DNA from: Bacteroidota bacterium | GTDB lineage: Bacteria; Bacteroidota; Bacteroidia; AKYH767-A; OLB10 | Assembly (NCBI GenBank): GCA_947447155.1 | Contig: CANFIN010000014.1 | Coordinates: 1-40,573 of the forward strand | Direction of reading: 5' to 3' | Length of the DNA: 40,573 nt | Shown here: piece by piece, positions 1-40,573 of the stretch | How positions within the stretch are numbered: the first letter of the stretch is position 1 | Layout of the letters: each line of letters begins with the position of its first letter | Translations under genes and position numbers: made by a program | Notes under the pieces: generated by a model | Seen by the model: the letters and a program-made list of their open reading frames with translations, nothing else | What the model was told of the DNA's origin: nothing | Database searches by the model: none

Positions 1-930
1 ATTTTTTTCTTAGAATTTTCAGTTACGGCCTTTGCTTCATTACGCTTTCTTATTTCTAGTTCGTATAATTGAGAACGTAACATTTGCATTGCTCGCTCTT
101 TATTTCCTCCTTGCGTACGCTCTACCTGACAAATAACAACAATGCCCGTAGGATGATGCGTTAACTGAACTTTGGTTTCGACTTTATTTACATTCTGTCC
201 ACCAGCACCACCAGAGCGCGATGTTTGAATGGAAATGTCGGCATCTTTTATTTCAATGTTGATTTCATCATCAATCAAAGGATAAGCATACACCGATGCA
301 AACGAAGTATGTCTTTTTGCATTCGCATCAAACGGCGATATACGAACTAAACGATGAACGCCATTTTCACTTTTCAAATAACCATAAGCATAGGCTCCTT
401 CAATTTCATACGTTGCAGATTTAATTCCTGCACCATCACCATCGAGATAATCTATTTCGGTTACTTTAAATTTATGTCTTTCAGCCCACCTTAGGTACAT
501 ACGTAAAAGCATCGATGCCCAATCCTGACTTTCAGTTCCACCAGCACCTGAATTAATAGTTAAAACAGCACTTAATCGATCTTCTTCACCGCTAAGCATG
601 TTTTTAAATTCTAAATCTTCTACTAGTTTTAAAGTAAGGCTGTAAGAAGAATCCACTTCTTCTTCTGTTGCTTCACCTTCTTTGTGAAAATCAAAAAGCA
701 CGGTCAAATCATCCACCGCAGATTGAACTTCTTTAAAAGCGTTGGTCCAATCTTTTTTAAGGTTGATATTTTTTAAAATTTGTTCAGCCCGCTTAGAGTC
801 ATTCCAAAAATCGGGTGCATGTGTTAGCTGTTCTTCCTGAGCTATTTGTTGTAGTCGGTTATCGACGTCAAAGATGCCTCCTCAGAGCATCTGTTCTATC
901 AGAAAGTTCTTTTAATTGCTCTATAATCAT
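1..930 (-). CDS. prfB: Peptide chain release factor 2 (RF2), 3' end missing, with programmed +1 frameshift
   Basis: RF2 recognises UGA and UAA stop codons and triggers release of the finished peptide on the ribosome. Reading begins at ATG 930-928, runs about 20 codons to an in-frame TGA (868-870), then continues in the +1 frame from GAC (869-867) to the window edge. After the shift the protein carries the GAGGxES block and, near 195-225, [13 protein letters not shown], which holds the peptidyl-hydrolysis GGQ motif and the RF2-type context after it. The C-terminal tail lies outside the window. A -7 box (TAATTTTG) ends only 7 nt before the ATG. The in-frame stop is not damage: the site AGGAGG-3 nt-CTT-TGA-C matches the known prfB autoregulatory shift. 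Annotation pipelines that ignore frameshifts would split or shorten this gene. Confidence 0.95.
867..882 (-). promoter_or_regulatory. prfB: Programmed +1 ribosomal frameshift site of prfB
   Basis: On the minus strand the order is AGGAGG (882-877), three bases, CTT (873-871), TGA (870-868), C. This is the classic RF2 arrangement, with the internal Shine-Dalgarno at the same spacing as in E. coli. When RF2 is scarce, the ribosome pauses at UGA and slips from CUU into the +1 frame, restoring RF2 synthesis. The bases are seen directly; the mechanism is established for prfB in other bacteria. Confidence 0.93.
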
Positions 931-937
931 AATGGCA

Positions 938-945
938 CAAAATTA
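938..945 (-). promoter_or_regulatory. -7 promoter box of prfB
   Basis: TAATTTTG on the minus strand matches the Bacteroidota -7 consensus TAnnTTTG. Only 7 nt separate it from the prfB ATG, so the 5' leader should be a few nucleotides at most. No clear -33 TTG at the usual distance. Confidence 0.55.
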
Positions 946-997
946 ACCAATTAACAAGCACAAACATTATTCGATTGCTAAACTTTTGTATTATTTC

Positions 998-1029
998 AAA
1001 AAAAGAGGCCATCATTTCGGATGGCCTCT
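998..1029 (-). terminator. Intrinsic terminator of the OmpA/TSP3 gene
   Basis: A perfect 10-bp stem (AGAGGCCATC with GATGGCCTCT) around a 6-nt loop, followed on the minus strand by seven T residues (1004-998). It lies 9 nt after the stop codon of the OmpA-family gene. Confidence 0.9.
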
Positions 1030-1037
1030 GTAAATTT

Positions 1038-2393
1038 TTATCGATTTACTTTAAATTCTACTCTTCGGTTCTTCGCTTTGTTTTCTTCCGAATCATTTGC
1101 TACAAGTGGACGAGTATCACCAAAGCCCTGTGCTGTTAGACGCTTTTCATCAATTCCCTTAGTAGCTAAGTACTTCTTAATCGTATTCGCTCTGCGTTGC
1201 GATAAATCCATGTTCTTGGTTGCATCACCAGAATTATCTGTGTGCCCTGCAATTTCTAGCGTGTAATTTGGATTTTTCTTCATTAACTCAGCCACCTGAT
1301 TCAATGCATCGCTATAGTTATTTTGAATAACATCTTTACCTAATTCGAAATATACATTATCTGCTTTTTCCATAATCGCCACTTGGTCTTTTTCATAAGG
1401 GCAACCTTTATTCTCAACTGGTCCTGCTACATCTGGACATTGATCAATATTATCTGCTAAATTGTCTCCGTCTTTATCTGGACAACCTTTCATGCTGATA
1501 TCACCTTTTTCTGTCGGACAAGCATCATCTGCGTCAGTAATTCCATCTCCATCCTGATCAGGGCAACCTTTCATAGCAATTACTCCAAATACATCCGGAC
1601 ATTTATCATCAGCATCTGCAATACCGTCTTTGTCTTTATCAGGACAACCTTGTGTGGCAGCAGTACCTTTTACATCTGGACATTTATCTACATTATCTAA
1701 AATGCCATCTCCGTCGCGGTCTAACGGACAGCCATTAACGTCAACAGCAATTCCTTTCGGAGTTTTAGGACATTTGTCTTCTTTATCAGGTACTCCGTCT
1801 TTGTCGCTGTCCTTTAATAATCCAAAGTTTTTTGTAACACCAATGCTATGCATCAAATAAGAATCATTGTCGTTACGAACAGAAAAATCACGATTATCAT
1901 GATCAGAGTATAAGACGGTCTCTGATAGATACACATTCCATAATTCATTAATACGGTAACGAACACCTGCACCAAAAGGGAAACAAAAGTCTGTTCCTTC
2001 AACTACGTTTTTACCACTTAATTTTTGAAAACCAATTCCCCCATGAGCATAGGGCGATAATACATTCTTATCAGTATTTAACAGATACAGTCTAACTTCT
2101 GCATTCCATGCAATTTGATTTGCTTTAAATCCTTTGCCTAAGTTCTCTCTGTATCCAACAGAACCAAATGAAAGATTTGAAATAAAATCAGCATTAGGCG
2201 TAATGTAATGACTATAATTAAAGCCAATATGAGCATAACTAGCCTGGCCTTTTCCAAAGAATCCTTGTCCTAAGTCGCCATTGTATTGAGTTAATCCAAT
2301 AAACCCTCCAATTGCCTGAGGGCGTTTAGCTGTTTGTGAGAACCCTAAAATAGTAGTTAGTGTTAACACAAAAACGATCATTAATTTTTTCAT
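1038..2393 (-). CDS. OmpA-family outer membrane protein with thrombospondin type-3 repeats
   Basis: A 451-residue outer membrane protein expected to anchor the envelope to peptidoglycan. An N-terminal signal peptide (about residues 1-20, ending near GFSQ) is followed by a beta-barrel-like region of about 170 residues, five Asp-rich TSP3 calcium-binding repeats of the DxDxDGxxDxxDxCP type (about 200-335), and a C-terminal OmpA domain with the GHTDNSG and QRRANTIKKYL peptidoglycan-binding signatures. This is the common Bacteroidota layout. The start at 2393 is chosen because an upstream in-frame TTG (2420) lies inside the -7 promoter box TACCTTTG and cannot be translated from that promoter. It is transcribed as a single gene, ending in a strong terminator. 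The exact ligand is not readable from sequence. Confidence 0.93.
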   Translation of the reverse strand: MKKLMIVFVLTLTTILGFSQTAKRPQAIGGFIGLTQYNGDLGQGFFGKGQASYAHIGFNYSHYITPNADFISNLSFGSVGYRENLGKGFKANQIAWNAEVRLYLLNTDKNVLSPYAHGGIGFQKLSGKNVVEGTDFCFPFGAGVRYRINELWNVYLSETVLYSDHDNRDFSVRNDNDSYLMHSIGVTKNFGLLKDSDKDGVPDKEDKCPKTPKGIAVDVNGCPLDRDGDGILDNVDKCPDVKGTAATQGCPDKDKDGIADADDKCPDVFGVIAMKGCPDQDGDGITDADDACPTEKGDISMKGCPDKDGDNLADNIDQCPDVAGPVENKGCPYEKDQVAIMEKADNVYFELGKDVIQNNYSDALNQVAELMKKNPNYTLEIAGHTDNSGDATKNMDLSQRRANTIKKYLATKGIDEKRLTAQGFGDTRPLVANDSEENKAKNRRVEFKVNR

Positions 2394-2417
2394 CTTATTC
2401 TTATTAATTGCGGGGAA

Positions 2418-2425
2418 CAAAGGTA
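2418..2425 (-). promoter_or_regulatory. -7 promoter box of the OmpA/TSP3 gene
   Basis: TACCTTTG on the minus strand matches TAnnTTTG. A TTCG about 20 nt upstream resembles the -33 TTTG element. The box ends 24 nt before the ATG, a normal leader length. Confidence 0.55.
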
Positions 2426-2516
2426 AACTTGCTGAGCATATAATCCGAAATAATGTGAATATTCTTTGTCATTTAATCACCTGCGGGTATTATTTTTTAT
2501 TTGAGCTCATTTGTTA

Positions 2517-2524
2517 TAACTTTG
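2517..2524 (+). promoter_or_regulatory. -7 promoter box for the SAM riboswitch-metH transcript
   Basis: TAACTTTG matches TAnnTTTG and sits about 35 nt before the riboswitch aptamer, where a promoter is needed. The 2394-2516 stretch holds the divergent OmpA promoter and no other feature I can see. Confidence 0.5.
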
Positions 2525-2556
2525 CGGTACGTTCTTAGAATTAACTATTAAACAAA

Positions 2557-2662
2557 GCAATTATCCAGAAAGGTGGAGGGACTGAGCCCTATGATACCTT
2601 GGCAACCCTTGCAAAAGAAGGTGCCAATTCCTGATTCAATTAGTTTGAAAAAAGATAACTGC
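2557..2662 (+). ncRNA. SAM-I (S-box) riboswitch aptamer
   Basis: The conserved S-box core is visible in order: AGAAAGGTGGAGGGACTGAG, then CCCTATGATACC, GGCAACC, GGTGCCAATTCC, and a closing GATAACT. The P1 stem pairs TTATC (2561-2565) with GATAA (2654-2658) and may extend outwards to 2557/2662 across one mismatch. S-adenosylmethionine binding is known to stabilise P1 in this class. It lies directly before metH, whose product supplies the methionine for SAM synthesis, so feedback repression makes sense. Recognition is from the core motif; no covariance search was run. Confidence 0.93.
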
Positions 2663-2687
2663 CGAAAGATTTCAAAAAATACATGTA

Positions 2688-2724
2688 AATCTCTTCCGGC
2701 TATCCTGAAGAGATTTTTTATTTT
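2688..2724 (+). terminator. Riboswitch-controlled intrinsic terminator before metH
   Basis: AATCTCTTC (2688-2696) pairs with GAAGAGATT (2707-2715), followed by a T run (2714-2719). Its 5' half plus loop (2688-2700) is nearly complementary to GCCGAAAGATT at 2661-2671, giving a plausible antiterminator. This implies premature termination when SAM is plentiful. Confidence 0.85.
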
Positions 2725-2734
2725 ATAACCATTG

Positions 2735-5700
2735 ATGAAAATGAGTAAGAATATAGAAAGTGATTTAAAACAGCGTATCCTCGTTATTGACGGGGCTATG
2801 GGTACCATGATTCAGCGTTATAAACTGGAAGAGGCCGATTACCGTGGCGAAAGATTCGCAAATTGGGAAAGTGATGTTAAAGGCAATAATGAGTTGCTAA
2901 ATCTAACGCGTCCTGATATTATCAAAGCTATTCACCTAGAGTATTTGAATGCAGGCGCCGATATTATTGAAACTAATACTTTTTCTGCACAGGTGATATC
3001 CATGGCCGATTATAACATGGAAGCTCTTTCTTATGAGCTAAATGTGGAAGCTGCAAAATTAGCCCGTGCTGCAGTAACTGAATATTATACTACTAACGGG
3101 AACGATTATACGAAGTATGTTGCAGGTGCTATAGGTCCTACTAATCGTACAGCTTCTATTTCTCCAGATGTGAATGATCCAGGCTATAGAGCTGTAACAT
3201 TTGATATGCTAGTAAATGCCTATGCTGAACAAGTAAGAGGATTGATTGAAGGTGGTGTAGATTTGTTATTGATAGAAACAATTTTTGATACACTGAATGC
3301 GAAGGCTGCATTATATGCTATTCAAATTGTACAGGAAGAAAAAAATACACACCTTCCAGTAATGATTTCAGGTACTATTACTGATGCTAGTGGAAGAACT
3401 TTAAGCGGACAAACAGTGGAAGCTTTTTTATATTCTCTTTCTCATGTTAATCTATTAAGTATCGGATTAAACTGTGCATTAGGTGCGAAAGAAATGCGTC
3501 CGTATCTTGAAGAACTTTCGAATAAAGCTCCATTTTTTATATCAGCTTATCCTAATGCAGGTCTCCCAAATCAATTTGGTGGCTATGATGAAACGCCTCA
3601 TGCAATGGGACATCAGATTATCGATTTTCTTAATAGCGGATTCTTAAATATTGTTGGTGGATGTTGTGGTACAACCCCAGATCATATTGCTGAAATTGCA
3701 CGTATAGCCTCCACCGTTAAGCCTCGTGTGCGTCCTGAGCGCGATCATTTATTACACCTTAGCGGACTAGAAGCAGTGACGTTGCGTCCCGAAAGTAATT
3801 TCATGAATGTAGGTGAACGTACCAACGTAACCGGTAGTCGTAAGTTTGCTCGCTTAATTGCTGAAGAAAATTATGAAGAGGCTTTGTCTATCGCTCGCGA
3901 TCAGGTAGAGGGTGGAGCGCAAGTAATTGATGTGAATATGGATGAAGGGATGCTGGATTCTGAGAAAGCAATGGTGAAGTTTTTAAACCTAATTGCAGCA
4001 GAACCCGATATTTCAAAGCTTCCAATCATGATTGACTCTTCAAAATTTCATGTGATTGAAGCGGGATTGAAGTGCGTTCAAGGAAAGAGCATAGTAAACT
4101 CTATTTCTTTAAAAGAAGGAGAAGAAGCTTTTATAAATCAGGCAAAAACAGTTTTGCGTTATGGCGCAGCCGTTATTGTCATGGCTTTTGATGAAGTGGG
4201 TCAGGCAGATTCATTACAACGCAGAATAGAAATTTGTGAACGAGCGTATCGTATTTTAGTAGATAAAGTGAATTTCCCTCCGCAGGAAATCATCTTCGAT
4301 CCGAATATTTTTCCTGTTGCTACAGGAATGGAAGAGCATCGTCGTAATGCCCTCGATTTCTTTGAGTCTACTGCATGGATAAAAAAGAATTTGCCTTATG
4401 CAAAGGTGAGTGGTGGAGTAAGTAATGTTTCGTTTTCTTTTAGAGGAAATGATCATGTTCGTGAAGCTATTCATGCTGCATTCTTATTTCATGCTATCAA
4501 GAATGGTATGGATATGGGTATTGTAAATCCTGCTCAGTTGCAGGTGTATGATGATATCGATAAAGAATTATTAAAACGTGTAGAAGATGTATTGTTTGAT
4601 AGAACAGATGATGCAACGGAGAATTTAATCAACTATGCTGAGCAAATTAAAGGGGCTGGTAAAAAAGTAGAACGCGAAGTCCTTTGGCGAAATGAAAGTT
4701 TAGAGGAGCGGATTAAATATTCATTGGTGAAAGGTGTGGTTGATTTTATCGACACTGATATGGAGCAAGCACGTCTGAAATATGATAAAGCCTTGCATAT
4801 TATAGAAGGTCCTTTAATGGATGGAATGAATGTAGTTGGTGATCTGTTTGGAGAGGGTAAAATGTTTTTGCCGCAAGTAGTAAAAAGCGCGCGCGTAATG
4901 AAGAAAGCAGTTGCATTTTTGTTACCATATCTCGAAGCTGAAAAAACAAGCGCTAGTTCTAAAGCCGGGAAAATATTAATGGCAACCGTTAAAGGTGATG
5001 TGCATGATATCGGAAAAAATATTGTGGGAGTGGTAATGGCTTGTAATAATTATGATGTGGTGGATATTGGTGTGATGGTGCCTTGCGATAAAATATTAGC
5101 GGCAGCAATCGAACATGGGGTAGATGCAATTGGATTAAGTGGATTAATCACTCCTTCGCTCGATGAGATGGTTCATGTAGCAAAAGAGATGGAACGTACG
5201 GGAATGAAAATTCCATTAATGATTGGTGGCGCTACTACTTCAAGGGTGCATACTGCTGTAAAAATTGCGCCATATTACAGTGGACCAGTAGTACATGTGA
5301 ATGATGCTTCGCGAAGTGTTCCTGTTTTAGGTTCGTTATTATCTAATGAACATAAGGAACAATTTATGAAAGGAATTATAGAAGATTATGCACGTATTCG
5401 AACACAACATGAAAACGCGAATAATCAAAACAAGTTTATAGCATTAGAAGAGGCACAAAAGAATAAAGTAAAAATTGATTGGGCAGCGCAAACAGTTGTA
5501 TCTCCGAAGAGTTTAGGAGTGCAGGCTTTAGAAAATTATCCGTTGGATAAATTAGTTCCTTATATCGACTGGACTCCCTTCTTTCATAGCTGGGAGATGA
5601 GAGGTTCTTATCCAAAAATTTTAGAGGATAAAGAAAAAGGTGTTGAAGCGAAAAAGTTATTTGATGATGCGCAAGTAATGCTTGATAAAATTATCAATGA

Positions 5701-6403
5701 AAAATGGCTGCTGGCAAATGCGGTGATTGGATTATTTCCTGCAAATGCTATTGGAGATGATATTGAAGTATATACCGATGAAAACAGAACGCAATTACTA
5801 ACTAAGTTTCATACGTTACGTCAGCAGACATTAAAACCAGAAGGTCATCCGAATATTGCATTAAGCGATTATGTTGCTCCGAAAGCTTCTGGCGTGAATG
5901 ATTATGTAGGTGCATTTGCGCTTACTGCAGGACAAGGAATTGATAGTAAGGTTGAGGAGTTTGAAAAAAATCATGATGACTACAGCGCAATTATGCTGAA
6001 AGCATTGGCAGATCGATTAGCAGAGGCTTTTGCAGAACATTTACATGAGCGCGTGAGAAAAGAATATTGGGGCTATGCGAGTGAAGAACAGTTTTCTAAC
6101 CAGGAATTGATTCAAGAACACTATAAAGGTATCCGTCCAGCACCAGGTTATCCTGCTCAGCCTGATCACACAGAAAAAAATCAGTTGTTTGAATTATTAA
6201 AAGCAACGAATGCAACCGGTATTACATTAACTGAAAGTTTAGCGATGTTGCCAACGGCCAGTGTTTGTGGATTGTATATTGGAAATGAAAATGCGCAGTA
6301 CTTCGGATTAGGAAAAATTAATAAGGAGCAAGTGGAGGATTATGCCAAACGAAAAGGAATGGAGGTAGAAGTGGTTGCTAAATGGCTGGCTCCTGTTTTA
6401 TAG
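2735..6403 (+). CDS. metH: Cobalamin-dependent methionine synthase, full length
   Basis: Transfers a methyl group from 5-methyltetrahydrofolate through cobalamin to homocysteine, giving methionine in the cytoplasm. The 1222-residue protein has all four modules: homocysteine-binding barrel (about 5-325) with zinc-ligand cysteines near 247 and 310-311 ([11 protein letters not shown]), pterin-binding domain (about 350-620, [16 protein letters not shown]), cobalamin domain with [10 protein letters not shown] whose His at about 757 is the lower cobalt ligand, and the C-terminal SAM reactivation domain (about 910-1215, [15 protein letters not shown]). ATG 2735 is preferred over TTG 2732; ATG 2741 is also possible. 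Length matches the family and nothing is missing. Control is by the SAM-I riboswitch just upstream. No metF or other methionine gene is adjacent. Confidence 0.97.
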
Positions 6404-6423
6404 TTGAAAAATTGAATCAAAAT

Positions 6424-6453
6424 AAAAAAGGTTCGGAATTCCGAACCTTTTTT
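6424..6453. terminator. Bidirectional terminator between metH and the small lipoprotein gene
   Basis: A perfect palindrome: AAAAAAGGTTCGG, loop AATT, CCGAACCTTTTTT. The A run and T run let it stop transcription on both strands, serving metH (plus) and the convergent small lipoprotein gene (minus). Confidence 0.92.
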
Positions 6454-6474
6454 ATTTATTAGAACTGAATCTAA

Positions 6475-6669
6475 TTACATACCTGTTCCTGAAACAGCAG
6501 TTTCAGTTGAAGCTGTGTCAGTTGACTCAGCAGCTGGCATTTCAGCTGGCATTTCTTCAGTAGCAGTTACTTCTTCAGTAGCAGTAGCTTCTTCAGTTTT
6601 TGCTCCACCGCAAGATGATAATGCAACAACGAAAGTTGCAACAGCAAAGAATGTGAATAATTTTTTCAT
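6475..6669 (-). CDS. Small Glu/Thr/Ala-rich lipoprotein, unknown function
   Basis: A 64-residue product with a lipoprotein signal peptide: MKK start, hydrophobic core, lipobox LSSC with the lipidated Cys at residue 20. The mature part is about 45 residues of acidic low complexity made from repeats of ATATEE, VTATEE and MPAEMPAA, encoded by imperfect 18-bp and 12-bp direct repeats. No fold is expected. Such tiny lipoproteins are common and usually unannotated in Bacteroidota. A near-consensus -7 box (TAAGTTTA, 6699-6692 minus) lies 22 nt before the start, and a strong shared terminator follows the stop, supporting a real, separately expressed gene. Confidence 0.75.
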   Translation of the reverse strand: MKKLFTFFAVATFVVALSSCGGAKTEEATATEEVTATEEMPAEMPAAESTDTASTETAVSGTGM

Positions 6670-6725
6670 TTTGTTTGTTTTTGATTTTGGTTAAACTTAC
6701 AGCTTAATACCCATATTAAATTTTT

Positions 6726-6850
6726 GTAACCCAATTTTTACTCAAATTTTTTAAATAAATCGTAAATTGCTGAAAACCAGCATAAAAAATTGGACATCGA
6801 GACGGGTTACTACAAAATAATTGCAGACATTTGCTTTTATAAAGGGTTAC
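6726..6850. repeat. Three copies of GGGTTAC upstream of the sigma factor gene
   Basis: The 7-mer GGGTTAC occurs at 6804-6810 and 6844-6850, and in reverse orientation (GTAACCC) at 6726-6732, all in the AT-rich 215-bp gap between the small lipoprotein and sigma factor genes. It could be an operator or alternative-sigma element. The last copy overlaps a near-consensus -7 box (TACCTTTT, 6848-6855). No function is proven. Confidence 0.3.
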
Positions 6851-6884
6851 CTTTTTAAATAAAACGAATTAAAGACAAACCAGC

Positions 6885-7472
6885 ATGAATCAAGTTCAGC
6901 CTGTTGCCGAAATTGAAATTTTGGAGCTGTTACAAGCCGGAGATGATAAAACTCTAAAAGTTATTTATCGTCAGAATTACCAAACTGTAGTAAGCTTTAT
7001 TATTAACAATGGCGGAACATTGCAGGAGGCGAAAGATACTTATCAGGAAACGCTAATAGTTTTCTGCGAGAAGCTTAAGCAGGATGGATTTGAATTAAAC
7101 TGTAGCATTAAAACGTTCTTATATTCAATTGGTCGCCGCCTTTGGCTGAAACAGCTAAAACGTAAATCTCGTTTTACAACCGAGGAGTTGAATGATAGTG
7201 AAGACTATCTTCCCTTCGAAGAAGATAAAACTGATGAACGCGAAGAGCAGTTCTACGCAATGAATCAGGCGCTCGAACAACTAGGCGAACCGTGTAGATC
7301 TATTCTCAAAGACTTTTATATTAATGGTCATAGTATGGAAGAAATCACACAAAAATTTGGATATACGAATGCAGATAATGCAAAAAACCAGAAGTATAAA
7401 TGTTTGAAAAGACTCAAGAAGAGTTTTTTCGAAGTCTTTAATAACGGATTAGTAACTAATGAAGAATTCTAG
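6885..7472 (+). CDS. ECF-type RNA polymerase sigma factor (sigma-70 family)
   Basis: A 195-residue sigma factor with only regions 2 and 4, as in extracytoplasmic-function sigmas. Region 2 covers about 23-95 (IYRQNYQTVVSF through the basic RRLWLKQLKRK). An acidic linker follows, then region 4 at about 128-185 (LEQLGEPCRSILKDFYINGHSMEEITQKFGY, a helix-turn-helix). It should direct RNA polymerase to a small set of stress or envelope promoters. The stop codon overlaps the next gene by 14 bp, so the two are translationally coupled. That partner carries an anti-sigma-like head, giving a sigma/anti-sigma pair. Its target promoters cannot be read from this window, though the GGGTTAC repeats upstream could reflect autoregulation. 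Confidence 0.9.
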   Translation: MNQVQPVAEIEILELLQAGDDKTLKVIYRQNYQTVVSFIINNGGTLQEAKDTYQETLIVFCEKLKQDGFELNCSIKTFLYSIGRRLWLKQLKRKSRFTTEELNDSEDYLPFEEDKTDEREEQFYAMNQALEQLGEPCRSILKDFYINGHSMEEITQKFGYTNADNAKNQKYKCLKRLKKSFFEVFNNGLVTNEEF

Positions 7473-8556
7473 AGAGATTGATGAGATTATTGAACGATAC
7501 TGCTTTGAGGAATTAACTCCTGAAGAGCTTCGTATTTTTGAGCAGTGGCTAGAGAGTGACCCTCAAATGGCGGCGTCTGTAAATGATTTTTTATCGCTAA
7601 AAAATGCTTTTGAAAATTATCGCGAACGACTTGCACTAAGAAAGAAGATTGAAAGTATCCACGAAGAAGTAGAGTTTGATTTATTTAATACTCCAACCCC
7701 TTTAAAAGTAGTAAAGTCTGGTAATTCAACAAAGTTCCTTTTTGGTAAAGAACGTTCATATTTATCTATCGCTGCAGCTGTTTCTATTTTTATTTTAAGC
7801 GCTGTTTCTCTTTCACTTTGGATGTTTGGTAATGGATCATCTAAAAACCAAAATGCCTACCGCGAATTGCGTCGTGAAGTGGAGAAGATTAAAAAGAATC
7901 AAAAAGAAATTATTAAAGGAATTAATGCTGGCGATTCAAAAGAAGATCGTAGCCAGTTTACAGGTACCGGGTTTGCCATTACAAAAGATGGTTATGTTTT
8001 AACAAGTTACCATGTAATACAGGATGCAAAAGAAATTTATATCAGCAATGAATCTGTTGGACAGTTACAAGCAGAAGTGGTGTATTCTGATAAATCTTTA
8101 GATCTTGCTATGTTAAAAGTAAAAGAGGATAGCTTCCCAGGTTTTAAAGAAATTCCTTTTGCATTTAAAAAATCAATTTCTGATCCAGGCGAAAAAGTAT
8201 TTACACTAGGTTTCCCTCGCGAAGATTTAGTTTTTGGGGATGGGTCTATCAGTTCTTATACAGGTTTTGAAGGCGATACAACAGCGTATCAAATCAGTAT
8301 TCCGGTAAACCCAGGTAATTCTGGCGGGCCACTATTTGATAATCAAGGAAACTTAATTGGAATTATCAGTGGAAAGAATGAATCTGCCGAAGGTGCTTCT
8401 TTCGCAGTAAAATCAAAATGGATAAATGATTATATCAATTCAAAGTCGAACGCTTCTATTTTCTTGCCAACAAATAAATTATTGGTAGGCGTCGATAGAG
8501 CAACTCAAATAAAACGTTTGAAAGATGTAGTCTTAATGGTTAGAGTATTTAACTAA
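7459..8556 (+). CDS. Membrane protein fusing an anti-sigma-like domain to a trypsin/HtrA-type serine protease
   Basis: A 365-residue protein. Residues 5-60 form a short helical acidic domain (IDEIIERYCFEELTPEEL, FEQWLESDP) resembling the N-terminal heads of Bacteroidota anti-sigma proteins, without a zinc HxxxCxxC motif. One membrane segment spans about 101-123. A charged, probably coiled-coil stretch follows at 132-155. A chymotrypsin-fold protease domain covers about 165-328 with a complete triad: His185 (SYHV), Asp215 (SLDLAML) and Ser288 (GNSGGPL). No PDZ domain follows; only about 37 residues remain. The predicted topology puts the head in the cytoplasm and the protease in the periplasm. 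It overlaps the sigma gene by 14 bp. By inference it holds the sigma factor and responds to envelope stress. It could instead be a simple membrane-anchored quality-control protease. Confidence 0.85.
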   Translation: MKNSREIDEIIERYCFEELTPEELRIFEQWLESDPQMAASVNDFLSLKNAFENYRERLALRKKIESIHEEVEFDLFNTPTPLKVVKSGNSTKFLFGKERSYLSIAAAVSIFILSAVSLSLWMFGNGSSKNQNAYRELRREVEKIKKNQKEIIKGINAGDSKEDRSQFTGTGFAITKDGYVLTSYHVIQDAKEIYISNESVGQLQAEVVYSDKSLDLAMLKVKEDSFPGFKEIPFAFKKSISDPGEKVFTLGFPREDLVFGDGSISSYTGFEGDTTAYQISIPVNPGNSGGPLFDNQGNLIGIISGKNESAEGASFAVKSKWINDYINSKSNASIFLPTNKLLVGVDRATQIKRLKDVVLMVRVFN

Positions 8557-8577
8557 TTTGAAAAAAATATACTTATC

Positions 8578-8603
8578 AGCGGACTTAAAAAGTCCGCTTT
8601 TTT
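8578..8603 (+). terminator. Intrinsic terminator after the sigma/protease operon
   Basis: AGCGGACTT (8578-8586), 3-nt loop, AAGTCCGCT (8590-8598), followed by a T run to 8603. It closes the two-gene sigma operon and separates it from the TolC-type gene. Confidence 0.92.
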
Positions 8604-8641
8604 ATTGCTCTTTTTTTCGCCATATGTATCAAACCCTTTCT

Positions 8642-8649
8642 TAACTTTG
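8642..8649 (+). promoter_or_regulatory. -7 promoter box of the TolC-type gene
   Basis: TAACTTTG matches TAnnTTTG and ends 18 nt before ATG 8668. A TTCG about 22 nt upstream is a poor -33 candidate. It lies just after a terminator, as expected of a new operon start. Confidence 0.55.
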
Positions 8650-8667
8650 CGAGCAAATTATTCTGTT

Positions 8668-10101
8668 ATGAAATTTTTTTATCGGACACTTTCAGCTTTA
8701 ATGTTTTTATCGCTAGGTAATCCATTTTGCGGTTTTTCGCAAAAACTTTGGAGCTTACAAGAATGTGTTGATTATGCAGTTCAACATAATTTATCAGTTA
8801 AACAACAATTTATTTCAACTCAATCGCAAGAGAATAATGTTGGACAAAGTTTTTATTCGCTATTCCCAACATTGAATGCAAGTGCAAGTGGAAGTTACAA
8901 CTGGGGCCGTTCAGTAGATCCTTTCTCTTATACTTTTACGAATTCTGAAATCAAATCTGTAAATCCTTCATTAAGTTCTAGCCTTACATTGTTTAATGGA
9001 TTTCAACTACAAAACACATTAAAGCAAAGCAGGCTGAATTATCTTGCCGGACAAAACGACTTAAGAAAAATTCAAAATGATATTTCTTTGAGTGTTGTTT
9101 CTGCTTATTTGCAATTGCTATATACGAAAGAACAATTTAAGCTTACACAAGCAAGAGTAACCGAATCACAAAAGCAGCGTGATCGTACTAAAGCTATGAC
9201 AGAGGCAGGGGCCATGACTCAAGGAAGTTTGCTAGATGCCGAATCGCAATTGGCGAATGAGGAGCTAAATAACATCACTGCAGAAAATCAAAATATTATT
9301 GCGCGTTTGTCAATTGTGCAATTATTAGAATTAGATAGTGCTACAAACTTTGATATTATTACTCCTGAAGTAGAAATTCAAACCTCTTCTGTGTTAGCAT
9401 CAACGGCTGAACAGGTTTTTCAATTAGCATTAGCACATTTACCCGAAATAAAAAGTGCTTCCTTCAAAGAGCAAAGCGCATTAACTTCATATTCTATTGC
9501 TCGTGGAAGTTATATGCCGCGTTTAACCATGTTTGGATCTTTATCTACAGGTTATTCAAGTACTACGCGTAATGCTGACGGGGATCCAGCTTTTTTAGGT
9601 TATTTTCCGACTGGTTATGTTACAGCTTCTGGAGAAGATGTTTTGGCGCCGGTGATTAAAACGAATTATGTAAAAACTCCTATTAATACTCAGTTCAACA
9701 ACAATATTACAAAGGCGGTTGGTGTGAGTTTGAGTATCCCCATTTTTAATGGATTATCATCGCGTTACAGAGTGAACAATGCCAAATTAAATTTATTATC
9801 TGCTGAAACAAGTTTACAACAGACAAAAAATACTGTTTTTAAAAGCGTACAACAAGCCGTTGCGGATGCAAATGCGGCTCAGAAAAAATATCAGGCTTTA
9901 ACAAAAAGTGTTGTTGCTTTAAATGAAGCATTTGTTTATGCGGAAAAGCGTTATAACGCTGGATTAACAAGTTCGTTAGAGTTTCTAACGGCTACGAATA
10001 ACCTAACAAGAGGCAAAGTGGAATTATTACAAGCTAAATTTGATTTGATTTTCAAAGTCAAAGTCCTTGATTTTTATGCTGGAAATCCACTTGCATTCTA
10101 A
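8668..10101 (+). CDS. TolC-family outer membrane efflux protein
   Basis: A 477-residue outer membrane channel subunit for tripartite export. A signal peptide (about 1-25, ending near GFSQ) precedes two OEP-type repeats, each with long coiled-coil helices. Typical signatures are the opening LWSLQECVDYAVQHNL, SYNWGRSVDP, and near the C-terminus FVYAEKRYNAGLTSSLEFLTA. ATG 8668 was chosen because the longer frame (from 8605) would start before the -7 box at 8642. It precedes the HlyD-type adaptor by 18 nt and tsaB, forming one operon. No inner membrane pump follows, so the partner pump must be encoded elsewhere. Confidence 0.92.
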   Translation: MKFFYRTLSALMFLSLGNPFCGFSQKLWSLQECVDYAVQHNLSVKQQFISTQSQENNVGQSFYSLFPTLNASASGSYNWGRSVDPFSYTFTNSEIKSVNPSLSSSLTLFNGFQLQNTLKQSRLNYLAGQNDLRKIQNDISLSVVSAYLQLLYTKEQFKLTQARVTESQKQRDRTKAMTEAGAMTQGSLLDAESQLANEELNNITAENQNIIARLSIVQLLELDSATNFDIITPEVEIQTSSVLASTAEQVFQLALAHLPEIKSASFKEQSALTSYSIARGSYMPRLTMFGSLSTGYSSTTRNADGDPAFLGYFPTGYVTASGEDVLAPVIKTNYVKTPINTQFNNNITKAVGVSLSIPIFNGLSSRYRVNNAKLNLLSAETSLQQTKNTVFKSVQQAVADANAAQKKYQALTKSVVALNEAFVYAEKRYNAGLTSSLEFLTATNNLTRGKVELLQAKFDLIFKVKVLDFYAGNPLAF

Positions 10102-10119
10102 ATTTTAAAAATTAGAAGT

Positions 10120-11427
10120 ATGAAAAAGAAAATCGGAATTGCAGTAGTTGTTGTTATCATCGGTTTGGTAGTTGCCAAAAAGGTTGGTTGGCTTGGCTCC
10201 AACAATTCAACAAAAGTTAGTGTCGAGGCAGCTACAAAAAGAGATATTGTTGAAACTGTTTCTGCAAGTGGAAAAGTTCAACCTGAAAAAGAAATTAAAA
10301 TTACAGCAGATGTGTCAGGTGAAATTGTAGAATTGTATGTTAAAGAAGGCGATGTAGTTAAGAAAGGCACTTTGCTTTGTAAGATTAATCCTGAAATTTA
10401 TTTGTCAAGTTTAGATCGTTCGGAGGCTGCTGTGAATGGGTCAGTTGCTAATTTATCAAGCAGCAAATCAAGATTAAAACAGGCTGAATCGCAGTTGCAA
10501 AAGGCAGAACTTACGTATAATAGAAATAAAAAATTGTTTGATGATAAAGTTATTTCATCTCAGGATTTTGAATCAATTAAATCGGCTTATGAAGTTGCGA
10601 AAGCAGAAGTAGAGGCAGCACGAATGGCAATTGCTTCATCGGAGTTTACTATCAAAAGTACACAAGCAAGTTTGAAGGAGTCGAGAGAGAATTTAAATAA
10701 AACTAATATCTACGCTCCTGTTGATGGAACAATTTCAAAATTGAGTAAAGAGAAAGGCGAACGTGTTGTTGGAACTAATATGATGGAAGGAACAGAAATT
10801 ATGCGTCTTGCTAATTTGAATGAAATGGAAGTAAGTGTGGATGTAAGTGAAAGTGATATTGTACGCGTATCGAGAGGGGATACTGCAGAAATCGAAATTG
10901 ATGCATACCTTGGAAGAAAGTTCAAAGGAGTTGTTACCGAAGTTGCTAACTCAGCAACTTTATCAGGCGTACAATCTACTGATCAGGTAACAAACTACAC
11001 TGTAAAAGCAAGGATTTTAAGAGAGTCGTATCAAGATTTATTAGCCGGCAAATCAGTTGATTTTAGTCCGTTTCGCCCAGGTATGTCAACTACGATTGAT
11101 ATTATTACTAAGAGAGTTTCTAATGTTTTATCAGTTCCTATTGCTGCAGTAACTACACGTGATACTGTAAAAACTGCAAGTGTAAAAGCTGCTGACGTCG
11201 CTACTTCAAAAGTAAAAGAATGTGTGTTTGTAGTTGTAGATGGGAAAGTAAAAATGAAATTAGTAAAGACAGGAATTCAGGACAATATGAATATTCAAAT
11301 TCTTGAAGGATTAACACAAGATGATAAAGTGGTTACGTCTCCTTTCAGGGTAATTTCTAAGACATTGAAAGATGGAGATGTAGTTAAGGTGGTTTCCAAA
11401 GAGGAATTGTTTTCCGTTGAAGAATAA
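10120..11427 (+). CDS. HlyD/MacA-type periplasmic adaptor (membrane fusion protein)
   Basis: A 435-residue adaptor linking an inner membrane pump to a TolC channel. An N-terminal signal anchor (about 5-24) is followed by the barrel-sandwich/lipoyl half-motif (SGKVQPEKEIKITADVSGEI), a coiled-coil hairpin (about 100-190), the second lipoyl half (NIYAPVDGTISKL) and a beta-barrel region. The hairpin and lipoyl-like halves resemble MacA and other ABC-type adaptors more than RND adaptors, but assignment to either is not secure. It follows the TolC-type gene by 18 nt and its TAA directly abuts the tsaB ATG. The substrate is unknown. Confidence 0.9.
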   Translation: MKKKIGIAVVVVIIGLVVAKKVGWLGSNNSTKVSVEAATKRDIVETVSASGKVQPEKEIKITADVSGEIVELYVKEGDVVKKGTLLCKINPEIYLSSLDRSEAAVNGSVANLSSSKSRLKQAESQLQKAELTYNRNKKLFDDKVISSQDFESIKSAYEVAKAEVEAARMAIASSEFTIKSTQASLKESRENLNKTNIYAPVDGTISKLSKEKGERVVGTNMMEGTEIMRLANLNEMEVSVDVSESDIVRVSRGDTAEIEIDAYLGRKFKGVVTEVANSATLSGVQSTDQVTNYTVKARILRESYQDLLAGKSVDFSPFRPGMSTTIDIITKRVSNVLSVPIAAVTTRDTVKTASVKAADVATSKVKECVFVVVDGKVKMKLVKTGIQDNMNIQILEGLTQDDKVVTSPFRVISKTLKDGDVVKVVSKEELFSVEE

Positions 11428-12108
11428 ATGATTTTACATATAGAAACAGCTACTGATATTTGTTCTGTTATTTTAGCGGATAATGGAATTATTATTGCCG
11501 AAAAAACATCTGAACCAATTCGTGATCACGCTTCCTCATTAGCGGTTTTTATCGATGAAATATTAAAACAATCAAGAGTTTCGCCATCGGAATTAAAGGC
11601 AGTGGCTGTAAGTAAGGGGCCAGGTAGTTATACAGGATTACGTATTGGTGTTTCTACAGCGAAAGGTTTATGTTATGCATTAAATATTCCGCTTATTGCT
11701 ATCGCTACTACGCAGGCTATGGCACAACAGTTTTACTTGGAGAATCCGGATTATAACGGGTATGTGGTACCGCTATTAGATGCCCGACGAATGGAAGTAT
11801 ATGGTGCTATTTATAATCGCCAATTAGAAGAGATACATCCAATTGTTGCAGAAGTATTAAATGAAAATAGTTTTTTGTTTGATAGTAATTTGCAGTATGC
11901 TTTAATTGGAAGTGGGGCTGCTAAAACAAAAGCTATTTTTGATGATAAAGCAAATTTGATTTTCTACGAGCAATTTTTAATTTCTGCTCAAGGACTAATT
12001 ACGCTCGCACTAAAGGCATATAATGAAAATGTTTTTGAAGACGTAGCGTACTTCGAGCCGTTTTATTTAAAAGATTTTGTAAGTCCACATTTTAAATCTG
12101 AAAACTAA
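11428..12108 (+). CDS. tsaB: tRNA threonylcarbamoyladenosine biosynthesis protein TsaB
   Basis: Non-catalytic scaffold of the TsaBDE complex that makes t6A at position 37 of ANN-decoding tRNAs. The 226-residue protein shows the ASKHA-fold opening ILHIETATDICSVILADNG, the RDHASSL segment, and the diagnostic KGPGSYTGLRIGVSTAKGL block (about 64-82). Length fits the family. ATG follows immediately after the upstream TAA with no gap, so translation is coupled to the efflux adaptor. There is no functional link I can see; the neighbourhood is likely an accident of operon structure. Confidence 0.95.
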   Translation: MILHIETATDICSVILADNGIIIAEKTSEPIRDHASSLAVFIDEILKQSRVSPSELKAVAVSKGPGSYTGLRIGVSTAKGLCYALNIPLIAIATTQAMAQQFYLENPDYNGYVVPLLDARRMEVYGAIYNRQLEEIHPIVAEVLNENSFLFDSNLQYALIGSGAAKTKAIFDDKANLIFYEQFLISAQGLITLALKAYNENVFEDVAYFEPFYLKDFVSPHFKSEN

Positions 12109-12170
12109 TTTTTTTTTAGATTGTTGTAAGGATAAGTATTCGCGCACGACTAATTTGAAAACTAATAACC

Positions 12171-12833
12171 ATGAAACAGTATTTAATTAGCTTAGTAGGA
12201 GTTATTATTTTAATGTCCTGCACCAATCCTAACAAAGGAAGTCAATCTAAATCATCTCAATCTGATCTAAATCAAAAAAGTAAAACTATGGAAACTAAAA
12301 ATTTAGATACCGCTACATTCGGTGGAGGATGTTTCTGGTGCGTTGAAGCAATTTATCAGCAATTAAATGGAGTTGTTTCTGTAGCAAGCGGGTATTCTGG
12401 CGGACAACGAGCAAACCCTTCGTATGAGCAAGTTTGTAGTGGTGGAACAGGACATGCAGAGGTGATACAAATTGTTTACGATACAACTAAAATATCATTT
12501 GATGAATTGTTGCAAGTATTCTGGACAGTTCACGATCCAACTACATTAAATCGTCAGGGTGCTGATGTTGGTACGCAATATAGATCAGTTGTGTTTTATC
12601 ATAATGATCATCAAAAAGAATTGACAAAATCGTATATCGAAAAATTAAATGCCGAACATGCTTTTAATAGTCCTGTAGTCACTGAGGTAAGTCCGTTTAC
12701 AGCTTTTTACAAAGCAGAAGATTATCATCAGAATTATTACAATGACAATCAAAATCAGCCATACTGTTCGTTGGTCATTCAACCTAAAGTAGAAAAGTTT
12801 AAAAAGGTATTTGGCGATAAATTGAAAAAGTAA
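12171..12833 (+). CDS. msrA: Peptide methionine sulfoxide reductase A, lipoprotein form
   Basis: Reduces methionine-S-sulfoxide in oxidised proteins. The 220-residue product starts with a lipoprotein signal peptide (lipobox LMSC, lipidated Cys17) and a Ser/Lys/Gln-rich linker, so the enzyme should sit on the periplasmic face of a membrane. The catalytic domain begins near residue 48 with GGGCFWCVEA (nucleophile Cys54), continues through GYSGG and GGTGHAEVI, and ends with EDYHQNYY and a possible resolving cysteine at 199 in NQPYC. An in-frame ATG at codon 40 lies just before the catalytic domain and could give a cytoplasmic form, though I see no promoter or ribosome site for it. A terminator follows. 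No msrB is adjacent. Confidence 0.95.
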   Translation: MKQYLISLVGVIILMSCTNPNKGSQSKSSQSDLNQKSKTMETKNLDTATFGGGCFWCVEAIYQQLNGVVSVASGYSGGQRANPSYEQVCSGGTGHAEVIQIVYDTTKISFDELLQVFWTVHDPTTLNRQGADVGTQYRSVVFYHNDHQKELTKSYIEKLNAEHAFNSPVVTEVSPFTAFYKAEDYHQNYYNDNQNQPYCSLVIQPKVEKFKKVFGDKLKK

Positions 12834-12856
12834 ATTCAATAAAAGTTTTAGTAAAT

Positions 12857-12886
12857 AAAAACGGGGAGTGTTTACTCCCTGTTTTT
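12857..12886. terminator. Bidirectional terminator between msrA and lhgO
   Basis: AAAAACGGGGAGT and ACTCCCTGTTTTT pair over 13 bp with one G-U, around a GTTT loop. Flanking A and T runs allow termination on both strands for these convergent genes. Confidence 0.9.
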
Positions 12887-12891
12887 ATTTA

Positions 12892-14112
12892 TTAGTTAAT
12901 CTTGAAATGTTGTTTAGCCATTTCCGTTACAGCAGTTCCAATTGCTAAACATGCTGTGGCGGCTGGTGATGGCGCATTTAATACATGCAATGCATTATCG
13001 CTATGAACAATTTTAAAATCATCAATCATTTGTCCTGATGAATCTAGTGCCATTGCTCTAACGCCAGCTCTTCCTGGAACAATGTCTTCCATTTTTAAAT
13101 CAGGAATTAATCGTTGTAGGCGTTGTAAAAATAATCGCTTGCTAAATGCTCTGCGATACTCGTCTAAGCCAAATTGCCAGTGCTTGAAAAACAACTTCCA
13201 GGTGCCACCATAACTTAGCGCGTCAACAGTATCAGATAAACTAAAATCTGTTTTCCCATAGCCTTCACGCTTAAATACAAAAACCGCATTGGGTCCGCAC
13301 TCAGTAGGATGGTTAATCATTCGAGTGAAGTGAACACCTAAAAATGGGAATTGCGGATTAGGAACTGGGTATATGAGATTCTTAACTTTATATTTTGCTT
13401 CTTCTGTAAGTTCATAATAATCTCCTCTGAAACCAACAATTTTCATATCAGGATCAACACCATCTTTCTTAGCGATGCGATCAGTTTGTAGTCCTGTGCA
13501 ATTAACAATATAATTTGAGGTAAAATTGCCTTTCGGAGTAACAACTGTTGTTTTCCCATCGGCTTTAATGAAGTCTGTTACTTCATGCTCTAAAGCTACT
13601 TTGCTACCCGGGAATTTTTCTTCAATTAAATCAGCCAACACTTTGCATACTCCCACAAAGTCAATTATGCCTGTACAACCTACACGGATACCTTCAATGC
13701 CTGAACAATATGGCTCAATTTCTTTTATTTGAGCAGCAGAAATTAATTCAATATCCTCAACACCATTTTGCAATCCATGGTTATACACCTTGTGCATATG
13801 AGGCAACTCTGCAGTGTCTGTCGCAACAATCAATTTACCGCAAATGTCGTGTGCAATATTATGTTCTTTTGCGAATGCAACTAGTTCTCTTCTTCCATCA
13901 ACGCAATTTTTTGCTTTGTAACTTCCCGGCTTATAGTAAATACCTGAGTGAATAACGCCTGAGTTTCTTCCCGTTTGATGGTATGCCACGGCATTTTCTT
14001 TTTCAAGAACAAGAATTTTTAAATCAGGTCGGTGTAGATTTAGTTTGTATGCGGTTGATAATCCTACTATACCTCCTCCGATAACAATTATGTCGAAGTG
14101 CTTATTTTCCAT
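12892..14112 (-). CDS. lhgO: L-2-hydroxyglutarate oxidase/dehydrogenase
   Basis: FAD enzyme oxidising L-2-hydroxyglutarate to 2-oxoglutarate, passing electrons to oxygen or the respiratory chain. The 406-residue protein begins with a Rossmann dinucleotide motif (IIVIGGGIVGLSTAY) and carries the LhgO hallmark HQTGRNSGVIHSGIYYKPGS (about 45-65), then YPVPNPQFPFLGVHFTR, and a closing FAD-contact region with NAPSPAATACLAIG. Start at ATG 14112: an earlier in-frame TTG (14136) would place the -7 box TACATTTG (14124-14117) inside the coding region. The box ends only 4 nt from the ATG, so the mRNA is probably leaderless. The product feeds 2-oxoglutarate to the enzyme encoded by sucAB nearby, but the genes are not co-transcribed. 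Confidence 0.93.
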   Translation of the reverse strand: MENKHFDIIVIGGGIVGLSTAYKLNLHRPDLKILVLEKENAVAYHQTGRNSGVIHSGIYYKPGSYKAKNCVDGRRELVAFAKEHNIAHDICGKLIVATDTAELPHMHKVYNHGLQNGVEDIELISAAQIKEIEPYCSGIEGIRVGCTGIIDFVGVCKVLADLIEEKFPGSKVALEHEVTDFIKADGKTTVVTPKGNFTSNYIVNCTGLQTDRIAKKDGVDPDMKIVGFRGDYYELTEEAKYKVKNLIYPVPNPQFPFLGVHFTRMINHPTECGPNAVFVFKREGYGKTDFSLSDTVDALSYGGTWKLFFKHWQFGLDEYRRAFSKRLFLQRLQRLIPDLKMEDIVPGRAGVRAMALDSSGQMIDDFKIVHSDNALHVLNAPSPAATACLAIGTAVTEMAKQHFKIN

Positions 14113-14116
14113 TAGA

Positions 14117-14124
14117 CAAATGTA
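14117..14124 (-). promoter_or_regulatory. -7 promoter box of lhgO, 4 nt from the start codon
   Basis: TACATTTG on the minus strand is an exact TAnnTTTG match; a TTCG about 20 nt upstream may serve as -33. With this spacing transcription should start at or next to the A of the ATG. Confidence 0.6.
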
Positions 14125-14263
14125 ATACCTACGCAATTAACTTCCGAAGCGATTTTAATTAAAATATCCAATGTAAAAAACACATAAATGTGTTGATAAC
14201 TACATGTCGAAGGTGATAAAGAAAGCGCTTCTAACTTTAAATTTGTTAATCTTACATTTAGAT

Positions 14264-15484
14264 ATGCGAATCCTTAGTAGAATACTTGTGTTTTTAATTT
14301 GTCCAGCAACTGTTTTAGCTGGAATAAATGACAATCCTTTTGGTGGAATCAAATCTTCTGCAATGGGAGGGACGGTAACTTCTATAGCATTTGATGGAAG
14401 TTCTTCCTATTCAAATCCTGCAACAATGACTTTTTTAAAGAAAAACTATATCGATGTTGGAATTAATTACTCTTCTCCCAAATCAATTTTTCTAATGAAT
14501 ACCGGCAACAAATATTACAACAGTAAATCAAATAGTCTTCCTATTAGTTTATTCGGAGTTTATAAGTTTACTGATAAAGTAGATTTAGGATTGGCTATAA
14601 ATAATATTTTTCAAAACAATATTTCATGGGATGAAAGCTGGGCTGGCAAGTACATTTGCATTTCTAATAAAACCGATGTTCAAAATTTTCAGCCTACAAT
14701 TTCATATCGCGTAAATAAGAAATTTTCTATTGGTGGCGGATTGATGTTTACTATGTATCATCAGCAGGCCTCTAAAGCATTAAACTATGAAAGTATAAAC
14801 GGTGCACCCATTGTTAATTATAATGTGAAGGGTTCAGCACTAGGATTAAACTTGGGCTTAAATTATTATGAGAAGAAATGGCATTTAGGGTTATCGGTTC
14901 GTACAGCATTGAATTATAAAAATGCTAAGGGCGATGTTACATTTAAAAATGTTCCTTCCTCATTAGTGGCTAATGGCATTCTTCCATCTGCATCTATTGC
15001 CGCAACTTCAAGTATTAAATTACCCTCTGTAATATCTTTAGGCGTTGCTTACGAATTAGATGAAAATTGGTTGGTTACAATGGATTTGAATATTTATAAT
15101 TGGTCAAACATCGATTCGTTAAAAATAACAAAAACTAATTACGAAAATTGTAGTTTTAATGTAAAGCAAGACTTGAGCAGTTCTTACGCAATCAGGTTTG
15201 GTGCAAAATATATTCAATCAAAGAATCTAAGTTTTAGGGGAGGCTTCGCGTTTGACTTGTCTCCTGTTTTAGATACTTATGTTAATCCTGCATTCCCTGA
15301 TGCTAATAAATTCACTTACACTGGGGGTGTTTCTTATCAATTAAAAAAATCCTTATCGGCAGATGCGTATGTTGGATATTCAGACATCAAAGAGCGCAAA
15401 GAAGTAAAAAATGTAAATAATTTTAATGGTACCTTTAAGTCGAATTCGTTTATTGGTGGAATAGGATTGAATTATGAATTTTAA
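14264..15484 (+). CDS. FadL/OmpP1-family outer membrane transport protein
   Basis: A 406-residue outer membrane beta-barrel of the family that imports hydrophobic compounds such as long-chain fatty acids. A signal peptide (about 1-19, ending VLA-GIN) precedes the family signature near the mature N-terminus (NPFGGIKSSAMGGT, then SSSYSNPATM), typical of the FadL plug region. The rest alternates aromatic beta-strands and ends in an aromatic residue (LNYEF), as outer membrane barrels do. ATG 14264 is chosen because the signal peptide starts there; a longer frame from 14204 would add 20 residues without clear purpose. The 3' end overlaps the SGNH-like lipoprotein gene by 11 bp, indicating translational coupling. 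The cargo is not known. Confidence 0.85.
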   Translation: MRILSRILVFLICPATVLAGINDNPFGGIKSSAMGGTVTSIAFDGSSSYSNPATMTFLKKNYIDVGINYSSPKSIFLMNTGNKYYNSKSNSLPISLFGVYKFTDKVDLGLAINNIFQNNISWDESWAGKYICISNKTDVQNFQPTISYRVNKKFSIGGGLMFTMYHQQASKALNYESINGAPIVNYNVKGSALGLNLGLNYYEKKWHLGLSVRTALNYKNAKGDVTFKNVPSSLVANGILPSASIAATSSIKLPSVISLGVAYELDENWLVTMDLNIYNWSNIDSLKITKTNYENCSFNVKQDLSSSYAIRFGAKYIQSKNLSFRGGFAFDLSPVLDTYVNPAFPDANKFTYTGGVSYQLKKSLSADAYVGYSDIKERKEVKNVNNFNGTFKSNSFIGGIGLNYEF

Positions 15485-16820
15485 TTTAAAAATAGTAGTA
15501 GTATTTTTTTGCTTGAGCATCGTTGCATGCAAGCCTAGTTTGGATGAGCCTCGTTATACAAGTGGAAAGGCATCGTTTATGCGATTTGTTGCAATTGGTG
15601 ATGATTTTGGAGCTGGGTACACTAACGGGGCACTCACACTTAACGGCCAGTTAAGTGCTGTTCCTAATATTGTAGCAGATAAGTTTCAATTAGCGGAGGG
15701 TGGTGATTTTACGCAAGCCCTCATGCCCGATGGAAGCGAAGCTGGAATTGATATCGTGAATAATATTTTGACAGGTTCTGGATATCTTTCGAGTTATATC
15801 AATTGTCAGAATAAGTCGTCGCTAATGATTTTAAAAAATAATTTCGATCCTTCTAGTCAGAATTGGCTAGGTGCAAAGCATTATAATAATTACTGTGTAC
15901 CTGGCTTGAAATCATTTCAGGCCTATAGTCAGTTTACGGGAAAATCATATCCAGTAGGAAATTTATTTTATCATCGTATGGCTTCAGATACAGGCTCGTC
16001 AGGACTTTCATCTACTGTATTAGGGGATGCTCAGTTTTTGAACGCCACATTTGTTATGATTTGGATTGGCTCGTCTGATGTTTACAATTATGCATTTTCA
16101 GGAGGTTCAGGTGAAGTTGGTGGATTAAATACTTATGATATTACCCCAGTTGATACTTTTCAGAATGCAATTAATTACATATTTAGTGGCTTAACCGGTG
16201 CTGGTCAAAGTGGAATCGTCGCTAATATTCCGGGTATTGAAGATATACCTTATTTTAATGCCTTACCATATAATGGTTTAAAGCTTACTAGTCAGCAAGC
16301 AACGGCATTAAATGCTACCTCACCTCCAGGAATTAATTTTATCGAGGGTGAAAATGCATTGGTAATTGCAGAAGAAACTGGTGGTGTGATTCGTCAAATA
16401 AAAAAGGGCGAGTATATTTTAAATATTATTAATGCCGATTCTGTTTTATGCGGAGGATGGGGGACGCCTCAAAAACCAATATCTGCGAATTATGTTTTAG
16501 ATAGTGTTGAAGTAAGTAAAATTACTAGTAGAATTTCGATTTTTAATTCGAATTTACGAACTGCTGCCAATGATAACGGATTTGCTTTCTTCGATTTCAA
16601 TCGCTTTATGGCTAATTTGAAAAGTGGATATTCTTTCAGTGGAATTTCAGCAACATCAAACATGTTTTACGGAGGGGCCGTTTCATTGGATGGATATCAT
16701 TTAACTCCTAGGGGATATGCATTAGCTGCTAATGAGTGTGTTAAAGCGATAAATTCAAAATATAAAAGCAATCTGCCATTGATAAATACAGTTGATTACA
16801 GCGGAGTTGTTTTTCCTTAA
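15474..16820 (+). CDS. SGNH-fold lipoprotein, probably catalytically altered
   Basis: A 448-residue lipoprotein: hydrophobic leader, lipobox IVAC with Cys19. The mature part has the layout of the SGNH/GDSL hydrolase proteins that often follow FadL-type porins in Bacteroidota. Block I reads AIGDDFGAGY (42-49), with Asp44 where the family nucleophile Ser would be. Block III reads GSSD (199-202) instead of GxND. Block V keeps DGYH (Asp406, His409) followed by LTPRGYALAANE. Two of the four hallmark residues are therefore changed, suggesting a binding protein rather than an esterase. Comparison with the family is from memory of its motifs. It overlaps the porin gene by 11 bp; the two likely work together at the outer membrane. 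Confidence 0.82.
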   Translation: MNFNLKIVVVFFCLSIVACKPSLDEPRYTSGKASFMRFVAIGDDFGAGYTNGALTLNGQLSAVPNIVADKFQLAEGGDFTQALMPDGSEAGIDIVNNILTGSGYLSSYINCQNKSSLMILKNNFDPSSQNWLGAKHYNNYCVPGLKSFQAYSQFTGKSYPVGNLFYHRMASDTGSSGLSSTVLGDAQFLNATFVMIWIGSSDVYNYAFSGGSGEVGGLNTYDITPVDTFQNAINYIFSGLTGAGQSGIVANIPGIEDIPYFNALPYNGLKLTSQQATALNATSPPGINFIEGENALVIAEETGGVIRQIKKGEYILNIINADSVLCGGWGTPQKPISANYVLDSVEVSKITSRISIFNSNLRTAANDNGFAFFDFNRFMANLKSGYSFSGISATSNMFYGGAVSLDGYHLTPRGYALAANECVKAINSKYKSNLPLINTVDYSGVVFP

Positions 16821-16824
16821 CTGA

Positions 16825-16852
16825 TAAGGAGATGTAATTCCTTCTGTTTTTT
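16825..16852 (+). terminator. Possible weak terminator after the SGNH lipoprotein gene
   Basis: AAGGAG and TTCCTT can pair over about 6 bp (one G-U), followed by CTG and six T residues. The stem is short; position at the operon end supports it. Confidence 0.4.
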
Positions 16853-16876
16853 CGATGATATTAAGAGCTTAAACTT

Positions 16877-16884
16877 TATCTTTG
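16877..16884 (+). promoter_or_regulatory. -7 promoter box of sucAB
   Basis: TATCTTTG matches TAnnTTTG and ends 28 nt before the sucA ATG. No convincing -33 element. Confidence 0.55.
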
Positions 16885-16912
16885 CGGCTATATAATCAGG
16901 CGTTTAATCAAA

Positions 16913-19651
16913 ATGAGTCAACATAGTATTATCGGAAATATTTCTCCTGAATTAATGGATGAAATGTATCGCATGTATCTAATCAATCCAGACAGCGTAG
17001 ATGCAAGCTGGAAACAGTTTTTCTTAGGGTTCGATTTTGCTCGTGCTCGTTTTGGAGATGATACAGATGTAGTTCCCGAAAAAGTAAATAAAGAATTTAA
17101 GGTAATCACATTAATTAATGGTTATCGAACTCGCGGACATCTATTCACTAAAACGAATCCAGTCCGAGAACGCAGGAAATATCATCCTACCTTAGCATTA
17201 GAGAATTTTGGTTTAGCGCAATCTGATTTGGAAACTGTTTTTTCTGCAGGTCAGGAAATAGGAATCGGCCCTGCAAAATTAAAAGACATTATTTCTCATC
17301 TAGAAGAAACTTATTGCCAGAGTGTAGGCGCCGAGTATGAATACATACGAAATCCTGAAGTGATTAATTGGCTTCAGTCTCGTATGGAAGGTTCGAAAAA
17401 TCATCAGTCGTTTTCTATTGAAGAAAAGAAAAGAATACTTCATAAATTAAACGAGGCCGTAGCTTTTGAAAATTTCCTTCACACGAAATTTACAGGACAG
17501 AAAAGATTTTCTTTAGAAGGAGCAGAGTCCGCTATTCCGGCACTAGATGCAGTGATTGATGCGGGAGCAGAGTTAGGTATTAAGGAGTTCGTTATCGGAA
17601 TGGCGCATCGTGGTAGGTTGAATGTGTTGGCAAATATTTTAGGCAAAAGCTATGAAGATATATTCTCTGAGTTTGAAGGGAAAGAGTTTGATGAAAATGC
17701 TTTTGATGGAGATGTAAAATATCATCTTGGTTTTTCAACTGATGTTGAAACAATGCATAATAAGAAAGTGCATTTAAGTTTAACTCCAAATCCATCGCAT
17801 CTTGAAGCTGTGGATCCAATTGTAGAAGGAATAGTTCGTGCTAAGTTGGATGAAACAAAAGGGTATACTGTGGATAGCATCGCTCCAATACTTATTCATG
17901 GCGATGCAGCCATCGCAGCGCAGGGTATCGTTTACGAAGTAATTCAAATGTCGCTATTGAAAGGATATTCTACTGGTGGAACTATTCATCTTGTAATTAA
18001 TAATCAGGTAGGATTTACTACGAATTATATTGATGCCCGATCAAGTACATATTGTACGGATATTGCCAAAGTTACATTGTCGCCAGTATTCCATGTTAAT
18101 GGAGATGATGTTGAAGCGCTGGTTTACACAATTCGTCTTGCAATGGAGTACCGACAAACATTCCATCAAGATGTTTTCATTGATATTTTATGCTATCGTA
18201 AATACGGACATAACGAAGGCGATGAACCAAGATTCACACAACCCTTATTGTATCAAGAAATTGCGAAGCATTTAAATCCTCGTGAGATTTACAACCAAAA
18301 ATTATTATCCGAAGGATTAGTAGAAGCAAATCTTGCGAAGGAGATGGAAAAGTCTTTCAAGGATTTGTTGCAAAGTAATCTTGATAACTCCAAGCTTCAG
18401 GAGAAAACAAAAGTTACTCCTTTTATGGAGGGGCGTTGGTCTGAATATCGTTTAAGCAATTCAAAAGATTTTGAACAGTCGCCGGTAACAGCAGTTGATA
18501 AAAAGACAATTGTTGCCCTTGCAGATAAAATTACTAGTCTGCCTTCAGATAAAAAATTCTTCAATAAAATTCTTCGATTATTTGAAGATAGAAAGCAAAT
18601 GATGAAAGAGCCAGGTCGTTTAGACTGGGCCATGGGCGAGTTGCTTGCATATGCAACCTTGATGAATGAAGGTTTTCCTGTTCGTGTAAGCGGACAAGAT
18701 GTAGAACGAGGTACTTTTTCCCATAGGCATGCCGTTATACGTGTAGAAGATTCGGAAGAGCAATACGTTCCTTTAAATAATTTATCAGACAAACAAGCAC
18801 CGTTTTATATTTATAACTCCCTATTGAGTGAGTATGGTGTTTTAGGTTTTGAATATGGCTATTCATTTGCATCTCCTGATTCTTTAGTTATTTGGGAGGC
18901 GCAATTTGGAGACTTTGGTAATGGCGCGCAAATAATTATTGATCAATATCTAAGTAGTGCTGAAGATAAATGGCGCCGTATGAATGGACTTGTTATGTTG
19001 TTGCCTCATGGTTACGAAGGACAGGGAGCAGAACATAGTAGTGCAAGATTAGAAAGGTTTTTACAACTATGTGCAGAAGATAATATGCAGGTAGTAAATT
19101 GTACAACTCCTGCAAACTTCTTTCACCTAATTCGCCGTCAGATGCATCGCGAATTTAGAAAACCACTTATTGTATTCACGCCTAAGAGTTTATTACGTCA
19201 TCCTAAATGCGTTTCTGCTATCGCAGATTTGTCGAAAGGCGGATTTCAAGAGGTAATTGATGATTCGATTGTAAATGCAAAAACAGTTAAGAGAGTTGTT
19301 TTTTGTTCTGGTAAATTATATTACGATTTGTTGGAGAGACAAGACGCAGAAAAGGAAAAAGACATCGCCATTGTTAGATTAGAACAATTGTATCCATTCC
19401 CTAAAAAACAGTTGGATGCTATCCTAGCAAAATATAAGAATGCTGATGATTTGATTTGGCTACAAGAAGAGCCTGAAAATATGGGAGCATGGTCGTACTT
19501 ATTGCGCACATGGAATAATTTAAAGTTAAATTTAATTGCCCGTGAAGCAAGCGCGAGTCCTGCAACCGGATCTCATAAACATCACAACAAAGAGCAACAA
19601 GCACTAATAGAAAAGGCGTTTGCGAAATCAGAAACACCAGTATTAATTTAA
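16913..19651 (+). CDS. sucA: 2-oxoglutarate dehydrogenase E1 component
   Basis: Thiamine-diphosphate enzyme that decarboxylates 2-oxoglutarate and transfers the succinyl group to lipoyl-E2 in the TCA cycle. The 912-residue length matches the family (about 930 in E. coli). An N-terminal helix (NISPELMDEMYRMYL) for complex assembly is followed by GYRTRGHL, VIGMAHRGRLNVLANI (substrate and cofactor contact), HGDAAIAAQGIVYE near 329 and NNQVGFTT (the cofactor/Mg site), YRKYGHNEGDEP, and a C-terminal transketolase-like part (GYEGQGAEHSSARLERFLQL). sucB follows by 36 nt. No lpd (E3) gene is nearby. It has its own promoter. Confidence 0.97.
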   Translation: MSQHSIIGNISPELMDEMYRMYLINPDSVDASWKQFFLGFDFARARFGDDTDVVPEKVNKEFKVITLINGYRTRGHLFTKTNPVRERRKYHPTLALENFGLAQSDLETVFSAGQEIGIGPAKLKDIISHLEETYCQSVGAEYEYIRNPEVINWLQSRMEGSKNHQSFSIEEKKRILHKLNEAVAFENFLHTKFTGQKRFSLEGAESAIPALDAVIDAGAELGIKEFVIGMAHRGRLNVLANILGKSYEDIFSEFEGKEFDENAFDGDVKYHLGFSTDVETMHNKKVHLSLTPNPSHLEAVDPIVEGIVRAKLDETKGYTVDSIAPILIHGDAAIAAQGIVYEVIQMSLLKGYSTGGTIHLVINNQVGFTTNYIDARSSTYCTDIAKVTLSPVFHVNGDDVEALVYTIRLAMEYRQTFHQDVFIDILCYRKYGHNEGDEPRFTQPLLYQEIAKHLNPREIYNQKLLSEGLVEANLAKEMEKSFKDLLQSNLDNSKLQEKTKVTPFMEGRWSEYRLSNSKDFEQSPVTAVDKKTIVALADKITSLPSDKKFFNKILRLFEDRKQMMKEPGRLDWAMGELLAYATLMNEGFPVRVSGQDVERGTFSHRHAVIRVEDSEEQYVPLNNLSDKQAPFYIYNSLLSEYGVLGFEYGYSFASPDSLVIWEAQFGDFGNGAQIIIDQYLSSAEDKWRRMNGLVMLLPHGYEGQGAEHSSARLERFLQLCAEDNMQVVNCTTPANFFHLIRRQMHREFRKPLIVFTPKSLLRHPKCVSAIADLSKGGFQEVIDDSIVNAKTVKRVVFCSGKLYYDLLERQDAEKEKDIAIVRLEQLYPFPKKQLDAILAKYKNADDLIWLQEEPENMGAWSYLLRTWNNLKLNLIAREASASPATGSHKHHNKEQQALIEKAFAKSETPVLI

Positions 19652-19687
19652 ATTATAACGTAGCGCAGTTACGAAAACAATAAAATT

Positions 19688-20914
19688 ATGGCAGTAGAAA
19701 TAAAAGTCCCTTCTCCAGGCGAGTCAATCAGTGAAGTGCAAATTGCACGTTGGATTAAAAACGATGGCGATTATGTAGAAAAAGATGAAGAGATTGCAGA
19801 AATTGATTCAGACAAAGCAACATTAACCTTAGTAGCTGAAGCCGATGGTATTTTAAAGACATTAGCCAAAGAAGGTGAAACAATAGCAGTTGGTTCTGTT
19901 GTGGCTTCTATCGATACATCCGCAAAAGCTCCTGCAAAGAAAGAAACTAAGAAAGCAGAGCCTGCCAAGGCGGAAGTGGTTGCAGCAGCTGTTGCGGCAA
20001 ATACAAAGGATTCATATGCTAACGGACATCCGAGTGTAGCAGCAAAAAAGTTGATGGATGAAAATAATATCGCTCCTGCGCAAGTTGTATCATCAGGAAA
20101 GGATGGTAGAATAACAAAAGGAGATGTAGTAAATGCTGTTAAAAATGGCACTCTTCGCTTAGCAATGCCCACTCATGAAATAACGCGTGATCAGAAGCGT
20201 GAAAAAATGACGATGCTGCGCAAGAAAGTTTCTGAACGATTGGTTTCTGTTAAGCGCAATACAGCCATGCTTACTACTTTTAACGAAGTAGATATGAGTG
20301 CAGTAATGAATTTAAGAAAGCAATATAAAGATGCTTTTAAAGAGAAACATGGAATTGGATTAGGCTTTATGAGCTTCTTTACAAAAGCAGTTACAGAAGC
20401 TTTACAGGCATTTCCAGCAGTGAATGCACAAATCGATGGTGATGAAATCGTGTTTAATAAATATTGTGATGTTGGAATTGCTGTAAGTGCACCTAAAGGA
20501 TTAATGGTTCCGGTTATTCGTAACGCGGAGGCATTAACCCTTGCAGAAATTGAAGCAGCAATAGCAGCGCTTGCTACAAAGGCGCGCGACGGGAAAATTA
20601 CAGTCGATGAAATGAATGGCGGTACTTTTACTATTACTAACGGTGGTGTCTTTGGGTCGATGATGTCAACACCAATTATTAACCCTCCTCAAAGCGCAAT
20701 CTTAGGTATGCATAATATTGTTGAGCGCGCAGTGGTAGTGAATGGTAAAATAGAGGTGCGCCCAATTATGTATCTTGCTCTATCGTATGATCATCGTATC
20801 ATTGATGGTCGTGAATCAGTAGGGTTTTTAGTAAAGGTAAAACAGATGATCGAAGATCCTCTTAAGTTAATGACAGGTGGAACAGATCCAATGAAAGTAT
20901 TATTAGGTGTATAA
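19688..20914 (+). CDS. sucB: Dihydrolipoyllysine succinyltransferase, E2 of 2-oxoglutarate dehydrogenase
   Basis: Core of the 2-oxoglutarate dehydrogenase complex; moves the succinyl group from lipoamide to CoA. The 408-residue protein has one lipoyl domain (about 2-76) with lipoyl-lysine Lys43 in EIDSDKATL, an Ala/Lys/Pro linker, a peripheral-subunit-binding domain (about 114-152, HPSVAAKKLMDENNI and GKDGRITKGDV), and the catalytic domain with the HxxxD motif (YDHRIIDG, His369 and Asp373). The DSDKAT lipoyl sequence and pairing with sucA identify it as the succinyl rather than acetyl enzyme. It is in an operon with sucA. Confidence 0.96.
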   Translation: MAVEIKVPSPGESISEVQIARWIKNDGDYVEKDEEIAEIDSDKATLTLVAEADGILKTLAKEGETIAVGSVVASIDTSAKAPAKKETKKAEPAKAEVVAAAVAANTKDSYANGHPSVAAKKLMDENNIAPAQVVSSGKDGRITKGDVVNAVKNGTLRLAMPTHEITRDQKREKMTMLRKKVSERLVSVKRNTAMLTTFNEVDMSAVMNLRKQYKDAFKEKHGIGLGFMSFFTKAVTEALQAFPAVNAQIDGDEIVFNKYCDVGIAVSAPKGLMVPVIRNAEALTLAEIEAAIAALATKARDGKITVDEMNGGTFTITNGGVFGSMMSTPIINPPQSAILGMHNIVERAVVVNGKIEVRPIMYLALSYDHRIIDGRESVGFLVKVKQMIEDPLKLMTGGTDPMKVLLGV

Positions 20915-20951
20915 TTTTTATTGGCTCTTGAGAAATGGCCTTTATTGTTTT

Positions 20952-20984
20952 TTTGTATCGATGTTATAAATATTGATATATTTG
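20952..20984 (+). promoter_or_regulatory. Promoter of the first FkbM methyltransferase gene (-33 and -7)
   Basis: TTTG (20952-20955), 21 nt, then TATATTTG (20977-20984): both Bacteroidota promoter elements at normal spacing. The -7 box ends 7 nt before the ATG, so the leader is very short. Confidence 0.65.
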
Positions 20985-20991
20985 TTTTACA

Positions 20992-21873
20992 ATGAGTCAG
21001 GGATATCACATAAGTGTTAAAATAACTATTTTAAATTTCTTTAGAAGAATATTCAAACTTTCTGTTTTTGAAAATGGGTTGTCCTACCTTAATACCACAT
21101 TCTTATCAGGCTTATCAGGAAAGTTGATTCCTCCTCCTTATCTGTATAATAAAGAAAGTATCCGCGAAGTAAACCGTGATGGAATTAATTTCAAGTTAGA
21201 TTTAAGTGATACGGTAGATCATTATATTTTTTACAACTACCGTGATTTTTCATTGGAATTGTTTTTTGACGAGTCTAAAGATGTAAAAGTGATTCTTGAT
21301 ATTGGGGCTAATATTGGTTGGACAGCATTGCGCTTTGCTAGTAAAAATCCGAAAGCAAAAATTATTGCCTTTGAGCCACACCCTATAACTTTTCAAAGAG
21401 CACAAGATAATTTCGGAAGAAATAATTTCAATAATATCTTGTGTTTGAATATCGGACTGGGAGAGAGTCCATCTATTTTAAAAATTTATGAGTTGATGGA
21501 TAATAATTCGGGTATGAATAGAATTGTGCTCGAAGAATTAGATCGTCCTTATAAAGAAGTAAAAATTGAACGATTAGATGATGTGTTAAATAGTAGAAAT
21601 ATTCATCAGGTCGATATGATTAAAATGGATGTTGAAGGATTTGAAGGATTCGTGCTTAAAGGGGCTTCAAAGATTTTGACTGACAGCAATGCAAAAATTT
21701 TAATGGAAACTGATGACGCCTATTTGAAAAATAATGGAAGTAGTGCAAGAACACTTATCGATATTTTAAAAGGATATGGATATCAGACTTTTTATCGCTC
21801 CGACAAAAAATGTTTTATTCAGGGAGATGATAATTTATCAGATTGTCACTTCGATATGTTGTGTAGTAAATAG
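20992..21873 (+). CDS. FkbM-family SAM-dependent methyltransferase
   Basis: A 293-residue class I methyltransferase. The SAM-binding motif is VILDIGANIGWTALRFA (about 96-112), then IIAFEPHPITFQRAQDN (motif II), and IDMIKMDVEGFEGFVLKGA-type C-terminal block (VDMIKMDVEGFEG), which is the FkbM signature. Members methylate sugar hydroxyls or other small-molecule oxygens, often in surface glycans, but the substrate cannot be read here. It has its own promoter, is followed 1 nt later by the convergent NifU-like gene, and has no glycan genes adjacent. A second FkbM gene lies at 32748. Confidence 0.88.
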   Translation: MSQGYHISVKITILNFFRRIFKLSVFENGLSYLNTTFLSGLSGKLIPPPYLYNKESIREVNRDGINFKLDLSDTVDHYIFYNYRDFSLELFFDESKDVKVILDIGANIGWTALRFASKNPKAKIIAFEPHPITFQRAQDNFGRNNFNNILCLNIGLGESPSILKIYELMDNNSGMNRIVLEELDRPYKEVKIERLDDVLNSRNIHQVDMIKMDVEGFEGFVLKGASKILTDSNAKILMETDDAYLKNNGSSARTLIDILKGYGYQTFYRSDKKCFIQGDDNLSDCHFDMLCSK

Positions 21874-21874
21874 A

Positions 21875-22507
21875 TTATTCTGCAACCGCAATCACTTCTT
21901 GTACTTCAGGAAGCATTTGCTTTAATAAGTTTTCAATTCCAGATTTTAATGTAACTGTTGAAGACGGACAACCACTGCATGCTCCTTTTAAAACAACACT
22001 TACAGTTCCGTTATCAAATGATTTGAAATGAATAGCACCGCCATCGCTTTCTACTGCTGGCTTTACATACTCTTCTAGCAACTCTGTAATCTTCTTTTCT
22101 AATTCAGGCGATGATGGAATAGATGGTCTTTCTTTCGTTTCTGTTGTAAAGTCACTTACTTTAACTTCTGCTTTTTTTGTTGACGCAGGAACATGGTTAT
22201 CATCGAAAGGAGAACCAATAAATAATTGCTCGCCCGACATTAAATAACCACGAATAAATTCTCTGATAATATTTGTTACATCAAACCAATCAACATCCGA
22301 TTCTTTATTTAAGGTGATAAAGTTGCTCGTTATAAAAACTTTAGTAATTCCGCTAAATGAAAATAGGGACGCGCCTAGTGGACAGTTAACAGCAGATTCC
22401 TTAGAATCATATTCAACAACTCCACCTTCTAGCAAATTGATGTTGGCAACGAACTTCATACTATTGGGATTAGGAGTTAACTCGGCGTATATAGTTATTG
22501 GTGTCAT
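21875..22507 (-). CDS. NifU-like iron-sulfur cluster scaffold (Nfu type)
   Basis: A 210-residue Fe-S carrier. Residues about 5-90 match the Nfu N-terminal domain (YAELTPNPNSMKFVAN, with SPLGASLFS-like CPLGASLFSF), and about 135-205 the NifU C-terminal domain with Cys177 and Cys180 in GACSGCPSST, the 4Fe-4S ligands shared across a dimer. It delivers clusters to client proteins in the cytoplasm. The start is ATG 22507; a near-consensus -7 box (TAACTTTA, 22534-22527 minus) lies 19 nt upstream. It converges on the FkbM gene with a single base between stops, leaving no room for a separate terminator. Confidence 0.92.
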   Translation of the reverse strand: MTPITIYAELTPNPNSMKFVANINLLEGGVVEYDSKESAVNCPLGASLFSFSGITKVFITSNFITLNKESDVDWFDVTNIIREFIRGYLMSGEQLFIGSPFDDNHVPASTKKAEVKVSDFTTETKERPSIPSSPELEKKITELLEEYVKPAVESDGGAIHFKSFDNGTVSVVLKGACSGCPSSTVTLKSGIENLLKQMLPEVQEVIAVAE

Positions 22508-22593
22508 AAAATTAAAATTGGTGCCGTAAAGTTAATGAAGACAACTCGGTTTAAATCATCACCGCGTAAATTTAATTCAAGCAATTCTTATTG

Positions 22594-22601
22594 TAACTTT
22601 G
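22594..22601 (+). promoter_or_regulatory. -7 promoter box of the LuxE-like gene
   Basis: TAACTTTG is an exact TAnnTTTG match ending 8 nt before ATG 22610, implying a leader of about 5 nt. No clear -33 element. Confidence 0.55.
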
Positions 22602-22609
22602 TCATATAA

Positions 22610-23593
22610 ATGAGCTACCACCCAGAAAACTGTTTCCAAATTACTTCTGAAGAAGATTTTAATGCATGTGCGTTAGAGGTATTTCGTTATCAATTAGAGA
22701 ATTTGCCGGTTTATAATCGTTATGTGCAATTGCTTAAAACGGACATTAAAGAGGTTAAGCATTATAATCAGATTCCTTTCTTGCCTGTTTCTCTGTTTAA
22801 GTCACATAATATGATTTCAAACAATGAAAATGCCGAAATGGTATTTACAAGTAGTGGTACCATAGGGTTAATTACTTCTCAGCATCCAGTAGCAAAAGTT
22901 GCTCTTTACGAAGAAAGTTTTATGAAAGGCTTTGAGCGATTTTATGGAGCTGTGGATGATTATTGCATCATTGGTTTATTGCCCGCCTACCTGGATCGAA
23001 CGGGATCTAGTTTGGTTTATATGGTGAACCATCTTATTCAAAATAGCAAGCATATAAACTCAGGGTTTTATTTAGATCAATATGCCGATTTGAGAAGTTT
23101 ATTGCAGCATCTAAAAAATCAAAATCAAAAAACAATTTTAATAGGAGTCACTTTTGCATTACTTGATATGGCAGAAAATTTTGTGGTGGACTTCCCAGAA
23201 TTAATCGTGATGGAAACCGGTGGAATGAAGGGCCGTAGGAAAGAAATTGTTCGCGAAGAATTACATCAGATTTTAACCAAGGGTTTCGGTGTCGAAAAAA
23301 TCCATTCTGAATATGGTATGACGGAACTTTTGTCGCAGGCTTACTCGAAAGGCGATGGGCTTTTTAATGGTCAGCCATGGATGAAAATTTTAATACGGGA
23401 AATTAATGACCCACATAAGTATGTTTCTAATGGAATTACGGGAGGTGTAAATATAATCGACCTGGCTAATTATTATTCTTGCTCCTTTCTTGCTACGCAA
23501 GATTTAGGAAAAATATACCCCTCTAATCAATTTGAAATTCTAGGACGTTTTGACAATGCTGATTTGCGAGGTTGTAATTTAATGGTGCAATAA
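22610..23593 (+). CDS. LuxE-like acyl-protein synthetase / AMP-forming ligase relative
   Basis: A 327-residue protein resembling the LuxE acyl-protein synthetase family of adenylate-forming enzymes. Visible signs are the opening NLPVYNRY, the IPFLPVSLFKSHNM segment, the adenylate-loop-like VFTSSGTIG (about 82-90, with Ile where Thr is usual), METGGMKGRRKEIVREEL, and IHSEYGMTELLSQAY, all found in this family. The full C-terminal lid of large acyl-CoA ligases is absent, as in LuxE. In lux systems LuxE activates fatty acids for a reductase; no luxC, luxD or luciferase gene is here. The role is therefore open; an acyl or aminoacyl activation step in lipid or secondary metabolism is the best guess. 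It is monocistronic. Confidence 0.8.
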   Translation: MSYHPENCFQITSEEDFNACALEVFRYQLENLPVYNRYVQLLKTDIKEVKHYNQIPFLPVSLFKSHNMISNNENAEMVFTSSGTIGLITSQHPVAKVALYEESFMKGFERFYGAVDDYCIIGLLPAYLDRTGSSLVYMVNHLIQNSKHINSGFYLDQYADLRSLLQHLKNQNQKTILIGVTFALLDMAENFVVDFPELIVMETGGMKGRRKEIVREELHQILTKGFGVEKIHSEYGMTELLSQAYSKGDGLFNGQPWMKILIREINDPHKYVSNGITGGVNIIDLANYYSCSFLATQDLGKIYPSNQFEILGRFDNADLRGCNLMVQ

Positions 23594-23623
23594 AAATCAG
23601 TAATAATTTAGATTCATTTCACC

Positions 23624-23653
23624 TTGTAAATAGAATGGTTTAGGTTACATTTG
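23624..23653 (+). promoter_or_regulatory. Promoter of the ctaB-cox operon
   Basis: TTG (23624-23626), 19 nt, then TACATTTG (23646-23653). The -7 box ends 7 nt before the ctaB ATG. Confidence 0.62.
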
Positions 23654-23660
23654 CGCTCGC

Positions 23661-24551
23661 ATGGAAAAATATTTACCATCAACAAAACCATTGAAGCTTA
23701 AGTATAAAATTCGCGATTATTCCCAGCTAACAAAAATGAGATTGGCTACGTTGGTCGTTTTTTCTGCTGCCATGGCTTTTATGACAGCCCCCGGTACAAT
23801 TGATTTCGTGAAAATGGGTTGGCTTATTCTTGGTGGATTTTTAGTGACAGGTTCTGCTAATGGTTTTAATCAGGTGATGGAGCAAGAGCTTGATAAGTTA
23901 ATGGATAGAACTAAATCAAGACCATTACCATCTATCAGAATGGGAGTTAACGAAGCTTTGATAGTTTGTATAGTTACGGGCCTAGTTGGTGTTTTTATAT
24001 TATGGTATTATACAAACTTGGCTAGTGCTGTATTAGGACTCTTAGCTATTTTACTTTATACATTAGTTTATACACCAATGAAACGCAAATCGCCAATTGC
24101 GGTTTTTATTGGAGCGGTACCAGGCGCTATTCCTCCATTACTTGGATGGGTAGCAGCAACAGGAACTTTTAATACAGGTGCTTGGCTATTATTTGGTATT
24201 CAATTTTTATGGCAGTTCCCACATTTTTGGGCAATTGCATGGGTGTTGGATGATGATTATAAAAAGGCTGGATTTAATTTACTTCCTACAGGGAAAAGAG
24301 ATAAAGGATCCGCGCTTCAAACAGTGTTATACACAATTAGTTTAGTGCCTATTGCTGTTATGCCTCTGGTTTTTAATATTTCAGGATGGTTATCAATGGT
24401 GCTTATGTTGGCTGTGACATTTTATTTTCTGTTTCAAGCAGTTCAGCTTTACAGGGAATGTTCTGTTGAAGCTGCAAGGAAGTTAATGTACGGGTCTTTT
24501 TTTTATTTACCCGTAGTTCAAATAGCTATGGTAATTGATAAAATAGGTTAG
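23661..24551 (+). CDS. ctaB: Protoheme IX farnesyltransferase (haem O synthase)
   Basis: Adds a farnesyl group to protohaem to make haem O for haem-copper oxidases. The 296-residue integral membrane protein shows the UbiA-family prenyl-binding motif NQVMEQELDKLMDRTKSRPLP (about 73-93; Asn and Asp cluster), YTPMKRKSPIAVFIGAVPGA with the second loop, and about eight or nine hydrophobic segments; WQFPHFWAIAW is typical of CtaB/CyoE. It heads an operon of oxidase genes with a 3-nt gap to the next. No ctaA (haem A synthase) is nearby. Confidence 0.96.
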   Translation: MEKYLPSTKPLKLKYKIRDYSQLTKMRLATLVVFSAAMAFMTAPGTIDFVKMGWLILGGFLVTGSANGFNQVMEQELDKLMDRTKSRPLPSIRMGVNEALIVCIVTGLVGVFILWYYTNLASAVLGLLAILLYTLVYTPMKRKSPIAVFIGAVPGAIPPLLGWVAATGTFNTGAWLLFGIQFLWQFPHFWAIAWVLDDDYKKAGFNLLPTGKRDKGSALQTVLYTISLVPIAVMPLVFNISGWLSMVLMLAVTFYFLFQAVQLYRECSVEAARKLMYGSFFYLPVVQIAMVIDKIG

Positions 24552-24554
24552 TTT

Positions 24555-25136
24555 ATGGAAAATACAATCAAACAAAATTCAAACGAAACAGAGCCAATTA
24601 TTCCGACTCAAAAAATAATATTATGGATTGGATTGGCAAGTATAATTATGTTGTTTGCTGGTTTAATGTCGGGCTATATTGTGCGTCAGGCAGAAGGTAA
24701 TTGGTTGGTATTCGAAATACCATCTATGTTTTACATTTCAACAGTGGTAATATTGTTAAGTAGCTTGACATTAGAGATTTCTAAATCGGCAATCCGCAAG
24801 GAGAATAATAAAAAGGCATATCAATTTTTAACATATACATTGATATTAGGATTGGCCTTTGTAGTTTGTCAATTTTGGGGTTGGAATCAATTAGTGTCAA
24901 ATAATATTCATTTTTCAGGAGGGAATCCTTCTGAATCGTTCTTTTATGCATTATCGGGATTACATCTTGCCCATCTGTCATTTGGTGTTATTAGTCTGGC
25001 TGTGACTACCTTTAAGGCGAAAAAAAATCGCTATTCTGCAAAAAATTATCTGGGAATTTCACTTTGTGCCATTTATTGGCACTTTTTAGATTTTCTTTGG
25101 TTGATTTTATTTGTATTTTTGGCGCTCTTTAGATAA
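24555..25136 (+). CDS. Cytochrome c oxidase subunit III, short paralogue
   Basis: A 193-residue membrane protein with about five hydrophobic segments and the subunit III end pattern (GLHLAHLSFGVISL, then YWHFLDFLWLILFVFLAL). It is 90 residues shorter than the next gene and lacks its central hydrophilic insert. Two adjacent subunit III genes of different length are usual in Bacteroidota oxidase loci. It starts 3 nt after ctaB and is followed by 35 nt before the second copy. Both copies keep the conserved WHFxDxxW motif, so neither is an obvious pseudogene. Confidence 0.9.
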   Translation: MENTIKQNSNETEPIIPTQKIILWIGLASIIMLFAGLMSGYIVRQAEGNWLVFEIPSMFYISTVVILLSSLTLEISKSAIRKENNKKAYQFLTYTLILGLAFVVCQFWGWNQLVSNNIHFSGGNPSESFFYALSGLHLAHLSFGVISLAVTTFKAKKNRYSAKNYLGISLCAIYWHFLDFLWLILFVFLALFR

Positions 25137-25171
25137 AATTTAGATAATCTTTAAAACACTCTAACTACCGT

Positions 25172-26023
25172 ATGGCTGCAGAAGCTACACTTAACAACGA
25201 AAACGCTAACTCCAAGTCTTGGAGTGGAGGTGTTTCTCCATTTGGAATCAGCTGGGGAAAAATGATGATGTGGTTCTTCCTTGTGTCGGATGCATTTACT
25301 TTCTCTAGTTTAATTATTGCTTATGGTGCATTTCGTCATCGTCATACTCAGGTATGGCCAACAGCGAATGATGTGTTTACGCATTTCCCGTTTGTTCACG
25401 AACATTTGCCATTGGCGTATGTAGGGTTAATGACCTTCATATTAATCATGAGCTCGGTAACGATGGTTCTTGCTGTGGATGCTGGACATAGAAGAGATAA
25501 CAGAAGTGTTGCTATTTGGATGGGATTAACTATTATCGGTGGTTTTATGTTCGTTGGTTCTCAGGCTTGGGAATGGTATAATTTCATTACCGGTACACCT
25601 AAAGGCGCATTAATTACGAATATGGGCGAGATTTATCGCTTCCCAGAAAATGCTCCAAGTTTACATGCACATTCTCATACTGCAATTCCTGATTGGGCAT
25701 TGATTGCTCCTGATCATAAAGTAATAGCTGATAAAGCAGAAGTTGAGCGTATCAAATCGATTTCAAAACCGATCAAAGGAGCTAACTTGGTTAATAACGA
25801 ATACGGACATCCGTTGTTTGCAGATTTCTTCTTCTTTATTACAGGTTTTCACGGTTTCCACGTGTTTAGTGGGGTAGTAATCAATTTGATTATATTCTTT
25901 AATGTTTTAAGCGGAGTGTATTCTCGCCGTGGACATTATGAGCATATTGAAAAGACAGGACTTTATTGGCATTTTGTCGATTTGGTATGGGTATTCGTGT
26001 TTACCTTCTTCTATCTGGTTTAA
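25172..26023 (+). CDS. Cytochrome c oxidase subunit III, long paralogue
   Basis: A 283-residue subunit III with about five membrane segments (MMMWFFLVSDAFTFSSLIIAYG first) and the ending GFHGFHVFSGVVINL and LYWHFVDLVWVFVFTFFYLV. Between segments three and four there is a hydrophilic, His- and Lys-rich insert of about 65 residues (NAPSLHAHSHTAIPDW and the stretch after it), predicted to be outside the membrane. The partner subunits I and II are not in this window. It belongs to the ctaB operon. Confidence 0.93.
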   Translation: MAAEATLNNENANSKSWSGGVSPFGISWGKMMMWFFLVSDAFTFSSLIIAYGAFRHRHTQVWPTANDVFTHFPFVHEHLPLAYVGLMTFILIMSSVTMVLAVDAGHRRDNRSVAIWMGLTIIGGFMFVGSQAWEWYNFITGTPKGALITNMGEIYRFPENAPSLHAHSHTAIPDWALIAPDHKVIADKAEVERIKSISKPIKGANLVNNEYGHPLFADFFFFITGFHGFHVFSGVVINLIIFFNVLSGVYSRRGHYEHIEKTGLYWHFVDLVWVFVFTFFYLV

Positions 26024-26054
26024 TCATTCATTATCTATAAAAAAGAAATAAGTC

Positions 26055-26426
26055 ATGAGCGATCATAATAATCATGAAATGCACGGTTACTATACCGGCG
26101 ATATACATAATCAGTTTGTGCCTGAGCATTACGATCCTAAAAATCGTTCTGTAATCTGGAGAACTTTCTGGATTTTATTAGTTATTACAATTGGAGAAGT
26201 TGCAATTGCGTTCACTAGTATTCCAAAAGAAATATTAATGGTTACATTCATCACTCTCACAGTTGTGAAGGCTTACTTCATTGTTGCTTTCTTTATGCAT
26301 TTAAAGCACGAAAAATTGTCGTTGGCGTATTGCATATTATTTCCATTTGTTCTAATTGTTTATTTAATTGCCATGTCTCTGACGGAAGCAAATTACTTAA
26401 ACCTTTGGGATGTGATCTTTAAGTAA
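26055..26426 (+). CDS. Cytochrome c oxidase subunit IV family protein
   Basis: A 123-residue protein with a His-rich soluble N-terminus (SDHNNHEMHGYY) and three membrane segments (about 36-53, 59-78 and 88-108). The pattern VKAYFIVAFFMHLKHEK is typical of the prokaryotic subunit IV/CtaF group. It probably stabilises the oxidase complex. The start of the next gene follows after 2 nt. Confidence 0.9.
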   Translation: MSDHNNHEMHGYYTGDIHNQFVPEHYDPKNRSVIWRTFWILLVITIGEVAIAFTSIPKEILMVTFITLTVVKAYFIVAFFMHLKHEKLSLAYCILFPFVLIVYLIAMSLTEANYLNLWDVIFK

Positions 26427-26428
26427 GA

Positions 26429-27118
26429 GTGAAAAAATTCTGGATCTTATTTGGGTTGCTTGCATTTCCTTCTTTAGCATATTTATACTTGCAAACAGGG
26501 AAGAATAGTTTTAAACCGCTTGAAATTTTAGGTCCAATAGAAATACAAACAAAAACCGCTGATGGACATCAGGTGAACGATACCGTTTATCATACCATCA
26601 GCGGTTTTTCGCTTTTAAATCAGGATAGTAATATTGTTTCTGATTCAATATTCAAAGGCAAAATCCATATCGCTAATTTCTTCTTTACTACCTGCGGAAC
26701 AATTTGTCCTAAAATGTCAAGTGAAATGATGCGTGTACAACATGCATTTGAAAAAGATACGGATGTAGTAATTGTATCCTATACGGTCGATCCTGAGCAT
26801 GATACACCTTATATACTTAAAGAGTATGCGGTACAGCATAAAGCAATTTTAAATAAATGGTTCTTTCTTACCGGTGATAAAAAAACGATTTACGATTTAG
26901 CGCGTAATTCCTATTATCTAGTTGCAGGAGAAGGAGATGGCGGGCCAGAAGATTTTATTCATTCCGAAATGTTTACGCTTATTGATAAAGAAGGAAGAAT
27001 TAGAGGAGGAAAAGATAAGAAAGGGAATATGCTAACCTACGATGGTACTAATATTCTAGATGTAAATAGGTTGATAGAAGATATTGATGTGCTTAAACGC
27101 GAGTATGCTAAACAATAA
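26429..27118 (+). CDS. SCO1/SenC-family copper chaperone for the oxidase
   Basis: A 229-residue thioredoxin-fold protein anchored by one N-terminal membrane segment (about 4-20), facing the periplasm. The copper ligands are visible as CGTIC (about 90-94, CxxxC) and His in FIHSEMF (about 170-175). Sco proteins deliver copper to, or reduce, the CuA site of subunit II. Translation starts at GTG 26429, 2 nt after the subunit IV stop; no ATG fits. The position in the cox operon agrees with that role. Confidence 0.93.
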   Translation: MKKFWILFGLLAFPSLAYLYLQTGKNSFKPLEILGPIEIQTKTADGHQVNDTVYHTISGFSLLNQDSNIVSDSIFKGKIHIANFFFTTCGTICPKMSSEMMRVQHAFEKDTDVVIVSYTVDPEHDTPYILKEYAVQHKAILNKWFFLTGDKKTIYDLARNSYYLVAGEGDGGPEDFIHSEMFTLIDKEGRIRGGKDKKGNMLTYDGTNILDVNRLIEDIDVLKREYAKQ

Positions 27119-27152
27119 TATTAACGTCTTGTTCTAATTAATAAAACATTTT

Positions 27153-27695
27153 ATGTTCTCAAATCTATCCGAAAAAATAGTCTTCCGAATTGTATTATCA
27201 TTATCGTTAGTTGTTTTTTTAGTTGTAGTTCTACTTAATCAAAAAGTATTGCCTCGTCCAGAAGTTTTACCTGCTTTCGCAACTTTTTTGCCTAAACTGA
27301 ATGCAATAATCAATGCAAGTTGTACCATTCTTTTAATTCTATCTTATCGAGCAATCAGAAGAAAAGATATCTCAACGCATAAGCAACTTAACTTGCTTAC
27401 TTTTTGTTTATCTGCTCTGTTTTTAATCTCTTATGTAGCGTATCATTGGATGGCTGATGAAACGAAATTCCCACTTGATAATCCATTAAGACCAGTTTAT
27501 CTTGCAATTTTAATCTCACACATTATTTTAGCTGCAGTAGTGCTGCCATTGGTGCTTATATCTTTCTGGTACGGACTTAACAATAAAGTGGAACAACATC
27601 GTAAAATAACAAGGTTCTCATTTCCAATTTGGCTATATGTTACTACTACTGGTGTAATCGTTTATTTCATGATTTCACCTTATTACCCGTTTTAA
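27153..27695 (+). CDS. DUF420 membrane protein, CtaM-like oxidase assembly factor
   Basis: A 180-residue protein with five hydrophobic segments and conserved-looking His at ISTHKQLN, AYHWMAD, LISHIILAAVVLP and EQHRKITR. This layout matches DUF420, whose Staphylococcus member CtaM is needed for a working haem oxidase. Its place directly after Sco agrees. The assignment rests on pattern and context rather than a profile search. Confidence 0.85.
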   Translation: MFSNLSEKIVFRIVLSLSLVVFLVVVLLNQKVLPRPEVLPAFATFLPKLNAIINASCTILLILSYRAIRRKDISTHKQLNLLTFCLSALFLISYVAYHWMADETKFPLDNPLRPVYLAILISHIILAAVVLPLVLISFWYGLNNKVEQHRKITRFSFPIWLYVTTTGVIVYFMISPYYPF

Positions 27696-27698
27696 TTA

Positions 27699-27729
27699 TT
27701 GCATATAAAAATTGAACTCCTTACATTTG
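27699..27729 (+). promoter_or_regulatory. Internal promoter before the small CxxC protein gene
   Basis: TTG (27699-27701), 20 nt, TACATTTG (27722-27729). Both elements and spacing fit the Bacteroidota consensus. The box ends 8 nt before ATG 27738, so the last gene of the cox operon may also be expressed alone. Confidence 0.6.
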
Positions 27730-27737
27730 ATTTCACT

Positions 27738-27977
27738 ATGAAAAAAGTAATACTTCTTATCGCTCTATTAGTTAACCTCTCAATTATTACAGAGGTAAAT
27801 GCACAGTGTTCTATGTGCAGACAAGCAGCTGAATCTGGAATTAAAAAAGGAGAGGTGCAAGGCAGAGGGTTAAATAAAGGGATTTTATTTTTGATGGCTA
27901 TCCCTTATGTATTAGGTGGTACAGCGTTTATTATTTATAAAAAGAACATGAGAAAGAAAACAGCTGTTGAACAATAA
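27738..27977 (+). CDS. Small membrane protein with a periplasmic CxxC motif
   Basis: A 79-residue protein. A signal-like hydrophobic N-terminus ends at VNAQ, directly followed by CSMCRQAAESG (the two cysteines at about 24 and 27). A Gly/Lys-rich stretch leads to one membrane segment (about 46-64, ending IIYKK) and a basic tail. Start at ATG 27738 is preferred to the longer frame from 27699, which would run through the promoter box. Its place at the end of the oxidase operon suggests a part in copper or thiol handling during assembly, but I do not know a characterised homologue. Confidence 0.8.
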   Translation: MKKVILLIALLVNLSIITEVNAQCSMCRQAAESGIKKGEVQGRGLNKGILFLMAIPYVLGGTAFIIYKKNMRKKTAVEQ

Positions 27978-27982
27978 AAATT

Positions 27983-28008
27983 AAAGTCGGTTAATCCCGA
28001 CTTTTTTT
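27983..28008 (+). terminator. Terminator of the cox operon
   Basis: AAAGTCGG (27983-27990), 6-nt loop, CCGACTTT (27997-28004), with T residues to 28008. It ends only 5 nt before the start codon of the AlkD-like gene. Confidence 0.9.
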
Positions 28009-28013
28009 ATACC

Positions 28014-28691
28014 ATGAAAAAAGAAACAAAAGCTACTTTAGAAAATTTACTATTGGTTTTTCAGGAAAATGCAAATCCTTATCAAGCAGAAAGGATGAAA
28101 GCATATATGCGTAATTTGTTTGATTTTTACGGATTACAAAAAGATAAACGTGCAGAATTAGCAAGTCCTTATTTGAAAGAGCTTGTTGCATCATCCGAAG
28201 ATAACATCGATGATATAGTAAAGTTCTTATGGAAACAACCTCATCGTGAATGTCAGTATATAGCGATGGAATATATTATGAAGCTTCATAAAAAATGGAC
28301 ACCAGCAACATTGTCATTATTTGAATACATGATCGCAAATAACTCGTGGTGGGATACGGTCGACTTTATTGCATCATCGTTAGTAGGAAAGTTGTTTCAA
28401 AAATATCCGCAACTGATTATGCCTTCAGTTCAGAAGTGGGATAATCAAAATCAATTCTGGTTTCATCGAACTACATTGATTTTTCAATTGAAATATGCTG
28501 CAAAAACCGACCAACATTTGCTGTTTGTTCAATGTGAAAAATACATGAGCTCCAAAGAGTTTTTTATGCAAAAGGCAGTAGGTTGGGCCCTTAGGCAATA
28601 CAGTAAATTTAATGTTGTTGCAGTTCGTGAATTTGTTGATGCCCATCAACTATCTACGGTAAGTCTTCGAGAAGCAAAGAAATACTTATAA
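28014..28691 (+). CDS. AlkD-like DNA alkylation repair protein
   Basis: A 225-residue all-helical HEAT-like repeat protein of the AlkC/AlkD glycosylase group, which removes bulky or positively charged alkylated purines. Family signs are ANPYQAERMKAYMRNLFDFYG at the N-terminus, NSWWDTVDFIAS (about 102-113) holding the Trp and Asp implicated in catalysis in AlkD, and FWFHRTTLIFQLKY with the DNA-contact Arg. Start at ATG 28014 fits the family N-terminus. The gene sits immediately behind the cox terminator and I see no promoter box of its own, so its expression is unclear. Confidence 0.9.
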   Translation: MKKETKATLENLLLVFQENANPYQAERMKAYMRNLFDFYGLQKDKRAELASPYLKELVASSEDNIDDIVKFLWKQPHRECQYIAMEYIMKLHKKWTPATLSLFEYMIANNSWWDTVDFIASSLVGKLFQKYPQLIMPSVQKWDNQNQFWFHRTTLIFQLKYAAKTDQHLLFVQCEKYMSSKEFFMQKAVGWALRQYSKFNVVAVREFVDAHQLSTVSLREAKKYL

Positions 28692-28708
28692 AATATCACT
28701 ATTTTATT

Positions 28709-28741
28709 TTTGCAGTGTAAAGAGAAGGGTTTGTATATTTG
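28709..28741 (+). promoter_or_regulatory. Promoter of trhO
   Basis: TTTG (28709-28712), 21 nt, TATATTTG (28734-28741). The -7 box ends 7 nt before ATG 28749. Confidence 0.62.
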
Positions 28742-28748
28742 CCTTATT

Positions 28749-29831
28749 ATGCTTCACAATAAATACGATAAAGCTACGCTGCAAAAGAAACTAGACAGCG
28801 AAAATTTCAAACGAATTACGCTTTCATTTTATCGTTATGTATATATTGATAATCTGGAAATGTATCGAGCTGATTTATACAGAAGCATGGATGAGCTGGG
28901 AATTCTGGGAAGAGTTTATGTAGCTCATGAGGGCATCAATGCCCAGATAAGTATTCCTGAACATAATTTCGATGCTTTTAAAAATTTACTTGAACAGGAT
29001 GAGCATCTTAAATCAATGCCATTAAAAATTGCAGTAGAAGATAATGGGAAGTCATTTATAAAATTAATTGTGCGTATTCGCGAGAAAGTTGTAGCGGATG
29101 GATTAGATGATAAAACATTTGATGTAACCAATGTTGGAAATCATTTGAATGCAGAAGAGTTTAATAAAGCACTCGAAGCACCAAACGCAATTGTAATAGA
29201 TATGCGTAATCACTACGAAAGCGAGGTGGGCCATTTTCAAAAAGCGTTGCTTCCAGAGTCGGATACATTTAGAGATTGTTTGAATATGGGTCTCGATATG
29301 GTGGAGGATAAAAAAGACCATAAAATTTTATTGTATTGCACAGGTGGTATTCGTTGTGAAAAAGCGAGTGCATGGTTTAAACATCACGGATTTGAAGATG
29401 TAAATCAATTGCATGGTGGCATAATTAATTACGCACAAGAGATAAAAGAAAAAGGAATTCCTTCTAAGTTTATTGGAAAAAATTTCGTGTTCGATGATCG
29501 TTTAGGCGAGCGAATCACGGATGATATTGTTTCTTCTTGTCATCAATGCGGCCAACCTTGTGATGACCATACTAATTGTGCTAACGACGATTGTCATTTG
29601 CTCTTTATCCAATGTGAGGAATGTAATGTGAAAATGAAAGGTTGCTGTACACTTCAATGTTTAGAAATTGCGCAGCTTCCAATCGACGAGCAACGTAAAC
29701 GGAGAAAAGGGAAAATCAAAGCCGATACACTTTCGGTTTACAAAAGTAGGCTGCGCCCCGATTTAAAGCAAATTTTAAAGTATGACCATGAGGCTGCGAA
29801 GCCGATCAATAATCAAAATGCGAATAGCTGA
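28749..29831 (+). CDS. trhO: tRNA uridine(34) hydroxylase, rhodanese-domain protein
   Basis: Oxygen-dependent hydroxylase that makes ho5U at tRNA position 34, the first step to cmo5U/mo5U wobble bases. The 360-residue protein has the N-terminal ferredoxin-like domain (ITLSFYRYVYIDN; GRVYVAHEGINAQIS), a rhodanese domain with active-site Cys197 in YCTGGIRCEKAS, and a C-terminal Cys-rich segment (CHQCGQPC, then CHLLFIQCEEC and CC) that looks metal-binding. Start at 28749: a longer frame from 28710 would contain the promoter. Older annotation calls the family YceA or sulfurtransferase. Confidence 0.93.
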   Translation: MLHNKYDKATLQKKLDSENFKRITLSFYRYVYIDNLEMYRADLYRSMDELGILGRVYVAHEGINAQISIPEHNFDAFKNLLEQDEHLKSMPLKIAVEDNGKSFIKLIVRIREKVVADGLDDKTFDVTNVGNHLNAEEFNKALEAPNAIVIDMRNHYESEVGHFQKALLPESDTFRDCLNMGLDMVEDKKDHKILLYCTGGIRCEKASAWFKHHGFEDVNQLHGGIINYAQEIKEKGIPSKFIGKNFVFDDRLGERITDDIVSSCHQCGQPCDDHTNCANDDCHLLFIQCEECNVKMKGCCTLQCLEIAQLPIDEQRKRRKGKIKADTLSVYKSRLRPDLKQILKYDHEAAKPINNQNANS

Positions 29832-29853
29832 TTTTTAAACCTTCGTATTGTGC

Positions 29854-29875
29854 AAGACTTTTTGATACAAGTCTT
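29854..29875 (+). terminator. Possible weak hairpin after trhO
   Basis: AAGACTT (29854-29860) and AAGTCTT (29869-29875) form a 7-bp stem with an 8-nt loop; only a short T-rich stretch follows. It may be the trhO terminator, but the -33 element of a recJ promoter lies in its loop. Confidence 0.35.
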
Positions 29876-29890
29876 AACTTCTTAATTTTG
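29861..29890 (+). promoter_or_regulatory. Upstream promoter candidate for recJ
   Basis: TTTG (29861-29864), 18 nt, TAATTTTG (29883-29890): both elements with acceptable spacing. Transcripts from here would have a leader of about 110 nt before recJ. Confidence 0.45.
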
Positions 29891-29965
29891 AGCTTCTAAA
29901 GCACATACATTCTTGATTTGTCAATAACTTAGAAAGTAATACTCGGAAAATTGCCTTTAGGATTG

Positions 29966-29973
29966 TATATTTG
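29966..29973 (+). promoter_or_regulatory. Proximal -7 promoter box of recJ
   Basis: TATATTTG matches TAnnTTTG and ends 29 nt before the recJ ATG. No clear -33 element. Confidence 0.5.
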
Positions 29974-30002
29974 TAATTGCCTTAAATATATAGTCATAAG
30001 AA

Positions 30003-31745
30003 ATGGAAAAAAGATGGGTGATAATGCCTACAGGAAATTCGGAAGTCATCCAAAAGTTATCTGTGGAGCTGAGTATCCATCCCATTTTAGCGCAATTATT
30101 AGTGCAGCGCGGAATAAATACATTTGATGAGGCAAAGAATTTTTTTAGACCATCTTTAAGTGACTTGCACGATCCTTTTTTAATGAAGGATATGGATAAG
30201 GCCGTTGAACGAATTTCCAACGCGATTTTAAACAAGCAAAAAATTTTAGTTTATGGCGACTATGATGTGGATGGAACTACAGCCGTATCATTGGTATATA
30301 CATTCTTGCATAATCAATATGTAAATGTTGGCTATTATATTCCAGATCGCTACAAAGAGGGGTATGGTATTTCAATTCAAGGAATTGATTACGCAAAAGA
30401 AAACAACTATGATTTAATTATAGCCCTTGATTGTGGAATTAAGAGTATCGACAAAATTGATTACGCAAATACTCTAGGAATTGATTTTATCATTTGCGAT
30501 CATCATCGTCCGGGAAGTGAGCTGCCGAATGCAGTTGCAGTTTTAGATCCTAAGCGCGCTGATTGTGATTATCCTTATAAAGAGCTGAGCGGTTGTGGCG
30601 TTGGATTCAAACTTATTCAGGCTATTGCACAACAAAAAGGAATTTCATTTGATGATCTAGAGCAATACCTCGATTTAGTGGCTGTATCAATCGCTGCGGA
30701 TATTGTGCCCATTACAGGAGAAAATAGAATTCTTGCTTATTATGGATTGAAATTGCTTAATCGAAATCCTCGTCCCGGATTCAAAGCAATATTAGATTTA
30801 AGTAATTTTAAAAAAGATGAGATAACTGTTAATGATGTGGTGTTTCTAATTGCTCCACGCATTAATGCCGCAGGACGAATTGAATCAGGAGAAAAAGCAG
30901 TTGAACTTTTAGTTTCGAAAAATGATAATGTCGCTGGCTTACTTGGTGATGGAATCAACGAGCATAATTTAAAGCGCAAAGATTTAGACCAGAGTATTAC
31001 AGAAAACGCACTTCAGCTAATCGAAGAAAGTGAGGTGCATAAATATAGAAAGTCAACAGTACTTTATAATCCAGAATGGCACAAAGGCGTTATTGGTATT
31101 GTAGCTTCGCGCTTAACAGAAAAGTATTACCGACCAACAATCGTACTTACAAAAAGTAACGATCATAATAATATGGTTTCAGGGTCTGCTAGATCAGTTA
31201 AAGACTTTGATGTTTATAATGCGATTGAAAGTTGTAGTGATTTATTAGAGCAGTTTGGCGGACATATGTATGCAGCTGGTTTGACCATGAAAGAAGAAAA
31301 TGTTCAGACTTTTATTGAAAGGTTTGAAGAAGTTGTTGCAACTACAATTGAAGATAGAATGCTTATTCGTGAAGTTGAAATTGATGCAGAATTAAAGTTG
31401 ATTGATATTACACCTAAGTTTTTTAATGTGCTAAAACAATTTGCTCCGTTTGGGCCAGGTAATATGTCGCCAATTTTTATATCTACTAACGTTCGTGATA
31501 ACGGACGAGGAAAGGTGGTGGGGAATAATCATCTGAAGTTGTCATTGGTCCAGCATGATGATTATCAATTAACTTTTGATGGCATTGCTTTTCAATTAGG
31601 GCACCATCATAATCAGGTAGAGCAACAAGATGCTTTTGATGTTGTTTACCATCTTGAAGAGAATAATTTTAATAACCGAACAACACTACAATTAAACATC
31701 AAAGATTTAAAGTTTGTTAAATCGGATGTGATGGCCAAAGTTTAA
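30003..31745 (+). CDS. recJ: Single-stranded-DNA-specific exonuclease RecJ
   Basis: 5'-3' single-strand exonuclease of the DHH family for recombination and mismatch repair. The 580-residue protein has motif I YGDYDVDG (84-91), the DHH motif in ICDHHRPG (Asp166-His168), the DPKRADCDYP segment, GCGVGFKL, INAAGRI, the DHHA1 region (WHKGVIGIVASRL; SGSARS; FGGHMYAAG) and a C-terminal OB-like domain (FAPFGPGN onward). Length and motif order match full RecJ. Its last 29 bp overlap the convergent gene on the minus strand, so the two transcripts must overlap. Confidence 0.95.
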   Translation: MEKRWVIMPTGNSEVIQKLSVELSIHPILAQLLVQRGINTFDEAKNFFRPSLSDLHDPFLMKDMDKAVERISNAILNKQKILVYGDYDVDGTTAVSLVYTFLHNQYVNVGYYIPDRYKEGYGISIQGIDYAKENNYDLIIALDCGIKSIDKIDYANTLGIDFIICDHHRPGSELPNAVAVLDPKRADCDYPYKELSGCGVGFKLIQAIAQQKGISFDDLEQYLDLVAVSIAADIVPITGENRILAYYGLKLLNRNPRPGFKAILDLSNFKKDEITVNDVVFLIAPRINAAGRIESGEKAVELLVSKNDNVAGLLGDGINEHNLKRKDLDQSITENALQLIEESEVHKYRKSTVLYNPEWHKGVIGIVASRLTEKYYRPTIVLTKSNDHNNMVSGSARSVKDFDVYNAIESCSDLLEQFGGHMYAAGLTMKEENVQTFIERFEEVVATTIEDRMLIREVEIDAELKLIDITPKFFNVLKQFAPFGPGNMSPIFISTNVRDNGRGKVVGNNHLKLSLVQHDDYQLTFDGIAFQLGHHHNQVEQQDAFDVVYHLEENNFNNRTTLQLNIKDLKFVKSDVMAKV

Positions 31746-32661
31746 AATCATTTCTCGTGATTAGCCTAACGGCAACCCCTATTCTAAAAAAATAATTTTC
31801 TGCAGGATGATATTTGTTGGCATTCTCAATGTTTGCAGATTTAAATTCATATAAACGGTTCACCGATTGCCCAACTTCGCTTAATAGCGTAAGTGCTATT
31901 TTTTGATTTTTATTTATCAGATAATAATTGAGATATAATTTTAAATGGCCTTCGCGATCATGAAAATAAGAAGAATAACTTTCACTGTATGATTCTTCAA
32001 TCCCGCGAAACGCAAAGCCAACATGCAATTTATTAAATGAAACATCAATAGTAGTTGAATTAGGTAATAATCCCCAGCAGAAAATATTTTTTGAGGCCCT
32101 CCATTCAAAACCAATCAGCGGGGTAATATAATTTCCCCAAAACTCACGATTGTAATATACTCCGCCTTTAAGCTTGAATTTCTCATTATAAGTTTTGGTA
32201 TATAAAATAGCTCCGCCTAATTGATCAGAGGTTTTTTTAAAGTCATTTTCATACTTTTTATTTTGACGGTAAACTATAGTTGCACTGATGCTATTCTGGT
32301 TTTTAAACTTGTGAACTAATGTAATCGGCAGAGCATAAGAAATGTAATGCTCATGAAATTTACTGTATGCCGAAATTGATGTGCTTCCGTTTTTTTGAAT
32401 TGAAAATGTGCTGTCTGATTGCTGATATATTTTATTGTTGATTTCAGGACTAATTAATAATAATTTTTTTTCATTTAGTTTAATAGGAACATTGAATGTA
32501 TATGATTTCCATTCATGGTTAACTTTAAATTCGCCTTTCCCTTTATAGAGTTTTGAAATATAAGTTTTACCATATTGAATATTTATCAAGTCGATATAGG
32601 GTTGTGAAAATCCAACCAGATGAAATAGAAAGAATATTGTTAATAGTATTAATTGACGCAT
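31717..32661 (-). CDS. Predicted outer membrane beta-barrel protein, unknown function
   Basis: A 314-residue protein with a clear signal peptide (about 1-19, ending VGFSQ). The mature part alternates short polar and aromatic strands (for example SISAYSKFHEHYISYALPITL, GGVYYNREFWGNYITPLIGFEWR), as in outer membrane barrels of the DUF6268-like kind; this family name is a guess. I recognise no enzymatic motif. A one-mismatch -7 box (TATCTTCG, 32673-32666 minus) ends 4 nt before the ATG. The 3' end overlaps recJ by 29 bp tail to tail. It is divergent from the second FkbM gene. Confidence 0.72.
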   Translation of the reverse strand: MRQLILLTIFFLFHLVGFSQPYIDLINIQYGKTYISKLYKGKGEFKVNHEWKSYTFNVPIKLNEKKLLLISPEINNKIYQQSDSTFSIQKNGSTSISAYSKFHEHYISYALPITLVHKFKNQNSISATIVYRQNKKYENDFKKTSDQLGGAILYTKTYNEKFKLKGGVYYNREFWGNYITPLIGFEWRASKNIFCWGLLPNSTTIDVSFNKLHVGFAFRGIEESYSESYSSYFHDREGHLKLYLNYYLINKNQKIALTLLSEVGQSVNRLYEFKSANIENANKYHPAENYFFRIGVAVRLITRNDFKLWPSHPI

Positions 32662-32747
32662 ATATCGAAGATAAAAATAATTCTGTTAAAAATGTTTTTT
32701 AAGGTTGTACGCTTTTTTATTATCATTGTTGAACTAATATTAAACCT

Positions 32748-33566
32748 ATGCTTCGAATTTTTATTTCATCAGTTTTAACAGCTGTTCGTTACAAAGGCGC
32801 ATTGATTTCTCGTTTCGAATTATTTAAAAAACTTTTTGTATTAGGTCGGTTACGAAAATCTGAAATAGCTCGCGATAAAGAAATTATTACTTCCTTTTTA
32901 GGTAGTAAATTCCGTGCGTTTAGTTATCATACATTAAACTATCTTATTCGCGAGATTTTCATAAATGATGAGTATAAATTTAATTCTTCAAAAAGCAATC
33001 CTATAATAATTGATTGTGGTGCAAATATCGGCATGTCAGTTTTGTATTTTAAGCGTTGTTTCCCTCAATCAACAATAATTGCTTTTGAACCTAACCCAAC
33101 TACATTTGACTTGTTGCAAAAGAATATTGCTTCTTACGAACTAAGTAATGTGACATTAAATAATCTAGCGCTTTCTAATTCTAATGGAACTATACCTTTT
33201 CATATTAATGCTGATAAAGGAACATTAACTGGTTCGTTACAATCTAATCGTGGAGGAGAAAAAATAATTGAAGTTCAATGTGCAAAATTGTCGGATTTAT
33301 TATCTGAAATAATTGTTGTTGATTTGATTAAGATGGATGTTGAAGGAGCGGAACAAAATATAGTTGAAGACTTAATGCAATCAGGAGCTATTCAAAAAGT
33401 AAAGGAATTAATAATTGAATTTCATCATAATATTCCCGGTGAAAACAATTCATTTTCTCATTTTATAAGAATGTTTGAGCAATCGGGGTTTGATTATAGC
33501 ATTAGAACTGATTTTACTTCATTAGGAGCTATGCAGGATATTGTTCTGCATTTTTACAGAAAATAG
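32748..33566 (+). CDS. FkbM-family SAM-dependent methyltransferase (second copy)
   Basis: A 272-residue class I methyltransferase with SAM motif IIIDCGANIGMSVLYFK (about 84-100), IIAFEPNPTTFDLLQKNI, and the FkbM block VDLIKMDVEGAEQNIVEDL. It is clearly distinct from the first copy at 20992, with the same fold and different flanks, so not a recent duplicate. The substrate is unknown, most likely a sugar or lipid hydroxyl. It is 44 nt before the EamA transporter gene and could be co-transcribed with it. No exact TAnnTTTG box is seen upstream. Confidence 0.87.
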   Translation: MLRIFISSVLTAVRYKGALISRFELFKKLFVLGRLRKSEIARDKEIITSFLGSKFRAFSYHTLNYLIREIFINDEYKFNSSKSNPIIIDCGANIGMSVLYFKRCFPQSTIIAFEPNPTTFDLLQKNIASYELSNVTLNNLALSNSNGTIPFHINADKGTLTGSLQSNRGGEKIIEVQCAKLSDLLSEIIVVDLIKMDVEGAEQNIVEDLMQSGAIQKVKELIIEFHHNIPGENNSFSHFIRMFEQSGFDYSIRTDFTSLGAMQDIVLHFYRK

Positions 33567-33610
33567 TTTTTTATAACTGCATTTTTAAATGATTGATGTA
33601 GTTTCGCACT

Positions 33611-34468
33611 GTGGAAAGTAAACTGATAACACCCGGTGTAAAACATATGTTGCTTTCTACCTTTTGGTTTGCTTTGATGAACGTGATGGTGAAAAAGCTT
33701 GCACATCTTCCTTCGATGGAATTGGTTTTTTTTCGTTGCTCTGTTGCCAGTATAATCGGATTTGTCTTACTGAAAAATCAAAAAGTATCATGGGTTGGGT
33801 CTAATAGAAAATTACTGTTGTTAAGAGGTTTTTTTGGAACCATAGCGCTTTATACTTTCTTTCTTACTCTTCAAAATATGCCAATGGGTACAGCGGTTAC
33901 AATTCAATATTTGTCGCCGGTTTTTACTACCATTTTCGCAGTCTATATTCTTCGGGAAAAAGTAAAGCCTATTCAATGGCTGTTTTTTCTGATTTCATTT
34001 ATAGGTGTTATGGTAATAAAAGGATTTGATGCCCGTATTAGTGGTGTTATGTTGGCAATCGGGCTCTTTTCATCCGTTTTCTCTGCGCTCGCTTACAACA
34101 TGGTAAGATCCTTAAAACAAAAGGAACATCCATTAGTAGTTGTGTTGCACTTTCAACTATTTGGTGCCGTCGCTGGTGCCGTTTTTACAGCATTTAATTA
34201 TAAAGCTCCAACATCTTCTGATTGGATTTATATCGTTCTTATTGGAATTGTAACTCAGCTCGGTCAATATTATTTGACAAAGTCATTGCAAGCAGAAAAA
34301 ATTGCCAAGGTTTCAATATTAAATTATCTCGGAATAATTTACGCCTTGTTTTTTGGATGGTGGCTTTTTGGTGAACACCAGCATTTAAGTACACTTTTGG
34401 GGATTATCCTGGTTGTAGGAGGTGTAGTCATTAATATTTTGATAGCTAATAGGAAAAATATAGCCTGA
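33611..34468 (+). CDS. EamA-family (DMT) membrane transporter
   Basis: A 285-residue protein with about ten hydrophobic helices arranged as two EamA halves, typical of drug/metabolite exporters. Signs include STFWFALMNVMVKKL, FFRCSVASIIGFVLL, MPMGTAVTIQYLSPVFTTIFAVYILREKV in the first half, and KSLQAEKIAKVSILNYLGIIYALFFGWWLFGE in the second. The start is uncertain. GTG 33611 is taken here, 4 nt after a near-consensus -7 box (TAGTTTCG, 33599-33606); ATG 33644 is the alternative and removes 11 residues. The substrate cannot be inferred. Confidence 0.88.
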   Translation: MESKLITPGVKHMLLSTFWFALMNVMVKKLAHLPSMELVFFRCSVASIIGFVLLKNQKVSWVGSNRKLLLLRGFFGTIALYTFFLTLQNMPMGTAVTIQYLSPVFTTIFAVYILREKVKPIQWLFFLISFIGVMVIKGFDARISGVMLAIGLFSSVFSALAYNMVRSLKQKEHPLVVVLHFQLFGAVAGAVFTAFNYKAPTSSDWIYIVLIGIVTQLGQYYLTKSLQAEKIAKVSILNYLGIIYALFFGWWLFGEHQHLSTLLGIILVVGGVVINILIANRKNIA

Positions 34469-34630
34469 TTTGCCTATTCAGCGCAAAATAATCCTTGCTC
34501 AACCAAAATTGATTGCTGTTAAAAAATGAATGTATTTACTTTACGAATAGCAAGTTAATGCTAATCAAGTTAGTTTATTCAATACGTTCTTTATACAGAA
34601 AAGTTCAGAGGCTTTTCAAAGCATGGAGAT
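34469..34630 (+). other. Intergenic stretch between the EamA gene and ileS
   Basis: About 160 bp with no ORF that I can support, ending in a strong terminator hairpin at 34631. It could be a long 3' UTR of the EamA gene or hold a small RNA. No exact TAnnTTTG box is seen inside it, and I recognise no known RNA family. Confidence 0.35.
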
Positions 34631-34660
34631 AAAGCGGCCCCCCGAAGGCCGCTTTATTAT
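34631..34660 (+). terminator. Strong GC-rich hairpin terminator before ileS
   Basis: AAAGCGGCC (34631-34639), 7-nt loop CCCCGAA, GGCCGCTTT (34647-34655), then ATTATTTT. It lies upstream of the ileS -7 box, so it ends the previous transcript and is not an ileS attenuator. Confidence 0.85.
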
Positions 34661-34666
34661 TTTCAG

Positions 34667-34674
34667 TAATTTTG
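34667..34674 (+). promoter_or_regulatory. -7 promoter box of ileS
   Basis: TAATTTTG matches TAnnTTTG and ends 12 nt before ATG 34687. The -33 region would fall in the preceding hairpin and shows no TTG. Confidence 0.5.
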
Positions 34675-34686
34675 CACCTCTGAATC

Positions 34687-37600
34687 ATGGCTAAATATCC
34701 CGAATACAAACAACTAAATTTGCCTGCTGTCGCTGATGAGATTCTTCAGTATTGGCAAGATAAAACCATATTTGATCGCTCTGTAACGGAGCGAGATGGT
34801 AAACCATCTTATACTTTCTACGAAGGACCTCCTTCAGCAAACGGACTACCTGGTATTCACCACGTAATGGCGCGTAGCATAAAAGATATTTTTTGTCGTT
34901 ATAAAACACAAAAAGGATTTCAGGTAAAGCGTAAAGGCGGATGGGATACGCACGGGTTGCCAATTGAAATCAGCGTAGAGAAAACATTAGGGATTACCAA
35001 GGAAGATATCGGTAAGAAAATTACTATCGAAGATTACAACAAAGCCTGCCGTAAGGAGGTGATGAAGTATAAGTCGGTTTGGGACGACCTAACACGTAAA
35101 ATGGGTTACTGGGTTGATCTTGATTCGCCATATATCACCTTCGAGAATAATTACATCGAAACGTGTTGGTATTTGCTTAGCGAGCTTTATAAAAAAGATT
35201 TAATTTATAAGGGATATACTATTCAGCCTTATTCGCCAGCCGCGGGTACTGGACTAAGTTCGCATGAGCTTAACCAGCCTGGCACATATAAAATTGTAAA
35301 AGACACAACGGTTGTAGCGCAGTTTAAAGCAATAGAAAATGAGAAGAGCCAATTTTTATTTGATAAGGCCGATGCTCCGGTTTATTTTCTTGCTTGGACA
35401 ACCACTCCTTGGACACTCCCTTCGAATGCCGCGCTTGCAGTAGGCGCAGATATTAGCTATGTTTTAGTTAGAACATTTAATCCATACACTTTCGAACCTG
35501 TTTGTGTTGTGCTTGCAAAAGAGTTGTTATCAAAACATTTTAATCCGAAAAATGCAGAATTAGAAATTGTAGATTATCAGGAAGGAAATAAAGCAATTCC
35601 TTTTAAAGTTGTCGATGAGTTTAAAGGAAAATTGCTTCAGGATATTACTTACGAGCAGCTTCTGGCATATGTTCAGCCAGAAGGAAATGCTTTTCGTGTA
35701 ATTACCGGCGACTTCGTTTCTACAGAAGATGGAACCGGTATCGTACATGTTGCTCCTACTTTTGGAGCAGACGATTTTCGGGTTGCAAAGCAACATAATG
35801 TACCGGCTATCATGGTGCAGGATGAGAACGGTAAGGCGGTTCCGTTAGTTGATAAGCAAGGTCGTTTTGTTGAAGAAGTAATTGATTTTGCGTTGGAGTA
35901 TGTCAAAGAAGAATATATCAACGAAACAGAAAAAGAAGAAGCTCGTCAGAAACAAGGTCGTGATAAGTATTTATCCGTAGATGAACGCATCTCTATCAAA
36001 TTGAAAGGAGAAAATAAAGCATTCAAAGTAGAACGCTACGAGCATACTTATCCTCATTGCTGGCGAACTGATAAGCCAGTATTATATTATCCACTTGATT
36101 CTTGGTTTATTAAAACTACCGCTTGTAAAGAGCGAATGATTGAACTAAATAAAACCATCAACTGGAAGCCTGAAAGTACGGGTACTGGTCGTTTTGGTAA
36201 TTGGTTGGATAATCTTGTTGATTGGAATTTATCCCGCTCTCGTTATTGGGGTATTCCTTTGCCAATCTGGCGCAGTGAAGATGGAGAGGAGAAATGCATT
36301 GGCTCAATCGAAGAATTGAAAAAGGAATTAGATAAAGCAGTAGCCGCAGGTGTAATGGATGCTGATAAAATGAAAGCGTTAAACCCTGATAGCCCTGAGT
36401 TCGATTTACACCGACCCTATGTAGATCATGCTGTGTTGGTGTCTTCTACCGGATTACCTATGCACCGTGAACCTGATTTGATTGATGTGTGGTTTGATAG
36501 CGGTGCTATGCCTTATGCACAATGGCATTTTCCATTCGAGAATAAAGAGATTTTTGAGAAAGCTTTTCCAGCAGATTTTATTGCTGAAGGTGTTGATCAA
36601 ACACGAGGGTGGTTCTTTACCCTACACGCAATTGCAGTAATGCTGTTTGATAGTGTTGCATTTAAAAATGTTGTATCCAACGGATTAGTGCTTGACAAAA
36701 ACGGCAATAAAATGTCGAAGCGCTTAGGCAACGCAGCAGATCCTTTTGAAACATTAGATACTTATGGCCCTGATGCTACGCGTTGGTATATGATAAGTAA
36801 TGCTCAGCCGTGGGATAATTTAAAGTTTAATACAGATGGAATAGGAGAGGTGCAAAGAAAATTCTTTGGAACGCTTCATAATACTTATTCATTCTTTTCT
36901 CTTTATGCAAATATTGATGGATTTAATTTTTCAGAAAAGGAAATTCCTTTAGAGCAACGCACAGAGTTAGATCGTTGGGTACTTTCGCTGTTAAATTCGT
37001 TAATTGCGGAAGTAGATGAATGTTATAACGATTACGAACCTACAAAAGCAACACGATTGATTACTGATTTTGTAACGGAACATTTAAGTAATTGGTATGT
37101 TCGATTGGGTCGCCGCCGTTTTTGGAAAGGTGATTATACGGAAGATAAGATTGCTGCATATCAAACATTATATACTTGCTTAGATACTATCGCAAGACTA
37201 ATGGCCCCAGTAGCCCCTTTCTATGCAGATCATTTATTCCGTGATTTAAATTTTACATCTGGAAAAGATAAAAATGAAAGTGTGCACTTGGCGGATTTTC
37301 CTGTAAGCAATGCTACATTGATTGATAAAGAACTTGAAGTAAGAATGCAATTAGCACAGGATATTTCTTCAATGGTGTTTGCATTAAGAAAAAAAGTGAA
37401 TATCAAAGTGCGTCAGCCATTGCATCGTATTATGATTCCTATAAGCGATTCAGATTTTAAAAACCGAGTTGAAGCTATTCGTGATTTGGTTTTGAGTGAA
37501 GTCAATGTGGAGCAATTAGAATGTATGTCGGATGATAATTCCATTTTGATTAAAAAGGTAAAGCCTAATTTTAAGGCACTAGGGCCTAAAATCGGTGGAT

Positions 37601-38079
37601 TAATGAAGCAGCTTACTGCTACCATTGCCGAATTATCACAAGATCAAATTGCACATCTGGAAAAAGAAGGAATGCTGCCTTTACATTTTGGTGAAGTTAT
37701 CTTTGATTTATTGTTATCTGATGTGGAAGTTTTAAGCGAAGATATTCCTGGATGGCAAGTAGCTAATCAAGGTCGTTTAACGGTTGCATTAGATATCACT
37801 ATATCTGAAAGCTTGAAAGAGAAAGGCTTAGCTCGAGAGGTAATTAATCGAATTCAAAATATCCGTAAGGATAATGGGTATGAAGTGACGGACCGAATTA
37901 CAGTTAAAATGCAATCGCCAGTGAATTTAAAAGCTGCAATATTGAACAATTTCGACTATATTCGCAGCGAAATTTTGGCTAACGAATTCGAGTTTTCAGA
38001 TGATTTGTCGGACAACATCGCAATTTCGGTTGAGGTTGATGAAGATCTCAATGTATTATTATTAGTAAATAAAGTATAG
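34687..38079 (+). CDS. ileS: Isoleucyl-tRNA synthetase, large eukaryote-like type
   Basis: Charges tRNA-Ile. The 1130-residue enzyme has the class I signature region GPPSANGLPGIHHVMAR (about 48-64), the WDTHGLPIE block, the CP1 editing domain (AWTTTPWTLPSNAALAV), DVWFDSGAMPYAQWHFPF, the KMSKS loop as KMSKRLGN, the anticodon-binding domain (LSNWYVRLGRRRFWKGD) and a long C-terminal extension. Length and motif forms fit the larger type-2 IleRS found in eukaryotes and in Bacteroidota rather than the E. coli type (about 940). Type-2 enzymes are known to be less sensitive to mupirocin in other organisms; whether this one is cannot be read here. It heads an operon with the DksA-like gene (2-nt gap) and probably lspA. 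Confidence 0.97.
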   Translation: MAKYPEYKQLNLPAVADEILQYWQDKTIFDRSVTERDGKPSYTFYEGPPSANGLPGIHHVMARSIKDIFCRYKTQKGFQVKRKGGWDTHGLPIEISVEKTLGITKEDIGKKITIEDYNKACRKEVMKYKSVWDDLTRKMGYWVDLDSPYITFENNYIETCWYLLSELYKKDLIYKGYTIQPYSPAAGTGLSSHELNQPGTYKIVKDTTVVAQFKAIENEKSQFLFDKADAPVYFLAWTTTPWTLPSNAALAVGADISYVLVRTFNPYTFEPVCVVLAKELLSKHFNPKNAELEIVDYQEGNKAIPFKVVDEFKGKLLQDITYEQLLAYVQPEGNAFRVITGDFVSTEDGTGIVHVAPTFGADDFRVAKQHNVPAIMVQDENGKAVPLVDKQGRFVEEVIDFALEYVKEEYINETEKEEARQKQGRDKYLSVDERISIKLKGENKAFKVERYEHTYPHCWRTDKPVLYYPLDSWFIKTTACKERMIELNKTINWKPESTGTGRFGNWLDNLVDWNLSRSRYWGIPLPIWRSEDGEEKCIGSIEELKKELDKAVAAGVMDADKMKALNPDSPEFDLHRPYVDHAVLVSSTGLPMHREPDLIDVWFDSGAMPYAQWHFPFENKEIFEKAFPADFIAEGVDQTRGWFFTLHAIAVMLFDSVAFKNVVSNGLVLDKNGNKMSKRLGNAADPFETLDTYGPDATRWYMISNAQPWDNLKFNTDGIGEVQRKFFGTLHNTYSFFSLYANIDGFNFSEKEIPLEQRTELDRWVLSLLNSLIAEVDECYNDYEPTKATRLITDFVTEHLSNWYVRLGRRRFWKGDYTEDKIAAYQTLYTCLDTIARLMAPVAPFYADHLFRDLNFTSGKDKNESVHLADFPVSNATLIDKELEVRMQLAQDISSMVFALRKKVNIKVRQPLHRIMIPISDSDFKNRVEAIRDLVLSEVNVEQLECMSDDNSILIKKVKPNFKALGPKIGGLMKQLTATIAELSQDQIAHLEKEGMLPLHFGEVIFDLLLSDVEVLSEDIPGWQVANQGRLTVALDITISESLKEKGLAREVINRIQNIRKDNGYEVTDRITVKMQSPVNLKAAILNNFDYIRSEILANEFEFSDDLSDNIAISVEVDEDLNVLLLVNKV

Positions 38080-38081
38080 TT

Positions 38082-39071
38082 ATGGCAACAAAAAAACCAG
38101 CAACAAAGACTAAAAAGTCGCCTGCAAAAAAGGTTGTAAAAAAAGCAGCTACTAAAAAGCCTGCTGCAAAAAAACCTGTGAAGAAAGCAGCTCCTGCAAA
38201 AAAAGTAGTAGCTAAAAAGTCTTCTGCAAAAAAAGTTGTAAAAAAAGCAGTAGTAAAAAAGCCTGTTGCTAAGAAGCCAGTAAAAAAGGCCGCTCCTGCA
38301 AAGAAATCGCCTACTAAAAAGGTTGTAGCGAAGAAAGCCGCTCCTGCTAAAAAGGTTGTAGCGAAGAAAGCCGCTCCTGCTAAAAAGGTTGTAGCGAAGA
38401 AAGCCGCTCCTGCTAAAAAGGTTGTAGCGAAGAAAGCCACTCCTGCTAAAAAAGTTGTAGCTAAAAAAGTTATTGCTAAACCAGTAACGACAAAGAAAGT
38501 AGTTGCAAAAAAGGTGGTCGCTCCTGCAAAGCCAGTGGTTGCAAAAAAGGTGGTCGCTCCTCCAAACCCAGTGATTGCAAAAAAGGTAGTAGCTCCAGCA
38601 AAGCCAGTGGTTGCAAAACCAACTGTTATTCCAGCTGTGAAGCCAGCACCTGCTGCTGCTGTTGTTCAGAAGACTGTTGCTAAGCCTACTAATGAGAAGA
38701 CTAGATATTCTGATTCAGAACTTGAAGAGTTTCGTGTTTTAATTACGTCTAAGTTGGTAGCTGCACGCGCCGAGTTAATTAATTTGCAGGCACAGATTAT
38801 CAATGCAAATGAAAATGGAACAGATGATACTGGTTCTTCATTTAAAATGTTAGAAGATGGTTCTGATACTTTAGCAAAAGAAGAAGCTGCAAATCTTGCT
38901 GCTCGTCAGAAGAAATTTATTGAGCAATTAGAAGCTGCATTAATTCGTATTAAGAACAAGACTTACGGACTATGCCGCGTAACAGGCAAGCTTATCCCTA
39001 AGGAGCGTTTGCGTGCTGTTCCTCATACTACTCAAAGTATGGAGGCAAAGCTCCAGCAATACAGAGATTAA
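38082..39071 (+). CDS. Histone-H1-like Lys/Ala tail fused to a DksA/TraR-like domain
   Basis: A 329-residue protein in two parts. Residues 1 to about 200 are low-complexity Lys/Ala/Pro/Val, built on KKAAPAKKVVAKK and then KKVVAPAKPVVA repeats, like histone H1 tails and AlgP-type DNA-binding proteins. Residues about 207-329 match the C-terminal DksA/TraR domain: RYSDSELEEFRVLI, the coiled coil, LEAALIRIKNKTYGLCRVTGKLIPKERLRAVPHTTQS. The zinc finger has lost three of four cysteines; only Cys298 remains. DksA proteins bind RNA polymerase through the secondary channel. Here the tail probably adds DNA or RNA binding. Cysteine-poor DksA-like proteins between ileS and lspA are common in Bacteroidota; the long tail is the odd part. 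The gene is in the ileS operon. Confidence 0.88.
   Translation: MATKKPATKTKKSPAKKVVKKAATKKPAAKKPVKKAAPAKKVVAKKSSAKKVVKKAVVKKPVAKKPVKKAAPAKKSPTKKVVAKKAAPAKKVVAKKAAPAKKVVAKKAAPAKKVVAKKATPAKKVVAKKVIAKPVTTKKVVAKKVVAPAKPVVAKKVVAPPNPVIAKKVVAPAKPVVAKPTVIPAVKPAPAAAVVQKTVAKPTNEKTRYSDSELEEFRVLITSKLVAARAELINLQAQIINANENGTDDTGSSFKMLEDGSDTLAKEEAANLAARQKKFIEQLEAALIRIKNKTYGLCRVTGKLIPKERLRAVPHTTQSMEAKLQQYRD
38316..38447 (+). repeat. Four tandem 33-bp repeats inside the H1-like tail
   Basis: Copies at 38316-38348, 38349-38381, 38382-38414 and 38415-38447. The first three are identical; the fourth differs at one base (CCGCT to CCACT, changing Ala to Thr). Each unit encodes 11 residues (KKVVAKKAAPA). A decayed fifth copy follows. 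Being a multiple of three, copy-number changes keep the frame. Confidence 0.93.
38507..38614 (+). repeat. Three tandem 36-bp repeats inside the H1-like tail
   Basis: Units at 38507-38542, 38543-38578 and 38579-38614, each encoding 12 residues of the form KKVVAPAKPVVA. They differ at several bases, so this array is older than the 33-bp one. Confidence 0.85.
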
Positions 39072-39088
39072 TAACGCTGAGTAAAATA

Positions 39089-39112
39089 GGGACGATTTTT
39101 CGTCCCTTAATT
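39089..39112 (+). terminator. Possible weak terminator between the DksA-like gene and lspA
   Basis: GGGACG (39089-39094), loop ATTTTT, CGTCCC (39101-39106), followed by TTAATTATA rather than a clean T run. It may reduce but not abolish read-through to lspA, which has no exact promoter box of its own. Confidence 0.45.
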
Positions 39113-39122
39113 ATATATTGTG

Positions 39123-39779
39123 ATGAAGAAGCCGTTACTATTAATCATAGGAATATTATTATTTGATCAACTAGTTAAGTTTTGGGTGAAAACTCATATG
39201 TATCTAGGCGAAGAAATTCGTTTTGCCGATTGGGCGATTATTCATTTTACTGAAAATAATGGAATGGCCTTCGGAATGGAATTCGGAGGAGAATACGGAA
39301 AAATATTTTTAACCTCATTCCGAATTTTGTTTGTTGTGGCTATCTTCTTTTATTTAAAGAAATTGATTGCTGAAAAAGCAAATAAATTGTATATCTATTG
39401 TATTGCAATGGTTATTGCTGGTGCCACAGGAAATATTATTGATAGTGTTTTTTACGGAAAAATTTTTAGTGGCAGTGAGTTTCAAATCGCTTCATTTATG
39501 CCTGATCAAGGGTATGCACCATGGCTACATGGTAGAGTAGTGGATATGCTTTACTTTCCAATTTTAAGCGGTCATTTTCCTGCATGGGTCCCACTGTGGG
39601 GTGGTGATGAGTTTGTGTTTTTTCGACCAGTATTTAATATCGCCGATGCTAGCATTTCAATCAGTGTAATGCTGATGATACTTTTCCAAAAACAAATTTT
39701 CAACTTGGAAAATATACAAGAGACATCAGAAGCTCAAACGGAAAACAAGGAAGAAGCTAAAACTTCAGAGGAAGCTTAG
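39123..39779 (+). CDS. lspA: Lipoprotein signal peptidase (signal peptidase II)
   Basis: Inner membrane aspartyl protease that cleaves signal peptides from diacylated prolipoproteins. The 218-residue protein has the family opening LLLIIGILLFDQLVKFWVK, the NNGMAFGM box, GATGNIID, and the two catalytic aspartates in GRVVDM (Asp141) and FNIADASIS (Asp175). The loops before Asp141 and between the aspartates are longer than in Proteobacteria (34 residues between the Asp here, about 19 in Pseudomonas), a form I associate with Bacteroidota. An acidic tail of about 20 residues closes the protein. ATG 39123 is preferred over GTG 39120. The stop overlaps the convergent GT9 gene by 3 bp. Client lipoproteins in this window include MsrA, the SGNH-like protein and the 64-residue lipoprotein. 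Confidence 0.94.
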   Translation: MKKPLLLIIGILLFDQLVKFWVKTHMYLGEEIRFADWAIIHFTENNGMAFGMEFGGEYGKIFLTSFRILFVVAIFFYLKKLIAEKANKLYIYCIAMVIAGATGNIIDSVFYGKIFSGSEFQIASFMPDQGYAPWLHGRVVDMLYFPILSGHFPAWVPLWGGDEFVFFRPVFNIADASISISVMLMILFQKQIFNLENIQETSEAQTENKEEAKTSEEA

Positions 39780-40573
39780 TTTATTAATGATTCAATTTTG
39801 TTTTTTACCTCTTCAATGGTAATTCTTTTCATGCAAGGCAAATCTTGTTTGCATTTAATCTGCATGCACGGATGGCAAGGCAGGATGTGATGTAGCAATC
39901 CAGACTTTTCTCCAAGCGGATAAAATGTATCCGATTGCCCAGGTCCAAAAAGTCCTAAAGCTGGTACTCCGCTTAATGAAGCTATATGCAAAGGCGAGCT
40001 ATCGTTTCCAATAAATAATTGTGCTTGCTCACACAATACTTTGAATGCTCCTAAATTTAATTTTCCGGCAGCGTTGTAAGTAGTAAAAGGAATCATTTTT
40101 TGAACTCGTTCAATTCCCTCTATTTCTGAATTGTCTCCACAAAATAGTATATCTAGTCCGTAATTTTCCTTCAGATAAATGGCAATGGCCGCAAAGCGCT
40201 CTTCGGGCCACTGACGTAAAACTCTTTTCACCTGTGTATGAAGAATGGCAAAACGAGTTAGATTGTTTTCAGTAATAAAATCCTTCGCCTGATTAATCTC
40301 TAACCCAGATGCATAAAGCTTTGGCAACTCGAAAGGTAAATTGTCAATTGCGGGCTTTATTATCTGATAAATAGTTTCCGACTCATGTGGCTGTTGTCCT
40401 TTGTTTTTAAAACGAACAGCTCCTCGTTCCAGACGATAGGTAGGTGCGTTTAGCAAAGCATAAAAAAATCCTCCCCATTTGCCTCTTAAATCAATAATTA
40501 GATCGTATTTGTTTCCTTCGGGCTTATCATCTTTGATGATAAGATCAACACTCGTATCATGCTGAATAAGTGC
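39776..40573 (-). CDS. Glycosyltransferase family 9 protein (heptosyltransferase-like), 5' end missing
   Basis: The frame is open from the window edge to TAA at 39778-39776, giving about 265 residues with the N-terminus missing. Upstream of any internal start, the reading frame continues with DLIIDLRGKWGGFFYALL, a typical GT9 N-terminal domain segment. The C-terminal domain shows FAILHTQVKRVLRQWPEERF and the ADP-heptose-type donor site IGNDSSPLHIASLSGVPALGLFGP. Six or so cysteines near the C-terminus (HPCMQIKCKQDLPCM) resemble the Cys cluster of many bacterial heptosyltransferases. It should transfer a sugar onto lipopolysaccharide or another surface glycan. Internal start sites in the frame should not be taken as the true start. 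Confidence 0.9.
   Translation of the reverse strand, partial: ALIQHDTSVDLIIKDDKPEGNKYDLIIDLRGKWGGFFYALLNAPTYRLERGAVRFKNKGQQPHESETIYQIIKPAIDNLPFELPKLYASGLEINQAKDFITENNLTRFAILHTQVKRVLRQWPEERFAAIAIYLKENYGLDILFCGDNSEIEGIERVQKMIPFTTYNAAGKLNLGAFKVLCEQAQLFIGNDSSPLHIASLSGVPALGLFGPGQSDTFYPLGEKSGLLHHILPCHPCMQIKCKQDLPCMKRITIEEVKNKIESLIN

Follow-up and report, generated by a model that had tools for sequence, protein, structure and literature searches.

An ECF sigma factor gene and the overlapping gene that follows it, whose product joins in one chain a head made of helices, a single membrane span, a helical linker and a protease domain of the HtrA type, make up a system which is real and widely conserved in Bacteroidota. 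The function proposed for it, with about an even chance of being the right one, is that of a two-gene envelope-stress switch, in which an anti-sigma factor that contains its own site-1 protease keeps an autoregulated ECF sigma factor in check. The gene pair, its promoter and its targets would together form a compact switch which has apparently not been described; in the open-access literature, where that on ECF classification was only partly covered, no account was found of the sigma/fusion pair or of the GGGTTAC promoter. Envelope-damage sensing in Bacteroidota is poorly known. Of the ECF sigma factors of this phylum, only 6% are reported to be associated with class I anti-sigma partners (PMC7406223).

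The system was analysed starting from a window, that is, the whole stretch of DNA under study, of 40,573 nucleotides (contig CANFIN010000014.1, positions 1 to 40,573 of the forward strand, assembly GCA_947447155.1), belonging to Bacteroidota bacterium (GTDB lineage Bacteria; Bacteroidota; Bacteroidia; AKYH767-A; OLB10). The features of the locus are collected in Table 1. The sigma protein matches the ECF sigma-70 superfamily model TIGR02937 above its cut-off (E=5e-17), as well as Pfam Sigma70_r2 (E=9e-8), and its open reading frame shares 14 bp with that of the fusion protein, both frames being present as an earlier note on this DNA had read them. Downstream of the fusion gene stands a hairpin resembling an intrinsic terminator, and the locus therefore looks like a two-gene operon.

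Table 1. Features of the sigma/fusion locus, with their positions in the window.
Feature	Positions	Strand	Basis or remarks
Small lipoprotein, 64 aa	6475-6669	-	Divergent from the sigma gene; predicted regulon member
Promoter-like GGGTTAC-N15-GTATTAA, towards the lipoprotein	6704-6732	-	Exact match
Promoter-like GGGTTAC-N15-GAATTAA, towards the sigma gene	6844-6872	+	Motif shared with 193/212 loci; autoregulation
ECF sigma factor, 195 aa	6885-7472	+	Open reading frame, profile matches, kept partner of the fusion gene
Fusion protein, 365 aa	7459-8556	+	Helical head, one membrane span, helical linker, protease domain
Zinc-less class I-like anti-sigma domain, residues 1-77	7459-7689	+	Head model, Foldseek, head profile
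Membrane helix, residues 101-122, N-in	7759-7824	+	AlphaFold model, charge bias; hydrophobic-Ala-Ala at 104-106
Periplasmic helical linker (predicted coiled coil), residues 128-156	7840-7926	+	Low-confidence model; candidate site-1 cleavage zone
S1C (HtrA/DegS-type) protease domain without PDZ, residues 165-365	7951-8556	+	Triad H185/D215/S288; conserved C-terminal tail 347-364
Intrinsic-terminator-like hairpin	8578-8598	+	9-pair stem, then T run

The pair recurs widely. Of the 24 genomes of the family to which the window belongs, 13 contain the full-length fusion (one copy being cut by a contig end), directly 3' of the same sigma gene. In two larger families of Bacteroidia, f7 and f6, the fusion was found in over 90% of the genomes sampled, namely in 363/396 (101 of 103 genera) and in 333/351 (20 of 25 genera), respectively. 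Moreover, a sample of 395 Bacteroidota genomes yielded, besides the window's own, 28 genomes with a near-full-length match that includes the head, which is shortened in two of these matches; the remaining matches in this sample are protease-only relatives. The sigma gene lies immediately upstream of the fusion gene in the related loci examined, and the alignment set comprised 215 sigma/fusion pairs, four further loci not being recovered by the script. Such a joint recurrence of both genes across the class Bacteroidia excludes chance. The fusion as a one-off or an assembly error could also be discarded, given its recurrence in its own family, in f6 and f7 and in the Bacteroidota sample. The same two-gene arrangement, which the earlier note had proposed to search for in other Bacteroidota, is present in many genomes, and the link it had drawn between the fusion protein and an ECF sigma gene extends across the class.

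Beyond what that note contained, the locus is accompanied by a conserved promoter and by candidate lipoprotein targets. In 193 of 212 related loci, the sigma gene is preceded by the motif GGGTTAC, followed after 15-16 bases by GTATTAA or GAATTAA, and five of the six misses in a subset of 98 loci are one base off the pattern. The window holds two sites, compared with 0 in its shuffles, one before the sigma gene and the other before the divergent lipoprotein gene, and these two are the only exact sites of the 2.46-Mb genome. Furthermore, the motif occurs in 25 of 28 genomes with the fusion and in 6 of 28 without it, the latter figure being close to the level of the reversed-pattern control, and thus the motif travels with the sigma gene. 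Judging from these distributions, it is very likely the promoter of the sigma factor.

The divergent lipoprotein has the lipobox SSCGG, followed by a low-complexity tail of E, T and A, and its similarity to the PG1828-family model NF050142 (E=1e-4; 5e-11 for a relative) stays below the cut-off in both cases. In at least 49 of 99 related loci, the motif precedes small low-complexity lipoproteins beside the locus; those under the motif are 58-93 aa long and rich in A, T, S, D, K and V, and half of them end in Lys. Among the relatives of the lipoprotein, DSAAAKV-like seven-residue repeats are seen, often together with a Lys at the C-terminus, features reminiscent of Braun's lipoprotein. In five genomes of family f7 (L154, L156, L157, L161 and L164), the motif also stands, away from the locus, before a gene for a 96-aa CBM48/AMPK1_CBM-like cytoplasmic protein, and in a sixth (L155) before one for a different protein with a similar sequence pattern (GDFNNWNP), while in two members of the window's genus (L099 and L123) it precedes a 61-aa predicted membrane protein (MIVLKCYLIACYLF...). 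With a pair which is near-universal in two large families, an exact promoter and candidate targets, the regulon becomes readable from genomes.

By its fold and its gene context, the head looks like an anti-sigma domain of the class I kind, modular and without zinc. Residues 1-82 were modelled by AlphaFold with a pLDDT of 85 as a three-helix bundle plus a fourth helix (helices at 2-15, 21-33 and 35-77, helices 3 and 4 running on). When this model was compared by Foldseek with 350,542 PDB chains, 12 of the 16 matches were anti-sigma domain chains or complexes, with RslA at the top, followed by RsiW, DdvA and RskA. Individual E-values were above 1, so that the weight lies in the consistency of the match list, and these weak values were counted against the anti-sigma switch explanation. 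Searches of 19 heads with curated anti-sigma models gave no match above cut-off; the matches recurring below threshold were anti-sigma models, zf-HC2 and DUF4880, the best being NF010501 (E=2e-4), zf-HC2 (E=7e-4) and DUF4880 (E=0.006). The head profile found no anti-sigma match among PDB sequences, where its best hit was an unrelated fusion protein (E=0.002). In the genomes of the window's own family, a profile of 19 diverse heads matched solely proteins encoded beside sigma genes, namely the fusion proteins and five others of 239-353 aa (L365-L369). All five lie directly after a sigma-like gene paralogous to the partner sigma gene, and in them the head is followed by a membrane helix and then by TPR or undefined parts in place of the protease.

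The absence of a zinc anti-sigma motif, which had been noted for the window, extends to the whole alignment, HxxxCxxC being found in 0 of 215 heads. The earlier proposal of an anti-sigma role is upheld by the fold and by the adjacency to sigma genes; the label of a new class, which had been tentatively attached to it, must be withdrawn. In fact, about 44% of the catalogued class I anti-sigma domains are zinc-less, RseA and RskA being among those without zinc (PMC7406223), and the class I fold match, together with the recurrence of the same head beside paralogous sigma genes and with other sensors, places the head outside any new class. In two loci of family f15 (L064 and L071), the fusion lacks the first ~39 head residues (helices 1-2), the remainder being retained from helices 3-4 through the membrane span to the protease; these truncated heads were also counted against the anti-sigma switch explanation.

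It is very unlikely that the fusion protein acts as a positive partner, either an activator or an anchor of the sigma factor, or that it is merely co-transcribed, exerting no inhibition. Class I anti-sigma domains bind sigma-2 and sigma-4, and coevolution of the head with its sigma factor was therefore sought over the 215 pairs by mutual information and by DCA of the mean-field type. With ~149 effective sequences, which is too few, neither showed enrichment over the protease control, a point that was counted against the anti-sigma switch and leaves room for such a role. Nevertheless, the fold of the head and its modular recurrence beside sigma genes speak for inhibition, as does a sigma-first overlapping operon with an autoregulated promoter, which is the usual sigma/anti-sigma layout.

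As regards topology, the mean net charge of the 18 residues flanking the span in the 215 homologues is +4.3 before it versus +1.0 after it, and the charge is higher before than after in 196 of them. According to the positive-inside rule, this bias makes the head cytoplasmic and the protease periplasmic, the latter in agreement with the location claimed before. Within the membrane helix, residues 104-106 read hydrophobic-Ala-Ala in 215/215 homologues (VAA 97, IAA 94, AAA 16, LAA 4, MAA 4), the helix varying freely outside this motif, and the corresponding site of L365-L369 reads LAA, IAA, IAA, LAA and AAA. In RsgI anti-sigma factors, RseP cuts the membrane helix and the resulting X-Ala-Ala-ended fragments are degraded by ClpXP (PMC12203970). 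A single N-in helix with a degron-like motif, taken as a signature in the sequence alone, is that of regulated intramembrane proteolysis (RIP). The E. coli RseA product likewise ends in VAA. The X-Ala-Ala motif is the strongest sequence sign of destruction by this route, although not a proof, as alanine pairs in a membrane helix can alternatively serve helix packing; its invariance makes regulated intramembrane proteolysis of the fusion protein likely.

The C-terminal part matches Trypsin_2 at residues 169-302 (E=9e-26) and also HtrA/DegS models, while no PDZ domain was matched in Pfam or NCBIfam; a short helix and strand tail (347-364) stands where a PDZ domain would be. A C-terminal PDZ domain is typical of DegS and DegP, though some S1C proteases lack one. 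PDB sequences aligning with the protease part are MucD, DegP-like proteins and DegS, and its predicted fold matches HtrA1 and DegS-deltaPDZ. The full-protein AlphaFold model places helices at 4-15, 21-33, 35-77, 101-122 (membrane) and 128-156, ahead of the protease fold; its details are weak, the mean pLDDT being no higher than 58 since the heads in its input were limited to near-identical ones. A one-span fusion with an HtrA-type protease and no PDZ domain, as first described, is borne out by these matches and helices. The triad His185/Asp215/Ser288, already seen to be intact in the window, is invariant in 215/215 homologues, so the protease is under selection to stay catalytic, and catalysis is probably needed for the function of the fusion protein. 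A pseudoprotease in some lineages was considered and rejected, since the six relatives with GNSGGF, GNSGSP or GQSGAP instead of GNSGGP all retain the serine.

The C-terminal helix and strand are conserved and are found as well in secreted relatives without a head. Such head-less proteases (L005-L011 and L037) share the tail, most of them having a signal peptide and extra domains, and constitute a separate S1C group in Bacteroidota. Couplings within the protein link positions 190-363, 192-364 and 187-354 (residues 187-192 and 354-364; window 8017-8034 and 8518-8550). From these couplings and from the model, it appears that the strand at the C-terminus docks close to the catalytic histidine segment, where it is possibly a built-in regulator in place of the PDZ domain.

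The conserved triad, as well as the existence of secreted S1C relatives with the same tail and no head, would also fit a protease acting as an effector, which degrades damaged envelope proteins or small lipoproteins and, when loaded, passes a signal along the helix to the head with no self-cleavage. This is improbable, as an X-Ala-Ala degron motif kept without exception indicates that the fusion protein is itself proteolysed.

Around the computed elements (fusion, pairing, triad, topology, fold, X-Ala-Ala, promoter and targets), we infer sigma binding, a trigger, self-cleavage and an order of cuts in the following way. The fusion protein would retain the ECF sigma factor at the membrane through its N-terminal anti-sigma domain; it would cross the membrane once, N-in, and carry its HtrA-type protease on a periplasmic helical stalk. 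Once switched on, for example by a misfolded or mislocalised envelope protein, the protease would cut the stalk of its own or of a neighbouring copy, this site-1 cut removing the bulky periplasmic part. RseP would then cut the membrane helix after Ala105-Ala106 and ClpXP would degrade the head fragment through its new X-Ala-Ala end, while the freed sigma factor would transcribe its own operon and a few targets, mainly small lipoproteins, from GGGTTAC-N15/16-GTATTAA promoters.

RseP works by size exclusion, and the folded periplasmic domain of ~240 residues must go before it can act. For this site-1 cut, the protease of the same chain is the obvious candidate, acting in cis or inside a trimer of the HtrA type, and the window's genome encodes a site-2 protease of the M50 family. 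On the other hand, the linker sequence is not strongly conserved outside the own family, and across the class no conserved cleavage sequence was found in the stalk, only L137 passing 85% in the 215 homologues, a feature which was counted against a self-cleavage switch.

The anti-sigma factor could instead be controlled by regulated intramembrane proteolysis with the site-1 cut made by another protease, the S1C domain sensing peptides or misfolded protein and merely exposing the stalk. RsgI9, where an S1C-like domain has been proposed as the sensor, offers a precedent, and the own-family head proteins with TPR or undefined parts must be cut by something else. Nevertheless, such an arrangement is rather unlikely: a triad invariant in 215 homologues would be needless in a pure binding domain, and no separate DegS-like protease was found in the genome (an assembly 84.5% complete), whose only other S1C match is a 486-aa Do-like protein.

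A switch with its own site-1 protease thus remains the preferred reading, and a bolder form of it, to be held more tentatively and with somewhat less than an even chance, would be a self-contained autoproteolytic switch with sensor, site-1 protease and anti-sigma factor in one chain. Its trimers would cut themselves or each other, and large families of Bacteroidota would rely on it as a core response to envelope stress, equipped with a promoter class of its own and a mini-regulon whose members are small, disordered lipoproteins. Should the protease be the site-1 enzyme, one chain would join what E. coli divides between RseA and DegS, and a simple model would become available for the switching on of HtrA proteases without a PDZ domain.

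Several known systems share parts of this design. RslA, RsiW, RskA and DdvA have the same head fold, with other sensor parts and, in some, zinc. The RseA/DegS/RseP sigma-E pathway of Escherichia coli shares the zinc-less class I domain, the membrane helix, an HtrA-type protease and the RIP logic; there, RseA is one protein and DegS, with its PDZ sensor, another, whereas here one chain without PDZ is found. Dma of Bacteroides (PMC13088901) shares the Bacteroidota host, adjacent sigma and anti-sigma genes, an N-terminal anti-sigma domain, one membrane helix and an unusual extracytoplasmic part, but the latter is a disordered tether with an outer-membrane beta-barrel and no protease; the fusion protein lacks a C-terminal barrel of this type, that part being the S1C protease. 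The earlier view of anti-sigma factor and protease as one chain stands as to the fusion itself, while the fused layout has a precedent in RsgI9 of Clostridium thermocellum (PDB 7sjy; PMC12203970), which also combines a cytoplasmic anti-sigma part at the N-terminus, a single membrane helix whose X-Ala-Ala motif ClpXP recognises and an extracytoplasmic S1C protease-like domain. RsgI9 differs in that sigma-I is not an ECF sigma factor, in its other cytoplasmic domain, in being an orphan without its own sigma gene, and in having an NTF2-like domain, an autocleaving periplasmic domain and a polysaccharide-binding S1C domain (PMC12203970). As this S1C domain is reported to be protease-like and to bind polysaccharides, a fused S1C domain need not be a site-1 protease. 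RsgI9 is the nearest precedent of the system described, followed by Dma and by RseA with DegS.
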